Shown: one piece after another, positions 1 to 64,000 of the stretch
Numbering within the stretch: the first letter of the stretch is position 1
Layout of the letters: each line of letters opens with the position of its first letter
Origin: Rhizohabitans arisaemae
Lineage (GTDB): Bacteria; Actinomycetota; Actinomycetes; Streptosporangiales; Streptosporangiaceae
DNA: 64,000 nucleotides
Assembly: GCF_025996515.1 (NCBI RefSeq)
Contig: NZ_BLRH01000009.1
Location: 248,001 to 312,000, forward strand
Direction of reading: 5' to 3'
Position numbers and translations under genes: made by a program
The notes under the pieces: generated by a model
Told to the model about the DNA's origin: nothing
Databases searched by the model: none
What the model saw: only the letters and a program-made list of their open reading frames with translations

Positions 1-707
1 GGGCGCTGATCAACACCCATCCCTGCAACAGCCTTACCAAAGCACCACCGAAACTTCTCCGGAGCCAAGCACGGTCGATCGTGAGTCACTTCGCCATTCG
101 TACCTCCTACCGGACGACCTGTAGCTCCTTAGAAACATTCACCACGGAAGCACCAGTCCCCAGCGGGGACGAAACCGGTTCCCCAACGTATCCCAGACAG
201 TTCAGGCCTAGGTCTCGTCAGCCACGCAGCTCATAGCAGGGTCAGCGCAACCGACGCTGGGGGCCTCCGTGCTACCAGGCACTAGCGACTGACCTGCGCT
301 TACACACGCACACCCAACTACCACGCCGACCGAACAATCATCTGTTCTGGTCCCGTATCCGACATTTGCCCGAATAGCACACTTGGCTCCTCGACTCCAA
401 CTATACTACCCTTCAATCCCATTTCATGCGCTTTATACATGCTTAGAATTCGGCCTCTAAATCTTGAGACCAGCCCCAAAGGCTGCATAGAGGAGGCCAC
501 CGCCAGGGCCGACGCCTCCCAAATCTCTCCACAATAGAAAAGCACAACGACTCACCTAGCACAACGATTGGATCCACGGGATAATCACCCTGAGCCGCTA
601 ATAGCCCCTCCACCGGTCCACAAACGCACAAGTGGCCGCCTCGCCAATCTGAGCGTAATCACAATAGATCAAACTACAACCCAAGATCCCCTATGAGGGA
701 GAGGTCC
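1..707. other. Left-edge gap, no recognisable gene
   Basis: About 700 bases, clearly richer in A+T than most of the window. The only open frames are short minus-strand ones whose translations show no family I recognise and no convincing ribosome binding site. The base composition continues into the helicase gene to the right, so the two probably belong to one acquired segment. It could hold the end of a decayed gene that starts left of the window. Confidence 0.5.
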
Positions 708-3700
708 ATGGATCATCAACCCATTCTTGGCTTGTATGACTCAATACTCACCCAGAAATTAGCAAAACAGATCGACCAATGGAGAGAGTCTGGACTAATC
801 GCCGGCATTTCCGAAATCAACGAAGAACAGCTTCCTCTTCTAATCGGGCGCTATGTCGGAAAGATAGTGACCGAACTCCTCTCTGGCATTCGAGAACCAC
901 AAACTCAGATCCAGTTAGCAAATGATCTACTCGCCACTCTTGAAAACGCGGACCTCATCAGCGAGAATCCGCTGAAGCTCACCTCTCTCATTAGAGACGA
1001 GCCAGGATCAGCACCCCCTGATCATCCACTCACTACACTTTCCGAAACTGCCCTCCTGACGAATGCAAAAGATGATCCAAACCTCTCTCATGAGCTAGCT
1101 CTAGAATTGACTAGTGCCGACCGAGTCGATATCATCTGTGCATTCATTAAGTGGTCCGGTCTGCGCCTGCTGAAAGATCCCTTCGAACAGCTTCGGCGCC
1201 GAGGTGTGCCAGTTCGCATCATCACCACTACCTACATGGGCGCAACTGAGCGGCGGGCTTTGGATCGCCTCGTCAATGAGTTCGGCGCCCAGGTAAAAAT
1301 CAGCTACGAGGAACGCTCCACTCGCCTGCATGCCAAAGCTTGGCTTCTGCGACGCGATACAGGCTTCGACACGGCATATATCGGAAGCTCAAACCTCTCG
1401 CGTGCAGCATTAGTAGATGGTCTGGAGTGGAACGTTCGACTCTCGCGAGAGGTAACACCTCGGCTCATCAGTAAGTTTGAGGGAACCTTCGACTCGTACT
1501 GGAGCAGAGCAGAGTTTGAGCGCTACGACCCTACAAAAGATGCGGAGCGCCTCGACGAAGCACTTGCCTCGAGTAGGAACGGTCAACAGCTAACAAGCGT
1601 TTCTCACAGAGTCCCGATTCCTTATCCTCACCAAGTAGAGATGCTCAACGACCTTGAAGTCGAGCGAGTCATGTACGACAGGCACCAAAACCTGCTCGTC
1701 TCGGCAACTGGGACTGGGAAGACGGTCACCGCTGCATTCGATTATCGAAACCTCCAAAAGGAACTGCGCAATCAGCCGTCACTGCTCTTCGTTGCGCATC
1801 GTCAGGAAATCTTGCAGCAGGCGATGCAGACTTACCGACATGTACTTGCTGCACCGGACTTTGGCGAGTTACATGTTGGAGAAGATAAGGCCTCCCACTG
1901 GCAACATGTGTTCGCCTCAGTCCAATCAGTCAGCCGAATAGTCGACCAGCTCGATCCACATAGGTTCGATGTGGTAGTCATTGACGAGTTTCATCACGCT
2001 CATGCCCCCACCTACCGTCGTATCATTGAACATTTACGACCCAAGGAGTTGCTCGGACTCACCGCCACACCTGAGCGATCAGATGGCACCTGGGTCCAGG
2101 ATGAGTTCTTTAATGGACGTATTGCGTCTGAACTGCGTCTCTGGGATGCGCTCGATGCTGACCTTCTCTGCCCATTCCACTACTTCGGCATTGATGATGA
2201 AACGGATCTCAGCAGCATTTCCTGGTCTCGTGCCTCGTATGACACACGAGAGCTCGACAATGCCCTGGCAGACAACCGAGCACGCGCGCAGCTAGTATTC
2301 AACGCTCTACTTGACAAGAGCGGTGACCTCAATAGCCTGCGTGGCCTTGGCTTCTGTGTTTCGATTCGACACGCTCATCATATGGCAAAATTCTTCACTG
2401 AATCAGGCATACCATCTCTAGCTGTCGATGGTGGAACCTCAGAGATCGAGCGTAAGACCGCCCTTAATGCGCTACGCTCCGGAACAACTAGGTTCCTGTT
2501 CGCTGTGGACCTCTTCAACGAGGGCCTCGACATCCCTGATGTAAACACACTTCTACTTCTCCGCCCAACAGAGAGCGCCACAGTATTTCTTCAGCAACTT
2601 GGACGGGGCTTGCGCCGCACTTCAACCAAGGACGTACTTACCGTACTGGATTTCGTGGGCCAGCATCGCAGGGAGTATCGATTCGAGAATCGATTCTATG
2701 CACTCACCGGTTTCCAACGTAATAGGTTAAAGGCTCAGGCAGAGAGTGGATTTCCCGTACTCCCTCCTGGCTGTCAGATTATCCTCGACCGCGTTACGAA
2801 GGACCGGTTGATATCTGGCCTTCAAGAGCACCTCAGAACCACTGTCACAGTCCTCTCCCGAGAGATTAAGGCATACGACAAGATTGGGTTAGCCAATTAT
2901 CTTGAAGCTAGTGGTCGTGATATCTACGAAATCTATCGAAGTAAATACTGGACCAACCTGCTACGAAGAACCGGTCTCCTTGAGGGGCCATCATCTGCCC
3001 TGGAGGAATCCCTCGGCCGACGCATCAGAGTATTTCTTCACGTGGATGACCTTCATCGTGCAGAAGCTTATGCGGCTCTGCTCAAGCCCAATGATCGACG
3101 CTATGAGGACTGTTCACCTATCGACCAAGCGTTCATGCGAATGTTGTTCTTCTCTCTATGGCGTGACGGGGGCGGATTCAAGAACTATGACGAAGCGCTC
3201 ACGAGTCTACGGTCTGAGACTGCAATTGCCCATGAGATTCAGCAGGTCATTGAGCTTGGCGCAAACCGACCTAGGCATGTCACTAAGCCACTAGTGGGCG
3301 AATTAGCTCATCTCCCCCTAGCAGTTAACGCTCGGTACTCCGCAGACGAAATCCTTGCTGCCATCGGATGGGCTAGTATCGGCGGCAGCTTGCCGTCCAC
3401 CATGCGTGAAGGGGTCGCGTGGGCTCCGGCGACTCGATGTGATGCGCTACTGGTGACGCTGCGGAAGGATGAACGGGACTTCTCACCTCGGACGATGTAC
3501 CGTGACTACGCGCTTACATCTGACCTCTTCCACTGGGAGTCACAGCACCGAACTGGTGCGAACACGACAACCGGACTTAGATATCAGAATCACGTTAAGG
3601 AAGGCAGCCATGTCCTCCTTTTTACCCGCGTAAGTAAGCAAGAAAATGGAACAACTGAGCCATTTGTCTTCCATGGCACCGTACGCTATGTCGAGCATGT

Positions 3701-3785
3701 TGGCGAAAGGCCTATGGCGGTGACTTGGAAGCTCGACGAAGAGATGCCAGTGGATCTATTTCGGCGTGCGGCAATGGCCACCTGA
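708..3785 (+). CDS. PLD-nuclease / DEAD-like helicase / DUF3427 protein
   Basis: Large superfamily 2 helicase of about 1,025 residues. A phospholipase-D-like domain comes first, with RLHAKAW around residue 208 followed by YIGSSNLS. Next is a helicase core with Walker A SATGTGKT near residue 332, Walker B DEFHH near 426, a GLTATPER motif and a C-terminal helicase half containing QQLGRGLRR. The last about 130 residues resemble DUF3427. Proteins of this build are known as RadD/YejH-like helicases and often lie in defence or mobile regions, so a role in DNA restriction or repair is inferred. I prefer the ATG at 708 because GAGGGAGAGG lies just before it; an in-frame ATG at 693 lies ahead of that site. 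Lower G+C and AT-rich codons compared with neighbours suggest horizontal acquisition. It stands alone, with no methylase or partner beside it. Confidence 0.85.
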   Translation: MDHQPILGLYDSILTQKLAKQIDQWRESGLIAGISEINEEQLPLLIGRYVGKIVTELLSGIREPQTQIQLANDLLATLENADLISENPLKLTSLIRDEPGSAPPDHPLTTLSETALLTNAKDDPNLSHELALELTSADRVDIICAFIKWSGLRLLKDPFEQLRRRGVPVRIITTTYMGATERRALDRLVNEFGAQVKISYEERSTRLHAKAWLLRRDTGFDTAYIGSSNLSRAALVDGLEWNVRLSREVTPRLISKFEGTFDSYWSRAEFERYDPTKDAERLDEALASSRNGQQLTSVSHRVPIPYPHQVEMLNDLEVERVMYDRHQNLLVSATGTGKTVTAAFDYRNLQKELRNQPSLLFVAHRQEILQQAMQTYRHVLAAPDFGELHVGEDKASHWQHVFASVQSVSRIVDQLDPHRFDVVVIDEFHHAHAPTYRRIIEHLRPKELLGLTATPERSDGTWVQDEFFNGRIASELRLWDALDADLLCPFHYFGIDDETDLSSISWSRASYDTRELDNALADNRARAQLVFNALLDKSGDLNSLRGLGFCVSIRHAHHMAKFFTESGIPSLAVDGGTSEIERKTALNALRSGTTRFLFAVDLFNEGLDIPDVNTLLLLRPTESATVFLQQLGRGLRRTSTKDVLTVLDFVGQHRREYRFENRFYALTGFQRNRLKAQAESGFPVLPPGCQIILDRVTKDRLISGLQEHLRTTVTVLSREIKAYDKIGLANYLEASGRDIYEIYRSKYWTNLLRRTGLLEGPSSALEESLGRRIRVFLHVDDLHRAEAYAALLKPNDRRYEDCSPIDQAFMRMLFFSLWRDGGGFKNYDEALTSLRSETAIAHEIQQVIELGANRPRHVTKPLVGELAHLPLAVNARYSADEILAAIGWASIGGSLPSTMREGVAWAPATRCDALLVTLRKDERDFSPRTMYRDYALTSDLFHWESQHRTGANTTTGLRYQNHVKEGSHVLLFTRVSKQENGTTEPFVFHGTVRYVEHVGERPMAVTWKLDEEMPVDLFRRAAMAT

Positions 3786-3869
3786 TCGCAGTACCTCTAA
3801 TCCCCCACTCCCCTGCCGATGACCAGATTGCCGGACAATCCGGTGACGTAAGGCTGTTGGCAGGGGAGG

Positions 3870-4373
3870 ATGGCGGGTATGCGGATTGATCCACCGGTGA
3901 TCGCCGGGGAGCGGGAGATGCTGGTTTCGTGGCTTGAGTGGCATCGGGCGACGCTTGCGTTGAAGTGTGCGGGGCTTGACCGGGAGCAGCTGGTGCTGCG
4001 GTCGGTCGCCCCGTCGAACATGTCGCTGCTCGGCCTGGTCCGGCATATGGCCGATGTGGAGAGGATCTGGTTCCGCCGCGTGCTCGCGGGGGAAGACGCT
4101 CCCGGCATCTGGTGGACGGAGGAGCAGCCAGATGGGGAGTGGGAGAACGTCGACCCGGCCGATCCTGAGGAGGCGTTTGCCTCCTGGCACGCCGAATGTG
4201 ATTTCGCCAGGCGTGCGGTGGAGGAGGCTCCGTCGCTGGACGTGACCGGTGTGCGCCACGGCCGAGACGTCAGTTTGCGCTGGATTCTCGTCCACATGAT
4301 TGAGGAGTACGCGCGGCACAACGGTCATGCCGACCTGCTCCGGGAGCGGATCGACGGATCCGTCGGCGAGTAG
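3870..4373 (+). CDS. DinB-family (DUF664-type) protein
   Basis: A 167-residue protein of the DinB/DUF664 four-helix-bundle superfamily. These proteins typically bind a divalent metal through three histidines and often act as thiol-dependent S-transferases or have unknown function. Visible are an N-terminal W-E-WHR segment, LVRHMADVERIWFRRV near residues 54-70, and a C-terminal HMIEEYARHNGHADLLRE segment with the remaining histidines. The ATG at 3870 follows a GGGGAGG site. It converges on the methyltransferase to the right with about 30 bases between stop codons. The specific substrate cannot be read from the sequence. Confidence 0.85.
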   Translation: MAGMRIDPPVIAGEREMLVSWLEWHRATLALKCAGLDREQLVLRSVAPSNMSLLGLVRHMADVERIWFRRVLAGEDAPGIWWTEEQPDGEWENVDPADPEEAFASWHAECDFARRAVEEAPSLDVTGVRHGRDVSLRWILVHMIEEYARHNGHADLLRERIDGSVGE

Positions 4374-4404
4374 CCCACGGATCCGGGTGAACCCGCAATG
4401 GAGA

Positions 4405-5100
4405 TCAGAGGCGCCTCAGCCTGACGGTGAGGAAGGAGGGCTTCTGGTGCAGCCTGTCGTAGGCGGGTTCGTCGATCTCGCGGAGGGCGGGTACCGGACG
4501 GGGCTCGACGAGTCGTTCCAGGGTAAATCCGGCGGACATCGCCTCGCCCAGGAAGGTCTCCAACGGCATGCGCTGGAAGCGGATCGAGTGTGGACCGCCG
4601 CCGAGGGAGAGGTCGACCCAGTCCTCGGCGAAGTAGGAGCCGCCGAAGTGCTGCCAGTCCGCCGCGGGATGGGTCGTGGACATCAGGAGCCATCCGCCGG
4701 GCCGGAGCACTCGGCGCAGTTCGGTCAGGAGTTGCGCGCGCCGGGTGACGTGATGGAGCACCAGCGCGCACACGACCCCGTCGAACGACGCGTCGGCGGC
4801 GAAGTCGAGTGGTTTCTCCAGGTCGTGCAGGAGCAGCGTGGCCTGCTCCCCCACCCGTGTCCGCGCGTGATCGAGCAGCGTGCTGCTTCCGTCCACCGCG
4901 ACCACGTCGGCGCCGCGGGTGAGCAGTTCGGCCGCGTAGTGCCCGGCGCCGCAGCCTACGTCGAGGATTCTCAGGCCGGAGACTTCGCCGGCGAGTTCCA
5001 GCATCGCGGGGCGGTCGGTGTAGGCGTTGTACGGGCTCACGTCGGCATGCCGGGCGAAGTGGTGGCCGAGGGCGTCGTGGTACGCGGTCTCCGGAGGCAT
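4405..5100 (-). CDS. Class I SAM-dependent methyltransferase
   Basis: About 231 residues with the Rossmann-type methyltransferase signature: ILDVGCGAGHYAAEL as motif I, VVAVDGSS as motif II, and a later ALVLHHVTRR / LRRVLRPGG segment typical of Methyltransf_11/25 proteins. The substrate is unknown. The open frame extends upstream to 5166, but family similarity starts at the M-P-P-E-T-A-Y sequence, so I place the start at 5100, with AGGGA very close before it. The protein is probably cytosolic. No pathway partners are next to it. Confidence 0.85.
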   Translation of the reverse strand: MPPETAYHDALGHHFARHADVSPYNAYTDRPAMLELAGEVSGLRILDVGCGAGHYAAELLTRGADVVAVDGSSTLLDHARTRVGEQATLLLHDLEKPLDFAADASFDGVVCALVLHHVTRRAQLLTELRRVLRPGGWLLMSTTHPAADWQHFGGSYFAEDWVDLSLGGGPHSIRFQRMPLETFLGEAMSAGFTLERLVEPRPVPALREIDEPAYDRLHQKPSFLTVRLRRL

Positions 5101-5234
5101 TTCCCTATCATGGCGAGAAATCCGACCTGTCGCGAAACAGCACAACAACGATCGGCTCACCGCCATTGCTCAGCCGGACTCGTCGGCAATTCATGCCCAC
5201 ACGCCCTATGCCCAGGTCCGCCACGAACCGGACC

Positions 5235-5376
5235 GCGTACGCCGTACATCCTTGGCCGGTACGGCCTGAGGCCGCGCACGCTGGACATCGTTTGATGTGG
5301 CAGGGCGGCATGTAGCCCCGGGTCGCTCGTGGCGCGTGCGCCGTACAGCTTGATCAGATACGGCCTGAGGCGGCGA
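5235..5376. repeat. Two imperfect direct copies with GTACGGCCTGAGG
   Basis: Within the 5101-5587 intergenic gap, 5235-5277 and 5334-5376 are imperfect copies about 99 bases apart. Both share GCGT.CGCCGTACA and TACGGCCTGAGGC.GCG. The same GTACGGCCTGA core recurs near 20598. I see no gene in this gap. These look like dispersed intergenic repeats. Confidence 0.6.
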
Positions 5377-5587
5377 AGGCCCTACGCGACAAAGCCTTGG
5401 TGAAAGGGGCGCGACCAAACCTACCGCGCCGACCCAGCCTTCGGCCGTACCGGAATCGAGATCAGGTACGCAGACCCGGGTTGCCGGGCGTTCGAGGGGA
5501 TGGGATCATGCCGGGCATGGCTGAGAGAATCGAGTCTCCCGTTCAACGGTGAGCGCGATCGGCGGGCGCAGTGCGCTCGACCCACGG

Positions 5588-7351
5588 ATGTCCCTCTTCG
5601 ACCACGTGTCCCGGCTGCATGCGCGTGCACCCGATCTGCCGCTGCCGGGCGGTGGCCACCCCTATCCCGACGATGCCGACCATTGGGACCGCCCCTACGG
5701 CGATGAGGAAGCCGACCATGCGGTTCTCCTCACCACGGTGCGGGAGTTTTTCGCCGACGGTACCCGGCCGGTCGAACGGCTCCACGACGACCTGCGTGAC
5801 CTGCTGGTCCGCGCGGAGCACGCCGCCAATCTGGCATGGCCGGCAGACCCGCCGTGGCCGACCCCCGATCGTGCCCGGACGACCGGGTTGTGGCTGGTTC
5901 GCAACTCCACCGACCGGGTTCCGGCGCTGGTCGGACTGTTCCTGCTGACGGGGACGGCCCGTCCGGAGGACATGTCGTCGATCAAAGTCTTAGGCTTGCT
6001 GAGCTGTTTCACGCCTGCCGTGGTCCAGGTTCTGCGGGCGATCCCCGGATCGCCGGACGCCCTGATCTGGCTGGTGGAACGCTCGCGGATAGGCGGCCGG
6101 TCCGAGGCTCTCCGAGCCCTATGCCGGTTGCGTGACCCGAGCACCTTCCCGTGGTTGCTCCGCCGGGCCGTCGACGACCGGGTCCCGGCCCGCATGCTCG
6201 CGAAGGAGATCGCCGACGCGGTCGACCTGGCGGAGCTGCTCCAGGAGGCCGACGACCCGGTGATCACACAGGGTGGGGTACTTCTGGCGGCGCTCGCCGA
6301 CGACCCGTTGGAGGATCAATACCCTGAGCTCCCTCGGGCGGTGGCCGGCTTCTCCCGGCGGGCCTCCGGCGCCACACGGTCGCTTGACCTGCTCGCGACG
6401 GCGATCACGCTTACGGAGGAGCTGCGCACCGGGCGCCTCGCCTGCCTCGACTGGCCGGAGCGCGAACGCGCGACCACCTTGGCGCGTTTCCTGGACCTGT
6501 TGAGCTCCCCCTCCTGGGATCCGGTGCTCGCGGAGGCGTCGCATTCCCCGCAGCCGCTCACCCGGGGACGGGCCGATTGGGCCCGGTGGGGCAGGGAACG
6601 CGCGCTCACCTCTACTCCGGTACGGCCGCAGGCCGGAGTCCACAGCCGCCTTGCGGTCGGCGTCGTGGTGCCCGACCCGGCGTCCTACCGGGAGGTGCAG
6701 ACCCGGCTGCTGGTGGATGATCGACCGTTGATCGCCGAGGCGTTCCCGCTCGGTGTGCCGGGCACCCCGGAGACCTTGCTCCGTGAGTTGCCCGCCCGTT
6801 CGCAGGCCCGCGAGGTCCGGCTGGCCGGCGTGGCCTGTGATGAAGGGTGCTGCGGCGCGCTCTACGTCACGATCGTCCTGGACGGAGACACGGTGATCTG
6901 GCGTGACTGGCGTAACCCGCGGGAGAAGGTCGGCCTCCCGGAACTCCGCTTCGCCGCGAGGCCGTACGCCATGGTGATCGAGGAGGCCCTGCGGGACGAC
7001 CGCTGGGAGTGGCCTGCCCGGACCCTGGCCGGGCGGCTCAACCGGCTCATTCGGGACGAGAACCTGCTCGGTCCCTGGAACTGCGAGCCGGGCGGGGTCT
7101 GCGCACGTGCCCACGCCCGGGACCGAATGGAAGTGATCTTCTGGCACCCCCGTGAACCCGGGGACGAGGACGACGAGCCCTGGCTTCAGTTGGAGTGGAT
7201 CGTGCCTGTTCGGGATGGCGAGGACCCGGAGGCGCAGCTGGTCCGGATCGCGAGTCACCTGCGCGGCGTCGACCCCCGAGACTACGCGACGGTGATCGCC
7301 GGAGCGGAGGCCGACGCCTACCGGCTCGGCTTCCCCTGGCCCGACCCCTGA
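5588..7351 (+). CDS. Hypothetical protein, possibly HEAT-like
   Basis: About 587 residues, not assignable to a family by eye. The first half is rich in alternating helical Leu/Ala segments (for example DALIWLVERSRIGGRSEALR and DPSTFPWLLRRAV) that look like HEAT-type helical repeats. The second half has an acidic, mixed alpha/beta character with a CDEGCCGALYVTIVLDGDTV motif near residue 420 and a Trp-rich C-terminus. There is no signal peptide or membrane segment. Codon use fits the neighbourhood, so the gene is real. The start is uncertain: the frame is open from a GTG at 5549, but neither start has a good ribosome binding site. I choose the ATG at 5588. Confidence 0.7.
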   Translation: MSLFDHVSRLHARAPDLPLPGGGHPYPDDADHWDRPYGDEEADHAVLLTTVREFFADGTRPVERLHDDLRDLLVRAEHAANLAWPADPPWPTPDRARTTGLWLVRNSTDRVPALVGLFLLTGTARPEDMSSIKVLGLLSCFTPAVVQVLRAIPGSPDALIWLVERSRIGGRSEALRALCRLRDPSTFPWLLRRAVDDRVPARMLAKEIADAVDLAELLQEADDPVITQGGVLLAALADDPLEDQYPELPRAVAGFSRRASGATRSLDLLATAITLTEELRTGRLACLDWPERERATTLARFLDLLSSPSWDPVLAEASHSPQPLTRGRADWARWGRERALTSTPVRPQAGVHSRLAVGVVVPDPASYREVQTRLLVDDRPLIAEAFPLGVPGTPETLLRELPARSQAREVRLAGVACDEGCCGALYVTIVLDGDTVIWRDWRNPREKVGLPELRFAARPYAMVIEEALRDDRWEWPARTLAGRLNRLIRDENLLGPWNCEPGGVCARAHARDRMEVIFWHPREPGDEDDEPWLQLEWIVPVRDGEDPEAQLVRIASHLRGVDPRDYATVIAGAEADAYRLGFPWPDP

Positions 7352-7471
7352 TCACTCACCGGCACGGGCGTGCACGGGCAGCACGACTCCACCGGCGTCC
7401 TGAACGAACCTGCATACAGCAGACACACTCCCCTGAACCGATGGAGAGGGACAGTCGCCGGATTCCCTTGT

Positions 7472-7722
7472 CGTACGGGCTGCGCCGGGCCGATCGTGGC
7501 GGCACCCCACACCGAGGAGCCGTGACCCCGCCGCTCGCGTGATCGTTGTGCTGTACGCCCCCCAGAAAGCGCGCACACCACAACGATCACCAGCCCGATG
7601 CCGTACGGGCTGCGCCGGGCCGGTCGTGATGGCACCCCGCACTGGGGAGCTGTGACCCCGCCGCTCGCATGATCGTTGTGCTGTGCGCCCCCCAGAAGGC
7701 GCGCACACCACAACGATCACGG
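7472..7722. repeat. Two-copy 130-bp tandem repeat with long hairpins
   Basis: Unit 1 starts at 7472 and unit 2 at 7602 (period 130); both begin CGTACGGGCTGCGCCGGGCC. Each contains a long imperfect palindrome, 7540-7589 and 7670-7719, with arms TGATCGTTGTG and CACAACGATCA extended by GC-rich pairs around a CCCCAGAA loop. The copies differ at scattered bases that often preserve pairing. The element lies between a convergent hypothetical gene and the dsbA-like gene. It may be a structured repeat or a double terminator. The rest of 7352-8018 shows no gene. Confidence 0.75.
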
Positions 7723-8018
7723 GTCCCGGCGACCGTGGGCCGGATACGGCTTTTGCGGCGTCCTTGGGCCGTACCGGCGGACTCCGGAAGACCACCGAAC
7801 CGATGTCGGCAATCCCCGCCTGAAGACACCGTCGTCGTGCGTCGTGCGAGGAAAGATCCGCAAGCGGAGACAGGTCGGCATGGACCTGGCCAGGCTTCGC
7901 TCCCTCGCCGAGGGCACTCCCGGGACGCCCTCCCGCGAACCGCCGAAATAGGGCTAATCCCCCTCCCGCACCCGTCCGTACGGCCGGACCAGCCGGACCG
8001 GCCGGATGAACGGCCCGG

Positions 8019-8663
8019 TCAGACCGCGGCTCGGTCGGCGTGCGCCCGGCGCAGCGCGTCGAGGAAGGTCTCCACCGGCTGGGCGCCGGAGATCCCGTAC
8101 CTGCGTTCGACGACGAAGAACGGGACGCCGGAGGCGCCGAGCTCCACGGCTGCCCGCAGGTCGGCCTGGACTTCGGCCCGGTAATCGTCGCCGGCGAGCA
8201 CCCGCTCGGCTTCCTCGATCGGCACGCCCGCCTCGCCCACCAGCCGGACCAGGGTCCCCCGGTCGGAGAGGTCGGCGCCCTCGGTGAAGTACGCCTTCAT
8301 CATGCGTTCCCAGGCCGCGTCCGACAGTCCGGCGGACTTCGCCAGGTGGAGCAGGCGGTGCGCGTCGAAGGTGTTGACGGCCAGGGCCCGGTCGAAGTCG
8401 ATGGCCAAGCCCAGCTCGGCGCCGATCGCGGTGACCCGGTCCAGCGCGGCGCGTGCCGCCGTTTCCCCCATCCCCCGTTTCTCGGCGAGCATCCGGAGCA
8501 CCGGTTCGGCGACGCCGACGGGCGCGCTCGGGTCCAGCTGGAAGCTGCGCCACTCGAGCTCAACCTCGGCGGCGTGCTCGAAGCGGTCCAGGGCCTGCTC
8601 CAGTCGCCGTTTGCCGATGTAGCACCAGGGGCAGACGATGTCCGACCATATTTCGATCTTCAC
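8019..8663 (-). CDS. DsbA-family oxidoreductase (FrnE-like)
   Basis: A 214-residue thioredoxin-fold protein of the cytoplasmic DsbA/FrnE group. It starts MKIEIWSDIVCPWCYIGKRR with the catalytic CPWC motif at residues 11-14. The helical insertion domain follows, then a C-terminal SGVPFFVVERRYGISGAQPVE segment that carries the conserved cis-Pro loop (GVPFF) and the GAQP motif typical of FrnE. There is no signal peptide, so it acts in the cytosol on unknown disulfide or polyketide-type substrates. The ATG overlaps the stop of a small upstream frame (8660-8833) by 4 bases, suggesting translational coupling. Confidence 0.92.
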   Translation of the reverse strand: MKIEIWSDIVCPWCYIGKRRLEQALDRFEHAAEVELEWRSFQLDPSAPVGVAEPVLRMLAEKRGMGETAARAALDRVTAIGAELGLAIDFDRALAVNTFDAHRLLHLAKSAGLSDAAWERMMKAYFTEGADLSDRGTLVRLVGEAGVPIEEAERVLAGDDYRAEVQADLRAAVELGASGVPFFVVERRYGISGAQPVETFLDALRRAHADRAAV

Positions 8664-8833
8664 GAGTCACCCTCCGTCGCCGATTCGCCGCCGGTCGCGC
8701 TCTGCTTGTCCGGTACGGACCATGTGTCCGGTACGGCGCAGACTCCGTCCACGCAGAGGTCCGCCTCGCCGCCGAGGAACAGCAGCGGGCCCCCGGGTTG
8801 TCCGGATGATTCAGTGTTCGGACGTGCAGCCAT
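8660..8833 (-). CDS. Small Cys-containing protein coupled to the DsbA-like gene
   Basis: A 57-codon frame whose TGA overlaps the ATG of the FrnE-like gene (ATGA). The protein begins MAARPNTESS and has a central PLLFLGGEADLCVDGVCAVP segment with two cysteines four residues apart, then a polar tail. I do not recognise the family. The exact 4-base overlap and the paired cysteines next to a disulfide oxidoreductase support a real gene. The weak GGGG site before the start and the short length count against it. An upstream ATG at 8851 is also in frame. Confidence 0.5.
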   Translation of the reverse strand: MAARPNTESSGQPGGPLLFLGGEADLCVDGVCAVPDTWSVPDKQSATGGESATEGDS

Positions 8834-9074
8834 GTTCAGCCCCAACTTCACATGAGACCCAGATATTTCGCCTGCCCATGGCGAGCCTGCCGGGAGTCCT
8901 ACCCGCCGCTCCGCAAAGGCGTCCCACCCAACGGAGAGTGTTCTGTCATGAACCTTCCGTTTTATCGATTAGCTTGGTGATCCACGTGAATGATGGATGT
9001 ATGTCCGGCACACGGGACGGCATGGGCGTCCGCCCACGCAGAACGTCCGTGCCGGCGGAAAAGGAGAAGGTGCG

Positions 9075-9707
9075 ATGGCGACGCCTGATCCGGCGGGGCG
9101 GCGTGGGACGCCGCTTCGGGTCACCCCCACCCCCGACGACGGAACCCGCCTCAGCGCCGAACGCCTGTGGGACGAGAACTCACGGCCCACCCGGCCCGTA
9201 CCGGACCCCGACCGGCTCTTCACCCCGCGCGAGCAGGAACCCGCGCAGCACCTGGTCGACATCCACGACGGGCTCCGCGAGGAGCTGACCCGGCTGCGTG
9301 ACCTGATCGAACAGGTCGCCGCCGGCAACGCCGAGGTGGGAGCCGCCCGCTCCTTGATCAGCACGATGACGATCCGCCAGAACACCTGGACGCTCGGGCT
9401 GTATTGCACCACCTACTGCAGAATCCTCACCGGGCATCACACCCTGGAGGATCGGAGCGTCTTCCCGCACCTGATCAAGAACGACCCGGACCTCGAACCT
9501 GTGATCACCCGGCTTGAGGAGGAGCACCACGCCATCGCCGCGGTCCTGGAGCGGGTCGACCGGGCGCTCGTCGCCCTCGTGGCCGAACCCGGCGGCATCC
9601 CCCGGCTCCGCCGCGAGATCGACCTGCTCACCGACGCGCTCCTGTCCCACCTCGCCTACGAGGAACGTGAACTGATCGAGCCCCTCGCCCGGTTCGGCTA
9701 CCACTGA
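9075..9707 (+). CDS. Hemerythrin-domain protein
   Basis: 210 residues with a hemerythrin-like HHE cation-binding domain over the C-terminal two thirds. Candidate ligands appear in order as HLVDIHDGLREEL, TGHHTLEDRSVFPHL, LEEEHHAIAAVLE and HLAYEERELIEPL. Such proteins bind a di-iron centre and act in oxygen, NO or iron sensing or storage; the role here is not evident. The first about 60 residues are Pro/Arg-rich and probably disordered. The start at 9075 follows AAGGAGAAGG; the frame is open further upstream but without signals. Confidence 0.85.
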   Translation: MATPDPAGRRGTPLRVTPTPDDGTRLSAERLWDENSRPTRPVPDPDRLFTPREQEPAQHLVDIHDGLREELTRLRDLIEQVAAGNAEVGAARSLISTMTIRQNTWTLGLYCTTYCRILTGHHTLEDRSVFPHLIKNDPDLEPVITRLEEEHHAIAAVLERVDRALVALVAEPGGIPRLRREIDLLTDALLSHLAYEERELIEPLARFGYH

Positions 9708-9712
9708 GCGTT

Positions 9713-9752
9713 CGGTACGGCCTCAATGCGGGTCGCCGCGGCGGCCGTACCG
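9713..9752. terminator. Inverted repeat between convergent genes
   Basis: A perfect 10-bp inverted repeat, CGGTACGGCC (9713-9722) and GGCCGTACCG (9743-9752), with a 20-base loop. It lies between the hemerythrin gene and the convergent PGPGW gene. Position and symmetry fit a bidirectional terminator without a U-tract. Confidence 0.6.
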
Positions 9753-9770
9753 GATCAGGGAACCCCGGTG

Positions 9771-10262
9771 TCAGGAGCGCAGGAAGGGGAGCGGGGACTT
9801 CAGCCACTCCCAGTGGATGCCGAACCAGCCGCCCACCAGGCTGAACACGTTCAGCATGTAGATCGTGGTCAACACGACCAGGCAGGTGAGGCCCATCACG
9901 AGCAGCCGGACGGCGAGGTGCTGGCGTCTGAGCCAGGCCACCCAGCGGTCGTACTTGCCCTTGGCGAAACGGAGCACCCGCTCGGCCCAGGCGAACTCGG
10001 TGGCAAGGATGGCCAGCCCGGCGAAGACGATCAACCAGCCAGGTCCCGGATAGGGGATCGCGAAAAACCCCAGCACCAGCACAGCGCCGCCGACCACACC
10101 GACGCCGACCCGGTAGGCGATGTTCAGCCCGGGATTCCGGCGCAACCGCTCCCGGAATCCGAGCTTCCCGGCGAGCCCGCCGAGCAGGTCGTCGCCGTCG
10201 GACGGGTCGAGCATGCCCTTCCCGTCCTGATTCCCCTGGTTGACACCTGGTGTCGTGCTCAC
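9771..10262 (-). CDS. PGPGW-type membrane protein (TIGR02611-like)
   Basis: 163 residues. It has a polar N-terminus, then hydrophobic segments around YRVGVGVVGGAVLVLGFFAI, the hallmark PYPGPGWLIVFAGLAILATEF, an amphipathic W-A-E-R-V-L-R-F-A-K-G segment and a C-terminal hydrophobic stretch (LLVMGLTCLVVLTTIYML). This is the pattern of the small PGPGW transmembrane family, function unknown, with about three membrane spans. The GTG at 10262 has AAGGATGGG upstream, so I use it rather than the longer open frame to 10463. Confidence 0.8.
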   Translation of the reverse strand: MSTTPGVNQGNQDGKGMLDPSDGDDLLGGLAGKLGFRERLRRNPGLNIAYRVGVGVVGGAVLVLGFFAIPYPGPGWLIVFAGLAILATEFAWAERVLRFAKGKYDRWVAWLRRQHLAVRLLVMGLTCLVVLTTIYMLNVFSLVGGWFGIHWEWLKSPLPFLRS

Positions 10263-10639
10263 GCGCCCATCCTTACCCGATTTCCGCAACTCGTGCTCCA
10301 GATCCCCGACGACGGACGGGCGCGACGCCAGACCGCTCCAGTGGTGGGGGAATTTCCGCTCCCCCAAGCGTAAGGCGGCAAGGCCGCCTCCGCGTACCAC
10401 ACCGCTCCGCCGCGTTGCCGGACGCCGGCCGATGTCGCCGGACCGGATCCTCGGCAACGCCACCGAGGAAGCAACCCAAGGTTGCCGTCAGGGCCCATTG
10501 AGGGCGCACCGAACACCACGACGGACCGCCTTGTTTCCGTACCTCCGGGTAGACGGCGCTCCAGAGACGTTTGGATCGGCACTTCTCCTGATACTCGCAT
10601 CGGTCTTCACCCGGGGAGCGAATGGCTTCCGGTCGGTTT

Positions 10640-11060
10640 TCAAGGCGACGGGGTGACGGCGTCCCTGCGAGCGGTGGGAGTCGAATCGGCGGCGGTCGGC
10701 CACCGCCTACGGGTAAACCCACCCCGGCCTGGTACGACGGCTCGCCATCGCGAGATGGACGAGGACACCGATCTTTCCGGATCCCACCAGACCCTGGGAC
10801 GTGACCGACGGGGTCCCATCGAGTGGTGGGAATCGAGTTGATGACGATCGATTGCCGTGCGCAGGCAAGCCCGGCGCACAGCGCGTCTCACGACCCGGGC
10901 GGGGACACCGCTCTTCCCGAGTTCCACCACTCCACGGGGTCGCGTCCCATGGAATGGTGGTCTTTGCGCAGACCGGTGTTCCCATACGTCCCGTACGGCG
11001 GACCGTCGTGCCGGGCCGCACCGGGTTCACCCGTCCGCGGTGGTCATCATCGGCTCGCAC
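10640..11060. repeat. Degenerate direct and inverted repeat cluster
   Basis: Part of an 840-base gap (10263-11102) without a convincing gene. The segment near 10650-10700 and the segment near 10800-10850 are similar (both contain GACGG.GTCCC, then GCG/TGGTGGGA.TCGA). The stretch 10705-10850 also matches the reverse complement of about 10880-11060 imperfectly, through ACGGGT.AACCC, ACGACGG, ACACCG.TCT and TGGGACG.GACC. It looks like a decayed family of intergenic repeats that could fold into long hairpins. Confidence 0.5.
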
Positions 11061-11102
11061 CCCACCACTTGGGGGACACCGTCCTCCACGGGACGTGACC
11101 GT

Positions 11103-13655
11103 TCAGAACGGGGGAACTTCCTCTTCCGTGACGGCGACGGTTTCCGTGACAGCGGCGATGAACGATGGGATCGAGAGCCTTGGAACGGCTACGTCGGCAC
11201 GGAAGCCGATCATGATGGGATGTTCTTCGTCGGCGTCGGGGAAGAACAAGGCTTCCATCCGGTCTGTGGTGAGCCCTGAAGAGGCGGCGGCACGGGGTAG
11301 GGGGTCGGGGACCGGCGCGATGACCGGACGGTTCGGCACCGTGTAGGTGTGGCCGAGGGAGCTGGTCCACTCGGTGGCTCCCGCGGTGCGGGTCACCGTC
11401 CATCCCCCCTGGTGCTTCAGCCGGTGGTCGTGACGGCACTCGGCGGCCAGGTTCCCGGCCGTGGTCGCCCCGCCCCGCGCCCGGTCGTGAACGTGGTCCA
11501 GGTCGCAGTCGACGCTCGGCATGCGGCAGCCCACGCCGGTGCACCGCCGGTCGCGCACCTGCACCAGGCGGCGCAGGACCGCACCGGGAAACCGTGCCCC
11601 GGGGTCGGTTCCCCGGCCGGGCCCGTCCCGCCCGGCCTGGCGGAGGATGTCGGCCACCACCGGCGCCCACGGCCCGGCACGCGCCGGGTCGCGGGAGAGA
11701 AGTCCGAGATCGGCCTGACGGATCTGCACCTCGACCAAGCCCCCGGCGACGGCAGGAGTCCGGAACCCCGTGAGCCGGGCCGCATAGGGCTCCTGCGCGG
11801 TAAGCCGGGCATCACCCGGAGACCGGGGACCCAGGGAAGCCGATCCGGCCGGACCGGTGAGAACCCGCCCTGTGGCGGGAACCGGTCGTACGCGGGTCAC
11901 CCCGCAGCTCCGAAAGTTCCCGTCGTCATCGGTGAGGACCCAGCGCCACTCCGCCCGGGACTGAGCGGCGGCGATCCGGCGGGCCAGCGCGGCGTGAACC
12001 GGCCCCCAGCCGGCGAGCTCGGCCGGGCGCTCGTCCAGACCGGCCAGGGTCGTCAGCTCGGCGCGCAACTCACCCGGCGCGTGACGCCCGGCCGACACAC
12101 CGTTGGGCGGCGGGTGCGCCGACTCTCTTGTTGTGGGAGGCGCGTCTGCTCCGAGCTCAGGCCGGGGAACCCCTGCCGCAGCCAAAGCCGCGACCGGCGA
12201 ATCTCCGCCCAACTGTCTCTCAGGCTGTCTCTCAGGTTGTGGCTCGGGCTCGAGTTGTGGCTCGGGCTGGGGCTCAGGCCGTCTCTCAGGTTGTGGCTGG
12301 GGCTGGGGCTGGGGCTGGGGCTGGAGCTCAGGCCGTCTCTCAGGTTGTGGCTCAGGCTCAGGCTCGGGCTCGGGCTGGGGCTTCCTTTCGGGCTGTGGCC
12401 TGGACGCCTGCATTTGGGACGCTCCAGTAATGGCGCTCAAATCGCCCAGGCTCTCCCGACCAATCGCCACCGGCGAACTCCTCGACCGATTCGCCGCCAA
12501 CGACGCAGTCGCTCCAGGCCGGAGAACCCCGAGTGCCATCTCAGCCTGAGGCGTTGAGTCATCTCTCCCGGGCCCCGAGGGCACCTTTGCCGCTATAACC
12601 ATCCCGGCGTGCACCGGTCCGGCCGCGATCACCGACAGCTCAGTCGACGAATGCCCCGCCACCGGATCCCGCGAAGACCCCCCACTCGCGGCGGCGACCC
12701 TGCCGGGACCCCACGGATCCGCCGCAACCAGCGACCCACTGGGCCCACACACCACCACAGGCGAGGCCACCGCAGCCCCATGACCGGCCCCCTGAACCTC
12801 AGACAAGGTTGACTCACGGACCGCCTGCCGTTCCTCACCCCACTCGATCCGGCCGTCGGCGGCAAGCCGCTCCGCGATCACGTCATCGGCGAGCCCGCCG
12901 AACCGGCCGTCCAGCAGCCCCAGGAAGACCTCCGACCGGATCACGTCGATCCGTCGCGGATCACCCGCCCGCTTGGCCGACCGGGCCAGCGCCGTGACCC
13001 GCCCAGCCGCCGCCGCGGTGTCGTCCAGCGGCTGATCGCAGGCGGACAAATTCGCCGTCCCGTCGGGGTTGCGCGACCCGATCACCCGGCGTCCCCGCAC
13101 CGCCTCGTGGTAGCGGCGCTCCGCCCAGGCCGGGTCGACCGCGACCGCCGCCCGCTTCAACGCCTCGACCAGCTCCCCCACCGTCATCCCCGGCGCTCCG
13201 GGCAGCAACCCCCCGCACACGGCGCGGGCCTGCCCGTCGGTCAGCCCGGCGGTCCACTCCGAGAACGCCTTCCCCTTGAACTCGTCCACCAGACCACACA
13301 GCATCGCCCGATGCACCTCGGGCAGACGCCGGGTCAGATCGAAGGCGAGCGCGACCCGGGCATCGGCGCGAGTGCGGGACCAGCGGAGCGCCGCCCGCGT
13401 CTCGTCCCCGGAGAACTCGTGGAGCACCTCGCCCCGCTGGGCGGTCAGGTCGGCGCCGGGAACCCGGATGCCCGTCTCGGCCAGGGCCTCGTTCAGCCGG
13501 GCGGTGTCGTGGACGAGCTGCCGGTGCAGAGCCTGGAGCAGAACCACCACGTCGAAACCGCCAAGCAGGTCCGGGCGCACGCCCTCCAGCAGGCGTGCCA
13601 GCTCCGGTCCCGGAGGCGTCCCGGCGATTCCGGCCGGCAATTCGACGGTGTCCAC
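11103..13655 (-). CDS. DUF222 / HNH endonuclease (13E12-type)
   Basis: 850 residues of the actinobacterial 13E12 repeat/DUF222 family. The N-terminal half has the DUF222 helical region ([35 protein letters not shown]). The C-terminal part has an HNH nuclease fold: [43 protein letters not shown]. Between them lies a long low-complexity hinge of alternating Pro, Gln, Glu and Arg, near residues 410-480. These nucleases are common and multi-copy in actinomycetes, perhaps tied to mobile introns or DNA scavenging; the function is unproven. It is longer than usual because of the hinge. The start at 13655 gives MDTVELP. Confidence 0.88.
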
Positions 13656-14670
13656 GAGAGCGATTTTACCGCCCCATTACCCGCCCAGTCGAATTTGAAT
13701 TCGACTACATCGCCAACCGATGCCCGGTATGCGAGAAAATTAGAGCAGAAACTTCCACCGCACCTCCCTACGATCGAAATGCGAGCTTGCCTTCCTACTT
13801 CCACTTATCCACATTTGACCGGCCTATCGGCAAGTTTCGTGAGATCCGGGACATGACAAAAATGCCATCCGTGAAATCGTGCAGTCCACAAAGTCGAGAC
13901 ACGGCGTGCCGTCGGGCTTGCCACTCACCACCGGCCTTGCCAGCACGCCACCGATCCACTTGAAGGAGCCGGCGAGCCAGACGGTCTGCGACAAGGTGAA
14001 ACATGGTGGCCTTGTCGGCTCGACCTTGCGACCTCAACGGCCCTTGTGCTGTTTCCACCCCGCATAAATGCCACCCAGGACGCCGCGGCTGCGCTCTTAG
14101 CCGTCTCCCAGTCGACGGTGAGCCGCAACGGGACCTGGTCCGGCCGGTCCCGAAGCGCTTCGTTCCCATGCTCGCCGAGGTGGCGGGGGCACTCTGGCGA
14201 ACGACACGTCCCAACTCGTCCTGAATTGGGGTCAATGAAAGGGGTGTACGCGGGAAACAACGCCAGACCGGCCTCACTAGCGCGGTCACGGTCAACCCGG
14301 CGTTGGGGCGACGACCGTTCCGGTCCCCGGCGCTCCCGCACGACGCCATCGCCTACGAAGAGGCCGGGCTTTCCTCGATAGCCGCCGGCATGCATGGGAT
14401 CCGCGACAAGGGACGTCAGGGGCGCCGACGCCAGCTCAGCCAAGACGGGAAGGTCCTACGTCGGACGTAGATGCCGAGGACACCCGAGTAGTGAACGCGT
14501 TTCGCGCATTGAGCGAGCGTTCGATATCCCAGCCGAACAACCGGAGTACGCTCCCGGTTCCCTGCCGCCGACTGTCGGAAGAGCTCCAGGCACTGAAATC
14601 GCTGACCGCGTTACTATTCTTCCAATGACTCTCCCCAACGGGCTCATGAACAGGTCTCAACGGACTGAAA
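13656..14670. other. Gap with no intact gene
   Basis: About 1 kb with only mutually overlapping short frames and no good ribosome binding sites. A plus-strand stretch near 14500-14560 encodes SRIERAFDIPAEQPEYAP, faintly like the end of an XRE-type helix-turn-helix regulator, but the frame is broken on both sides. The segment 13670-13870 is relatively AT-rich. I read this as decayed coding DNA. Confidence 0.4.
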
Positions 14671-15270
14671 ATGATTGATTCGCTTCAACGTTATGAGCTG
14701 CTGCAAAGCATGGGTCTAGATCAAGTCGACGCGATAACATGGTGCAGTTACGCTACGCCCCGCCAAGTCCTGGATGTCTATGGCGTAGATCCAGTGACTA
14801 CAGTCCGGGCGACGGTCGACCAGGTGAGCGATCCGGACTACTGGGACGAAACGGATCACGACCTTCTTACCGCCATCGTCATCGGGAATCTCGGGCACGG
14901 GTCACTTATGTTGCACACCTCGGGATACCCAAGCGACGATCTTTTGTCACGACTGGCCCGTACCGGACCGTGCTTCTCAGTGATATGGAGCGACTTCTGC
15001 CCGGCGGCTGCCACCCTTTTCCGCCAAGAAGGCGACTACATATCTTTCAATTACATCTCATGGGATTGCCTGCTCGATCCGGATGAAGCAAGCGTGGAAT
15101 CCTGGATCCAGGCCACACCACCAGGAACACAGGGCTGGCTTGGCCATCGGAAAGTTGCCATCCTTCTCACCGGGGAATCCTTGTGTGGCGGCGTGATAGA
15201 CGAATCATGGATGGCCGCGGAGCATGCGGTTTTCCCAATTTGGGAAGAGGAAACGGAGGATGACGGGTGA
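14671..15270 (+). CDS. Hypothetical protein (possibly DUF6461-like)
   Basis: 199 acidic residues starting MIDSLQRYELLQSMGLDQVDAITWC. The Trp/Cys-containing N-terminus, GHGSLMLHTSGYPSDDLL and a later FNYISWDCLLDP motif vaguely recall DUF6461-type proteins that occur singly or as immunity-like proteins in actinomycetes. This resemblance is weak. There are no signal peptide, membrane span or catalytic motif that I can name. It stands between a decayed region and the aldo/keto reductase gene, and its G+C is somewhat lower than its neighbours. Confidence 0.6.
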   Translation: MIDSLQRYELLQSMGLDQVDAITWCSYATPRQVLDVYGVDPVTTVRATVDQVSDPDYWDETDHDLLTAIVIGNLGHGSLMLHTSGYPSDDLLSRLARTGPCFSVIWSDFCPAAATLFRQEGDYISFNYISWDCLLDPDEASVESWIQATPPGTQGWLGHRKVAILLTGESLCGGVIDESWMAAEHAVFPIWEEETEDDG

Positions 15271-15418
15271 CGGAATGCGTTGCCCTACCGCCCACTGGTT
15301 GATCTACCTGTCCGGTGCGAGTCCAGGAGGACGCCGACGGCAACCCCTCCTGGATCGGGCCCGCCGAGAGGCCGGAGGGTGGCTAGAGTCCTGGCATACG
15401 CGATGACGGGAGGGCTCT

Positions 15419-16390
15419 ATGGACCACGTCAGGCTCGGATCGAGTGGGCTTAAGGTCTCACGGATCTGTCTGGGCATGATGAGCTACGGCGACCCCGCCA
15501 AATGGGGTGAGTGGGTCCTGGACGAGGAGGGCGCGGAGCCGATCGTCCGGAAGGCCGCCGAGGCGGGGGTGACCTTCTTCGACACCGCCAACATCTACTC
15601 GCTGGGGGCGAGTGAGGAGGTGACCGGGCGGCTGCTCTCCAAGGTCTTCGCCGACCGGGAGGACTACGTCCTGGCCACAAAGCTCTTTTTCCCGCTCGGG
15701 GCGGGCATGAACGCCGGCGGGCTCAACCGCAAGCACGTCCACGCGGCGATCGACGCCTCGCTCAAGCGCCTCGGCACCGACTACGTGGATCTGTACCAGA
15801 TCCACCGGTGGGACGAGAGCACCCCGATCGAGGAGACCATGGAGGCCCTGCACGAGGTGGTCAAGGCCGGCAAGGTCCGGTACCTGGGTGCCTCCACCAT
15901 GTTCGCCTGGCAGTTCGCCAAGGCCCAGCATGTCGCCGAGCGGAACGGCTGGACGAGGTTCGTCTCCATGCAGAACCACTACAACCTGCTCTACCGGGAG
16001 GAGGAGCGGGAGATGAACCCGCTCTGCCGGGACCAGGGGGTGGGGTTGATCCCGTGGAGCCCGCTCGCCCGAGGGCTGCTGGCCCGGGCCGCCGCGCCGG
16101 GGACGACCACCCGGACCGGCTCGGACTTCCGGATCGAGCAGTTGTACGGCGGCCCGGCGGACAAGGAGATCCTGGACCGGGTGGCCCGGACCGCCGAGGA
16201 GCGCAAGGTGCCCGCGGCCCAGGTGGCGCTGGCCTGGCTGCTGCACAGGCCGGGGGTCGTCGGGCCGATCGTCGGCGCCACGAAGGTACGGCATCTGGAG
16301 GACGCGGTCGCCGCGGTCTCGCTCTCCCTTTCGCCGGAGGAGATCGCTTTCCTGGAGGAGCCGTACCAGCCGCAGGCCGTACAACACTGA
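15419..16390 (+). CDS. Aldo/keto reductase
   Basis: 323 residues, full-length for an NADPH-dependent aldo/keto reductase of the YajO/voltage-gated-K-channel-beta type. Visible are FFDTANIYSLGASEEVTGRLL with the catalytic Asp and Tyr, the Lys in ATKLFFPLG, DLYQIHRWD with the His, a GLIPWSPLARGLL loop, and a C-terminal P-I-V-G-A-T-K NADPH-binding segment. It would reduce an unidentified carbonyl substrate in the cytosol. The ATG follows a GGAGGG site. No operon partners are evident. Confidence 0.95.
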   Translation: MDHVRLGSSGLKVSRICLGMMSYGDPAKWGEWVLDEEGAEPIVRKAAEAGVTFFDTANIYSLGASEEVTGRLLSKVFADREDYVLATKLFFPLGAGMNAGGLNRKHVHAAIDASLKRLGTDYVDLYQIHRWDESTPIEETMEALHEVVKAGKVRYLGASTMFAWQFAKAQHVAERNGWTRFVSMQNHYNLLYREEEREMNPLCRDQGVGLIPWSPLARGLLARAAAPGTTTRTGSDFRIEQLYGGPADKEILDRVARTAEERKVPAAQVALAWLLHRPGVVGPIVGATKVRHLEDAVAAVSLSLSPEEIAFLEEPYQPQAVQH

Positions 16391-16583
16391 TATTTACCCC
16401 CATGCCACGAAATTTCGCATTCTGTAGGCAGCAAGGGGGTTTTGCGGAGAAGCGCCGATAATCGTGGGGAGCATCGCTTCGGAACCCGGAAATCGGCCCG
16501 TGTCGGGGAATGGAGCGATGTGACCTGCGAGATCACCCTCCGCGGTTCATGAATCCCCGGAGGGCCGACCGTATTCTGCGGGC

Positions 16584-17627
16584 ATGGCCACGAAATACGA
16601 GGAGATACAGGTCGGGGAGCGGCTCATCCGTGTTTCCAACCCCGACAGGCTGTATTTTCCGCAGCGCGGCCTGACCAAGCTGGACGTCGTCGGCTACTTC
16701 GTCACGGTCGGCACCGGGCTGCTCCGCGCCGCGGGAGAACGCCCGACGACCCTGGAACGGTGGCCGTCCGGGGTGTTCGAAGGGGCGAAGCTCTCCACCC
16801 GTCAGGACAACCGGGGCGACGCCTTCTATCAGAAACGGATCCCGCGCGGCGCCCCGGACTGGATCGAGACCGCCCGGATCAGCTTCCCGAGCGGGCGGCA
16901 CGCCGACGAGGTCTGTCCGACCGAGGAGGCGGTCTTCGCCTGGGCGGCCAATCTGGGCACGCTGACGTTTCACCCCTGGCCGGTCCGCCGGGGAAACGTC
17001 GACCATCCCGACGAGCTGCGGATCGACCTCGACCCGCAACCGGGCACCGATTTCTCCGACGCGGTCGCCGTCGCCGGTGAGCTGCGCGGGCTCCTGGACG
17101 AGCTGGGCTGGACCGGGTACCCCAAGACCTCGGGCGGGCGCGGGGTGCACGTCTATGTGGCGATCGAACCCCGGTGGACGTTCACGGAGGTGCGCCGCGG
17201 CTTGATCGCGCTGGCCCGGGAGCTGGAGCGCCGGATGCCGGACCGCGTCACCGTCAACTGGTGGAAGGAGGAGCGCGGGGAGAAGGTGTTCGTGGACTAC
17301 AACCAGATGGCGCGGGACCGCACGATCGCCTCGGCGTACTCGATCCGCCCCAATCCGCATGCCACGGTGTCGGCCCCGATCACCTGGGACGAGCTCCCCG
17401 CGGTGACGCCCCGGGACTTCGACGTCACGACGATGCCCGCGCGTTTCGCCGAACTCGGCGACCCCCACGCGGGGATGGCCGCGTCGCCGTACTCCATCGA
17501 CGTGCTGCTGGAGTGGGCCGATCGCGACGAACGCCAAGGAGACGGCGATAAACCATATCCGCCTGAATATCCAAAGATGCCAGGCGAACCCAAGCGGGTT
17601 CAGCCGAGTAAGGCCAAGAGGAACTAA
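16584..17627 (+). CDS. Stand-alone LigD-type polymerase/primase domain
   Basis: 347 residues matching the archaeo-eukaryotic-primase-like polymerase domain of bacterial NHEJ ligase LigD. Key parts are [32 protein letters not shown] with the metal-binding D-x-[15 protein letters not shown], and [19 protein letters not shown] with the third acidic residue. Such proteins add nucleotides, preferably ribonucleotides, at DNA ends with Ku. Here there is no ligase or nuclease domain and no ku gene nearby. Actinomycetes often encode these as separate genes. The tail is Lys/Pro-rich. Confidence 0.9.
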
Positions 17628-17680
17628 ACCGCCCATGCCGCCGATCGGCTCGGCAAACGGAACGCGTATATTCTCGGATC

Positions 17681-18913
17681 ATGGCGACGCCCCGAGTGCT
17701 TGCGATGGTGCTGGCCGGCGGTGAGGGAAAGCGGCTTATGCCCTTGACCGCCGATCGAGCGAAACCCGCCGTCCCGTTCGGCGGAATGTATCGGCTGATT
17801 GATTTCGTCCTCTCCAATCTCGCCAACGGCGGCTATCTCCGAGTCGTCGTGCTGACGCAGTACAAGAACCACAGCCTGGACCGGCACATCTCCAGCACCT
17901 GGCGGATGTCGGCCCTCCTCGGCAACTACGTGACCCCGGTCCCGGCCCAGCAGCGGCTCGGCCCGCACTGGTTCTCCGGATCGGCGGACGCCATCCGGCA
18001 GAACCTCAACCTCATCTACGACGAGAACCCCGACCACGTCCTGGTGTTCGGCGCGGACCACATCTACCGGATGGACCCGCGCCAGATGGTCGACGCGCAC
18101 GTTGCCTCCGGCGCTGGGGTGACCGTGGCGGCGATCCGCCAGCCGCTGGCGATGGCCGACCAGTTCGGGGTGATCGAGGCCGACGGCGATCGGATGACCG
18201 GATTCCGGGAGAAGCCCGCGGACGCGGTGGGCCTGCCCGACGCACCCGGTCAGATCTACGCGTCGATGGGCAACTACATCTTCGAGACCCAGGCCCTCAT
18301 CGACGCCGTCAAACGGGACGCCGATAATCCCGACAGCAAGCACGATATCGGCGGTGACCTAATCCCCGCGATGGTCAAAGCGGGCAACGCCTCCGTCTAC
18401 GACTTCTCTCGCAACGTCGTCCCCGGGTCGACCGAACGGGACCGCGGCTACTGGCGGGACGTCGGGACGCTCGACGCCTACTACGACGCGAACATGGACC
18501 TCATCTCAGTCCATCCCATCTTCAACCTGTACAACCGGCGGTGGCCCATCTACACGGGGCACGAGTCGCTGCCCCCGGCCAAGTTCGTCTTCAGCGAGCC
18601 CGATCGGATCGGGCACGCGCTGGACTCCATGGTCTCCCCCGGGGTGATCGTCGCGGGTGCGACCGCGGAGGGCTCGATCCTGTCGCCGGGGGTACGGCTG
18701 GACCCGCGCTCCCTCGTGCAGGACTGCGTCCTCATGGACAACGTGCGGGTCGGGGAGCGGGCCATCGTCCGGCGGGCGATCATCGACAAGAACGTGGTGA
18801 TCCCCGACGGGGAGCGGATCGGCATCGACCCCGAGCAGGACCGGCGGCGGTTCACGGTCACCGAGGGCGGTGTGATCGTCATCGGGAAGAACGATCGGAT
18901 CGTCCCGCTGTGA
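17681..18913 (+). CDS. glgC: Glucose-1-phosphate adenylyltransferase
   Basis: 410 residues. Makes ADP-glucose from glucose-1-phosphate and ATP, the first committed step of bacterial glycogen synthesis. The N-terminal nucleotidyltransferase signature is [20 protein letters not shown], followed by [37 protein letters not shown] and SMGNYIFET follow, then [18 protein letters not shown] and a C-terminal left-handed beta-helix with hexapeptide-like repeats. The length is typical. Its stop overlaps the next start (GTGA), so the downstream ligase-like gene is probably translationally coupled. Confidence 0.96.
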
Positions 18914-20301
18914 CCGGGCCGAGGGAGGCGGTGGTCGATCTCTTCCACCGCGTCGCCGCGACGGTCCCGGCGTACGGCGACTTCCTCTCTTCCCACGGGG
19001 TCACGCCCAGCAGTATCCGGACTTATGAGGATTTTGTACGGCTGCCACTGACCGACAAAGCGGGCTACACCCGGCGCTATCCCCTCCCCGAGCTCTGCCG
19101 GTACGGGGATCTGACCGCCTGCGACATGATCGCCGTGTCCTCGGGCTCCACCGGGCAGCCGTCCTTCTGGCCACGCGCGTCCTACGACGAGCAGGGGATC
19201 ACCGAGCGCTTCGCCCAGGTCTTCGAGGCCTTCGGGGCCCGCGAACGCCGTACCCTCGCCGTGGTCTGCTTCGCCCTCGGCACCTGGGTGGGCGGCCTGT
19301 ACACGGCGGCCTGCTGCCGGCACCTGGCCGCCCGCGGTTTCCCGATCACCGTGGTGGCACCGGGAAACGACAAACGGGAGATCCTCCGCGTCATCCCCGA
19401 CCTGGCCCCGCACTTCGACCAGGTGGTGCTCCTCGGCTATCCCCCGTTCCTCAAGGACGTGATCGACACCGGAATCGCCGACGGCGTCCCCTGGTCCGAG
19501 TACCAGCTCAAACTCGTCACCGCGGGCGAGGTCTTCAGCGAAGAGTGGCGCACCCTGGTCGGGGACCGCGCGGGCATCGTCGACCTGAGCCGGGGCACCG
19601 CCTCGCTGTACGGCACCGCCGACGCGGGAGTCCTCGGCAACGAGACCCCCGGCTCCATCGCCATCCGGAGGTTCCTCGCCGCACGCCCCGAACTCGCCCG
19701 GCAGATCTTCGGCGGATCCCGGCTGCCCACCCTGGTCCAGTACGACCCGCGGCAGCGCTTCTTCGAGACGACCCCCGAAGGCACCCTGCTCTTCTCCGGC
19801 GACAACGGGATCCCGCTGATCCGGTACCACATCGCCGACGAGGGCGGAATCCTGGAGCACGACGCGTTGCTCGCCACCCTCGCCGAACACGGGTTCGACC
19901 CGCTCCCGGGGCCCGAGCTCCCGTTCGTCTACGTCTTCGGGCGGACCCACTTCGCGATCTCCTACTTCGGGGCGAACGTCTACCCGGAGAACGTCACCGT
20001 GGGGCTGGAACAACCCGGGGTCAGCGCCTCGGTGACCGGCAAATTCGTCCTGGAGGTCGTCGAGGACGCCGACCGGAACCGGCGCCTTGCGGTCACCGTG
20101 GAACTCGCCCCCGGCGTCGCCGGCACCGACGAACTCCACCGCACCGTCCGATCCTCGATCCTCACCCACCTGCTCCGGCTCAACAGCGAGTTCGCCCACT
20201 ACGTCCCCGAGCCCTACCAGGGGCCCGAGGTGGAACTCCGCCCGCACGGCGACCCCGCCCACTTCCCGCCGGGGGTCAAACACCGCTACACCCGGGGCTG
20301 A
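18910..20301 (+). CDS. Phenylacetate-CoA-ligase-like adenylate-forming enzyme
   Basis: 463 residues from the GTG at 18910, overlapping the glgC stop by 4 bases. The fold is that of the PaaK/CapK branch of ANL enzymes: [14 protein letters not shown] as the P-loop-like motif near residues 77-90, [15 protein letters not shown], a [13 protein letters not shown] segment, [15 protein letters not shown] as the A5-like Y-G-T motif, and [18 protein letters not shown]. It probably activates a carboxylic acid with ATP and CoA or another nucleophile; the substrate is unknown. The coupling to glgC is unexpected, since no paa genes are nearby. Confidence 0.85.
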
Positions 20302-20382
20302 GCCGCCGATCCGGCTCAAGAGGGCCGCCGAATCCGCTAGAGTCGTAGGTGATGACGCCGGGGTGCAAGCCCCGGCGGTCAC

Positions 20383-20457
20383 GCGGAAGTGGCTCAGTGG
20401 TAGAGCATCACCTTGCCAAGGTGAGGGTCGCGGGTTCGAATCCCGTCTTCCGCTCCA
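20383..20457 (+). tRNA. tRNA-Gly (GCC)
   Basis: Complete cloverleaf: acceptor arm GCGGAAG paired with CTTCCGC, D-arm GGCTCAGTGGTAGAGC, anticodon arm CACC-TTGCCAA-GGTG with anticodon GCC, T-arm with GGGTTCGAATCCC, discriminator T and an encoded CCA at 20455-20457. It reads glycine codons GGC/GGT. Confidence 0.97.
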
Positions 20458-20944
20458 ACCTCCGTAGGTTTCCTTCCTTGCCAGTCCGATGACCTCTGAT
20501 CCGGACCATGCCCTACCTGTACGGCCGCAGGCGCCGAAACCAGGACACCAACCGCCGTGGCCTACCGGGTGGGCACCTTCGAACCCTCCTGAGCCGGTAC
20601 GGCCTGAAGGCGGCCCGGGGCCTTCCACGAGCGGGCCGGCGCAGCCCGTAACGGAACGAAGCCCGGCTCCTCCGCGACCGGTGGAAGCCCGACCGGAACG
20701 GCCATCGCCGACCACGTCGTCGCGACCGATCCGAATCGTGGCCCTTACCCGCCGGAGGGCATGCACGCGAACCGCAGGAGGGGAGGATCTTGGCTATTGC
20801 GCAAGAAGGTTTCCTAATCAATACTGCGGAGAAGCTCGGCAAGACCGGCCCCGGGCCAGACCCGATCGCCCGGCGGCATCCCTGGTCACGGCCGGAATCC
20901 CCATCGGACACCCTCGCCGTACCCCCCGGTCCCTGGAGGTTCCC
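20458..20944. promoter_or_regulatory. Leader of the secreted Cys-rich gene, with operator-like motif
   Basis: This gap holds the tRNA trailer, two GTACGG-type repeats (near 20518 and 20598) and, from about 20785, a long leader also present upstream of the second copy at 21727. Both leaders contain AGAAGGTTTCCTAATCA; the 10-mer GTTTCCTAAT is at 20809-20818 here. The same 10-mer lies in a palindrome before the chitinase gene. A GGAGG ribosome site precedes the ATG at 20945. Confidence 0.55.
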
Positions 20945-21520
20945 ATGCTCCGACGTGTTGTCGCACTCCTGTTCGCCGCGGTGATGTCCTTCGGCGTCGT
21001 CGCCGTCACCGCCGGACCCGCCGCGGCCAATCCCCCCAACGACACGACCCTGGTACCGCGCACCCTGGGCGACATCTGCAAGTCCCTCGTCGACTCCCGG
21101 TCCTACATCGGGCTCTACCGGGGCGGCAGCAGCGTCCCCTGCTACCGGATCCAGAACTCCGTCCCCATCCAGGTGGGACAGATCGGGACCAGGACTGCCT
21201 GCGAGTACGGCAACACCTCGGTGATGCGCGGATACCGGCAGGGGCCGGGTCAGGCTCTGATCTGCGAGTACTACACGGACGTGTTCGAGACCACCTACAG
21301 CCCGGTCTCCGTCGGTGAGTACTGCCGCGCCCAGGTGAACCCGCAATCGAGCGTCGGCCTCTACCGCGGGAACGCCATCGAGTGCTACAACTGGCCGACC
21401 CACGTCGGGAACGGCACCCCCACCGCGGCGTGCCAGTACTTCGCCTCCTTCGGCAACCACACCGTGCTGGGCGCCTGGGCCGGCGGCAGCGAGTCGCTGG
21501 TGTGCCGATTCGCCCGCTGA
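20945..21520 (+). CDS. Secreted two-module Cys-rich protein (copy 1)
   Basis: 191 residues with a clear Sec signal peptide (MLRRVVALLFAAVMSFGVVA, cleavage after the AAA near residue 28). The mature part is two related modules of about 75 residues, each with four cysteines. Both contain a G-D/E-x-C start, a GLYRG motif, C-Y, A-C-x-Y and a final Cys, so eight Cys and probably four disulfides per protein. I do not recognise a named family; a small extracellular carbohydrate- or protein-binding protein is possible. The ATG has GGAGG upstream. The next copy, 21889-22446, is a tandem duplicate. The leader motif suggests co-regulation with the chitinase. Confidence 0.85.
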   Translation: MLRRVVALLFAAVMSFGVVAVTAGPAAANPPNDTTLVPRTLGDICKSLVDSRSYIGLYRGGSSVPCYRIQNSVPIQVGQIGTRTACEYGNTSVMRGYRQGPGQALICEYYTDVFETTYSPVSVGEYCRAQVNPQSSVGLYRGNAIECYNWPTHVGNGTPTAACQYFASFGNHTVLGAWAGGSESLVCRFAR

Positions 21521-21530
21521 CCCACGACCT

Positions 21531-21562
21531 GAAGCCCGGATGCCCGTCGGCACCCGGGCTTC
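21531..21562. terminator. Hairpin terminator after copy 1
   Basis: GAAGCCCGGATGCC and GGCACCCGGGCTTC form a 14-bp stem with one mismatch and a 4-base CGTC loop, 11 bases after the stop codon. An equivalent hairpin follows copy 2. Confidence 0.75.
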
Positions 21563-21566
21563 AGGT

Positions 21567-21622
21567 CGGTCGGAGTCGGTCGAGGATCTTCTTCAGCTGG
21601 TCCACCTCGGCCTGCTGGGCGG
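21567..21622 (-). pseudogene. Stranded 3' end of a DUF305 gene
   Basis: About 55 bases nearly identical to the 3' end of the intact DUF305 gene at 22503 onward (both contain GGTCGAGGATCTTCTT and AGCTGGTCCACCTCGG). It sits in the same place relative to the terminator and secreted gene as the real one does downstream. It is a remnant of the tandem duplication that produced the two secreted genes. The rest of 21623-21888 holds the second leader, with GTTTCCTAAT at 21752-21761. Confidence 0.75.
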
Positions 21623-21751
21623 ACTCAGGCGCCGGATCTCCTGGAGCGGCGCCGACGGTGCCGCCACGGTGACCGCGTTCCCACCGGCGACAGGTGGATC
21701 GTCATGCGTCCGTCTCGGCAGCGGGAAGGATCTTGGCTATTGCATAAGAAG

Positions 21752-21761
21752 GTTTCCTAAT
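21752..21761 (+). promoter_or_regulatory. Operator-like GTTTCCTAAT motif, copy 2 leader
   Basis: The second copy of the leader preserves TAAGAAGGTTTCCTAATCAATACTG, about 130 bases before the ATG at 21889. Retention in both duplicates and presence before the chitinase gene make a regulatory role plausible. Confidence 0.45.
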
Positions 21762-21888
21762 CAATACTGCGGAGAGCTCGGCAAGACCGGCCCCGGGCCA
21801 GACCCGATCGCCCGGCGGCGTCCTTGGCCATGGCCGGAATCCCCATCGGACACCCTCGCCGTACCTTCCCTGTCCCTGGAGGTTCCCC

Positions 21889-22446
21889 ATGCTCCGACGT
21901 GTTGTCGCACTCCTGTTCGCCGCGGTGATGTCCTTCGGCGTCGTCGCCGTCACCGCCACACCCGCCGCGGCCAATCCCCCCGGTGAGACAACCCTGGTAC
22001 CGCGCACCCTGGGCGACATCTGCGGCGCCTTCCTTGGGATCTATCAGGGCGGAAACTCCGTATCCTGCTACCGGCGCGAGGGCAGCACCTTGATCCCGGT
22101 CGGACAGATCTCGACCAAGACCGCCTGCGAGTACGGCAACACGTACACGATGCGCGGATACCGGCAGGGCCCGTACGCGGCGCTGATCTGCGAGTACTAC
22201 ACCGAGATCGTGGAGACCACCTACAGCCCGGTCTCCGTCGGCGAGTACTGCCGCGCCCAGGTGAACCCGCAATCGAGCGTCGGCCTCTACCGCGGAAACG
22301 CCATCGAGTGCTACAACTGGCCGACCCACCTCGGGAACGGCACCCCCACCGCGGCGTGCCAGTACTTCGCCTCCTTCGGCAACCACACCGTGCTCGGGGC
22401 CTGGGCCGGCGGCAGCGAGTCCCTCGTATGCCGATTGGCCCGCTAA
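21889..22446 (+). CDS. Secreted two-module Cys-rich protein (copy 2)
   Basis: 185 residues, paralogue of the preceding secreted gene. The first about 23 residues of the signal peptide are identical and the second module is almost identical (from YSPVSVGEYCRAQ to the C-terminus only two residues differ). The first module has diverged and lost six residues after G-D-I-C. All eight cysteines and both GL/GI-Y motifs are kept. The uneven divergence suggests gene conversion in the 3' half or selection on the first module. GGAGG lies before the ATG. It converges on the DUF305 gene. Confidence 0.85.
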   Translation: MLRRVVALLFAAVMSFGVVAVTATPAAANPPGETTLVPRTLGDICGAFLGIYQGGNSVSCYRREGSTLIPVGQISTKTACEYGNTYTMRGYRQGPYAALICEYYTEIVETTYSPVSVGEYCRAQVNPQSSVGLYRGNAIECYNWPTHLGNGTPTAACQYFASFGNHTVLGAWAGGSESLVCRLAR

Positions 22447-22462
22447 TCCACAACCTGCCCAT

Positions 22463-22495
22463 GAAGCCCGGGTACCGTCGCGGCACCCGGGCTTC
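22463..22495. terminator. Bidirectional hairpin terminator
   Basis: GAAGCCCGGGT and ACCCGGGCTTC make a perfect 11-bp stem between the stop codons of the convergent secreted (+) and DUF305 (-) genes. Confidence 0.8.
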
Positions 22496-22502
22496 ACACC
22501 GG

Positions 22503-23150
22503 TCAGAGCCGGTCGAGGATCTTCTTGAGCTGGTCCACCTCGGTCTGCTGGGTGGACCCGATGGTCGCGGCCAGGGCCTTGGCCTCAGGGTTGGCACCCT
22601 GGGCGACCTCGGTCCGGGCCATCTCGATCGCCCCGTTGTGATGGGCGATCATCTGCTCGGCGAACAGCTTGTCGAACGCGGTGCCCTTGGCTGCGGCCAG
22701 TTTGGCCAGGTCCTCCGGGGTCATCATGCCGGGCATGCCGCCGTGCGCCCCGTGGCCGCCGGCGTCGCCCTCGGCGGGCACCGGCTTGCCCCACGAGGTC
22801 AGCCACCCGGTCAGGGTGACGATCTCCGGGTCCTGCGCCGCCTTGATCTTGGCGGCGAGGTCCTTGACCTCCTTGTCGGAGGCTCGGGTGGCGGCGAGGT
22901 CCGCCATCTCGACCGCCTGCCGGTGGTGCGGGATCATCATCTGGGCGAACATGACGTCGGCCTCGTTGAACGCCGCCGCCGGCGCGGAGGTCGAGGGGCT
23001 CGCAGCGGCCGAGCTCTGCGCGCCCGAATGCCCGCTCGGGGAGTGCGTGCCGGTGTCCGAGCCGCCGCAGGCGGCGAGCAGGGTGAGTGCCCCGGCGCCC
23101 GCCGCGACGGTGAGGGTGAGTCTGCGCACGGTCGATCGATCGTTGAACAT
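22503..23150 (-). CDS. DUF305 lipoprotein
   Basis: 215 residues starting MFNDRSTVRR, with a lipoprotein signal ending TLLAACGGSD (lipobox L-A-A-C). The DUF305 domain contains the paired histidine/methionine motifs MFAQMMIPHHRQAVEMADLA and FAEQMIAHHNGAIEMARTE, separated by a Gly/His/Met-rich loop (GGHGAHGGMPGMM). DUF305 proteins are ferritin-like helical proteins often found with copper-handling genes, so metal binding at the cell surface is likely. The longer open frame to 23354 is discounted because the signal peptide starts at 23150. The neighbouring DUF6153-like gene is a usual partner. Confidence 0.9.
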   Translation of the reverse strand: MFNDRSTVRRLTLTVAAGAGALTLLAACGGSDTGTHSPSGHSGAQSSAAASPSTSAPAAAFNEADVMFAQMMIPHHRQAVEMADLAATRASDKEVKDLAAKIKAAQDPEIVTLTGWLTSWGKPVPAEGDAGGHGAHGGMPGMMTPEDLAKLAAAKGTAFDKLFAEQMIAHHNGAIEMARTEVAQGANPEAKALAATIGSTQQTEVDQLKKILDRL

Positions 23151-23233
23151 GGTGGTCTGGTCTCTCCGGTCGGTTGTCCTCCGTTGATCGGCTCGTCTGC
23201 GGGCATGGCGAAGCCGCCCGCGCGGACGACGGC

Positions 23234-23638
23234 CTATATGCGGAGGACGACCAGCCGCGCCGGGTTCGCACGCCGACGCCGAGGAGGTGGACGGGCGACC
23301 GCGGACGCCGAGGTGCGTTCCGCCCCGGCCGCCCATGGATCGGATCGCAGCCACCGCGCCGCCATGGCGATGATCAAGGCGAGGAGCGCGGTCAGCACGG
23401 CGAGGCAGACGGTGGTGGGATCGAGGTCGGGGAGCGCGCCGCCCGGCGCCGACCTCACCTCGGATTCAAGGGACCCCGCGGACGCCTGCGCGTGTCCGGC
23501 CACGGCGACCTTGCCGTGCGCGCCGTGCCCCATGTCGGGATGGCCCAGGGTGTGCATCGTGACGACGCCGAGGAGCAGCGTGCCGAGCAGCATCCGGCAC
23601 CACACGCCTGCCAGGCGTCGCCGCGCCGAGCCTCCCAT
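23234..23638 (-). CDS. DUF6153-like His-rich membrane protein
   Basis: About 134 residues with two hydrophobic segments: MLLGTLLLGVVTMHTLGH near the N-terminus and LAVLTALLALIIAMAARWL in the second half. A short HPDMGHGAHGKVAVAGH metal-ligand-like loop lies between them, and the C-terminus is Arg/Pro-rich. This is the pattern of the small DUF6153 family found beside DUF305 genes. A role with copper is inferred only. The start is uncertain: AAGGGGAGG favours the ATG at 23638, while an ATG at 23665 is also in frame. Confidence 0.7.
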   Translation of the reverse strand: MGGSARRRLAGVWCRMLLGTLLLGVVTMHTLGHPDMGHGAHGKVAVAGHAQASAGSLESEVRSAPGGALPDLDPTTVCLAVLTALLALIIAMAARWLRSDPWAAGAERTSASAVARPPPRRRRANPARLVVLRI

Positions 23639-23699
23639 CCCCTCCCCTTCGTCCGAAGCGGTCATCCCGTACCCAGCCCACAGCCTACCCAGGCGAACG

Positions 23700-23985
23700 G
23701 TGTACGTCGGATCCCTCGGCGTCTTCGACGAAATCCTCGCGGTGAACGTCAACCTGTTCTGGGTACGGCCCCGCGGAGCGGGAACTCCGGCCGGTCGCCG
23801 ACCTGCTCCGGCCGGACGGGCGCCCGACCTTCCGCTTCGACGGCCCGGACGCCGACAAGCTCGCGCGGTTGGGCGTCACCCTCACCGAACGCCTGATCCG
23901 GGCCGGCCTCCGCGACCTGACCCCACGAAAGAACGCGAACCCGGCGCTGCTCGCGGTGACCGGTCTCCGCCCTGCCGCCCTCTGA
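23700..23985 (+). pseudogene. Fragment of a SAM methyltransferase, frameshifted
   Basis: Translation gives FDEILAVNVNLFW in one frame, then after a shift near 23760 YGPAERELRPVADLLRPDGR and continuing to LLAVTGLRPAAL and a stop at 23985. This matches the C-terminal third of small class I methyltransferases (V-N-V-N-L-F-W followed by L-R-P-x-G). The N-terminal half with the SAM-binding motif is absent, so the gene is truncated and shifted. The 365 bases after it (to 24350) contain no gene but hold the operon promoter region. Confidence 0.6.
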
Positions 23986-24171
23986 GCGGCCCGGTGCCCT
24001 GAACCCCGATGCCCCGGTGCCCCGAACACCGGGGCATGGGCCTACCCGGGGCCGGAGCGCCGCACCGGCGGATCCGCCCGGCGCCGGTCCGGGGCTTTCG
24101 CCGCCGATCGGCCGTACCCCGCCATGGGTCGTGGAAGGCATCGGAACGCCCTACCCGATCGAGGCGCCATG

Positions 24172-24238
24172 TGTATCCAATCCCACATTTCTACGGCACC
24201 AGAGATCTATTGACCCACTAATTAGAGGGTGAATAATG
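24172..24238 (+). promoter_or_regulatory. Promoter and TGTATCCAAT motif before the organosulfur-type operon
   Basis: An AT-rich island contains TTGACC (24210-24215) and ATAATG (24233-24238) with 17 bases between, a good sigma-70-like promoter. TGTATCCAATCCC starts at 24172, about 30 bases upstream of the -35 box. The same 10-mer occurs twice (35569 and 35634) upstream of the NMT1-type lipoprotein gene, which suggests a shared operator. Confidence 0.5.
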
Positions 24239-24350
24239 TAGCCAGATCTAGCGGAACAGTCGATGACCTGGGCTTTGACGGGACCTGGGCGGACCCTTCA
24301 CCCGCCGCACGCCCGATCGTCCCGCCGATACGTTCCAGAGAGGAATCACC

Positions 24351-25409
24351 GTGAGCGAATCCCCCCTGCGGATCTCCCTGCGCCTCCCGCACAGCTACGC
24401 CGTCGCCGGCCCCAAGGCGATCCGCCAGGTCGCCGAAGCCGCCGAGGCCTACGGCTTCTACGGCGTGTCGGTGCAGGACCACATCCTGGTCGACCCCAAG
24501 GCCGCGCCCTGCGGGGGCGACGGCGACAACCGCAACCTCTATGAGGCGCTGCAGACCCTCGGCTGGGTGGCCGGGGTGACCGAACGGGTCAAACTGATCA
24601 CCACGGTGCTGGTCGCGGGTTTCCGCCACCCGGTGATGCTCGCCAAGGAGACCGCTTCCCTGGACGCCCTGTCCGGCGGTCGGCTCATGGTCGGCGTCGG
24701 GGTCGGCGCGGGCCGTACCCGGCAGTCCGCCGAAGGCTTCAAACTCGCCCATCACGCGACGATCGCGACAAGGGAGTTCGACGCGCTCAACGTGATGGGG
24801 CACCGCGGCAAGCTCGCGGACGAGAACCTGCAGATCCTGGACGCCATGTGGACCCAGGACTCGGCGAGTTTCCACGGCGAGATCTATCAGTTCGAGGACA
24901 TGGACGCCTACCCCAAGCCGGTGCAGAGGCCACGTCCCCCGCTGCTGGTGGGCGGACGTTCGGAGGCCGCGATCCGCCGGGCCGCCCTGCTCGCCGACGG
25001 CTGGTGCCCCAGCCACGAAAGCCCGCAGCATTTCGCGGAGAACCGCCTCAAGTGCATCGCGATCGCCACCGCGGCCGGCAAGCCGGCACCGAAGTGGTGG
25101 GGCACCAACATCGACCTCGCCGTGGCGCGGACCGATGAGAAGGCCCAGGATTTGATGGGCCGTTGGTTCGGCAAGATGTTCGAGACCCGGCAGGCGATGG
25201 TCGACGCCACCCTGACCGGAACCCCGGAGACGATCCTGCGCCAGCTCGGCGTCTGGCGCCGCGCCGGGCTCAACCTGGCGGACGTCAAGATCACACCGCG
25301 TGATCTGGACGAGACCCTGGAGCAGATGCGGATCCTCGGTGAGGAGGTCATCCCGGCGTTGCCCGGTCTGGACGCGGAGCTCGGCCCGGACACCCGGGAC
25401 AGCCGATGA
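24351..25409 (+). CDS. LLM-class flavin/F420-dependent oxidoreductase
   Basis: 352 residues from a GTG preceded by GAGAGGA. It has the bacterial-luciferase-like TIM barrel: an N-terminal ISLRLPHSYAV strand, ETASLDALSGGRLMVGVGVG, the ENLQILDAMWTQDSASFHG segment and PRPPLLVGGRSEAAIRRAALLADGW. This family includes F420-dependent dehydrogenases and FMNH2-dependent monooxygenases such as alkanesulfonate monooxygenase SsuD. It is first in a four-gene operon with 4-base overlaps. With a CoA-transferase and a thiol dioxygenase downstream, a desulfonating or oxidising step on a sulfur compound is a reasonable inference, not shown by the sequence. Confidence 0.88.
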   Translation: MSESPLRISLRLPHSYAVAGPKAIRQVAEAAEAYGFYGVSVQDHILVDPKAAPCGGDGDNRNLYEALQTLGWVAGVTERVKLITTVLVAGFRHPVMLAKETASLDALSGGRLMVGVGVGAGRTRQSAEGFKLAHHATIATREFDALNVMGHRGKLADENLQILDAMWTQDSASFHGEIYQFEDMDAYPKPVQRPRPPLLVGGRSEAAIRRAALLADGWCPSHESPQHFAENRLKCIAIATAAGKPAPKWWGTNIDLAVARTDEKAQDLMGRWFGKMFETRQAMVDATLTGTPETILRQLGVWRRAGLNLADVKITPRDLDETLEQMRILGEEVIPALPGLDAELGPDTRDSR

Positions 25410-26272
25410 CCGTGATCACCGTGGGCATGCGGCTGCCCGACCCCGGCCACCTGGCGCCGCTCCTGATCGGGACGGACCGCGGTTTCTACGCCGAGGAAGG
25501 GCTGGAGGTGCGGACCGTCGTGACCGAGGACCTGGTCCCCGGGATCCTGGACGGCGGCCTGACCTTCGCCGACATGCCTTCGACGGCGCTCCTCGGCGAC
25601 GCCGGGAAGCTCCCGATCCGCCTGATCTCCGGGTGGCACGGCCGGCGCGACTACTGGATGGCCGTCGCCCCCGGGGTGTCCGTCCCGGCCGACCTCGCCG
25701 GTCGCCGGGTGATCCTCGGCGCCCCGTCCGACCAGCCGGTTCGGCTCCGGCTCCTCGCCGAGGCGGGTTTCCCGCTCGACGGCGTGGACTGTGAGCCGGT
25801 CAACCCGCCCGGCGGGTCCGACGTCTGGATCCGGCAGCTCCTGTCCGGGGAGGCGGGCATGGCCCCGATCTTCCTCCGGCATCGGCGGGAGATCCTCGAC
25901 GCCGGGTGCCGGCTCGTCCTCGACGTGTCCAAGGACTGGCCGTCCAACTCGGTCGGCGCCTCGACGGCCTTCCTCGCGGCCAACCCCGCCGTGGCCACCG
26001 GCTTCCTGCGGGCCACGCTGCGCGCCATGGAGATCTGGATGGACCCGGGGAACGCCCCGGACGTGCTCGAGATCTGGGCGAAGCACGGCATCCGGATCAC
26101 CCCGGAGCAGCGGGACACCTACGTCGAGGGCTTTCTGCGTCCGTACGGGCGCGCGGACCTGACCCTGCGCGAGGACGAGTTCGCCGAGCTGATCGCCATG
26201 GCGGGCCTGCCGCAGGTGCCCTTCTCGGCCTACACCGATCCGCGCTACCTGCAGGAGGCGCTCCGCCGATGA
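25406..26272 (+). CDS. NMT1/THI5-like protein without signal peptide
   Basis: 288 residues with the periplasmic-binding-protein type 2 fold of the NMT1/SsuA group: PGHLAPLLIGTDRGFYAEEG at the start, FADMPSTALLGDAGKLPIRL, VPADLAGRRVILGAPSDQPVR, then helical ASTAFLAANPAVATGFLRAT. It begins MTVITVGMRLPDPG and has no signal peptide or lipobox, so it should stay in the cytosol. It could be a cytosolic binding protein or an enzyme built on this fold, as THI5 is. No permease or ATPase is adjacent. The start overlaps the oxidoreductase stop (ATGA), and its own stop overlaps the next start. Confidence 0.8.
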   Translation: MTVITVGMRLPDPGHLAPLLIGTDRGFYAEEGLEVRTVVTEDLVPGILDGGLTFADMPSTALLGDAGKLPIRLISGWHGRRDYWMAVAPGVSVPADLAGRRVILGAPSDQPVRLRLLAEAGFPLDGVDCEPVNPPGGSDVWIRQLLSGEAGMAPIFLRHRREILDAGCRLVLDVSKDWPSNSVGASTAFLAANPAVATGFLRATLRAMEIWMDPGNAPDVLEIWAKHGIRITPEQRDTYVEGFLRPYGRADLTLREDEFAELIAMAGLPQVPFSAYTDPRYLQEALRR

Positions 26273-27453
26273 CGGGTCCTCTCCGCGATCTGCTCGTGGT
26301 CGACCTCGCCCGGGTGCTGTCCGGGCCGTTCGCCGCGATGCTCCTCGGCGACCTCGGCGCCCGGGTCGTCAAGGTGGAGCGTCCCGGCGACGGGGACGAC
26401 ACCCGGAGCTGGGGGCCGCCGTTCGTGCGGGGCCAGAGCACGTACTTCATGTCGATCAATCGCAACAAGGAGTCCCTCGAACTCGATTTGAAGGACCCCG
26501 GCGACATCGAGGTCCTCCACGAGCTGCTCCGGCGTGCGGACGTGGTGATCGAGAACTTCCGGCCGGGGGTGATGGAACGCCTGGGCCTCGGCCATCGGGC
26601 GCTGCTCGCGCTGAACCCCGCCCTGGTGATCGTGTCGATCACCGGTTTCGGGCACGACGGGCCGGAGTCCTCGCGCAGCGGCTACGACCAGATCGTCCAG
26701 GGTGAGGCGGGGATCATGAGCATGACCGGGAACGGCCCCGGTGAGCCGGTCAAGGTCGGGGTGCCGATCGGGGACGTGCAGGCCGGGATGTTCGCCGCGC
26801 TCGGCGCCCTCGCCGGGCTGCACGAACGCACGCGCACCGGGAAGGGCGGCGTGGTCCGCACCTCGCTGCTGGCCGCGCTCGTCTCCACCCACGTGTTCCA
26901 GGGCACCCGCCAGCTGCTCGCGGGCGAGACGCCGGAACCGTCCGGCAACCGCCATCCGACCGTGGTGCCGTACGGCGCGTACGACTGCCGCGACGGAATG
27001 ATCCAGATCGCGGTGGGCAGCGACGGGCTGTGGCGGCGTTTCGCCCCGCTGGTCGGCGTCGACCCCGACGATCCGCGGTTCGCGTCCAACGCCGACCGGG
27101 CCGCCTTCCGGGAGGAACTCGACGCACTGATCGTCCCGGCCTTCGCCACGGAATACACCGACGTGTGGCTGGCCCGCTTGGCGGAGGCCGGGATCCCCGC
27201 GGGGGAGATCAAACCGCTCGACCGCGTCTACGCCTCGGAGCAGGTCCGATCCCAGGGTCTGGTGGTCCAGGTCGAACACCCCGAGATCGGCGTCGTCCCC
27301 CTGCCCGGGCCCGCGCTCAGGTTCGACTCCTTCCCCGGGCTCCGGCATCGTCCGCCGCCCCTGCTCGGCGAGCACTCCTCGGCCCTGCGCAGGTGGCTGG
27401 CCACCGGCGGGGAGGCGGGCGCCGGACCGGACCGGGCCGGTGAACCGGCGTGA
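26269..27453 (+). CDS. Class III CoA-transferase (CaiB/BaiF)
   Basis: 394 residues, full-length for family III CoA-transferases. It starts GPLRDLLVVDLARVLSGPFA and AMLLGDLGARVVKVERPGDGD, with NRNKESLELDLKDP and DVVIENFRPGVMERLGLG. The catalytic Asp region is SGYDQIVQGEAGIMSMTG followed by GVPIGDVQAGMFAALG. It moves CoA between an acyl-CoA donor and a free acid. In known 3-mercaptopropionate-type pathways, a CoA-transferase of this family activates 3-sulfinopropionate, which fits the thiol dioxygenase encoded next. ATGA and GTGA overlaps with both neighbours indicate strict co-translation. Confidence 0.93.
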   Translation: MTGPLRDLLVVDLARVLSGPFAAMLLGDLGARVVKVERPGDGDDTRSWGPPFVRGQSTYFMSINRNKESLELDLKDPGDIEVLHELLRRADVVIENFRPGVMERLGLGHRALLALNPALVIVSITGFGHDGPESSRSGYDQIVQGEAGIMSMTGNGPGEPVKVGVPIGDVQAGMFAALGALAGLHERTRTGKGGVVRTSLLAALVSTHVFQGTRQLLAGETPEPSGNRHPTVVPYGAYDCRDGMIQIAVGSDGLWRRFAPLVGVDPDDPRFASNADRAAFREELDALIVPAFATEYTDVWLARLAEAGIPAGEIKPLDRVYASEQVRSQGLVVQVEHPEIGVVPLPGPALRFDSFPGLRHRPPPLLGEHSSALRRWLATGGEAGAGPDRAGEPA

Positions 27454-28676
27454 TCACGGAGTTCACGATCGACGCGCCCGGCCGCGCGAACGCGCTGGGG
27501 CCGGAGACGACGGCCCGGCTCGACCGAGCCCTCGCAGACGCCGTCGCGCAGGGATCCGCCGCTTTCGTCCTCCGGGCGGCGGGCGGCACCTTCTGCTCGG
27601 GGTTCGACCTGGGCGACCTCCCCCGGCTCGGCGACGCCGACTTGCTCGCCCGGTTCGTCACGATCGAACGGCTGCTTGAGCGGATTCGCACCGCGCCGCT
27701 GCTCACCATCGCCTGCGTCGGCGGCCCGGCGGTCGGCGCGGGCGCCGATCTCGTGGCCGCCTGCGACTACCGGCTGGGCACCGGGGCGGCCTCGTTCGCC
27801 TTCCCCGGGCCCCGCTTCGGGCTGCTGCTCGGCACCGCGCACCTGACCCGGCTCGTCGGCGGGCAGCCCGCCCGCGACCTGCTGGTACGGCGGCAGCGGG
27901 TCGACGTCGAGGAGGCCCTCCGGATCGGCCTGCTCAGCCACCGGGTGGACGAGCTCGGCCCGTTCGCCGCCGAGCTCGCGGCCGCGGCCGCCGCGCTGGA
28001 TCCGATCACCCTGCGCGAGCTGCTGGCCGTCACCCGGGGCCGGGCGACCGCAGACCCGCTGTCCACCCTTGTCGCGTCCGCGGCGGACCCCGGTCTGGCC
28101 GACCGGGTCCGCGCCTACCGAGGAGAGAGCCAGATGCAACAGCTGATCAACGGAGTCGCCGCCGCGGTCGCCGAGGGCGGCGGCGAGCAGGCGGTGACCG
28201 GACGGGTCGCGAAGGTGCTGCGCGCCGCGCTCGCCAAGGGCCTGTCGCTTCCGCCCGGCGTCATGGTCCCCCACCCCGAGCGATACGTCATGTATCCGCT
28301 CCACGTCGCCCCGGACGGTTCGTTCTCGATCGCCTCGGCCGTGTGGAACGTGGGTCAGCGGACCCCGATCCACGACCACGGCGTCTGGGGGGTCGTCGGT
28401 ATCCACTCGGGGGTCGAGCACGAAGTCAGGTACGCGCCTCCGGCCCCGGCGGGTGCGCCGCGGATGATCGACGAGAGCCTGTGGCGGCCGGGGGAGGTCA
28501 CGGTCTGCTGTACCACGGACCAGGACCTCCACCAGGTGGCGAGCGGCTCGGACGAGCCCTGCGTGGGCATCCACGTCTACGGCGGGGACATCGGGACGAT
28601 CCAACGCAGGTCATACCATCCGGAGACCGGGGAGGTCGGCTACTTCACCTCGGCGTGGACGACCCCGGCCTCCTGA
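27450..28676 (+). CDS. Enoyl-CoA-hydratase-like / thiol-dioxygenase fusion
   Basis: 408 residues. Residues 1-228 form a short crotonase fold: AAGGTFCSGFDLGDLPRLG as the first oxyanion-hole segment and GGPAVGAGADLVAACDYRLG as the second. The usual catalytic Glu positions appear as Asp (GAGAD) and Gly (FAFPGPRFG), so hydration is doubtful. Residues 229-408 are a cysteine/3-mercaptopropionate-dioxygenase-type cupin: VWNVGQRTPIHDHGVWGVVG with the H-x-H iron ligands, and DLHQVASGSDEPCVGIHVYG with the third His. An ATG at 28134 preceded by GAGGAGAGAG could give the dioxygenase alone. As last gene of the operon it suggests thiol oxidation to a sulfinate. The fusion is unusual. Confidence 0.88.
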   Translation: MITEFTIDAPGRANALGPETTARLDRALADAVAQGSAAFVLRAAGGTFCSGFDLGDLPRLGDADLLARFVTIERLLERIRTAPLLTIACVGGPAVGAGADLVAACDYRLGTGAASFAFPGPRFGLLLGTAHLTRLVGGQPARDLLVRRQRVDVEEALRIGLLSHRVDELGPFAAELAAAAAALDPITLRELLAVTRGRATADPLSTLVASAADPGLADRVRAYRGESQMQQLINGVAAAVAEGGGEQAVTGRVAKVLRAALAKGLSLPPGVMVPHPERYVMYPLHVAPDGSFSIASAVWNVGQRTPIHDHGVWGVVGIHSGVEHEVRYAPPAPAGAPRMIDESLWRPGEVTVCCTTDQDLHQVASGSDEPCVGIHVYGGDIGTIQRRSYHPETGEVGYFTSAWTTPAS

Positions 28677-29058
28677 GGGACCACGGCCGGGGAGGCCACT
28701 TCGCCGTACTCCACCTCGGGGAGCGAAAGTGCCACCCAAAACCAGCTAAAGGATTTTTCTTTATTTCTCAACCGCTCTATTTATCTTTTGAGCTTATATA
28801 AATCATTTTCACGCCATAAATGCCGTTGATTCGGGTCAAGGCCGATCGACCCATCACTCTTCCCCGAGCGGGAAACGGCTCCCAGGCCACCACAACCCTT
28901 TGGGCGTTTTATCCACTTCTAACCGATATGTGTTTAGTTGCACCTTTCAGGGGTAGGGCTGCCGCAGGCATGGGAGCCCGTTTCCGTGCAGGTCGCTTCA
29001 CTCGCCACGGCTCCGCCGCAGGTGCGGAGGCGACCCACGAGGGTAAGGAGCGCGGGTT
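28677..29058. promoter_or_regulatory. AT-rich promoter region before the gas vesicle operon
   Basis: The 380-base gap contains a strongly AT-rich stretch (28740-28820: runs such as TTTTTCTTTATTTCTC and TATATAAATCATTTT) and a second one near 28900-28935. No gene is visible. It most likely holds the promoter or promoters of the gvp genes and the end of the previous operon; I cannot pin the -10/-35 boxes with certainty. AAGGAGCGCGGGTT precedes the first gvp start. Confidence 0.5.
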
Positions 29059-29541
29059 ATGAAAGGCAGACTGCAACTGGCGCTTGCGGTCGCGGCAGGC
29101 TACTTCCTCGGGCGCCGGCACAAACTGCGCTGGGCCACGGCCCTGGCGGCCGCCGGGGCGGTCGGCGGGATCGGCCACGTCGCCGGCGGCGGCATCCTCG
29201 GCAAAGGCGCCAAACTGCTCGGCGCGTCCCCCGAGATGGAGGAGATGGTCGGCCGCCTCCGCACGGAGCTGACGGAGGTGGGCAAGGCGGCGGCGGTGGC
29301 CGCGGCCGGCAAGCAGATCGACACGCTGACCACCAAGCTCCACGATCGGGCCGAATCCCTGCGTACGCCCGCGGTGCCCGCTCCCCGCGCCGAATCCGAG
29401 GAGGGGGCCGAGGAGCCGGAGTACGACGAATACGACGAGTACGAGGAGGGGGCCGAGGAAGAGGAGCCGGAGACCCGGAGGCCGAAGGCCAAGACCCGCC
29501 GCGGACGTCCGGTCCGGACCATCAGCCGCTCGGGGAGGTGA
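29059..29541 (+). CDS. gvpY: Gas vesicle-associated protein GvpY-like
   Basis: 160 residues, first gene of the gas vesicle operon. The N-terminus (LQLALAVAAGYFLGRRHKLRWATALAAAG) is hydrophobic and helical with a basic break. A helical, charged middle follows, then a very acidic Tyr/Glu tail (EEPEYDEYDEYEEGAEEEEP) ending in a basic patch. This build matches the poorly studied GvpY of actinomycete gvp clusters. Its function is unknown; assembly or membrane contact is possible. The assignment rests mainly on position before the SRPBCC gene and on overall build. AAGGAG lies upstream. Confidence 0.7.
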   Translation: MKGRLQLALAVAAGYFLGRRHKLRWATALAAAGAVGGIGHVAGGGILGKGAKLLGASPEMEEMVGRLRTELTEVGKAAAVAAAGKQIDTLTTKLHDRAESLRTPAVPAPRAESEEGAEEPEYDEYDEYEEGAEEEEPETRRPKAKTRRGRPVRTISRSGR

Positions 29542-29546
29542 GGTCG

Positions 29547-30632
29547 GTGGCCACCCAAGCCAGTCGCGGACCGGCCGGCAAGGCGACCGGGAAACTCGGC
29601 ACCGCCCTGCTCAAGCACGAACTCCGCAACCTCGCCGGGGCCATGCTGGAGAGAAGGCTCTCCTCCCTCACCGAGAAACTCACCGCGATGTCCGGACGCC
29701 TCACCGACTACGCGGACGGCAACGGCAAGAGCCTGATCGGCGCCGTCACCGGATCCGGCGGCAAGGGCGGGAAGCTCGGCGGCCTGACCTCGCTGCTGGC
29801 CACGGGGGCCAAGGCCGCGTTCAAGGGCGCCCTCGGCAAAGCCGGCAAGGGGGGCGGCAAGCAGAAGGTCACCAACATCGTGGAGTCGATCGACGTCGGT
29901 GCCCCGCTGCGGATCGCGTACCACCAGTGGACCGAGTTCCGGGACTTCCCGAGCTACATGAAGAAGGTGGAGAGCGTCCAGCAGAAGTCGGACGAGAAGC
30001 TGAACTGGAAGGCCCAGGTGTTCTGGTCGCACCGCACCTGGGAGTCCCACATCCTGGAGCAGGTCCCCTACGACCGGATCATCTGGCGTTCCAAGGGCGC
30101 CAAGGGCCACGTGGACGGGGCCGTCACCTTCCACGAGCTGGCGCCGAACCTCACCCGGATCCTGGTGGTCCTCGAATACCACCCGCAGGGTTTCTTCGAG
30201 CACGTCGGCAACATCTGGCGTGCGCAGGGCCGGCGGGCCCGCCTGGAGCTCAAGCACTTCGAACGCAACCTCATGATCAAGACCATGCTCCATCCCGAGG
30301 AGATGGCCGAGAACGGCTGGCGCGGTGAGATCCACGACGGCGAGGTCGTCAAGGACCACGAGACCGCCCTCCGCGAGGAGAAGGAGAAGACCCCGCGGAC
30401 GGAGAAAGCCGAGCGTGAGGAACCCGAAGAGGTCGAGGAAGAGGCATACGAGGAGGCCGAAGGGGGCGAACCCGAGGAGCCGGAGAAGGCCAAGGAGGCC
30501 AAGGCCCGGAAGACCACGCGGGTCGAGGAGGAACACCGGCCGCCCCGGCAGCGCGGCAGGAGCGAGGCCGAGGACGACCGGCCGGCCCGACGACCGGTAC
30601 GCCGCAGGACCGTGAGCACCCGCGGCACCTGA
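29547..30632 (+). CDS. gvpZ: SRPBCC-domain gas vesicle protein GvpZ-like
   Basis: 361 residues from a GTG at 29547 with GGGGAGGTGAGG upstream, 5 bases after gvpY. Residues about 110-265 form an SRPBCC (polyketide cyclase/START-like) domain: [54 protein letters not shown], and [19 protein letters not shown] Gly/Lys-rich region precedes it, and a long highly charged Glu/Lys/Arg tail of about 100 residues follows. The open frame extends to 28938, but that part is out of register with coding signals. This matches GvpZ of actinomycete clusters; the role is unproven. The charged tail is longer than I would expect. Confidence 0.8.
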
Positions 30633-30666
30633 CGTCCGGCCGGACCAACACGGCAGGAGGAAGGGA

Positions 30667-31086
30667 ATGACCGTTCAGCCCGCCACCGGAGGAGTGGCCC
30701 GGCGTCCGTCGTCCGGCAGCCTGGCCGATGTGATCGACACGATCCTGGACAAGGGGCTGGTGATCGACGCCTACGTCCGGGTCTCGCTGGTGGGGATCGA
30801 GCTTCTCACCATCGACGCGCGGATCGTCGTGGCGAGCGTGGACACCTATCTGCGCTTCGCCGAGGCCGTGAACCGGCTGGACCTGGCGGAGACGGGACAC
30901 CAGCAGGGGCTGCCGGAGCTCGTGGAGAACATGACCCAGCAGGTGAGCAGCCGCAAGGGCAAGGGTGTCGTCCAGGGAGCCCTGGAGGGCGCCCAGGAGA
31001 AGCTGCACGATCTCGTCGGCGACTCCGACGAGGAGGAGCCCGCGGCCCCGTCCGGCCGGCGGCGGCATCGGGAGGACAGGCGATGA
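30667..31086 (+). CDS. gvpA: Major gas vesicle structural protein GvpA
   Basis: 139 residues. The conserved GvpA core is [20 protein letters not shown], then [20 protein letters not shown] and [16 protein letters not shown], which forms the coil-alpha-beta-beta-alpha subunit that builds the hollow protein shell. The C-terminal about 60 residues are charged, as in other actinobacterial GvpA proteins. The start follows CAGGAGGAAGGG. It is the best-conserved member of the cluster, and it overlaps gvpF by 4 bases. Confidence 0.95.
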
Positions 31087-31889
31087 CGTCCCAGACCGCC
31101 AAGCCGCGGCACACCGCCGCGAGCACGAACCAGGGCTGCTACGTCTACGGCATCGTGCCGGCCGACGTGGAGGTCGAACCCGGCACGCCCGGGGTGCACG
31201 GCCCGTCGTCCGAGGTCGGCCTGGTCACCCACGGGGAGATCGGCGCCCTGGTCAGCGAGGTCCCGCTGGATCGCCCGCTGGGGACACCGGACAGCCTCAC
31301 CGCGCATCAGCGCCTGCTCGACGAGGTCGCCGCCGAGGTGCCCGTACTCCCCATGCGCTTCGGCGCGGTGATGTCGAGCCCGCAGGCCGTCGTCCAGGAG
31401 CTGCTCACCCCCTATCACGAGGAGTTCCGCACCGCGCTGGCGGAGCTGGAAGGGCACGCCGAGTACGTGGTCAAGGGCCGGTACGTCGAACGCCACCTGC
31501 TTGAAGAGGTGCTTGAGGAGAATCCGGAGGCCCGGCGCCTGCGGGAGGAGATCCGGGAGCTGCCCGAGGACGCGGGCCGGGAAGCGCGAATCGAGCTGGG
31601 TGAACTGGTGAACCAGGCGGTCGCCGCGAAACGGGACGCCGACACCAGGGAGATCGCCGAACGACTCGTACCGCTCAGCGTCCTGGTCTCCCCTCGGGAG
31701 CCCTCCCACGAGCAGGACGCCGTCCATCTGGCCCTCCTGGTGGCCGACGACCGGCGCGCGGACCTGGAGCGGACCGTCGACGAGTTCGCCAGGCGCTATC
31801 GGGGGCGGGTCGACCTGTGGCTGCTCGGGCCGATGGCGCCGTACGACTTCGTCGTGTCGTCGAAACCGGGTGATGAGGAATGGGACTGA
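31083..31889 (+). CDS. gvpF: Gas vesicle protein GvpF
   Basis: 268 residues of the GvpL/GvpF family, accessory proteins that contact GvpA during vesicle nucleation. The two-domain pattern is seen: a ferredoxin-like N-terminal half beginning [17 protein letters not shown], with [26 protein letters not shown] and [20 protein letters not shown], and a second half ending [17 protein letters not shown] Glu-rich helix ([20 protein letters not shown]) joins them. The start overlaps the gvpA stop (ATGA), and its end overlaps the gvpG start by 10 bases. Confidence 0.93.
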
Positions 31890-32152
31890 TCTCGCTTCTG
31901 GTCACCTGGCCCGCCGCGCCGATCCGGGTGGTGATCCGCCTCGGCGAACTGATCGAGGAGCAGATCGAGCGCGAGGCCCACGACCCCGCGGCGGTCCGGC
32001 GCCGCCTGGAGGAGATCGAGCGATCCCGCGCCGCCGGGCTCATCTCCGCCGAAGAGCAGGAGGAAGCCGTTGAGCAGGTCCTTCAGGAGATGGTCGGCCG
32101 ACCGGCCCTTATGGACGATCCCGAGGCAGGTGCGGAGGGAGAACGGAGGTGA
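31880..32152 (+). CDS. gvpG: Gas vesicle protein GvpG
   Basis: 90 residues. It begins [20 protein letters not shown], the usual GvpG start, followed by LGELIEEQIEREAHDPAAVR and a coiled charged helix RRLEEIERSRAAGLISAEEQ. GvpG is a small accessory protein needed for vesicle formation. It overlaps gvpF by 10 bases, and gvpO follows after 4 bases. Confidence 0.93.
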   Translation: MGLISLLVTWPAAPIRVVIRLGELIEEQIEREAHDPAAVRRRLEEIERSRAAGLISAEEQEEAVEQVLQEMVGRPALMDDPEAGAEGERR

Positions 32153-32156
32153 GGTC

Positions 32157-32492
32157 ATGCCGACCCGGCAACGCCGTCCCGAACCCACGGACTCCGGGAC
32201 ACGCGCCGAACCTCGTCACGGGGCGCTGTCCGCGGCGGCCGCCGGTGAGACCGGACTCCGGCACATAGCCGAGCTGACCGCCCGCGAGGTCGAAGGGGTC
32301 ACGCTCGTGAAGCCGGCGGAGGAGGGCTGGCTGGTGGACGTGGAGGTGGTCGAAGATCGGCACATCCCGTCCTCCGGCGACGTCCTGGCCCTGTACGAGG
32401 CGGAGCTGGACTCCGAAGGCGACCTGCTCTCCTACCGCAGGCTCCGGCGCTACCGGCGAGGCAGCGGCGACGACGGCGGGGCGACGCGATGA
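32157..32492 (+). CDS. gvpO: Gas vesicle protein GvpO
   Basis: 111 residues from the ATG at 32157 with GGAGGTGAGG just before it. The C-terminal GvpO domain is TAREVEGVTLVKPAEEGWLV, DVEVVEDRHIPSSGDVLALY and EAELDSEGDLLSYRRLRRYR, with a polar N-terminal extension. GvpO is required for vesicle production in haloarchaea and may act as a regulator. In Streptomyces-type clusters gvpO heads the operon; here it sits between gvpG and gvpJ. The stop overlaps gvpJ (ATGA). Confidence 0.92.
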   Translation: MPTRQRRPEPTDSGTRAEPRHGALSAAAAGETGLRHIAELTAREVEGVTLVKPAEEGWLVDVEVVEDRHIPSSGDVLALYEAELDSEGDLLSYRRLRRYRRGSGDDGGATR

Positions 32493-32869
32493 TCGAGCCG
32501 AGACGTCCGGAACCCATGACCGGCCGGGCCTACTCCGGCTCGGTGTCGCGGCGCGAACCGGCGAACCTCGGCGACATCCTGGAGCGGGTCCTGGACCGGG
32601 GGATCGTGATCGCCGGGGACATCCGGGTGAACCTGCTCGACATCGAGCTGCTCACCATCAAACTGCGCCTCATCGTCGCCTCGGTGGACACCGCCAGGGA
32701 ACTCGGCATCGACTGGTGGGAGCACGATCCCTGGCTCACCGGCGGCAAGCGGGACCTGCTCCAGGAGAACCGGCGGCTCCGGCGCCGGATCGCCGCCCTG
32801 GAGGAGGGTCGTCCCGCACTCGAACCGATCCAGGGCCACGCGGAGGAGGTGAGGGAGGATGACCGCTGA
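32489..32869 (+). CDS. gvpJ: GvpA-family minor protein GvpJ
   Basis: 126 residues with a GvpA-like core: NLGDILERVLDRGIVIAGDI, RVNLLDIELLTIKLRLIVAS and VDTARELGIDWWEHDPW. A Leu/Arg coiled tail follows. The IDWW motif marks the GvpJ branch, minor shell proteins thought to shape the vesicle tips. It overlaps gvpO by 4 and gvpL by 11 bases. Confidence 0.9.
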   Translation: MIEPRRPEPMTGRAYSGSVSRREPANLGDILERVLDRGIVIAGDIRVNLLDIELLTIKLRLIVASVDTARELGIDWWEHDPWLTGGKRDLLQENRRLRRRIAALEEGRPALEPIQGHAEEVREDDR

Positions 32870-33644
32870 CACCGGCGTCTATCTCTACGCGGTCGCGCAC
32901 GACCTCGGCATCAGGGAACCGGAAGGGCTGACGGGGGTCGACGGGCGGGCCGTCCGGGTGATCCCGCACGCGGACCTGGTGGCCTACGTGAGCACCGTCC
33001 CGCTGGATCGGTTCGGGGAGGAGGCCCTCCGGCGGTCCATGGAGGATCTGGACTGGCTGGACGCGACCGCGCGCGCCCACCACCACGTCGTCGAAACGGT
33101 GGCGGAGGCGGCCCCGGTCGTCCCGGTGCGGCTGGTCACGGTGTACGGCGGCGAGGGTCCGGTGAAGGAGCTGCTCGATCGGCGGCACGACGACTTCGTC
33201 ACGGTGCTGGCCCGGGTCACCGGACGCCAGGAGTGGGGGGTCAAGGCCTACGCCCGTGCCCCGGCCTCCGCCGGCGCGCCGGGACGGAAGGCGGAGGAGG
33301 CGACCGTCGGCCCGGGTACCGCCTATCTCCGGCGGCGGCGCAGCGACCTGCACGAGCAGGAGGAGGAGAGGCGGCGGGCCGCCGTGGGCGCCGAGCGGAT
33401 CCACGAGGTCCTGGCCGCCTCCGCGGTGGCGAGCCGGCTGCATCGCACCCAGGATCCCCAGCTGTCCGGGCGCACCGAGTGGATGGTGCTGAACGGGGCC
33501 TACCTCGTCGACCGGGACCGGGCCGAGGCGTTCCGCCGCGTCGTGGACGGGCTGTCCGAGCCGGGGGTCGAAGTCCAGCTCACCGGCCCGTGGACCCCGT
33601 ACTCCTTCACCGTCCTGGACGAGGCGGACGGAGAACGCCCATGA
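32859..33644 (+). CDS. gvpL: Gas vesicle protein GvpL
   Basis: 261 residues, second GvpL/F-family member. GVYLYAVAHDLGIREPEGL opens the protein; VAYVSTVPLDRFGEEALRRS, VPVRLVTVYGGEGPVKELL and a second half with LNGAYLVDRDRAEAFRR and GPWTPYSFTVLDE follow. A Gly/Ala-rich charged linker with RRRRSDLHEQEEERRRAA is in the middle. It probably works with GvpF in early assembly. The ATGA overlap to gvpS shows coupling. Confidence 0.92.
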   Translation: MTADTGVYLYAVAHDLGIREPEGLTGVDGRAVRVIPHADLVAYVSTVPLDRFGEEALRRSMEDLDWLDATARAHHHVVETVAEAAPVVPVRLVTVYGGEGPVKELLDRRHDDFVTVLARVTGRQEWGVKAYARAPASAGAPGRKAEEATVGPGTAYLRRRRSDLHEQEEERRRAAVGAERIHEVLAASAVASRLHRTQDPQLSGRTEWMVLNGAYLVDRDRAEAFRRVVDGLSEPGVEVQLTGPWTPYSFTVLDEADGERP

Positions 33645-33871
33645 CGCTCCCCGATACCCGCGGTGGCGTGCTCGCCGCCGAGGGTCGGTTGCCCTCCGAG
33701 CGGGTGGCGCTGGTCGACCTGCTGGATCGGCTGCTGGCGGGCGGGGTGGTGGTGAGCGGGGACCTGGTCCTGTCCATCGCGGACATCGACCTCGTCCGGA
33801 TCTCGGTACGTGCGTTGATCATGTCGGTCCGGGAGTCGGGCCTCGGGGACGATGAGCCGTTCGAGGGGTGA
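33641..33871 (+). CDS. gvpS: GvpA-family small protein GvpS
   Basis: 76 residues from the ATG at 33641, overlapping the gvpL stop by 4 bases. A short GvpA-like domain, VALVDLLDRLLAGGVVVSGD then LVLSIADIDLVRISVRALIM, makes up most of the protein. By position before gvpK and by size it corresponds to GvpS of actinomycete clusters; the naming of GvpJ versus GvpS here is by position and motif only. Confidence 0.85.
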   Translation: MTLPDTRGGVLAAEGRLPSERVALVDLLDRLLAGGVVVSGDLVLSIADIDLVRISVRALIMSVRESGLGDDEPFEG

Positions 33872-34223
33872 ACCGGGGTGGGCCCGGCCGGTGCGGAGAG
33901 GCCGGGCGGGCCGGCTCAGGATCGAGGCCGACCGGCAGGCGGTGGAGCGTGACCTCTCCCGGCTGGTGCTGACGCTGGTGGAGCTCGTCCGGCAGCTTGT
34001 GGAGCGCCAGTGCCTGCGCAGAATGGATCGGGGAGACCTGTCGGAGGAGCAGATCGAGACGCTGGGCGTGACCCTGATGCGGCTGGAGGAGGCGATGGCC
34101 GACCTGTGCGACCGCTTCGGGCTCGACCCGTCCGACCTCAACATCGACCTGGGGCCGCTCGGCCCGCTGCTCCCCCGGCAGGAGCGTCGCGCCGCCCGGC
34201 TGGAGCCGCCCGGCGACCTCTGA
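33852..34223 (+). CDS. gvpK: Gas vesicle protein GvpK
   Basis: 123 residues. The GvpK domain is visible: RLRIEADRQAVERDLSRLVL, TLVELVRQLVERQCLRRMDR, GDLSEEQIETLGVTLMRLEE and the terminal FGLDPSDLNIDLGPLGPLL. GvpK is a conserved accessory protein needed for proper vesicle formation. It overlaps gvpS by 20 bases and ends the operon. The first about 20 residues are Arg/Gly-rich and a GTG around 33876 could be an alternative start. The 198 bases after it show no gene. Confidence 0.93.
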   Translation: MSRSRGEPGWARPVRRGRAGRLRIEADRQAVERDLSRLVLTLVELVRQLVERQCLRRMDRGDLSEEQIETLGVTLMRLEEAMADLCDRFGLDPSDLNIDLGPLGPLLPRQERRAARLEPPGDL

Positions 34224-34421
34224 CCTCGCGGGCGTGACCTGCTCAGCCTGTTCCCCGTCGGCACCGCCCGGCGGTGGACGGCCGACGCCGGCGGGGCCGG
34301 CCACGTCGTTCCGGCGTGGACGACCCTGGCCGGCTGCCCCCTCATCTCCGGGTCGTGGACGGGTGGCGGCCCGGCTCCGGCCGGGCCGTGTCGGCCGGCC
34401 TCCCGTTCCGGGAGGCCGTCC

Positions 34422-35528
34422 TCACTGTCTGCCGAGAAGTGCCAGGGCGGCGTCCTGGTACTTACGGGTCATGATGTCGGCGCAGGTGAGATCCTTGCGC
34501 AGCACGCCGAACTTCTTCGCCGTGGCGATGCTCCTGTCGCAGATCGTCTGGTCGATTCCCCCGTTCACCGGCCACATGTCGAGCTCCTCGATGAACATCT
34601 TGTAGTCCAGCTTCGCCTGTTCCTCGGTGAGGTCCCGTACTTTGGACATCGCGAGTTTGACCCACTCGTCGGGGTTCGCCCGAGCCCAGCGGGCCGACTT
34701 CAGCTCGGCCGCCACCAGGGCGAGCGCGAGGTCGCCGTTCTCCCGCAGCCACTCCTTGCCGACCGTGTAGAGGTTGTGGAACTGCGGGTTGGCGTCCGCC
34801 CCCCGGCACAGGACGTTCCAGGTGTCCTTGGTTTCCAGCCCGAACTCGATCCGCACATAGTTGGTGGCGACCCCGGCGGCGACCGTTCCCTTGAGCAACG
34901 CCTCGGTGATCTGGGAGACGTTACCGAGATGGATCAGCTGGAGGTCCTTCTTCACATCCATGCCAACCTGATCGAAACAGGTCGTCGCGGTCTGGCCGAC
35001 GATCGAATTGAGGTTCTGGGAGACCGCGAAGGGCTTGCCCCGGAGGTCCTCGAGTTTGGCGATCGGCGCCTTGGCCAGGATCTCGTAGGCGTTCTTCTGG
35101 GAGTTCACCCCGATCGCGACCAGCGGCGCGCCCGCCTCGATCGCGCCGAGCATCCCGCCGATGGAGACGTGACCGATCTGGATCTGACCCGAGATCAGGG
35201 CCGCGTTCATCGGCGAGGAGTCCATCACCCGGTAGTCGGATTTCACGCCGAAGTCGCTGTTCAGAATCTCCAGTGTCTTGTGCATCGTGGTGAAGGTGGG
35301 GTTGGTGAAGCCGGCGCTCGCCACCGAGACCGTCTTCCCCTGGACCTTCTCCCGCAGCGCCGCCTCCGAGGCCGGCACCGCCACCTCACCGGCCACCTCG
35401 TCCGGGCCGGCGTCGGTGAGGTCGACACCCCCGCATGCGCCCAAGGCCAGCGTCATCGCCACAACGACCGCCACACGCCTGCTCCGCGGCGTGGACCTCC
35501 ATCCCCCCGGGTACGCCGGTTTCGCCAT
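34422..35528 (-). CDS. ABC-type substrate-binding lipoprotein (NMT1-like)
   Basis: 368 residues. The signal region ends MTLALGACGGVDL with a lipobox (L-G-A-C). Beyond it lies a type 2 periplasmic-binding fold of the NMT1/SsuA/TauA kind: VSVASAGFTNPTFTTMHKTL, AALISGQIQIGHVSIGGMLG, LEDLRGKPFAVSQNLNSIVG and a helical C-terminal lobe. The ligand is unknown; relatives bind sulfonates, nitrate or aromatic acids. No permease or ATPase is nearby. The ATG at 35528 is chosen because GAGGAG ends 6 bases before it; the ATG at 35534 directly abuts that site. It shares an upstream motif with the operon at 24.3 kb. Confidence 0.88.
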   Translation of the reverse strand: MAKPAYPGGWRSTPRSRRVAVVVAMTLALGACGGVDLTDAGPDEVAGEVAVPASEAALREKVQGKTVSVASAGFTNPTFTTMHKTLEILNSDFGVKSDYRVMDSSPMNAALISGQIQIGHVSIGGMLGAIEAGAPLVAIGVNSQKNAYEILAKAPIAKLEDLRGKPFAVSQNLNSIVGQTATTCFDQVGMDVKKDLQLIHLGNVSQITEALLKGTVAAGVATNYVRIEFGLETKDTWNVLCRGADANPQFHNLYTVGKEWLRENGDLALALVAAELKSARWARANPDEWVKLAMSKVRDLTEEQAKLDYKMFIEELDMWPVNGGIDQTICDRSIATAKKFGVLRKDLTCADIMTRKYQDAALALLGRQ

Positions 35529-35821
35529 CGGCATCTCCTCATCTTGACCTCAGCCAAAATTTGCATCCTGTATCCAATCAATGCACACCATGCCCGGATC
35601 GCAAACTAAGGCTTTTTAAGAGGGAAGACTCTTTGTATCCAATCCCTACTTCAGACTCGCCTCCGCACGCGGACCGACGGCTGGAGCAGGCGAGCCGGCA
35701 TCCTTCCGTCTCCGGGGGACGGACCCGTCCGACGACCTCGACAGGGATTCCCGCGACACGGGGTGCGACGGACCGTGGCGACCTCTGACATCACCGGCTG
35801 ATTCGTTCGTATTATTCGCCT
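35529..35821. promoter_or_regulatory. Divergent upstream region with two TGTATCCAAT motifs
   Basis: The region between the lipoprotein gene (-) and the kinase gene (+) is partly AT-rich. TGTATCCAAT lies at 35569-35578 and again, as TGTATCCAATCCC, at 35634-35646. The latter 13-mer is identical to 24172-24184 upstream of the LLM/CoA-transferase operon. The motif has TTG...CAA outer symmetry, resembling GntR-type sites. Confidence 0.45.
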
Positions 35822-37135
35822 GTGTCCGCCTACCGATCCCCCAGCGGTCGTACCCCTTACCCTCCGGAACGGCCGCCGCGCGGCAGTCGCCTGGCCAAGA
35901 TCTGGGCGCTGGCCCCGCTGCTCACCCTTGGCTTCGCGACCCCGCTGGTGATCGGGTACGCGGCGGCCCGGCTGGGCAGCCGGCGGCTTGGGCTGGCCGC
36001 AGCGGGCTACACGACCCTGTTCTTCCTGTACCTGTCGATGGTCGACTACTTGACCAAGGCGGGCACCGACAGCTGGCAGAACAACACCGCCGCCACCATC
36101 TGGTTCATCGTCGAATGGCTGGGCGGCACCGTCCACGCCTTCCGGCTCCGGCGCGCCGTCTTCCCGGTCCCCCGGTTCGACCACGTTCCGCCCGTGTCCT
36201 CGTACGGCAACGCGGCTCCCTCCCCGCCGCGCGATCGGCACCCGTCTGCCACGCCCCCCGCTCAGACCCCCTGGAACACCGGCTCGCATCCCACCTCGCG
36301 GAGGGTCCCCGCAGAAACCTCCTGGAACACCGGCGGAGGCCCGGTTCCCCCGTCCACCTCGATTCCCCGGCAGATCGGGCCCTACGTGCTGACCCGCAAG
36401 CTCGGCGAGGGCGGGCAGGGCACGGTCTACCTCGGGCAGGCCCCCGACGGGCAGCCGGTGGCGGTCAAGCTGCTGCACCAGCGGATCAACGACGTCGCGG
36501 CGGAGCGGGACGGGTTCATCCGCGAGGTCGCCGCCGCCCGCCGGGTGCCGCCCTTCTCCACCGCGCGGATCATCGATGTGGACGTCGTCGGGGACCGGGC
36601 GTACATCGTGAGCGAGTACGTGCACGGCCCGTCGCTGGAGCGGCTGGTCCTGGAGGAGCGGCCCCGGGACGGCGCCGGGCTGACCCGGCTGGCCATCGCG
36701 ACCTCGGCCGCGCTCAGCGGCATCCACTCGGCCGGGGTGGTGCACCGCGACTTCAAACCCGCCAACGTCCTGATCGGCCCAGACGGGCCGCGCGTGATCG
36801 ACTTCGGGGTCGCCAAAGCGCTGGACCGGGTCACCATGACCTCGGGTCACGCCAAGGGGACCCCGGCCTACATGTCCCCCGAGCAGGTCGCGGGCGGTCC
36901 GGTCGGTTCCGAGTCGGATGTGTTCAGCTGGGCCTCGACCATGCTCTTCGCCGCCACCGGCCGCTCGCCCTTCGAGGCGCCCACCCTCTACCAGGTGCTC
37001 AAGCTGATCACCGAGCACCGGCCCGACCTGTCCGCGCTGCCCGGGCCGTTGCGGGCCCCCGTCGCCGGATGCCTGGACCCCGACCCCCGGAACCGCCCCA
37101 CGGCCGCGGAGCTGATGGTCGCCCTCGCCCGCTGA
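35822..37135 (+). CDS. Membrane Ser/Thr protein kinase
   Basis: 437 residues from a GTG. Three hydrophobic stretches lie near residues 27-51, 55-77 and 89-107 (IWALAPLLTLGFATPLVIGY, LGLAAAGYTTLFFLYLSMVD, ATIWFIVEWLGGTV). A Pro/Ser-rich linker leads to a Hanks-type kinase domain from about 184: GEGGQGTVYLG, VAVKLL with the Lys, VHRDFKPANVLI, VIDFGVAKAL and GTPAYMSPEQ. All catalytic residues are present. The unusual point is that the membrane segments precede the kinase rather than follow it. There is no extracellular sensor domain. The substrate is unknown. Confidence 0.9.
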   Translation: MSAYRSPSGRTPYPPERPPRGSRLAKIWALAPLLTLGFATPLVIGYAAARLGSRRLGLAAAGYTTLFFLYLSMVDYLTKAGTDSWQNNTAATIWFIVEWLGGTVHAFRLRRAVFPVPRFDHVPPVSSYGNAAPSPPRDRHPSATPPAQTPWNTGSHPTSRRVPAETSWNTGGGPVPPSTSIPRQIGPYVLTRKLGEGGQGTVYLGQAPDGQPVAVKLLHQRINDVAAERDGFIREVAAARRVPPFSTARIIDVDVVGDRAYIVSEYVHGPSLERLVLEERPRDGAGLTRLAIATSAALSGIHSAGVVHRDFKPANVLIGPDGPRVIDFGVAKALDRVTMTSGHAKGTPAYMSPEQVAGGPVGSESDVFSWASTMLFAATGRSPFEAPTLYQVLKLITEHRPDLSALPGPLRAPVAGCLDPDPRNRPTAAELMVALAR

Positions 37136-37168
37136 CCCGGTCACCGCTGCCGGAAACACCGCTCCTCT

Positions 37169-37236
37169 CCGGTACGGGGCCGCGCCGGACCTATCACCCG
37201 GCGGGTCCGGCGCTGTGCCGCCGCAGGCCGTACCGG
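37169..37236. terminator. Inverted repeat between convergent kinases
   Basis: CCGGTACGG (37169-37177) pairs perfectly with CCGTACCGG (37228-37236) between the two convergent kinase genes. A further GC-rich imperfect stem lies inside the loop. It belongs to the GTACGG-type repeats seen elsewhere in the window. Confidence 0.5.
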
Positions 37237-37274
37237 ATCGGTGGTTTCCCGGCGCCCACCCGGCACGGCAAGCG

Positions 37275-38207
37275 TCACCCGGGGGAGAGCAGGGTACGGG
37301 CTGCGCCGGGTGGCCAGCCGCCCCAGGTGAGCGCGGCGGCGTGCAGGTGGACGGGGGTCAGACGCCCCTCGATCACCCCCGGTAGGGCGGGGAGGTCCCG
37401 GACCCAGGGGATCAACCGGTGGAACACCTCCTCCGCGTCCCCCGGCCGGTTGCGGGGGTCCTTCGCCAGCAGGGCCATGACCAGTTCGTCGAACTCGCCG
37501 GGCAGCGCCGGTTCCGTTTCCCGGAGCGGCCGCGGCTCCCCCTCGACATGCCCGTTGATCTCGGTGAGCAGGTTCGCGGACTGGAAGACCCGGCTCCCGG
37601 TGGCCATCTCGTACAGGACGCAGCCCACCGCGTACAGGTCGGCGGAGGCCGTGACCTGCGCCCCGCGGTGCTGCTCGGGAGCCATGTAGTTGCCCGTCCC
37701 CGGCCGGTCCGAGGAGCGTGTGATCACCGAGTACTCGGGGGAGTCCAGGACGGTCGCGATGCCGAAGTCCAGCACCACGAGGGTCCCGTCCGGCCAGATC
37801 ATGAGATTTCCGGGCTTGAGGTCGCGGTGGATGACCGAGCGGGCGTGCACCGCGGACAGGACCGCGCAGAGCTGGGCCCCGATCATGGCGGCCCAGGACA
37901 GCGGGAGCCGCTCGTGCAGGTCCAGGACATGGGTGAGCGTCCAGCCGTCGACAAGCTCCATCACCAGGAAGTAGTCGTCCCGGCTCCGCCCGAAGTCGTA
38001 GATGGCGGGGATACCGGGGTGGCGGAGCTGCGCCATGATCCGCGCCTCCCGCCGGAATCGCCGCGCCGCGTCCTCCGACAGCCGGTCCCGCCCGATGAGC
38101 TTGACCGCGACACGCCGGTGCAGCCGGGTGTCGACCCCCTCCCACAGCTCCCCCATCCCGCCGCGGCCGATCACCCGATCCAGCCGATAGCGATCCGTGT
38201 CCAGCAT
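37275..38207 (-). CDS. Soluble Ser/Thr protein kinase
   Basis: 310 residues beginning MLDTDRYRLDRVIGRGGMGE with GAGGGAG upstream. The Hanks-type kinase motifs are complete: GRGGMGELWEG, VAVKLIGRD, VIHRDLKPGNLMI, LDFGIATVL, GTGNYMAPEQ and SADLYAVGCVLYEMATG. There is no membrane segment or extracellular domain; only a short C-terminal extension of about 50 residues follows. It is cytosolic, with unknown targets. It converges on the membrane kinase, with an inverted repeat between them. The in-frame ATG at 38234 is less likely. Confidence 0.92.
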   Translation of the reverse strand: MLDTDRYRLDRVIGRGGMGELWEGVDTRLHRRVAVKLIGRDRLSEDAARRFRREARIMAQLRHPGIPAIYDFGRSRDDYFLVMELVDGWTLTHVLDLHERLPLSWAAMIGAQLCAVLSAVHARSVIHRDLKPGNLMIWPDGTLVVLDFGIATVLDSPEYSVITRSSDRPGTGNYMAPEQHRGAQVTASADLYAVGCVLYEMATGSRVFQSANLLTEINGHVEGEPRPLRETEPALPGEFDELVMALLAKDPRNRPGDAEEVFHRLIPWVRDLPALPGVIEGRLTPVHLHAAALTWGGWPPGAARTLLSPG

Positions 38208-38652
38208 GGCGGCTCCCTCACTCCGAGGAGACATGGTCGATCCACCTTGGCACAGTCACGGATACACCTACCGGCCAGACCCGGTAGGTCTCGTCGCGGT
38301 GACAATCCGGAGGTGCTCACCGTGTCAGGCATGGTCGCCGTCAAGAGCCGTGCCTTCGGGCCGAGCCTCCGCCCGGCCGGCTCAAAACGCCGGGGAGGCG
38401 GCATCCTCCCTCGTCAGAACGCGCCGTCGGCGCGAGGCGCCCTTCCTCAATCCGGATCGCCGCCGCGTTTCGCGCGTGCACGTGCCCGGCCCGTAGGAGA
38501 AACCGCCGGTCCCCGCACACGCCCCGGCGGCCACCGGTGGCTCGCGAAACCGCAGGCCCACCTGGTACGAGGTCCAGCGGAACCGCGCGACCCGGCCCGT
38601 ACGGGCGACGCCGGACCGCTCACGCCCCCGGCCTCACCCGGAAGCCACCCCA

Positions 38653-38708
38653 GGCCGTACCGGAAACGGAACGGACCGCCGCACGGGGTCGGCCCCGCAC
38701 GGTGGCCC
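38653..38708 (-). repeat. 56-bp terminator-like repeat, copy 1
   Basis: Starts GGCCGTACCGGAAACGGAAC and includes a CGGGGTCGGCCCCG hairpin. It is about 90% identical to 40064-40119. It lies 12 bases beyond the stop codon of the C45-type hydrolase (minus strand), so it probably terminates that transcript. The remainder of the 38208-38720 gap shows no gene. Confidence 0.65.
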
Positions 38709-38720
38709 TCTCAGATCCGG

Positions 38721-39806
38721 TCAGAACGTGCGGTGGCCGAGGTCGTCGTGCCGGCACGGGCCCGCGTCGACGTGCCGGAGAACGTGCCGCTCGTAGTCGA
38801 CGTCGATGGTGATGAGGGTGCTCCAGCGCTCTTCGAACGGGAGCGCGGGATCGGGGTGGCTGCACACGCCCGCCCCGTCCTCGGGGTGACGGCGCAGGAA
38901 GGCGAACCGGTCGTCCGGCCGGGGAGAGCGGAGGAGCTCCCGGCGCTGTTCGAGCACCGTCCTGCGGGCCCACGTGTCGGAGGTCTTCCACGCCAGGTCG
39001 CCCCGGGCCAGTCCGGGGTCGACGAAATGGTTGGTCTGGACGAGGATTCCCCCCTCGTCCGGGGTGTGGACCGCGACACCGGCCGGGCTGATCTCCAGGG
39101 TGACCGCCCACGAGCGGCCGGAGGTGAAACCCACCACGGTGAGCGCCGACGACGCCGAGACGTCGGCCGACCGGGCGATGGCGACGGCGCTCTCCGGGGA
39201 GTCCGCGCATTCGAGCAGCCGACGCGCGACCGTGTGGACCGGCACGCCGATCCCCTCCCCGTCGCTCTCGTGGCGGAGCATGTTGAGGTGGACGCCGACC
39301 GCCCCGTCGCCCGCGCGGGAGGCGAGGCCGATCTTGCCGGTGATACCGGCCTCGGTGAAGTAACGCAGCCGCGCCCCGCCCTCGACCTCATGGGTGACCA
39401 GGTAGAGAGCGCCTCCCAAGGCTTCGTTCCAATCCCAGGTCTGGACGCTGCGGGGCGCGCCCTCCTCCGGGACGAACACCGCGGCGGAGCACTCCGCCGC
39501 CTCCGTCAGCTCCCCGGTGGCCAGGATCTCGGTCCGCGCGTTGAGCATGCCGATCTGCCACAGGTCGACGGCCGCGCCCGCCGCGATGCCCTCCCATTCG
39601 CGCACCAGGCCCGGCGCCCATCCCGCGACGCGATCGATCGCGGCGGCGCCGAAAGCGGGCAGGTCACCGCGGCTCACCTTCACCGCGTCGAAGAGAAGTC
39701 CGTAGGAGCGGAGGTTGTCGGCGATCGCGCCGGCGGTGGCCCGGCCGATGTGTTCACCCCGGGCATAGGGGTCGAGCGCGTCGATTCGGAGATGGTGCAC
39801 GGTCAT
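38721..39806 (-). CDS. C45-type acyltransferase/hydrolase
   Basis: 361 residues starting MTVHHLRIDALDPYARGEHI with GGAGGG upstream. It resembles the self-processing C45 (penicillin acyltransferase-like, Ntn-hydrolase) family. NARTEILATGELTEAAECSA contains the candidate autocatalytic Cys that becomes the N-terminal nucleophile after cleavage. SVQTWDWN, YFTEAGITGKIGLAS, GVHLNML and the later VQTNHFVDP motif are all typical. No signal peptide is present, so it acts in the cytosol; substrates could be N-acyl compounds such as beta-lactams or peptides. A terminator-like repeat follows. The 327-base gap upstream has no gene. Confidence 0.82.
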   Translation of the reverse strand: MTVHHLRIDALDPYARGEHIGRATAGAIADNLRSYGLLFDAVKVSRGDLPAFGAAAIDRVAGWAPGLVREWEGIAAGAAVDLWQIGMLNARTEILATGELTEAAECSAAVFVPEEGAPRSVQTWDWNEALGGALYLVTHEVEGGARLRYFTEAGITGKIGLASRAGDGAVGVHLNMLRHESDGEGIGVPVHTVARRLLECADSPESAVAIARSADVSASSALTVVGFTSGRSWAVTLEISPAGVAVHTPDEGGILVQTNHFVDPGLARGDLAWKTSDTWARRTVLEQRRELLRSPRPDDRFAFLRRHPEDGAGVCSHPDPALPFEERWSTLITIDVDYERHVLRHVDAGPCRHDDLGHRTF

Positions 39807-40041
39807 CGGGAAACCCTCCGATCCGCCGTACCGGCCTCTCCGCACGGAAAGCCGGACTCCAGATGTTCCGCCCGATACCCTCGGCCGATGGTCGGCATAG
39901 CCCTCCTTGTGCCTCGACCGGATTCCGGCACATCGATCCGGCCCTGTCGACTGACGCCCGACCCTAGCCGCCTTGGGAGACGGTGAATATGTTCGTCATG
40001 TAAAGGCGAGATCGTCGCTTTCATCGCTTCGGATAAGGAAG

Positions 40042-40119
40042 CGGTACGGGCGAGGCCGCCCACGGCCGTACCGGAAACGGAACGGGCCGCCGCGCGGGGT
40101 GAGTCCCGCACGGCGGCCC
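40042..40119 (-). terminator. GTACGG inverted repeat plus 56-bp repeat, copy 2
   Basis: CGGTACGG (40042-40049) pairs with CCGTACCG (40066-40073). The 56-bp repeat 40064-40119 matches the copy at 38653 with about six differences and includes a GC-rich hairpin. It starts 14 bases after the chitinase stop on the minus strand, fitting a terminator. Confidence 0.65.
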
Positions 40120-40133
40120 GGCCGCCGAGCCGG

Positions 40134-42701
40134 TTAGCGGAGACCGGCGTCGAGGGCGTTCATCAGGGTTCCGGTGTCGCCGGACATCTCCCAGATCATC
40201 GCGCCGAGCATGTTCTTACTCTTGAGCCAGGCGGTCTTCTGCTGGATCGACCAGGCGTCGTCGAAGGTCCACCACTCCCCGCCGTTCCCGGTGAAGCAGT
40301 AGGTGGACACCGATTGCGTGTCGTGCCGGACGCCCGTGCCGTTGCACGCGGGGACCATCGCCATGAGGTTGCTGTACCCGCGGGTGCCGGCCTCCTCCTG
40401 GAACTGGCCGTTCGCGGCCCCGGTGGCGGCCTGCCACTCACCGGCCTTGCCGCCGTCGGTGACGCCCTTCCAGCCACGTCCGTAGAAGGCCATGCCGATG
40501 GTGAGCTTGCGTGGGTTGATCCCGGCCTGGAGGTAGACGTTCACCGCGTTCTCCACGCTGAACTTGAAGTTGTAGGGGTCCTCGGTGTCGGTGTACAGGT
40601 TGCCCTGGTGGCCGGTCCGGTTCGGCTCCCAGGAGTTGTCGCTGCCCGCGCCGTGGAAGTCGTAGCCCTGGATGTTGAAGATGTCCAGGGACTTGGCGAC
40701 CTCGGGCAGGTCCCAGCCGGCCGCGATCTTGACGGGGTCGGCGGGGGTGAAGGCGGTGAGCTGGTAGCGCTTGCCGGTCTGCTCGGTCAGCGCGTCCAGC
40801 TGGCGGCGGAACTCGGCGATCAGCAGGGTGTTGTTCGCCTTGTCGTTCGGGCCGATGTGGTTGCCGGCGTGGCCCTCGGCACCCGGCCACTCCCAGTCCA
40901 GGTCGATGCCGTCGAAGACCCCGAGGGCGCTGCCCGGCCCGCCGGAGGCGTTGACCACCGGCAGGTTGCCCTTGATGTAGATGTCGATGCAGGAGGCGAC
41001 GAACTTCTTCCGGGCCGCGTCGGTGGCCGCCACGTCGGAGAAGTACTTGGAGTAGGTCCAGCCGCCCAGGGAGATGAGGACCTTCAGGTGCGGGTGCTTC
41101 ACCTTGAGCTTCTTGATCTGGTTGAAGTTGCCGCGGAGCCGCTCCCACCCGGTGTCCGCGACGCCGTCCACGGACTGCCCGGCGCTGAACGGACGGCCGT
41201 AGTCGGCCTCGGCGTCACCCGCGCCGTCACCCTGGTTGGGGTCCTGCGGGTTCGGCGAGGTGCCCTTGGTGACGCCCTGCAGACAGGTGAGGTTCACCGG
41301 GTCGATGTTGGCGAACGCGTAGTTGATGTGGGTGAGCTTGGCCGCGGCCCCGGTGGTGTCCAGGTTGCGGATGAAGTACTGGCGTCCGTAGATGCCCCAC
41401 TGGACGAAGTACCCGACCCGGGCGTAGCCGGGGCCGATGACGTCGGAGGTGTTCGCCACCACGCTGTTGCTCTGCGCGGAGACGTTGTCGTAGGTGTCCC
41501 GGGCCCGGACGGTGAAGGTGTACCGGGTGGACGGGGAGAGCCCGTTGACGGTGGCGGAGGTGCCGGTGACCGTGGTCTTCAGGACCCCGTCGAGGAAGAC
41601 CTCGTAGCCGAAGACCCCGCTGTTGTCGGTCGAGGCGCCCCAGGAGAGGTTGACCGACGAGGCGGTCACCGTGCCGGCCTGGAGGTTGCCCGGCACGGTC
41701 GGCGCCTGGGTGTCGTTGGCGGGGTTGTTGGTCGTCACCTGCAGCGCCCCGCTCGGCGGCGAGGCGTTGTTCCGCCGGTCCTTGGTCCGCACGGTGAAGG
41801 TGTACGGCGAGTTCGGGGTGAGCCCGCTGATCGTGGCGGTGGTCCCGGTCACCGACGCGGCGAGGGTGGCGCCGTTGTAGACGTCGTAGCCGACGATGGG
41901 CAGGCTGCCCGGGGTGGCCGCGTCCCAGGCGAGGGCGACGATCCGGGTGGTCTTGGCGGTCACCCGCAGGTTGGTGGGCGCACCGGGCCCGACGTCCGGG
42001 GAGCCGTCGCAGTTCACGTCGTTGATCCGGCAGCTGGTCGGCTCGGCGCCGGCGCTGCTGACCGTGAACGAGGGACTGTACGGCTCGGTGGTGCCGTTCG
42101 CCGCGACGTTGGTGTTGTAGTGGAGCGGGGTGAGGGTGACGATGCGCCCGCTCTGGCTCAGGGTGGCGTTCTGCGCGTTGCTCGCGGTGACCCCGACCGG
42201 GAGCTCGAACACGATCGACCATCCGTTGAGCACGGTGGCGGTGTTGTTGGCGACGACGAACTTCGCCTGGGTGCCGTTGACGTCGTAGGTGGCCGAGAGC
42301 GGCGCGGGGGGCGGCGGCGGGTCGCCGCTGCCGTCGCAGTTGGCGTTGTTGATCTTGCAGCTCGTGGGCTGGACCGCCGAGCTGAGGGTGATGGTGGGGC
42401 TCCACGGCTCGGTGCTGCCGTTCGCCCGCACGGTGTTGATGTAGAACGCGGGGTTCAACCGGACCCGCGTGCCGTTCTGGCTGATGGTGGCGTTCTGTGG
42501 ATTGCCGGCGGTGACCCCGGCCGGCAGGTCGAACACGATCGACCATCCGGTGACGGGGGTGGGGTTCGGGTTGCTCACCACGAACTTGCCCACGGTCCCG
42601 TTGAGGGTGAAGGCCGCTGTCAAGCGAGTGGCGGCCTGCACGGGGGCGGCAAGAGCGGAGGCGACGATCATGACCAAAAGCACGACGACGAATCGGCGCA
42701 T
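40134..42701 (-). CDS. Secreted modular chitinase (two CBM2-like, two FnIII, GH18)
   Basis: 855 residues. A signal peptide (MRRFVVVLLVMIVASALAAP, cleavage near 23) is followed by two CBM2-like modules (about 25-125 and 137-230), each ending in a short Cys-containing loop (PTSCKINNANCDG, PTSCRINDVNCDG). Two fibronectin type III domains (about 243-325 and 333-420) come next. The GH18 catalytic domain runs from about 425, with the D-x-x-D-x-D-x-E motif in FDGIDLDWEWPGAEG, and SLGGWTYSKYFSD and MIWEMSGD near the end. It hydrolyses chitin outside the cell with a retaining substrate-assisted mechanism. An operator-like palindrome is 16-34 bases upstream. Confidence 0.95.
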   Translation of the reverse strand: MRRFVVVLLVMIVASALAAPVQAATRLTAAFTLNGTVGKFVVSNPNPTPVTGWSIVFDLPAGVTAGNPQNATISQNGTRVRLNPAFYINTVRANGSTEPWSPTITLSSAVQPTSCKINNANCDGSGDPPPPPAPLSATYDVNGTQAKFVVANNTATVLNGWSIVFELPVGVTASNAQNATLSQSGRIVTLTPLHYNTNVAANGTTEPYSPSFTVSSAGAEPTSCRINDVNCDGSPDVGPGAPTNLRVTAKTTRIVALAWDAATPGSLPIVGYDVYNGATLAASVTGTTATISGLTPNSPYTFTVRTKDRRNNASPPSGALQVTTNNPANDTQAPTVPGNLQAGTVTASSVNLSWGASTDNSGVFGYEVFLDGVLKTTVTGTSATVNGLSPSTRYTFTVRARDTYDNVSAQSNSVVANTSDVIGPGYARVGYFVQWGIYGRQYFIRNLDTTGAAAKLTHINYAFANIDPVNLTCLQGVTKGTSPNPQDPNQGDGAGDAEADYGRPFSAGQSVDGVADTGWERLRGNFNQIKKLKVKHPHLKVLISLGGWTYSKYFSDVAATDAARKKFVASCIDIYIKGNLPVVNASGGPGSALGVFDGIDLDWEWPGAEGHAGNHIGPNDKANNTLLIAEFRRQLDALTEQTGKRYQLTAFTPADPVKIAAGWDLPEVAKSLDIFNIQGYDFHGAGSDNSWEPNRTGHQGNLYTDTEDPYNFKFSVENAVNVYLQAGINPRKLTIGMAFYGRGWKGVTDGGKAGEWQAATGAANGQFQEEAGTRGYSNLMAMVPACNGTGVRHDTQSVSTYCFTGNGGEWWTFDDAWSIQQKTAWLKSKNMLGAMIWEMSGDTGTLMNALDAGLR

Positions 42702-42716
42702 GGGAGGACTCTTTCT

Positions 42717-42735
42717 TTAAGGAAAGTTTCCTAAT
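42717..42735 (-). promoter_or_regulatory. Palindromic operator-like site before the chitinase
   Basis: TTAAGGAAAGTTTCCTAAT is an imperfect palindrome (core GGAAA-G-TTTCC) just upstream of the chitinase start. Its right half, GTTTCCTAAT, also occurs in both leaders of the secreted Cys-rich genes (20809, 21752). It fits a repressor site for substrate induction; the regulator is unknown. Confidence 0.55.
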
Positions 42736-42840
42736 AGTTGAGCGGATCGTAAACCTGCGCTCCGATCTCGGCAAGACCCAAAACGGATCAATGAGACAGA
42801 GGCCGCACTCGGCGCCGACGGCGTGATACCGCTGCGCCGA

Positions 42841-43317
42841 TCACCCTCCGGCGCGGGCCCGCAGCACCTCCAGGGCGCGGTCCGCGTGCGTCTGCATGTT
42901 CGTCTCGCTGTGGATGGTCTCCAGCAGGCGGCGGTCGACGTCGACGACGAAAGTCATGCGCCGTGTCAGGAACGGTCCCAAGGCGAAGGTCCGCCGCGCG
43001 CCCAGCCGCCGCGCCACGAAGCCGTGCCGGTCCGAGAGCAGCGGATAGGTCAGGTGGTACCGCTCCGCGAACCTGCGCTGCTTGTCCACCGTGTCCCTGC
43101 TGATCCCGACCGGCGTCGCCCCCACCTTGGCGAAGGCCGGGGTGAGGTCGCGGAAATGGCAGCTCTCCAGGGTGCAGCCGGTCGTCATGGCCGCCGGATA
43201 GAAGAACAGCACGACCGGTCCGTCCTCCAGGAAGGCGCTGAGCCGCCGCGGCGTACCGGTCTGGTCGGGAAGCTCGAAGTCCTTGACGACGTCTCCGACC
43301 CTGGGGTTCGCAGCCAC
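42841..43317 (-). CDS. bcp: Peroxiredoxin of the BCP/PrxQ type
   Basis: 158 residues from a GTG at 43317 with GGGAGGT upstream. Thioredoxin-fold peroxiredoxin: VGDVVKDFELPDQTGTPRRL, FFYPAAMTTGCTLESCHFRD with the peroxidatic Cys in GCT and a resolving Cys five residues later, VGISRDTVDKQRRFAERYHL and TFVVDVDRRLLETI. It reduces hydrogen and organic peroxides with thioredoxin. The usual T-P-G-C-T is T-T-G-C-T here. The open frame continues upstream to 43755 without signals. Confidence 0.9.
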   Translation of the reverse strand: MAANPRVGDVVKDFELPDQTGTPRRLSAFLEDGPVVLFFYPAAMTTGCTLESCHFRDLTPAFAKVGATPVGISRDTVDKQRRFAERYHLTYPLLSDRHGFVARRLGARRTFALGPFLTRRMTFVVDVDRRLLETIHSETNMQTHADRALEVLRARAGG

Positions 43318-44022
43318 GATAGGTACCTCCCTGAATTCACACGCTCCGGCCCCTTGTCGCGCCACCCCGTGATGCTTTGGGCCGGAGATGGGCGCCTCCG
43401 GGTGATTCTTGCGTAATCGACCGACTTCGGCGGACAAAAAGTCGACCTGACAAACATTCATCGAACTCCTGTCTAGTCCAGTCAGTTTTCCCGCCGTCTC
43501 CGGCCCCGAGGCCGGCTTGAGCCCGCATTGGCGGTACGGCTCGCGCCCGGCCCCTCCGTCGCCGACACCTCCCGAACCCACCCGGATCCGGCGATCCGGA
43601 AGTGTGATCCGAATCAGCCCGATCCCATCCCCCGCCCGGCCTTTCTCCCGGCAGGACCGCTCCCGGCCGTAGAGAACAGCCGGCAAATCATCCATCTTTC
43701 TGAATAACTCTATAAATAGAATATCCCGGATATAATGATTTATCCCAAATGCCACACTTGGTCGATATATCCGATTATCCTACCCCGAGGATTGATTCAC
43801 TTTCCAATTGACATGCGCCGCGCGATTGCAGCAAACTAAGCGCTGTCTGGAGATGGGTTGACGCAGCCCGACAAAGACCCCCACACCATGTCACAGCTCT
43901 GCCGATAAACGCATGCCCACGCCCCGATGACAGGCTGATTCCACGCATCATCAATCCAGGCCGAACCCGCAATAAACACTAACCCGCATTTTCGCGAATA
44001 ACCAAGATTGGTAGTGTGTATT
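43318..44022. promoter_or_regulatory. Long AT-rich intergenic region before the encapsulin operon
   Basis: A 700-base gap with no gene. From about 43680 to 43800 it is strikingly AT-rich (for example TCTATAAATAGAATATCCCGGATATAATGATTT in pieces), then GC content recovers. It most likely carries the promoter of the encapsulin operon. TATAAATAGAAT (43711-43722) and GATATAATG (43729-43737) are -10-like. No clear ribosome site precedes the encapsulin GTG. Confidence 0.4.
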
Positions 44023-45417
44023 GTGACCCAACCGGTTGAGACAGACGTCCAGCGGGCGCAGACGGCTCTCAGTACCGCGGCCGCCAAAAACCTGGCCACC
44101 ACCACCAAATCCGTCCCCCAAATCCAGGAGACCACCTCCCGCTGGCTCCTGCGCATGCTCCCCTGGGTCCAGGTCACCGGCGGCACCTACCGCGTCAACC
44201 GCCGCCTCACCTACGCCATCGGCGACGGCCGCGTCAGCTTCACCACCGCCGGGGCCACCGTCCAGGTCATCCCCGCCGAACTCGTCGAGATCCCCCTCCT
44301 GCGCGGATACGACGACCCCGACACCCTCCAAGCCCTGGCCACCCGCTTCACCCAGCACGAAGTCGAAGCCGGCCACACCCTGGCCCACACCGGCCAGACC
44401 GCCGACCGGATCTACCTCATCGCCCACGGCAAGATCACCAAAACCGGCGCCGGCCCCTACGGCGACCAGGCCACCCTCGGCGTCCTGGCCGACGGCGACC
44501 ACTTCGGCGACCACGCCCTCACCGACGAGACCGCCACCTGGCCCTACACCGTCACCACCCTCACCGCCTGCACCCTGCTCAGCCTCCCCCGCCAGGCCTT
44601 CGCCGAACTCACCGACCAATCCCCCACCCTCCAAGCCCACCTGCGCAACCTCCACGACAACCCGCCCAAACCCCACAACCGCCACGGCGAAGCCGCCATC
44701 GAGCTCGCCGCCGGCCACACCGGCGAACACAACCTCCCCGCCACCTTCGCCGACTACGAGACCACACCCCGCGAATACGAACTCAGCGTCGCCCAGACCG
44801 TCCTGCGCATCCACAGCCGGGTGGCCGACCTCTACAACCACCCGATGAACCAGACCGAGCAGCAGCTCCGCCTCACCATCGAAGCCCTGCGCGAACGCCA
44901 GGAACACGAACTCGTCAACAACCGCGAGATCGGCCTGCTCCACAACGCCGACCTCCGCCAGCGCCTGCACCCCCGCACCGGCCCACCCACCCCCGACGAC
45001 CTCGATCATCTGCTGAGCCGCCGCAGACGGACGAACTTCTTCCTGGCCCACCCGCAGGCGATCGCGGCGTTCGGCCGGGAGTGCAACCGGCGCGGGGTCT
45101 ACCCCCAGAGCGTGGAACTCGACGGGCACAGGATCCCCGCCTGGCGCGGCGTCCCCGTCCTGCCCTGCAACAAGATCCCCATCACCAAGACCCGCACCAC
45201 CTCCATCCTGGCCATGCGCACCGGCCAGGAGAACCAAGGCGTCATCGGCCTCCACCAGACCGGCATCCCCGACGAATACCAGCCCAGCCTCTCGGTCCGC
45301 TTCATGGGCGTCGACGACAAAGCCGTCATCTCCTACCTGGTCAGCGCCTACTACAGCGCCGCCGTCCTGGTCCCCGACGCCCTCGGCATCCTGGAGAACG
45401 TCGAACTCGGCCACTGA
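44023..45417 (+). CDS. Family 2B encapsulin shell protein with cNMP-binding domain
   Basis: 464 residues from the GTG at 44023. It starts [20 protein letters not shown] and [20 protein letters not shown], then [20 protein letters not shown], the pattern of family 2 HK97-fold encapsulins. A cyclic-nucleotide-binding-like insertion at about residues 105-200 ([41 protein letters not shown]) marks family 2B. The rest of the HK97 fold includes [39 protein letters not shown] and the terminal [20 protein letters not shown]. It assembles into a protein shell that houses a cargo enzyme, probably the prenyl synthase encoded next. Upstream in-frame TTG/GTG codons exist. Confidence 0.93.
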
Positions 45418-45459
45418 CCAAGCAGCGCGGAAACCACGTCGTAGAAAGGGGACGGGCGG

Positions 45460-46500
45460 ATGGCCGGAATCGAGATGACCGCCGAGGCACGCCAGACGGG
45501 CGAGGTGCTGGGCTGGAGCCGCGAACTGATCGACCCCGGTCTCCGCCGGGCGGTCGACACCCTGCCCGCCGCGATGCGGCACATCACCGGCTACCACTTC
45601 GGCTGGTGGGACGAGCACGGCACGCCCGCCGAATCCGACGGCGGGAAGGCGATCCGTCCCGCACTCGTCCTGCTGGCGGCCGAGGCCGTGGGCGGCGAGC
45701 CCGCCGCCGCCGTCCCGGCCGCGGTGGCGGTGGAACTGATCCACAACTTCTCACTCGTGCACGACGACATCATGGACGGGGACGTCACCCGGCGGCACCG
45801 CCCGACCGCCTGGACCGTGTACGGCCTCGGCGCGGCGATCCTGGCCGGGGACGCGATGCAGACCCTCGCCTTCGACACGCTCGCCGGAATCGGGCACCCG
45901 CGGTTGCGGGAAGCCGGGCGGATGCTCACCGCGACCGTGCTGGACCTGCTAGAAGGCCAGAACGCGGACGTGAGCTTCGAGCGGCGGCACGACGTCGGCC
46001 TCGCCGAATGCCTGACCATGGCCGAGCGCAAGACCGGCGCCCTGCTCGGCTGCTCCTGCGCCCTGGGGGCCCTGCTGGCGGGCGGCACCGCCGAGCAGGT
46101 GGCGCACCTGGGCGATTTCGGGCGGCTGCTGGGGCTGGCGTTCCAGCTCACCGACGACCTCCTCGGCATCTGGGGCGACCCCGCCGTCACCGGTAAGCCC
46201 GTCCACTCCGACCTGCGCAGCCGGAAGAAGTCGCTGCCGGTGGTCGCCGCCCTCACCTCCGGGAGCGAGGCCGGGGCGGAACTCGCGGCGCTCTACCGCC
46301 GGGACACCCCCCTCACCGACGCCGAGCCCGCCCGGGGCGCCCAGCTGATCGAGGCCGCAGGCGGACGGTCCTGGAGCCGCGCCCGGGCCGACGAGCTCCT
46401 CGCCAAGGCCCTGCACCACCTGCGATCGGCCAGGCCGGCGGGGCGGGCGGCGGGCGAACTGGAGGCCCTCGCCCGGCTCGCCACCCGGCGCGACCGCTGA
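45460..46500 (+). CDS. Polyprenyl diphosphate synthase, probable encapsulin cargo
   Basis: 346 residues starting 42 bases after the encapsulin, with AAAGGGGA upstream. The trans-prenyltransferase motifs are complete: GGKAIRPALVLLAAEAVGG, the first Asp-rich region LVHDDIMDGDVTRRHRPT, the KTGALLG helix, and the second Asp-rich region FQLTDDLLGIWGDP. It condenses isopentenyl diphosphate with allylic primers, giving a C15-C20 or longer chain. Family 2B encapsulins are known to pair with prenyl synthases as cargo. The N-terminus has only a short polar lead (MAGIEMTAEARQTGEVLGWS), not the long disordered tag of some cargoes, so the loading signal is unclear. Confidence 0.92.
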   Translation: MAGIEMTAEARQTGEVLGWSRELIDPGLRRAVDTLPAAMRHITGYHFGWWDEHGTPAESDGGKAIRPALVLLAAEAVGGEPAAAVPAAVAVELIHNFSLVHDDIMDGDVTRRHRPTAWTVYGLGAAILAGDAMQTLAFDTLAGIGHPRLREAGRMLTATVLDLLEGQNADVSFERRHDVGLAECLTMAERKTGALLGCSCALGALLAGGTAEQVAHLGDFGRLLGLAFQLTDDLLGIWGDPAVTGKPVHSDLRSRKKSLPVVAALTSGSEAGAELAALYRRDTPLTDAEPARGAQLIEAAGGRSWSRARADELLAKALHHLRSARPAGRAAGELEALARLATRRDR

Positions 46501-46557
46501 CCACATCCAGGCACCCCCTGGCGACCAGACGACCGACCGAGTCGAGGAGCCCCGCAG

Positions 46558-47817
46558 ATGACAGTCCGTGACATCCGGCCCGTGCCCGTCGGCGCCGCCT
46601 CCGGCCCACCGGCACCCACGTCGGCGCTCGTCGCCGACACCTTGATCGGCCCCGGTCCGGCGGTGGACTGCCCGGCCGCGCCGCTGCTCGCCGGTGAACT
46701 GCGCCGTCGTGGGGTGACCGCCGTACGAGGCCCCCTCCCCCTCCCGTCGCCCGGTGGGCAGGGGGAGGACTCGGCGGCGCTGGCCGTCCTGCTCCGGGCG
46801 ACCGGCGGGCCCGCGGGGCTCGGCGTGGCCGCAGACACCGGGGCGCGCCACCACGCCAGGACGGCCCTGGCCGCCTGGCTCGCGGCCACCGGGGAGCGGA
46901 GGATCCTGCTCGCCTCGCCGAGGTCGTTCTGCGCCGGGGTCGAACGCGCCATCGAGACGGTGGAGAGCCTGCTGACCCGGGAGAGCGGTCCGATCTACGT
47001 CCGGCGGCAGATCGTGCACAACACCCATGTGGTGTCGGACCTGCAGACCCGCGGCGCGGTCTTCGTGGACGAGCTGGACACCGTCCCGGACGGGGCGACG
47101 GTGGTCTTCTCCGCGCACGGGGTCTCGCCGGAGTTGCACGCCGAGGCCGACCGGCGGGGGCTCCGGGTGGTCGACGCGACCTGCCCCCTCGTCACCAAGG
47201 TGCACATCGAGGCCCGCCGGTTCGCGGCCCGCGGTGACACGGTGTTCCTCATCGGCCATGCGGGACACGAGGAGGTGGAGGGCACGATGGGTGAAGCCCC
47301 GGCGCAGACCGTCCTGGTGGAGCGGGTCGAAGACGTCGACGGCCTGGTGGTGCCCGACCCCCACCGGGTGTCGTACCTGACGCAGACCACGCTCGCGGTG
47401 GACGAGACCGCCGAGGTGATCGACGCCCTCCGAGCCCGGTTCCCCGCCCTGCGCGGACCCGCCTCCGACGACATCTGCTACGCAACGACCAATCGCCAGG
47501 AGGCCCTGAAGGACGTCGCCGACGAGGCCGGGCTGATCCTGGTGATCGGGTCGGACAACTCCTCCAACTCCCGCAGGCTGGTGGAGCTCTCCCACCGGCG
47601 CGGGGTCCCGGCCCATCTGATCGACGACACCGGGGACATCCGGCCCGAATGGCTGGCGGGGGTGGACAGCGTCGGGTTGACCGCCGGGGCCTCGGCGCCG
47701 CCGTACCTGGTCGCCGAGGTCGTCCACGCCTTGGGCGGCCTCGGGCCGGTGACCGTGGTCGAGCGTGCCGCGCCGCCGGAGAACGTCCGCTTCACCCTGC
47801 CCACCGCCGCGCGCTAG
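46558..47817 (+). CDS. ispH: 4-hydroxy-3-methylbut-2-enyl diphosphate reductase, N-terminally extended
   Basis: 419 residues. From about 120 it is a full Isp[33 protein letters not shown] and [14 protein letters not shown] hold the three [4Fe-4S] cysteines. HNTHVV, SAHGVSP and [14 protein letters not shown] hold the substrate histidines and the acidic residue. It makes IPP and DMAPP, the substrates of the prenyl synthase upstream. The first about 120 residues are extra: a Pro/Ala/Val-rich stretch ([20 protein letters not shown]), then a small alpha/beta-like region. This could be an inactive accessory domain or a targeting tag. The start follows GAGGAG. Confidence 0.93.
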
Positions 47818-48398
47818 ACCGGGGGCAGCGGGTCGTACTCCATCTCGCGACGGATCTCCCGGGCCCGCTCCACTCCGGCGAACCTCGCCACCAGGTGCAA
47901 CGACATGTCGATGCCCGCGGAGATCCCCGCCGAGGTGACCACGTCCCCGTCGTCCACAAACCGGTCCTCGCGCCGCACCTCGACGCTCGGGTCGAGCTCG
48001 GCGAGCAGGTCCAGGCAGCTCCAGTGGGTGGTGGCCGGACGCCCCCGGAGCAGGCCCGCGGCGGCGAGGACGAGGGAGCCGGTGCAGACGCTCGCGATCA
48101 GCGGTGTCCGCTCCCGTCGTTCCCGCACCCAGTCCAGGTGCCCGGTGTCCTTGAGCAGCGGACGGGTCCCCCTGCCTCCCGGGTAGACCAGGACGTCGAG
48201 CTCCCCCACGTCGGCGAAGCCCCGGTCGGCGTGGAAGGTCAGGCCGTGGGCCGCGCGGACCGGACCCGGCGAGGTGGCCAGGGAGACCACCGACGCCTCG
48301 TCGGGGCAGGTGGTGGCCCAGAGGCCGAACACCTCCCACGGCCCGGCCGCGTCCAGCTCCTCCACCTGGTCGAACAGCAGAATGCCAATACGTTTCAT
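47814..48398 (-). CDS. DJ-1/PfpI-family protein (isonitrile hydratase-like)
   Basis: 194 residues from [20 protein letters not shown]. Class I glutamine-amidotransferase-like fold with [16 protein letters not shown], the nucleophile elbow [18 protein letters not shown] (Cys), [12 protein letters not shown] and [20 protein letters not shown]. This subgroup covers isonitrile hydratases and the sensor halves of GlxA-type AraC regulators; here there is no DNA-binding domain. The stop overlaps the ispH stop by 4 bases in convergent orientation. Confidence 0.88.
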
Positions 48399-48456
48399 GT
48401 CCGCGATTATCCGGATAGGCCCAGGCAGGATCACCGGCTTTTCCGCCGGACCGACC

Positions 48457-48804
48457 TCACTCCTCGGGCGTCGAACCGATCTTGGCGACGGTGAGCAGGA
48501 CCGCGGCGTCCTCCATCGCCTCCAGTGAGTGGCGCATGGGCGGGACCACGATCAGCGCCCCGGTCCGCCCCTCCCAGGAGACGTCGCCCGCGATCAGCCG
48601 CACCCGCCCGATCAGGACCTGGACCGTCGCCTCCCCGGGGTTCTCATGCTCGTCGAGGGTGATCCCCGAGGTCAGCGCGATCACCGTCTGGCGGAGCACG
48701 TACGCGTGACCGCCGTACACGGTCTGCGCGCTCCGCCCGCTCGAGGTCATGGCAGCCCGTTCGAGCTGGTTGCGTGCGACGGCCTCCAACGACACCTTGT
48801 CCAT
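48457..48804 (-). CDS. Small cupin protein
   Basis: 115 residues, MDKVSLEAVARNQLERAAMT. A single cupin beta-barrel: GITLDEHENPGEATVQVLIG carries the H-E-N-P-G-E-A-T version of motif 1, and VVPPMRHSLEAMEDAAVLLT carries the second-motif His. Probably binds one metal; the function is unknown. No ribosome site is seen, and TATAGT lies about 7-12 bases before the ATG, so the mRNA may be leaderless. Confidence 0.85.
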   Translation of the reverse strand: MDKVSLEAVARNQLERAAMTSSGRSAQTVYGGHAYVLRQTVIALTSGITLDEHENPGEATVQVLIGRVRLIAGDVSWEGRTGALIVVPPMRHSLEAMEDAAVLLTVAKIGSTPEE

Positions 48805-48869
48805 GCTCGAACTATAAGCACGGCCTTCGATCACACCCCGTGACGGCACGCTGAGCCACCTCGATTCGG

Positions 48870-49685
48870 TCAGCCGCCCCCGCCGCCGAGGATCCGGGCG
48901 AACGCCGCAAAGGTCGGCGTACCCGGCTGCGGGTCGAGCACCGCGAAACAGACGTGATCGAATCGGGGCCGTCCGCCCAGCGCGGCGGCGAAGGCCCCCG
49001 CCACCACCGTCGGATCGTTGCGGAACACCCCGCACCCCCACGCCCCGAGCACCAGCCGGCGGTGCCCGTGCGCGGCCGCCACGTCCAGCACCCGGGCGGC
49101 CCGCGCCCGCAGTGTCGCCGGGAGCGAGGCCACCGCCTCCGGCCGCTCCCGCCCGACGGCGCCCGCGTTGGGCGCCGCCGCGGTCAGGAAGGTCACGCGG
49201 TACGGCTCGTCCAGCAGCTCACCCGAGTCGTCGCGGAACACCGGCACCCGCGGCGAGTGGACGACGTGGTCGCTGTACCGAGGATCCTGCCGGGCGCGAT
49301 GGTGGTCGTGGAACTCCGGGACCGCGACCAGGCAGGGGTACAGCGCCGACGACCTGGCCAGGCTCTCCTCCTGCGCCTGGGCGCCGTTGAGGAATCCGCC
49401 GCCGGGGTTCATCGCCGAGGCGAAGACGAGACAGGCGACGTCGGCGTCGCCGGCCGTCAACCGGCGCCCGGCCACCAGGGTGGACTCGTTCACCACCTCG
49501 ATCCGCTGCTCCGGCCGGGCCTCGCCGCCCGCAAGCACCTCCCCGGGCGGATGGAGCCGGGTGCCCGCCACCGCACGGGCGACGTCCTCGGCCAGGGAAA
49601 CCCGCCGCCCCGACCGGGTGGCGTACCCTCCCGCGTCCAGGATGTCCACCGTCTCCCGCGCGATCTCGCGGAACCTCGCCCTCAT
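48870..49685 (-). CDS. PARG-like macrodomain protein (TIGR02452/DUF2263)
   Basis: 271 residues of the microbial poly(ADP-ribose) glycohydrolase-like family. The catalytic loop is NPGGGFLNGAQAQEESLARS (N-P-G-G-G, then Q-E-E), followed by SSALYPCL, FLTAAAPNAG and LVLGAWGCGVFRNDPTVVAG. It should remove ADP-ribose from macromolecules in the cytosol. It lies just downstream, on the same strand, of the N6-adenine methylase gene with 162 bases between, so a link with DNA or protein ADP-ribosylation in that locus is possible but not shown. Confidence 0.92.
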   Translation of the reverse strand: MRARFREIARETVDILDAGGYATRSGRRVSLAEDVARAVAGTRLHPPGEVLAGGEARPEQRIEVVNESTLVAGRRLTAGDADVACLVFASAMNPGGGFLNGAQAQEESLARSSALYPCLVAVPEFHDHHRARQDPRYSDHVVHSPRVPVFRDDSGELLDEPYRVTFLTAAAPNAGAVGRERPEAVASLPATLRARAARVLDVAAAHGHRRLVLGAWGCGVFRNDPTVVAGAFAAALGGRPRFDHVCFAVLDPQPGTPTFAAFARILGGGGG

Positions 49686-49847
49686 GAGGCGCCATCATGA
49701 CCGGGCACCGATCCGTCGCACAAACCGATATCCATGCGGGTACGGCTGACGCGGCCCCTCGCGGCAGCCGGCCCGGCCATCCCTTTGAGGCGGATCTCCG
49801 GCTCCGCCCGTACCGGATCCGCGGGAAGGGGTATGCCCGTACCGGCC

Positions 49848-51722
49848 CTACGGCTGGAGGACGCCTTCGGCGAGTCCGTCGAAGCCGAGTCGGACCAGGG
49901 AACGGGCGAGCGAACCCGCCGCGCGGACGCCGTCCTCGAACTCCGTCAGGCTCCGGAACGCCGCGCCGTACGCGCGCTGCTCCTCGATCGGCAGACGCGG
50001 GATCCGCACCCGCCTGGCGTCGATCCTGGTCGAGGCCGACGAGGCGCGAGCCGTCCCCGCGCCGCCGGCGATCCGCAGGAACCCGGCGAGGAAGTGCGGG
50101 TCCACCCGTTCGGCGTCGACCCGGAAGAGCAGCAGCTGCGGGCCGAGGGCCACCCCGCCTTGGGAGATCACCCGCGCCACCGGATCGGTCGGGGTGAGCG
50201 GGGTGACGACGTCGCCGGGCTCGGTGAGCACCGTGTCGGGCGCGGGCACGGTCCGCCCGCCGGGTTCGCGACCCTCGACGAGGTCGGCCACGGTCAGCAC
50301 CGGGAGGTCGCCGCCGTCGACCGGGGTCTTCTGCGGCGCCTGGTGGACGGTGACGACCCCCGCTTTGACGAGTTCGCCGACGCTGGTGGCCGGCAGCTCC
50401 CGCCGCTCCCGGCGGACCCCCAGGTCGGGGACGGTGGTCGTCAGCATCGCGGCGAGCCGATCCCGCAGGTCGGGGAAGCGTGCGGCCGGGACCGGGACGG
50501 CGGCCAGGTGCCGGGGGGTGGACAGGTCGACCTCGTCGTCGAGGAGGTCGATGATGCGGACGACACGGCTGACGCCGGGGAGCTCGGTGCCGTCGGTGTC
50601 GTAGGCGTGCCAGGCCCGCTCCACGGCGGCCAGGTCCGGGCCCGCGTCGACCATGAGCACGCCGGAGGGGAGCGTCTCACCGGCGGCCGGACGGCGGAGC
50701 ACCCACAGGTCGGGGGCGGAGGTGGAGCCCGGGGCGGAGCCGGGCGGCAGGGTGACGACGGCCCGGAGCGCGCCCGAGCGCAGCAGGTTCCCGCGGACCC
50801 TGCGGCCGGGGCGGCGCGCGGCGGCGGCCGTCGGCATCATCACCACGACGACGCCGCCGGGCCGGACGTGCGCCAGGCAGTGCTGGACCCAGGCGAGTTC
50901 GGACTCGCCGCGCGGCGGCAGCCCGTACTCCCATCGGGGGTCTCCGGCGAGTTCTTCGTACCCCCAGGTCCGTTCGTTGAACGGCGGGCTGCAGAGTACG
51001 GCGTCGGCGCGCTCGCCCGGGAAGGCGTCGCGGCGGAGGGAGTCACCGGTCCGGACGACGACGTCGGCGTCGCCGCGGAGCAGCAGGCGGACGGCGGTGA
51101 GCCGCGCCGCGGTGGGGTCGATCTCCTGTCCGATGAGGCGGGGTGCCTTCGAGGCGGCGAGGAGCGCCCCGATCCCACAGCAGGGGTCGAACACGGTCTC
51201 CCCTCCGGCGATGGCCGCCATGACCGCGGCGATCGGCTCCGGGGTGACGAGGAGCCGCCGGGAGTGGGCCTCGGTGTACCGCTCGCACAGGAAGTCGAAC
51301 GCCGCACGCGGCCCGACCTCGGCGGACCATTCGGCGACCGCTCGAAGGAGGTCTTCCTCCAGTTCGGTGTCGATCCCGCCGGGCAGCCCGGGTACGGCCG
51401 CGGGGGCGGCACCGTCGCCCGGGTGTTCGCGCAGGTGGAGCAGGTAGGCCCCCACGTGTCCGACGAGGTCGCCGAGGCGCAGGTCGTCGTCGATGCCGCG
51501 CAGTCGCTGCCAGATCAAGTCGCCCGGGGAGGCGACGAAGGTCTTGTCGTGGCGGGTCGCCCAGCTTTCGACCTCCCGCAGGGAGAAGAGTGGGCTTGAG
51601 GCGGTTCCGCCGACGGGCTGGGGGAAGTCGTCGTACCGTTTGCGCCAGTTGCTGACGGCCGCCCGGCCTACGTCGGCGAGGCGGGCGATGTCCCCGGCGT
51701 TGACGGTCATGTCCTCGGCCAT
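49848..51722 (-). CDS. Orphan N6-adenine DNA methylase with specificity domain (M-S type)
   Basis: 624 residues. An N-terminal helix-turn-helix-like segment (IARLADVGRAAVSNWRKRYD) leads to a type I HsdM-like methylase: SRRLLVTPEPIAAVMAAIAG, motif I VFDPCCGIGALLAASKAP and motif IV VLCSPPFNERTW. The C-terminal about 220 residues look like a target-recognition or specificity region ending EEQRAYGAAFRSLTEFEDGV, as in HsdS proteins. No restriction subunit is present. It probably methylates adenine at an unknown site. The ATG at 51722 is 8 bases after GGAGG; an ATG at 51710 is also possible. It is divergent from a RecB/Cas4-like nuclease. Confidence 0.88.
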   Translation of the reverse strand: MAEDMTVNAGDIARLADVGRAAVSNWRKRYDDFPQPVGGTASSPLFSLREVESWATRHDKTFVASPGDLIWQRLRGIDDDLRLGDLVGHVGAYLLHLREHPGDGAAPAAVPGLPGGIDTELEEDLLRAVAEWSAEVGPRAAFDFLCERYTEAHSRRLLVTPEPIAAVMAAIAGGETVFDPCCGIGALLAASKAPRLIGQEIDPTAARLTAVRLLLRGDADVVVRTGDSLRRDAFPGERADAVLCSPPFNERTWGYEELAGDPRWEYGLPPRGESELAWVQHCLAHVRPGGVVVVMMPTAAAARRPGRRVRGNLLRSGALRAVVTLPPGSAPGSTSAPDLWVLRRPAAGETLPSGVLMVDAGPDLAAVERAWHAYDTDGTELPGVSRVVRIIDLLDDEVDLSTPRHLAAVPVPAARFPDLRDRLAAMLTTTVPDLGVRRERRELPATSVGELVKAGVVTVHQAPQKTPVDGGDLPVLTVADLVEGREPGGRTVPAPDTVLTEPGDVVTPLTPTDPVARVISQGGVALGPQLLLFRVDAERVDPHFLAGFLRIAGGAGTARASSASTRIDARRVRIPRLPIEEQRAYGAAFRSLTEFEDGVRAAGSLARSLVRLGFDGLAEGVLQP

Positions 51723-52067
51723 GCCCATCCTCCGTCTCTGCTCGCTGTGCCGACGTCGCGGCGGTCGTAGTGGACCTTACGGCCCGGGTACGGCTCCCGC
51801 CCGCGAAACCCGGTCCGGCTCGCGGGCTCCCCGCCGAATCGGGGCGGGGCCGTACCGGGAGAGATCATGCCAGCCCGCCGTATGCCGCCGGTCGCCACGG
51901 TCCCGGCGGTTCGGCCGCGTGGGTGGCGTCCGCTGTGATAGGGCTCTTCACGAGCGGGTTCTTCCCAGGCCGAACCCATCACTAACCGGGTTAGAATCAG
52001 CATTTTGCTTGTGAATGGCAATCACATGTGCTTCCCTGATACTGCTCTGTGAGAGACGAGGAGGCAC
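51723..52067. promoter_or_regulatory. Divergent promoter region with palindrome
   Basis: The 345 bases between the methylase and nuclease genes hold a GTACGG inverted repeat (51787-51793 with 51850-51856), a perfect CTAACC-G-GGTTAG palindrome (51982-51994) and TGTGA-N7-TCACA (52010-52026) in a local AT-rich patch. GAGGAGGCAC precedes the nuclease ATG. The palindromes are candidate operators for one or both genes. Confidence 0.5.
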
Positions 52068-53861
52068 ATGAGCCGGACCCTCCACACCGCGCTGACCGGC
52101 AACCCCGGCACCGTCCGGCTGTCGGCGAGCATGCTCGACCGGAGCGCCGACGACTGCGGGGACTTCGCCGCCGCCAAGGCCCGCCCCCAGATGTGGCCGA
52201 GCACCGGCGGGCGCCGCCGCTACGCCCCGTGGGAGACCTTCCCGCTCGGCCTGGTCATGAGCGTCCTCGACGCCGTCGAATTCGGCGGGGCCGACCCCGC
52301 CGCGGCGACCGCGGCCGCGATCGAAGGCAACCGCAACCCGGTGCACCCGGGGGCCGCCGCCTGGATCGCCCACGCCTGCGACACCTATCTTGAGGCGGCG
52401 GAGAGCCTCGCCGCGGAGCTCGCCGCGGACGGCGTGCCGATCGAACCGGAACGCCATCCGCGGATCGTCCAGGGCGGTGCCTCCCCGGCCGAGATGCGCG
52501 CCCTCACCGCCTGGGGACGCTGGTACGGCTCCCCCGACGGCACCGTCGTCGAGTTCCGGCGGTTGCGGATGCGCCACCCGATCGGAACACCCGACACCCC
52601 CTCGACCCTGGCCATGGGCTACATCGCCGCCGCGGGACACCGGGCGGCCAACCCTCAGGACGTCTACCGGACGATCCCCGTCCCGCTGCTGGAGCGCGGC
52701 CCGCGGCCCGAGCGGGTCCGCGTGGTGGAGATCGGGCTGACCGGCGGCGGCGTCAAAGTCCTCCTCGACGGTTCCCCCGAGGACGTCCACCCGCTCTACC
52801 GGGCCACGGCCGTACCGGTCGCCTCCGGCCTGCTGGACGGCGGGCCGCGCTCCCCCGGACGGGACTGCGCCGAATGCAAGCTCCTGGGCTCCTGCGACAC
52901 GCTCGCCCACACGCCCGGCCTGCTCGGGCTGCGCGGCCGGGGAACCCACCGCCGCACCTGGTCGATGACGACGGACCGGCAGTACCAGATCTGCCCGGCC
53001 CAGGCCCACCTGCGCGAGCTGCACATCCCCGGTGCCGAACCGGAGAGTACGGCGGTTCGCCGCGGCCTGCTCGTGCACCGATGGCTGGAGGTCGCGCACA
53101 GTCGTCCCGGAGCCCCGGCCTGCACGCGGCGGGACCTGCCCGCACCCGGCGAGCCGGACCTCGGCCTCGCCGAGCCCCTGATGGCCCCGGACGAGTACCG
53201 GGAGATCCTCCCCTTCCTCCGCAACCACCTGCCGATCTGTCCCCTGGACGGCCCCGGCCCGATCACGGAGGTCGTCCCGGAGCCGAGGGTGGCCTCCTAC
53301 GACGCCGAGGCCGACGTCGTGGTGATCGCCAGTCCGGACCTGCTGCGCCGGGCCGGGGGTGAGCTGGTGTACCGCGAGCAGAAGACCTCGGACGCGCACC
53401 GCGGCATCACCGCGGAGAACGCCCTCGAACTCGTGCCGCAGCTCGCCCTCGCCGTCTGCCTCATCGCCGACGGCGCGCTGGGCCCGGCGGGCGACTCCGG
53501 CGGGCGGGTGGAGCTGGAGCAGCTCACCCCGGTGTCCGGAGACCTGATCACGCTCCGGGTGTCGGATCCCGGGGTGCTCGCCACCGCACGGCGGATCGTC
53601 TCCGACCGCGCCCGCGGATGGCATGGGGAGACCGGTTTCCGGGCGACCCCCGGCCCGTGGTGCCGGTTCTGCCCGGTCTCCCGGTGGTGCGCGGACGCCG
53701 AACCGGCCGACTCCACCGCCACGACGCCGCTGCGCCTGGACGGGATGACGATCGACCCGGTCACCGGGGAGGTCCTGCGTGACGGTCCGAGCAGCAGCCG
53801 CGCGGAGGCCCTCGCCGCCGCCGTGACCGAGCCGGAGGACGACGAGGAGCCGCCGTTCTGA
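52068..53861 (+). CDS. PD-(D/E)XK nuclease with two Cys clusters (RecB/Cas4-like)
   Basis: 597 residues. The C-terminal part has the PD-(D/E)XK core: VASYDAEADVVVIASPDLLRR with the metal-binding Asp, and ELVYREQKTSDAHRG with the E-x-K. A PWCRFCPVSRWC cluster near residue 535 recalls the iron-sulfur C-terminus of Cas4/AddB nucleases. A separate CAECKLLGSCDTL cluster lies near residue 267. The N-terminal half is of unknown type. Full-length Cas4-like proteins are much shorter. There is no helicase domain. Opposite orientation to an orphan adenine methylase suggests a DNA processing or restriction-like pair; this is inference. Confidence 0.82.
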   Translation: MSRTLHTALTGNPGTVRLSASMLDRSADDCGDFAAAKARPQMWPSTGGRRRYAPWETFPLGLVMSVLDAVEFGGADPAAATAAAIEGNRNPVHPGAAAWIAHACDTYLEAAESLAAELAADGVPIEPERHPRIVQGGASPAEMRALTAWGRWYGSPDGTVVEFRRLRMRHPIGTPDTPSTLAMGYIAAAGHRAANPQDVYRTIPVPLLERGPRPERVRVVEIGLTGGGVKVLLDGSPEDVHPLYRATAVPVASGLLDGGPRSPGRDCAECKLLGSCDTLAHTPGLLGLRGRGTHRRTWSMTTDRQYQICPAQAHLRELHIPGAEPESTAVRRGLLVHRWLEVAHSRPGAPACTRRDLPAPGEPDLGLAEPLMAPDEYREILPFLRNHLPICPLDGPGPITEVVPEPRVASYDAEADVVVIASPDLLRRAGGELVYREQKTSDAHRGITAENALELVPQLALAVCLIADGALGPAGDSGGRVELEQLTPVSGDLITLRVSDPGVLATARRIVSDRARGWHGETGFRATPGPWCRFCPVSRWCADAEPADSTATTPLRLDGMTIDPVTGEVLRDGPSSSRAEALAAAVTEPEDDEEPPF

Positions 53862-53917
53862 CGGCCGCGCCCTTTACAAAGTAATCCGATCGCGGCCGTC
53901 CGCACTATGATCTTGGG

Positions 53918-54421
53918 ATGACCGCCCCCGCCATCCGGGCCAGTGCCCGGGTCCTGCTCACCGACCGCCGTGACCGGGTCCTCCTGCTCCGCCACCGCCC
54001 CGACGGGAACGATCCGGCCCGGCACGTCTGGTTCACCCCCGGCGGCGGTGTCCGGGCGGGCGAGGCCGTCCCGGAGGCCGCGGTGCGGGAGATCCGCGAG
54101 GAGACCGGCTACCCGCTCACCCCCGAGCGGCTCGGGCCGGTCGTGGCGACCTCCTCCGGACCGGCGGTCCTGGACGGGCAGGCCACCCACGCGATCAACT
54201 CGTTCTTCTTCGTCCGCGTGGACCGGCTGCCGCTGGACGTCTCCGGGCGCGAGCCGTACGAGCGGGAGTTCATCGTCGGCCACCGCTGGTGGACGGCGGA
54301 GGAGCTGGAGTCCACCGAGGAGACGATCCTCCCCGACGGCCTGCACCATCTCATGCGGATGCTGCTCGGCGGCGGCCTCCCCGCCGTCCCCGTGGTCCTG
54401 CCCTGGCGCCCGCGGATCTGA
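53918..54421 (+). CDS. NUDIX hydrolase
   Basis: 167 residues. The NUDIX box is complete: GGGVRAGEAVPEAAVREIRE followed by ETGY. Around it are VLLTDRRDRVLLLRHRPDG and SFFFVRVDRLPLD. It hydrolyses a nucleoside diphosphate linked to another group; the substrate is unknown. It is 56 bases after the nuclease gene in the same direction. Confidence 0.93.
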   Translation: MTAPAIRASARVLLTDRRDRVLLLRHRPDGNDPARHVWFTPGGGVRAGEAVPEAAVREIREETGYPLTPERLGPVVATSSGPAVLDGQATHAINSFFFVRVDRLPLDVSGREPYEREFIVGHRWWTAEELESTEETILPDGLHHLMRMLLGGGLPAVPVVLPWRPRI

Positions 54422-54504
54422 CACCGCCGGAAGACGTGGCGTCAGCCCACGGTGACGTCTCCCCCTATGATCCGTCATCGAGATCACGACAAGGAGAGAC
54501 AACC

Positions 54505-54900
54505 ATGGGTGCGTGGGGATATGGCCCCTTTGACAATGACGGAGCCTTGGACGGGCTCGGGAACCTCAACGGCAGCACCGACCTGGAGCGTGACATGAGC
54601 GCCGTGATGGAGGCCGCCCTGAAGGACGACTACGTGGAAGGTCCGGAGATGTCGGAGGCGATCGCCGTCGCATGCCTGATCGCCGCCCAGTACCTGCCCG
54701 CCGAGGAGAACCCCAACGCGGCCAAGTGGCTGGCCGACAACCCGTTCGAGGTCACCGACGACCTCCGTGACCTCGCCCACTCGACCTTCGAGCGCGCCCT
54801 CGACCCCCAGGACAACGAGCTGTACGACCTGTGGGAGGAGGGCGGTTCGCTGGACGAGTGGCGGGCCGAGCTCGCCCCCTACCGCCAGGCGATCGCCTGA
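54505..54900 (+). CDS. DUF4259 protein
   Basis: 131 acidic residues starting MGAWGYGPFDNDGALDGLGN, the hallmark of DUF4259. Helical stretches follow (MSEAIAVACLIAAQYLPAEE and LYDLWEEGGSLDEWRAELAP). Function is unknown; these small cytosolic proteins often stand alone. The start follows AAGGAGAGAC. The 240 bases after it show no gene. Confidence 0.92.
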   Translation: MGAWGYGPFDNDGALDGLGNLNGSTDLERDMSAVMEAALKDDYVEGPEMSEAIAVACLIAAQYLPAEENPNAAKWLADNPFEVTDDLRDLAHSTFERALDPQDNELYDLWEEGGSLDEWRAELAPYRQAIA

Positions 54901-55140
54901 ACGCGACGCCTCCCGCCGACCTCACGCGACGCGGTGCCCCCCGCGCACCGCGTCGCTTTCGGCGTTCTCCGGACCCGGGCACCCGTCCGTGGGAAGAACC
55001 GTGTGATCGGAAGGCCTGGACGGACTGATTCCCGTAATACCTGACGTGCCGGAATCCCACGGTCAATTGATCAACCCGGCGATACGATCGGGGCGCTCAG
55101 ATCGTGTCCGGTACGTCCGATCGGAAGGGGGAGGTCACCC

Positions 55141-56202
55141 ATGACCTCCAAATCGTGGGACGGGGTATTCGAGCGGCTCGTCACCGACGAAGTGATCAGC
55201 CGGGACCAGGCGGCCTCGGTCCGGCGTGCCCTCGACGAGAGCCGCCTGGCCACCCGGATCGGCTGGCCCGAGATCATCGGCTATGTCGGCGGCGGCCTCC
55301 TGCTCGTGGGCACCGCCACCTTCATCGGCTCGGCGCTGTACGGGCTCTCCGACATAGCGAAGATCGTGACCATGCTCGTCCTCACCGCAGGCCTGATCGC
55401 CGGCGGGTGGTTGAACGTGGGCGGCTTCCCGAGGCCGGCGCGGACCGGATCACCGATCCGAGTCCGCTTCACCGGCGCCCTGTTCGCCCTCGCGGCGGTG
55501 ACGGCGGCGGTGGCCGCCCAGTTCCTCGTCGCCGAGCCCGTGTACTTCGACGGATCCGGAGCCGTCGCAGATTACCGGGGGCTCATCACCGGGGTGGTCG
55601 GCCTGGTGACGGCGCTAGCCGGCTACACGGTGATTCCCACGGTCTTCGGGGTGTTCGCCGCCGTCGTGTTCAGCGCGTTCAGCGTCTCCCAAGTCATCGC
55701 GTTGTTTCCGGAAGCACCGTTCTTCGTGGTCGGGCTGGGGATCACCGCAGTGGGTGCGGCCTGGGTCCTCATCGCCCTCTCGGGCATCCTGCCGCACCGA
55801 GGGTTCGGCATCGGCGCGGGTGTGCTGCTGGCCCTGCTGGGCAGCCAGTACAGCGTGGCGGACGGAGTGGGGGCGTGGACGTATGCGCTGACCTTCCTCA
55901 TCGCCGTCGGCAGCCTGGCCTGGTTCCGCCGCGAACGTCTCTGGGCGCTCCTCATCGGCGGGATCCTCGGCGTCACCGCCTCGGTGACCCAGGCGCTCTT
56001 CGACCTGACCGACGGAGAGATCGGTGTCGCGCTCACCCTCATGGTCGCGGGCTCCGTCCTCATCGGCACCAGCGTGGTCGGGCTACGACTGCACCGCCGG
56101 GCCGAGGGCGGCCGGTCAGCCGGCGATCCGGAGGCCGACCAGGCCGAGGCGGCCCAAACCCTTCCGGACGACCCGCCGGTTGCCGCCGAACCCGAGCGAT
56201 GA
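55141..56202 (+). CDS. DUF2157 multi-spanning membrane protein
   Basis: 353 residues. An N-terminal cytosolic helix (FERLVTDEVISRDQAASVRR) precedes about nine hydrophobic segments beginning WPEIIGYVGGGLLLVGTATF. The pattern fits the DUF2157 family of predicted membrane proteins with an unknown role. The C-terminal about 40 residues are polar and acidic (EAAQTLPDDPPVAAEPER). GGGGGAGGTCACCC lies before the start. Confidence 0.85.
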   Translation: MTSKSWDGVFERLVTDEVISRDQAASVRRALDESRLATRIGWPEIIGYVGGGLLLVGTATFIGSALYGLSDIAKIVTMLVLTAGLIAGGWLNVGGFPRPARTGSPIRVRFTGALFALAAVTAAVAAQFLVAEPVYFDGSGAVADYRGLITGVVGLVTALAGYTVIPTVFGVFAAVVFSAFSVSQVIALFPEAPFFVVGLGITAVGAAWVLIALSGILPHRGFGIGAGVLLALLGSQYSVADGVGAWTYALTFLIAVGSLAWFRRERLWALLIGGILGVTASVTQALFDLTDGEIGVALTLMVAGSVLIGTSVVGLRLHRRAEGGRSAGDPEADQAEAAQTLPDDPPVAAEPER

Positions 56203-56320
56203 CGTCGGCTCCCCGCCGGTTGTCCGCCCCGCGGAGGGATTCGGCCGCCGAGACGGGCGTGTAAGCCGCGCGACCGCGGCGAGAAGGGTGTTGCATGGCG
56301 GGAAGCGAAGGGAGACTCCG

Positions 56321-56755
56321 ATGACCTGTCCGCGACCGGCGGTTCTCACGGTCCTGCTGACCACCCTCATCCTGACCGGCTGCGGCGGCGAGCGGGGTTC
56401 CTCGGCCGACGCCGCGCGGACCGTCGAACCCGGGGCCGAGTTCACCCTCGCCCCGGGCGAAAGCGCCCGGCCCGCCGACGGCTCCCTCACGGTCACCTTC
56501 GACAAGATCACCGAGGACAGCCGCTGCCCGAAGAACGTCACCTGCGTCTGGGAGGGGGACGCGATCGCCGAACTCACGATCGCCACCCCCACCGGGCGCG
56601 CCGTCCACCGGCTCCACACCAACGCCCGGTTCGCCACCTCGGCCGACGTCGGCGGCCACCGCGTCCAGCTCGTCAAGGTCACCCCCGAGCGCCTGACCGC
56701 CGACCCCATCGCACCCGGCGCCTACCGAGCCGTCCTGACCATCCGGAAAGCCTAG
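56321..56755 (+). CDS. Small lipoprotein
   Basis: 144 residues from the ATG at 56321 (GGGAGA upstream). The signal has a lipobox, LILTGCGGERGSS. The mature part is beta-rich with FTLAPGESARPADGSLTVTF, a SRCPKNVTCVWEGDAIAELT segment with two Cys, and a final YRAVLTIRKA strand. This C-P-x-x-V-x-C-x-W-E-G motif is common in small exported proteins of unknown function in actinomycetes. It ends 9 bases before the HAD gene. Confidence 0.85.
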   Translation: MTCPRPAVLTVLLTTLILTGCGGERGSSADAARTVEPGAEFTLAPGESARPADGSLTVTFDKITEDSRCPKNVTCVWEGDAIAELTIATPTGRAVHRLHTNARFATSADVGGHRVQLVKVTPERLTADPIAPGAYRAVLTIRKA

Positions 56756-56764
56756 AATCCCGCC

Positions 56765-57268
56765 ATGTCCTCGGCCCGGCCCCTCGTCCTCCTCGACGTC
56801 GACGGCGTCCTCAACCCGACCTCCCGGACCTCCCTGCGGCTCCGGCGGCACGAATGCGTCGTCGACGGCCAGACCTACCGCGTCCTCCTGGACCGCCGGC
56901 ACGGCGCCTGGCTCCTCGCCCTCGCGGGCGACACCGGCGCCGAACTCGTCTGGGCCACCACCTGGGAACACCACGCCAACGAGCACATCTCCCCCCGGCT
57001 CGGCCTCCCGCCGCTTCCGGTCGTCGACGTCAACCGGGACGGTGTCTCCCACTACGGCGAAGGCCACAAGACCGGCCCGATCGCCGAATACGCCGGCTCC
57101 CGCCCCTTCGTCTGGTTCGACGACGCCGTCGGCGGCGGCGACCGCACCTACCTCCTCTCCCACGAGCAGGTCGGCGACTTCCTCATCGTCAAGATCCCCC
57201 CACGCACCGGCCTCACCCGCGACCACCTCACCCAAGCCCGCACCTGGCTCACCCGCCGGCCCGGCTGA
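56765..57268 (+). CDS. HAD-domain protein
   Basis: 167 residues. HAD-superfamily motif I is VLLDVDGVLNPTSRTS with the nucleophilic Asp, motif II is in VWATTWEHHANEHI, and FVWFDDAVGGGDRTYLLSHE has the acidic residues of motif IV. Hydrolase or phosphatase; the substrate is unknown. The last 20 codons overlap a 58-bp sequence repeated exactly at 60092, so the 3' end is duplicated at the far side of a mobile-element-rich stretch. The second copy continues into a different ending (D-T-A-stop). Confidence 0.9.
   Translation: MSSARPLVLLDVDGVLNPTSRTSLRLRRHECVVDGQTYRVLLDRRHGAWLLALAGDTGAELVWATTWEHHANEHISPRLGLPPLPVVDVNRDGVSHYGEGHKTGPIAEYAGSRPFVWFDDAVGGGDRTYLLSHEQVGDFLIVKIPPRTGLTRDHLTQARTWLTRRPG
57199..57256 (+). 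repeat. 58-bp perfect direct repeat, left copy (att-like)
   Basis: Bases 57199-57256 inside the 3' end of the HAD gene are identical to 60092-60149. The repeat flanks about 2.8 kb of decayed mobile genes. Duplication of a gene 3' end at both borders is the arrangement left by site-specific integrative elements. Confidence 0.85.
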
Positions 57269-57480
57269 GCGCCCACGATGGCGTGAATGTGCTCTCCCGA
57301 TTCGGCAACACCGCACGACCAAGTCACCGGAACGGCTCCATGACATCTCGACAACCTGTTGCCTAATCAAATTGATCGTTCCAGGACGGTTGTCTAGCGC
57401 GGGTCAACGACACGGTCCGGCCTCTTGGCGCGTTGCCGCATGACCTAGCCCGGCCGGGGCCTCCCGAGTGTCCCTGGAAC

Positions 57481-57648
57481 CCAGGTTCAGGCCAGTTGCG
57501 CGCACTCAGCCGCAGTTTCGCCGACCGTGAAGCCGCACTCGCGATCTTCACCGAGGAACTGCAGGAACCGAACCACGGGCCCCGTGTGCTCAATGTCACC
57601 GGCGTAAGCGGCATGGGCAGACCCCGATTGCTCCGGGAGTTCGAATGA
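57481..57648 (+). pseudogene. Fragment of an NB-ARC/AAA-type ATPase
   Basis: Encodes SFADREAALAIFTEELQEPN then RVLNVTGVSGMGRPRLLREFE and stops. This resembles the start of tetratricopeptide/NB-ARC-type regulators up to the P-loop, but G-x-S-G-x-G-K has become GVSGMGRP, losing the Lys, and the rest of the protein is missing. A nonfunctional remnant. Confidence 0.55.
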
Positions 57649-57724
57649 CGAGCCAAAGCGCCCTTCTCAGCGCGACGCTCGACCTGTAGATTCCCGCTCA
57701 TCGCCAACACGAGGACGCCCTAGT

Positions 57725-58070
57725 GTCCTGATTGTGAGCGGCGGATACTGCAGCAACGGCAGCAGGTCTCCTCGACACCGCAGACACCGGCCTTGTGGTC
57801 ACGAATCGTGCCGACGTGCGCGGAAATAGATGACAACGGGTTACCCCGTGCGGCCGGTTCGGCGGCTTGGCAGATGGGTGTCACCACCGAGACGGTGTGC
57901 AAATGGCGTGCCCGGTTCGTGCGCAACCGGCCGGACAGGCTGGGGGACGAGCCTAGGCCTGCCGTACATCTGCACAGAATGACCTACCGGCCCGACGAGC
58001 GCGATGTGATCCTCACTCGTTGGCCGGCGTGATTCCCGACGTGTGCACCGACGACTGGGAGAAGATCTTG
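57725..58070 (+). pseudogene. IS630-family transposase remnant
   Basis: RIVPTCAEIDDNGLPRAAGS, then MGVTTETVCKWRARFVRNRP and DRLGDEPRPAV, match the N-terminal helix-turn-helix of IS630-like transposases. The frame then decays: a stop follows shortly and VIPDVCTDDWEKIL appears in another frame. The DDE catalytic domain is not present. No clear terminal repeats are visible. Confidence 0.65.
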
Positions 58071-58426
58071 AGCTCTACCTCGACTACGACCAGCTGAAGT
58101 CCGCCGAACCGACATGGCCCGCAATGCGGAACTCATCACAATCAGACCGCTCACCGCCATCCAAGAACACGACCCGATCTCCAAACTCACCGCATGCTCA
58201 ATACGACAGGTCAGACATGGCGATAACTTTCTCCTATCTCACCCAGAAGAGAGCAATCTGCATGAATCGACCCAAAGAGCCTGAATAGAATCAAAGATGA
58301 TCATTCGCCGAAACATGACGAAGGACTACAATCCTTCATGATTATCCTACGAGATCAATCAAAGCCGCCACGGATCCTTGCACATCGGGCACAATTGTCA
58401 CCAATTCTTCTCGACAAGGAGTTTGT

Positions 58427-58921
58427 ATGTCCCCACCTGCTTCGGACCGACCAGAGTCGGAACCTACGCACCTCAACCTGAACCAACCAGTCGATAATCA
58501 CATGGGACCGGCCCATTCCTGCCAGTGCCAAGCGGCCATCGTCCGGCTGATCGGCTTCGATCCCATCGCCTCATGGCCGCCAGCATGTCGTGCCGCCACA
58601 AGCCGAACCAGCCCCCCGATCCCGCGAACACGCTCCGATGCCCTCAATCGCGAACTCCGCGCGAGGACGTTCCGCGTCCTGAAGGACCTTGACCGCGAGC
58701 AGGGGCACGTCACCTTCCCGCTTGTGGCTCACCGGGCTCGGGTATCTCGCTCCTGGCTGTATAGTCAGCCCGACATTCGAGACGAGGTGGAGCGGCTGCG
58801 TGCGCGCTCCTCGAGCTTGTCGTCCCCAGCAAAGCCCTCCCAAGATCGGCCCAAGGCCGCTGAGTCCACGTGGTGGCAGGGACATCGGATCTCCTCGATC
58901 ACGATCCGATTCAAACACTAG
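58427..58921 (+). CDS. DUF6262-like transposition-associated protein, probably truncated
   Basis: 164 codons with AAGGAG before the ATG. The recognisable part is ALNRELRARTFRVLKDLDRE and VTFPLVAHRARVSRSWLYSQ, PDIRDEVERLR, as in DUF6262 proteins that accompany tyrosine-recombinase transposons related to Tn554. The N-terminal 60 residues look unrelated, and the C-terminal tail after the coiled helix is replaced by a Ser/Thr-rich ending, so this is probably a recombined remnant. No integrase remains next to it. The 150 bases before it are AT-rich. Confidence 0.5.
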   Translation: MSPPASDRPESEPTHLNLNQPVDNHMGPAHSCQCQAAIVRLIGFDPIASWPPACRAATSRTSPPIPRTRSDALNRELRARTFRVLKDLDREQGHVTFPLVAHRARVSRSWLYSQPDIRDEVERLRARSSSLSSPAKPSQDRPKAAESTWWQGHRISSITIRFKH

Positions 58922-59058
58922 CTTGCCCTGTATCGCCACGTATTCCAATGACCGCCGAGACGTTCGGTCCGGGATTAGCAGCACTCCTAAGTAGAGGCCG
59001 AGGATCTCCAGGATCCCGACAAGTGCCGACTGAGGCTGGCAGTAGCTGACGCCAAAGA

Positions 59059-59102
59059 CGGTGGCAGCCCCAGCTTGGTACCATGCTGGGGCTGCCACCG
59101 TA
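59059..59102. repeat. Strong 17-bp inverted repeat
   Basis: ACGGTGGCAGCCCCAGC and GCTGGGGCTGCCACCGT form a perfect 17-bp stem around TTGGTACCAT. Part of the arm (CGGTGGCAGCC) is repeated again directly after it. It may be joined transposon ends, a terminator or a cruciform. Around it, from 58922 to 59780, I see no intact gene. Confidence 0.7.
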
Positions 59103-59789
59103 GCGGTGGCAGCCTAGGCCAGCGGTGGGTCAGCGAACTCACGGTTAGCCGGATTGAAACCGCACCAGCACAACTCGTGGCCAACTCCTTTATGGACCAA
59201 AGTCATTATCTCCAAGGAGATAGCAACATTAGGGGTTGTTTCAGTATGAGGTGTGTTGGTGTCGGTTTCACTAGTTCCTTGAGAAGACGTTCATCCACCA
59301 CACTGCCGCCGCTTACTTATCGTGGGCACAACGGCAGGCTGTCCATCGTACGGTCGTATGTGCCACTTTTGGAGCGAAGCTACGCTCGCGCACGCGAGAT
59401 CACTACCAGGAGTGCCACACCAACGAGCAATTCTCCCTCAAATCACCCACCCCGGCGCCCGGTCCCACATTAACTGGGAAGGAGCCTCCTATTGCCGAGG
59501 GCCACAAGAAACGCTCCCATCGAGAAATAGGTCTGGTCACCATGACTCATGGTGTCTCATCCAGACGAAGGGCGTGAGTTGGCTCATTCGACTCTCCCAG
59601 AGACGAGCGGCGACTTGTCTGTGGCCATGCAAAAGTGACTCTGGCCCACTTTCCATGACCGCCCAATTCCAGGTTCGCGATCATGTTGAGACGGTTGCAG
59701 GCCGGTGCCAGCGTCGAGACTCTGTTGTGTCGATCACGGGGCTGCAGACGGTCTGTTCCTACATCTTGTCACCGTTCGTGTCGAGGGGG

Positions 59790-60085
59790 GTATCGGATGG
59801 GCGCGACCGTGCAGGTGAAGGCCGCAACGATGGAGCCGAAGGGCAGGTGTCCAGTCTGTGGCTGCGAGTCGGTGCAGGCTAGCAGCAGCCATCAGCGGTG
59901 CCCGGCGGATCTGCCGGTGGCCGGGGAGGTGGCTACCCCAGGTACAGGTGCGCCGCTTCCGTTGTGAAAACGCTGCCTGTGACAAGCGGACTTGCGCCGA
60001 GCAGATTCCTGACCTGACCGGCAGTCACGGCCAGCGCGCAGCAGGGCCGCTGGCGATGCTGCGGACGGTGGCGCAGAGCTCTGGG
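59790..60085 (+). pseudogene. ISL3-family transposase N-terminal fragment, frameshifted
   Basis: CPVCGCESVQASSSHQRCPA, DLPVAGEVATP in one frame continues after a shift near 59940 as QVQVRRFRCENAACDKRTCA and EQIPDLTGSHGQRAAG. This is the N-terminal zinc-binding part of ISL3-type transposases (two C-x-x-C pairs, then V-R-R-F-R-C). The catalytic part is missing, and the fragment ends at the copied HAD 3' end. Confidence 0.65.
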
Positions 60086-60091
60086 CCGCGT

Positions 60092-60160
60092 CCCACGCAC
60101 CGGCCTCACCCGCGACCACCTCACCCAAGCCCGCACCTGGCTCACCCGCGATACCGCCTG
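60092..60160 (+). repeat. 58-bp direct repeat, right copy, with duplicate HAD 3' end
   Basis: 60092-60149 equals 57199-57256 exactly. The reading frame TRDHLTQARTWLTR then runs on as D-T-A and a stop at 60160, whereas the intact gene ends R-P-G. This is a second 3' end of the HAD gene left on the far side of the mobile debris. 60161-60328 has no gene. Confidence 0.85.
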
Positions 60161-60328
60161 ATCCCGTTCGGGCGGCGGCCGACCGGACCTCAGGCGATCA
60201 CCTTCCCCGAGGCGGAGATACGGTGACCGCGATGAGTACCGCCGGGAGGGCTAAGATCCCCGGCTAACGATCTTTCGACGTAGAACGGGGCGGTTTCGAC
60301 GACCGTCCGCCGGAGAAGGAGGCCAAGG

Positions 60329-60466
60329 GTGGCGGTTGACCCTGTGCAGCCGGGGTTGTGGGATCACGTGATCACGATCGGGGCGCTGGTGCTTCTGCTC
60401 GCGGTCAGTGTGGGGATCGTGGTGGGGATTCTCGCGTTGGTGGTCCGGCTGGGACGGAAACTCTAG
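60329..60466 (+). CDS. Tiny single-pass membrane protein
   Basis: A 45-residue frame from a GTG with a strong GAGAAGGAGGCC upstream. It encodes a short polar start (VAVDPVQPGLWDHV), one long hydrophobic helix (ITIGALVLLLAVSVGIVVGI, LALVV) and a basic end (RLGRKL). A CACCCC-CTTCTT-C-GGGGTG hairpin follows at about 60470-60489, likely a terminator. Function unknown. The ribosome site, clean membrane helix with positive C-terminus and terminator support a real gene. Confidence 0.65.
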   Translation: MAVDPVQPGLWDHVITIGALVLLLAVSVGIVVGILALVVRLGRKL

Positions 60467-60788
60467 CTCCACCCCCTTCTTCGGGGTGATCCGCGCACGG
60501 GGTCAGGCGTATCGCCGCTCTTGCGGGTGGGGGTATGATCGTGAGCTTCGCGCTCCACTGGTTCTTTCGGGGGCGTGAACGGCGATCGGTGCCCGCGGAT
60601 CGACGGCGGGAGTCGCGGTCCGGGCCGACCGGAGAACGGAGAGGCCTCGGGCGGCGGCAGGGAGCCGGCGTCGCGTCGGTGGGCTGCGGCGCAGGTCAGA
60701 GGATGGTGGAACCGGTGTACGGATCGGCACGGAGTGTGGCGTTGCCGTTTCCAATGATCCTTCTCATTGGTAAGATCACGCTATAGAT

Positions 60789-60813
60789 ATATATTGTCCA
60801 ATATATGTATAAA
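60789..60813 (+). promoter_or_regulatory. Palindrome and -10 box before the methyltransferase
   Basis: ATATATTG-TC-CAATATAT (60789-60806) is a perfect 8-bp inverted repeat, directly followed by TATAAA (60808-60813) about 18 bases before the ATG. It sits where a repressor would block the promoter. The region is unusually AT-rich for this window. From 60490 to 60780 no gene is convincing. Confidence 0.5.
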
Positions 60814-60831
60814 TAGCGGAAAGCGGGAGAT

Positions 60832-61641
60832 ATGGCGGCGGATGAGCGGTCAGCCCCTGTCGGAATTGATGTGACCATCCCCAATGGTGCGCGGATTTAC
60901 GACTATCTCCTTGGTGGCAAGGACAACTTCGCCGCGGATCGCGCCGCCGCCGGGCAGATGCTCGCGGCCTGCCCCTCGGCACCGGCCACGGCCACGGCCA
61001 ACCGCGCCTTCCTTCAACGGGCCGTGCAATACCTCGCCAAAGAGGTTGGCATCCGGCAATTTCTCGATATCGGCAATGGGCTCCCGGCGCAGAACAACGT
61101 GCACGAGATCGCCAAGCGGGCGGCGCCGGACTCCCGGGTCGTCTACGTCGACAACGACCCCGTCGTGATCGTGCACGGTCAGGCGCTGCTGACCAAGGCC
61201 GACTCCACCGCCGTGGTCCAGGGGGACCTGCGGCGTCCGGGTGAGATCATCGCCGATCCCGAGGTGACGGCGCTGATCGACTTCAGCCGGCCGGTCGGGG
61301 TGCTCCTCCTCGCCGTCCTGCACTTCATCACCGACTCCGAGAACCCCGCCGGGGTCGTCGCCACCCTCAGGGACGCGATGGCGCCGGGGAGCCACCTCGT
61401 CCTCTCCCACACCGAGGACGTCGGCCAGAACGACGCCATGATCGCCGCCAAGCGCGGGTTCCGGAGCGCGGGCGTGCCGCTGACCCCGCGGTCCCACGCC
61501 GAACTCGTCCGGCTCCTCGACGGATTCGAACTGCTCGACCCCGGCCTGGTCGACATCCACCGCTGGCGCCCCGCCGACTCCGATCCCAGCGGCGGCGACC
61601 CGGACTGGATGCTCCTCGGCTGCGTGGCGCGGAAGAACTGA
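60832..61641 (+). CDS. SAM-dependent methyltransferase (Methyltransf_19)
   Basis: 269 residues of the actinobacterial PF04672 family. The typical start is IDVTIPNGARIYDYLLGGKD and NFAADRAAAGQMLA, then FLDIGNGLPAQNNVHEIA as the SAM-binding motif, VVYVDNDPVVIVHGQALL, and a C-terminal PDWMLLGCVARK. These are expanded in Streptosporangiales and related actinomycetes; substrates are unknown. GCGGGAGAT lies before the ATG. Confidence 0.93.
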   Translation: MAADERSAPVGIDVTIPNGARIYDYLLGGKDNFAADRAAAGQMLAACPSAPATATANRAFLQRAVQYLAKEVGIRQFLDIGNGLPAQNNVHEIAKRAAPDSRVVYVDNDPVVIVHGQALLTKADSTAVVQGDLRRPGEIIADPEVTALIDFSRPVGVLLLAVLHFITDSENPAGVVATLRDAMAPGSHLVLSHTEDVGQNDAMIAAKRGFRSAGVPLTPRSHAELVRLLDGFELLDPGLVDIHRWRPADSDPSGGDPDWMLLGCVARKN

Positions 61642-61770
61642 GCGAGGCCCCGGACCCGCGTGAGCCGTCCGGTGCAACGCGGCCGGGACGGCGGAAAAGG
61701 TCCGGCCCCGGGCGGCGCACGCCGTACCGCATCCCCGGCAGGCGGCCGTACGGAACCCGGGATGAGTCGA

Positions 61771-62628
61771 TCAGGCCGCCGGGGGGTGGGGCAGAATCTG
61801 GCGGAGGCGGCCCGGCGGGACGGGTCGGGGGCGCCATTCGCGGGGGTAGCCGAGGGAGACCTCCTCGAAGCGGACCCCGTCGTACCAGGTGGTCCTGGGG
61901 ATGTGCAGATGCCCGTAGACCATGACCGCGACGTTGTACCGGATGTGCCAGTCCGCGGTGAGCTCGGTCCCGCACCACTGGGCGAACTCGGGGTAGCGCA
62001 GGACCCGGGTGGGTTCGCGGACGAGCGGATAGTGGTTGACGAAGACCACGGGCAGCCCGCCCGCCTCGGCGCTCAGCCGGCGTTCGGTCTCGGCGACCCG
62101 GGCCCGGCACCAGGCGTCCCTGGTGGGGTAGGGGTCGGGGTGGAGCAGCACCTCGTCGGCGCAGACCACGCCGGACTCGTAGGCGACGGCGAGCGACTCC
62201 TCCTTGGTCGAGGCCCCCTCGGGACGGAACGTGTAGTCGTAACCGAGGAAGAGGGGGACGATCAGGGCGGGGCCGTCGGCACCCTCCCAGATCGGGTACG
62301 AATCCTCCGGGGTGGTCACCCCGAGGCTCCGGCAGACCTCGACGAGACGGCGGTAGCGGGCCTCGCCCTTCAGCCTGACCGGGTCCTGGCGCGCGGTCCA
62401 CAGCTCGTGGTTGCCCGGAGCCCAGATCACGCGGGCGAACCGCTCGCGGAGCAGGCCGAGCGCCCATTCGACCTCGCCCACGGTCTCGGCGACGTCCCCG
62501 GCGACCAGGAGCCAGTCGTCGCCGGACTCGGGCCGGATCCCCTCAGTGATCTTCCGGTTCTCGGGGTGGGAGACATGGAGGTCGCTGATGGCCAGCAGCT
62601 TCCCCGACGTCCCAGGTTTCACCGTCAT
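61771..62628 (-). CDS. Metallophosphoesterase
   Basis: 285 residues from MTVKPGTSGKLLAISDLHVS. Calcineurin-like motifs are in order: D-L-H (ISDLHVSHPE), LLVAGDVAET, APGNHELWTARQ, VFVNHYPL and MVYGHLHIPRTTWYDG. A two-metal phosphoesterase acting on an unknown substrate; the C-terminal GYPREWRPRPVPPGRLRQIL is typical of the actinobacterial group. I use the ATG at 62628 because the earlier start at 62697 adds residues unlike the family. Confidence 0.93.
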   Translation of the reverse strand: MTVKPGTSGKLLAISDLHVSHPENRKITEGIRPESGDDWLLVAGDVAETVGEVEWALGLLRERFARVIWAPGNHELWTARQDPVRLKGEARYRRLVEVCRSLGVTTPEDSYPIWEGADGPALIVPLFLGYDYTFRPEGASTKEESLAVAYESGVVCADEVLLHPDPYPTRDAWCRARVAETERRLSAEAGGLPVVFVNHYPLVREPTRVLRYPEFAQWCGTELTADWHIRYNVAVMVYGHLHIPRTTWYDGVRFEEVSLGYPREWRPRPVPPGRLRQILPHPPAA

Positions 62629-62747
62629 CGGCGTGATCGTAGCGCGGAATCCCATGTGTACGGGATAGGTGATGACGGTGCTCCAGCCCGCCGCCAATCC
62701 CTAAGATCCTGCGTATCGCGGATAATCCCCCCTTTGAAAGGCCCGCA

Positions 62748-63656
62748 ATGACGCACGTGCTCACCCTCGGCGAGGCGCTCGCCGTCGTCGCCACCGAACC
62801 CGGCGACCGGCTCCGCCATACCGACCGGCTGCGGCTCGACATCTGCGGCTCCGAGACCAGCCTGGCGATCGGGCTGATCAGATTGGGGCATCGGGTGACC
62901 TGGATCGGCAGGGTCGGCGACGACGAGCTGGGCCGACGGATCCTGGCCACCCTGCACGGCGAGGGCGTCAACGTCCGCGGATGCCGTACGGACACCACGT
63001 CGCCGACCGGAATGGTGCTCAAGGAGCTGCGTTTCGGAACGTTCCCTCGGCTCACCCACTACCGGGCGGGCACGGCGGGCTTGGGGCTGTCGCCGCTGGA
63101 CGTCCCCACGGGGGCGGTCAGGGAGGCCCGGCTCCTGCACATCACCGGCATCACCCCGGGTCTCAGCCCGAGCGCGTACGAGGCGGTGAAGCAGGCGGTG
63201 TCGACGGCCAAGGACGCGGGGGTCCCGGTCTCCTTCGACGTGAACTACCACGCCGAGCTCTGGCCGGAGGCCAACGAGGCGGTGGACGTCCTCTCGTCGC
63301 TGGCCGCGAAGTCGGACGTCGTCTTCGCCAACCAGGACGAGCTCATGCTGATCGAGTCCGTCTTGAACCGGATCCCCGAGCTCGTGGTCACCCGTGGGGA
63401 GAAGGGGGCGAGCGTCACGGTGGGCGGGCTCAGATTCGACACGACGGCGGTCCCGGTGAGCGTCGTGGACCCCTCCGGTGCGGGTGAGGCGTTCGTCGCC
63501 GGCTACCTGAGCGCGCTGCTGGAGGACCTGCACCCGTCGATGCGGCTGCAGCGGGGGGCGCTGCTCAGCGCGTTCTCCTTGGCCAGCGCGAGCGCCTGGC
63601 ACGGCCTGCCGAGCCGGGACGACCTGCGTCCGGTCAACCGGGACCTGGTGCGCTGA
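62748..63656 (+). CDS. PfkB-family sugar kinase with GAGE motif
   Basis: 302 residues of the ribokinase/PfkB superfamily, closest in look to 2-keto-3-deoxygluconate kinases. LTLGEALAVVATEPGD starts it; ETSLAIGLIRLGHRVTWIGR, VGDDELGRRI, SFDVNYHAELW, FANQDELMLIE and VVTRGEKGASV follow. The signature VDPSGAGEAFVAGYLSALLE has Glu where the catalytic Asp (G-A-G-D) is expected. The normal first motif is also reduced (C-G-S-E-T-S instead of G-G-A-x-x-N). So it may be a weak or altered kinase. CTTTGAAAGG lies before the ATG. Confidence 0.85.
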   Translation: MTHVLTLGEALAVVATEPGDRLRHTDRLRLDICGSETSLAIGLIRLGHRVTWIGRVGDDELGRRILATLHGEGVNVRGCRTDTTSPTGMVLKELRFGTFPRLTHYRAGTAGLGLSPLDVPTGAVREARLLHITGITPGLSPSAYEAVKQAVSTAKDAGVPVSFDVNYHAELWPEANEAVDVLSSLAAKSDVVFANQDELMLIESVLNRIPELVVTRGEKGASVTVGGLRFDTTAVPVSVVDPSGAGEAFVAGYLSALLEDLHPSMRLQRGALLSAFSLASASAWHGLPSRDDLRPVNRDLVR

Positions 63657-63726
63657 GCTGGGCGCCGGGGACCCGGTCCGGTGGTCCGGGTCCCCGGGCG
63701 GCGACTCGGCGGCAGGCGCCCGGGAC

Positions 63727-64000
63727 TCAGCAGTAGGCGCCCGAGGCGATGCGGTCCATGACCCCGCCGAAGGCGCCGAGGTAGTCGGCCCGATAGTCAC
63801 CGGCGCCCGCCAACCGGGCACCGTGGAAGTCCCCGCCGGGGTCGTCCCCGGTGTCGATGAGGCACGCCCGGGTATTGGCGATGAAGGACCCGACGTGGTC
63901 GACGAGGGCGGCGGCCCGGTCGCCGAGGAACACGTTTCCCTGGTTCGGGGTCCACACGTACGACGCGCCGGTGTAGTTCGGCCCGGACCAGAGGCAGACG
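63727..64000 (-). CDS. Secreted peptidase inhibitor I36 / crystallin-like protein, partial
   Basis: The C-terminal about 90 residues of a gene that runs off the right edge. It reads CLWSGPNYTGASYVWTPNQG, NVFLGDRAAALVDHVGSFIA, then ANTRACLIDTGDDPG and ends IASGAYC. The C-L-W-x-G-x-N-Y-x-G start and paired cysteines are typical of the small secreted beta/gamma-crystallin-like I36 inhibitors of actinomycetes. The N-terminal signal peptide is outside the window. Confidence 0.7.
   Translation of the reverse strand, partial: VCLWSGPNYTGASYVWTPNQGNVFLGDRAAALVDHVGSFIANTRACLIDTGDDPGGDFHGARLAGAGDYRADYLGAFGGVMDRIASGAYC

What the first reader, a model, noticed from the sequence alone, without database searches (positions are those of the whole stretch)
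24172..28676. Predicted thiol/organosulfur catabolic operon of four overlapping genes
Four genes overlap by exactly 4 bases: LLM oxidoreductase, NMT1-fold protein, class III CoA-transferase and a protein ending in a thiol dioxygenase domain. Known 3-mercaptopropionate breakdown uses a thiol dioxygenase to make 3-sulfinopropionate, then a family III CoA-transferase to form its CoA ester. LLM monooxygenases include SsuD, which acts on alkanesulfonates. I infer an uptake/oxidation/CoA-activation pathway for a thiol or sulfonate. The canonical acyl-CoA-dehydrogenase-type desulfinase is absent, so the sulfur-release step would be new.
Basis: partly seen in the sequence, partly recalled or inferred. 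Interest (0 to 1): 0.8.

Follow-up and report, generated by a model that had tools for sequence, protein, structure and literature searches.

The report
Thiol-acid breakdown operon with odd crotonase
A four-gene bacterial operon, probably for breaking down a sulfur-containing acid, joins a thiol-oxidising enzyme to an unusual crotonase that in many bacteria sits next to it and may be the missing sulfur-releasing step.

Summary
The four genes are real: three successive 4-base overlaps behind one promoter-like site. Its first ~225 residues are a crotonase, fused in frame to the thiol dioxygenase.

The crotonase-dioxygenase pairing is conserved: 26 of 29 dioxygenase-clade loci from public genomes (Nocardioides, Nocardia, Streptomyces, Solirubrobacterales, Bacillaceae) carry this crotonase nearby, usually as a separate gene overlapping by 4 bases. 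Cupriavidus, Bradyrhizobium and Polaromonas carry the trio in another order.

The crotonase has Asp and Gly where hydratases need Glu144 and Glu164, in every copy examined. The dioxygenase keeps Fe ligands, Tyr159 and Arg168, but has Met for Gln63 and Gly for Ser155.

In Cupriavidus the neighbours match the known Advenella 3-mercaptopropionate cluster, with the crotonase in place of the desulfinase Acd. I therefore propose thiol to sulfinate to sulfinyl-CoA, with crotonase-catalysed sulfite release. That last step is inferred; the same crotonase/CoA-transferase pair also occurs without a dioxygenase.

'Uptake' is not supported: the NMT1-like protein has no signal peptide and no permease. The oxidoreductase is F420-type, not SsuD. 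The window's CoA-transferase lies outside the trio's clade. Substrate unknown.

The parts
24210..24237 (+). promoter-like site TTGACC-16-AATAAT; its spacer and flanks form a palindrome TATTGACCCACTAATTAGAGGGTGAATA (24208-24235), a possible operator
   Evidence: 1 promoter-like site found against 0.1 expected; palindrome 89% complementary; sequence unique in the genome at up to 3 mismatches
24351..25409 (+). gene 1: LLM-class oxidoreductase, 352 aa, F420-type (TIGR03619)
   Evidence: no hit at E<=1e-40 in 150 related genomes
25406..26272 (+). gene 2: SBP-fold (NMT1/THI5-like) protein, 288 aa, no signal peptide, probably cytosolic
26269..27453 (+). gene 3: class III CoA-transferase, 394 aa, outside the clade of the CoA-transferases that accompany this crotonase elsewhere
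27450..28676 (+). gene 4: crotonase-thiol dioxygenase fusion, 408 aa
27450..28133 (+). crotonase half; Asp at the Glu144 position and Gly at the Glu164 position of rat enoyl-CoA hydratase ('D/G crotonase')
28134..28676 (+). thiol dioxygenase half; possible own start ATG 28134 after AGGAGAG; three Fe-binding His, Tyr159, His157, Arg168 kept; Gln63->Met, Ser155->Gly, Phe79->Ala (Av3MDO numbering)

Best explanation
A small catabolic operon for an organosulfur acid. Inferred route: the thiol dioxygenase half of ORF4 oxidises a thiol bearing a carboxylate to its sulfinate with O2; the class III CoA-transferase puts CoA on the carboxylate; the D/G crotonase half of ORF4 then breaks the C-S bond of the sulfinyl-CoA, using the crotonase oxyanion hole, and releases sulfite and an ordinary acyl-CoA. 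It thus takes the place of the acyl-CoA-dehydrogenase-type desulfinase Acd. The F420-type LLM and the cytosolic SBP-fold protein would act earlier, making the thiol from an unknown precursor; this is a guess. Shown here: gene content, the fusion, the conserved trio, the active-site residues, and positional replacement of Acd in Cupriavidus. Inferred: every reaction and the substrate.
For: Crotonase next to the dioxygenase in 26 of 29 loci that were fetched with the dioxygenase alone, spanning Actinomycetota and Bacillota, plus Pseudomonadota plasmid/chromid loci. Iron ligands and the carboxylate-binding Arg168 conserved throughout the complete sequences of the clade (roles from PMC8050391). 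D/G signature in all crotonases of this type examined, including 3isa, and in only 1 of 10 crotonases of the window's genome. Loss of both catalytic Glu argues against hydratase activity (both essential in AcuH, PMC5651017). Cupriavidus cluster: CoA-transferase, Gln-type dioxygenase, D/G crotonase, TctC, CMD/AhpD-type protein, against Advenella CoA-transferase, Acd, Mdo, AhpD, TctC, TctC (PMC5373536): the same set with Acd replaced. AhpD-type genes also lie near five of the actinobacterial trios. No acyl-CoA dehydrogenase found within the trio in any locus.
Against: The D/G crotonase/CoA-transferase pair also occurs without a thiol dioxygenase: with a Rieske oxygenase, with an LLM only in Rhodococcus JS3073, or with no oxygenase in Caballeronia. 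Its reaction may therefore not be sulfinate-specific. The window's own CoA-transferase lies outside the clade that travels with this crotonase. Ser155->Gly is not among the substitutions reported for characterised small-molecule thiol dioxygenases (PMC10966181), so activity cannot be assumed. Release of a beta-sulfino group by a crotonase has no direct precedent that I know of; an alpha-sulfino group would be chemically easier.
Confidence: 0.5

Rival explanations
1. Thioether cleavage first, as in 3,3'-thiodipropionate breakdown: the CoA-transferase activates a thioether acid, the crotonase splits off the thiol by beta-elimination, and the dioxygenase oxidises the released thiol; sulfite release happens elsewhere.
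For: In Variovorax TBEA6 two enoyl-CoA hydratases in the mdo/act/acdA cluster are essential for growth on thiodipropionate but not on 3-sulfinopropionate, and Ech-20 is stabilised by TDP-CoA (PMC6370202). Six clusters here carry a second crotonase of a different (Val/Glu) type beside the D/G one.
Against: The D/G crotonase lacks the Glu pair used for elimination and hydration. The window has only the D/G type. In Cupriavidus the D/G crotonase stands where Acd stands in Advenella.
Confidence: 0.2
2. CoA-transferase plus D/G crotonase form a general CoA-cycling lyase pair (logic of formyl-CoA transferase/oxalyl-CoA decarboxylase) that removes CO2 or another group from an acid; the dioxygenase is one of several front ends that supply different substrates.
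For: The pair occurs with thiol dioxygenase, LLM, Rieske oxygenase or none, and its CoA-transferases form one clade (support 0.995). Methylmalonyl-CoA decarboxylase is a crotonase whose reaction needs no alpha-proton abstraction (own knowledge).
Against: Does not by itself explain why the thiol dioxygenase is nearly always adjacent in Actinomycetota. The window's CoA-transferase is outside that clade.
Confidence: 0.2
3. The NMT1-like protein is the sulfur-releasing enzyme, a cytosolic SBP-fold desulfinase like DszB.
For: It lacks a signal peptide, and DszB (2de2) is among structural matches (Z 10.4, rmsd 13.3, 224 aligned, 20% identity).
Against: DszB ranks 40th, below Thi5 and many binding proteins, and no DszB appears in the profile search. 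Model confidence is modest (pLDDT 67). No SBP-fold gene of this kind is in the Nocardioides/Nocardia LLM-type operons, which use an Opp-type transporter.
Confidence: 0.04

Closest known systems
3-mercaptopropionate / 3-sulfinopropionate cluster of Advenella mimigardefordensis DPN7 (MIM_c31380-31430; PMC5373536)
   Same: class III CoA-transferase and thiol dioxygenase adjacent; in the Cupriavidus relative also AhpD-type and TctC genes
   Different: desulfinase Acd (acyl-CoA dehydrogenase fold) absent; a D/G crotonase is present instead; the window also has an F420-type LLM and an SBP-fold protein, and its dioxygenase is not Gln-type
3,3'-thiodipropionate cluster of Variovorax paradoxus TBEA6 (PMC6370202)
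   Same: mdo, CoA-transferase and crotonases in one cluster
   Different: acdA present there; the crotonases are described as acting before 3-mercaptopropionate; their residues were not compared here
3-mercaptopropionate dioxygenase (Gln-type thiol dioxygenase: 4tlf/3uss, 6xb9, 4qma)
   Same: fold, three His ligands, His157, Tyr159, Arg168
   Different: Gln63->Met, Phe79->Ala, Ser155->Gly in the window and nearly throughout its clade
AcuN-AcuK acrylate module of DMSP degraders (PMC13104084, PMC5651017)
   Same: CoA-transferase paired with a crotonase
   Different: AcuH/AcuK-type hydratases need both Glu; D/G crotonases have neither
3isa, putative enoyl-CoA hydratase/isomerase, no function assigned in the PDB record
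   Same: closest solved crotonase (2.7e-32) with the same D/G residues
   Different: no dioxygenase fusion; genome context not examined

Membership tests
small-molecule thiol dioxygenase (CDO_I) | three His iron ligands | tested here: met
   H90, H92, H142 equivalents present in the window and in all complete relatives
small-molecule thiol dioxygenase (CDO_I) | Ser-His-Tyr (SHY) motif, or Thr/Asn/His in place of Ser | tested here: not met
   Gly at the Ser position across the window clade; His and Tyr kept; accepted variants as listed in PMC10966181
Gln-type 3-mercaptopropionate dioxygenase | Gln at position 63 | tested here: not met
   Met in the window; Met, Leu, Thr, Asn or Val in relatives
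Gln-type 3-mercaptopropionate dioxygenase | Arg168 for the substrate carboxylate | tested here: met
enoyl-CoA hydratase (crotonase acting as hydratase) | catalytic Glu144 and Glu164 | tested here: not met
   Asp and Gly in the window and in every D/G crotonase compared
class III CoA-transferase | CoA_transf_3 match over the whole length | tested here: met
   3.8e-122, profile 1-366 of 366
class III CoA-transferase | CoA transfer to a sulfinate | not testable with these tools
   needs an assay
3-sulfinopropionate pathway (Advenella type) | acyl-CoA-dehydrogenase-type desulfinase Acd in the cluster | tested here: not met
   no acyl-CoA dehydrogenase match in the window or inside the related trios; nearest ones several kb away in 4 loci
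SsuD alkanesulfonate monooxygenase | score above the TIGR03565 cut-off | tested here: not met
   67.3 bits against 518.2; TIGR03619 F420 family is met instead
ABC transporter substrate-binding protein | signal peptide or lipobox, with permease and ATPase | tested here: not met
   no transporter genes in the operon
DszB-type SBP-fold desulfinase | DszB-like fold and catalytic residues | tested here: inconclusive
   2de2 at rank 40 among many SBPs, Z 10.4; catalytic residues not compared with a tool

The most novel reading that the evidence does not exclude
The D/G crotonase is a previously undescribed CoA-dependent desulfinase, a non-homologous replacement of Acd that, with a Met/Gly-type thiol dioxygenase and a CoA-transferase, defines a second, widespread bacterial route from mercapto acids to sulfite.
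Probability: 0.35. Interest if true: 0.75.

Novelty: new variant of a known kind. Interest (0 to 1): 0.55.

Why it matters
Only one enzyme type (Acd) is known to me to release sulfite from sulfinyl-CoA intermediates. A crotonase doing it would explain how bacteria without Acd in such clusters complete mercapto-acid breakdown, would give the D/G crotonases (including the orphan structure 3isa) a function, and would point to a thiol dioxygenase class with a changed substrate pocket and a broken SHY motif. The gene fusion in this window links the two enzymes physically and gives a compact construct for assays.

Tried and rejected
Uptake by the NMT1-like protein: rejected, no signal peptide and no transporter partners.
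DszB-like desulfinase: not supported beyond the shared fold.
AcuK-type acrylate hydratase: rejected on residues.
SsuD-type desulfonation: rejected on family score.
Fusion protein structure: the AlphaFold model gave a confident crotonase half but a poor dioxygenase half, so it was not used for fold searches or active-site geometry.
Direct repeats marking an island next to the tRNA-Pro gene: none of 16 bases or more shared with the upstream flank.
The first protein alignment used a wrong strand and was replaced.
Not tested: whether an Acd-type desulfinase is encoded elsewhere in the window's genome.
Full report
1. What is there. Four ORFs on the + strand, 24351-28676, overlap by 4 bases at three successive junctions. 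A sigma-70-like site, TTGACC-16-AATAAT, lies at 24210-24237 (1 found, 0.1 expected). It overlaps a palindrome that occurs nowhere else in the genome at up to 3 mismatches. No regulator gene is adjacent. The genome is an 8.3 Mb draft in 63 contigs.

2. ORF4 is a fusion: residues 1 to ~225 are a crotonase (ECH_1 3.3e-22; best PDB match 3isa 2.7e-32), followed by a thiol dioxygenase (4qma 2.3e-27, 3uss 8e-25, 6xb9 3e-24). In relatives the two are usually separate genes whose ATGA start/stop overlaps; in the window the ATG is still there after AGGAG, but it is in frame with the crotonase and followed by CAA, so the stop is gone. None of the 26 loci with both has them in one frame. A sequencing error at this point cannot be excluded.

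3. Conservation. A scan of 84,980 species genomes with the dioxygenase domain alone gave 29 loci: mostly Nocardioides and Nocardia, with Tamaricihabitans, Streptomyces, Solirubrobacterales, Neobacillus and Fredinandcohnia. In 26 the crotonase lies within about 1.3 kb, and the crotonase and dioxygenase genes overlap by exactly 4 bases in most. A CoA-transferase precedes the crotonase in most. About 20 loci share all or most of a larger operon: NtaA-type LLM, Opp-type ABC transporter, SsuD-like LLM, CoA-transferase, crotonase, dioxygenase, alpha/beta hydrolase, flavin reductase. Three loci (Streptomyces, Nocardia flavorosea, Nocardioides currus) have instead an SsuABC-like transporter, two CoA-transferases plus a shorter CoA-transferase-like gene, two crotonases, ADH, ALDH and a TPP enzyme. 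Plasmid/chromid records of Cupriavidus, Bradyrhizobium and Polaromonas hold CoA-transferase, dioxygenase and crotonase in that order. In the window's own order, four genomes have a related dioxygenase (49-54% identity) with no crotonase found beside it.

4. Residues. In Azotobacter 3MDO numbering (PMC8050391), the window clade keeps His90, His92, His142, His157, Tyr159 and Arg168, but has Met (rarely Leu, Thr, Asn, Val) for Gln63, Ala/Val for Phe79 and Gly for Ser155. A published survey lists Thr, Asn and His as replacements for that Ser, not Gly (PMC10966181). The crotonases all show Asp for Glu144 and Gly for Glu164, in the contexts GAG.D and [FM]PG. Both Glu are essential in the acryloyl-CoA hydratase AcuH (PMC5651017). 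Only 1 of the 10 crotonases in the window's genome has this pair.

5. Function. In Advenella the order is CoA-transferase, Acd, Mdo, AhpD, TctC, TctC (PMC5373536). In Cupriavidus campinensis it is CoA-transferase, Gln-type dioxygenase, D/G crotonase, TctC, CMD/AhpD-type protein. The crotonase stands in for Acd. No acyl-CoA dehydrogenase was found inside any trio (by tblastn with four queries, so a very divergent one could be missed). The most economical reading is that the crotonase is the desulfinase; this is inference. Chemically (own knowledge), loss of SO2 from an alpha-sulfino acyl-CoA would give the enolate that crotonases stabilise, without a base to take the alpha proton; a beta-sulfino substrate is harder to rationalise.

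6. Limits. The same crotonase with the same clade of CoA-transferase occurs without thiol dioxygenase: with a Rieske oxygenase, an AtoE-type transporter and a class III alcohol dehydrogenase (Paraburkholderia; similar in two Cupriavidus), with an LLM only (Rhodococcus JS3073), or with neither (Caballeronia, G092). A broader role for the pair is a live rival. In the window the CoA-transferase belongs to another clade, with two genome paralogues and one from N. lianchengensis, so even this operon is a mosaic. Its LLM is F420-type, and the SBP-fold protein is cytosolic by sequence; neither has a counterpart of the same subfamily in the other operons that I could identify. Their roles are open.

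7. Verdict. Observation largely right, interpretation partly right. It is a new variant of the known mercapto-acid/CoA pathways, with one specific, testable and possibly novel step.

Noticed in passing
L120 (Paraburkholderia graminis plasmid), L133/L134 (Cupriavidus), L122 (Rhodococcus JS3073), L135 (Caballeronia NK8), L129 (G092): D/G crotonase plus the same clade of class III CoA-transferase without thiol dioxygenase, paired with a Rieske oxygenase, an LLM, or no oxygenase.
   Followed up: partly
L073, L076, L090, L096, L099, L119: These clusters hold a second crotonase with Val at position 144 and Glu at 164, complementary to the D/G one; the two might work in sequence or together.
   Followed up: partly
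L040, L041, L042, L043: Relatives of the dioxygenase (49-54% identity) follow a dihydrofolate-reductase-family-like gene, in three of the four with a LysR gene close by, and no crotonase was found next to them.
   Followed up: no
L088 8786-10549 (Nocardia jiangxiensis): An open frame joins an LLM start to the dioxygenase, with the CoA-transferase and crotonase missing: a deletion fusion or an assembly error.
   Followed up: no
window 20945-21520 and 21889-22446: Two tandem paralogues (191 and 185 aa) with secretion-signal-like N-termini and no Pfam match.
   Followed up: no
window 29059-34223: Gas vesicle gene cluster (Gas_vesicle and GvpL/GvpF proteins and others) directly downstream of the operon, preceded by an AT-rich gap at about 28750.
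   Followed up: no
window 23984-24056 (-): tRNA-Pro (cgg) gene just upstream of the operon; no long direct repeats were found for this flank.
   Followed up: partly
window 44049-44555 (-): Rfam match to Sernc350, a Saccharopolyspora antisense RNA, 104.2 bits, opposite a predicted gene at 44023-45417.
   Followed up: no
window 24169-24213: A 14-codon reading frame (MCIQSHISTAPEIY) ends inside the operator-like palindrome; it may be chance.
   Followed up: no
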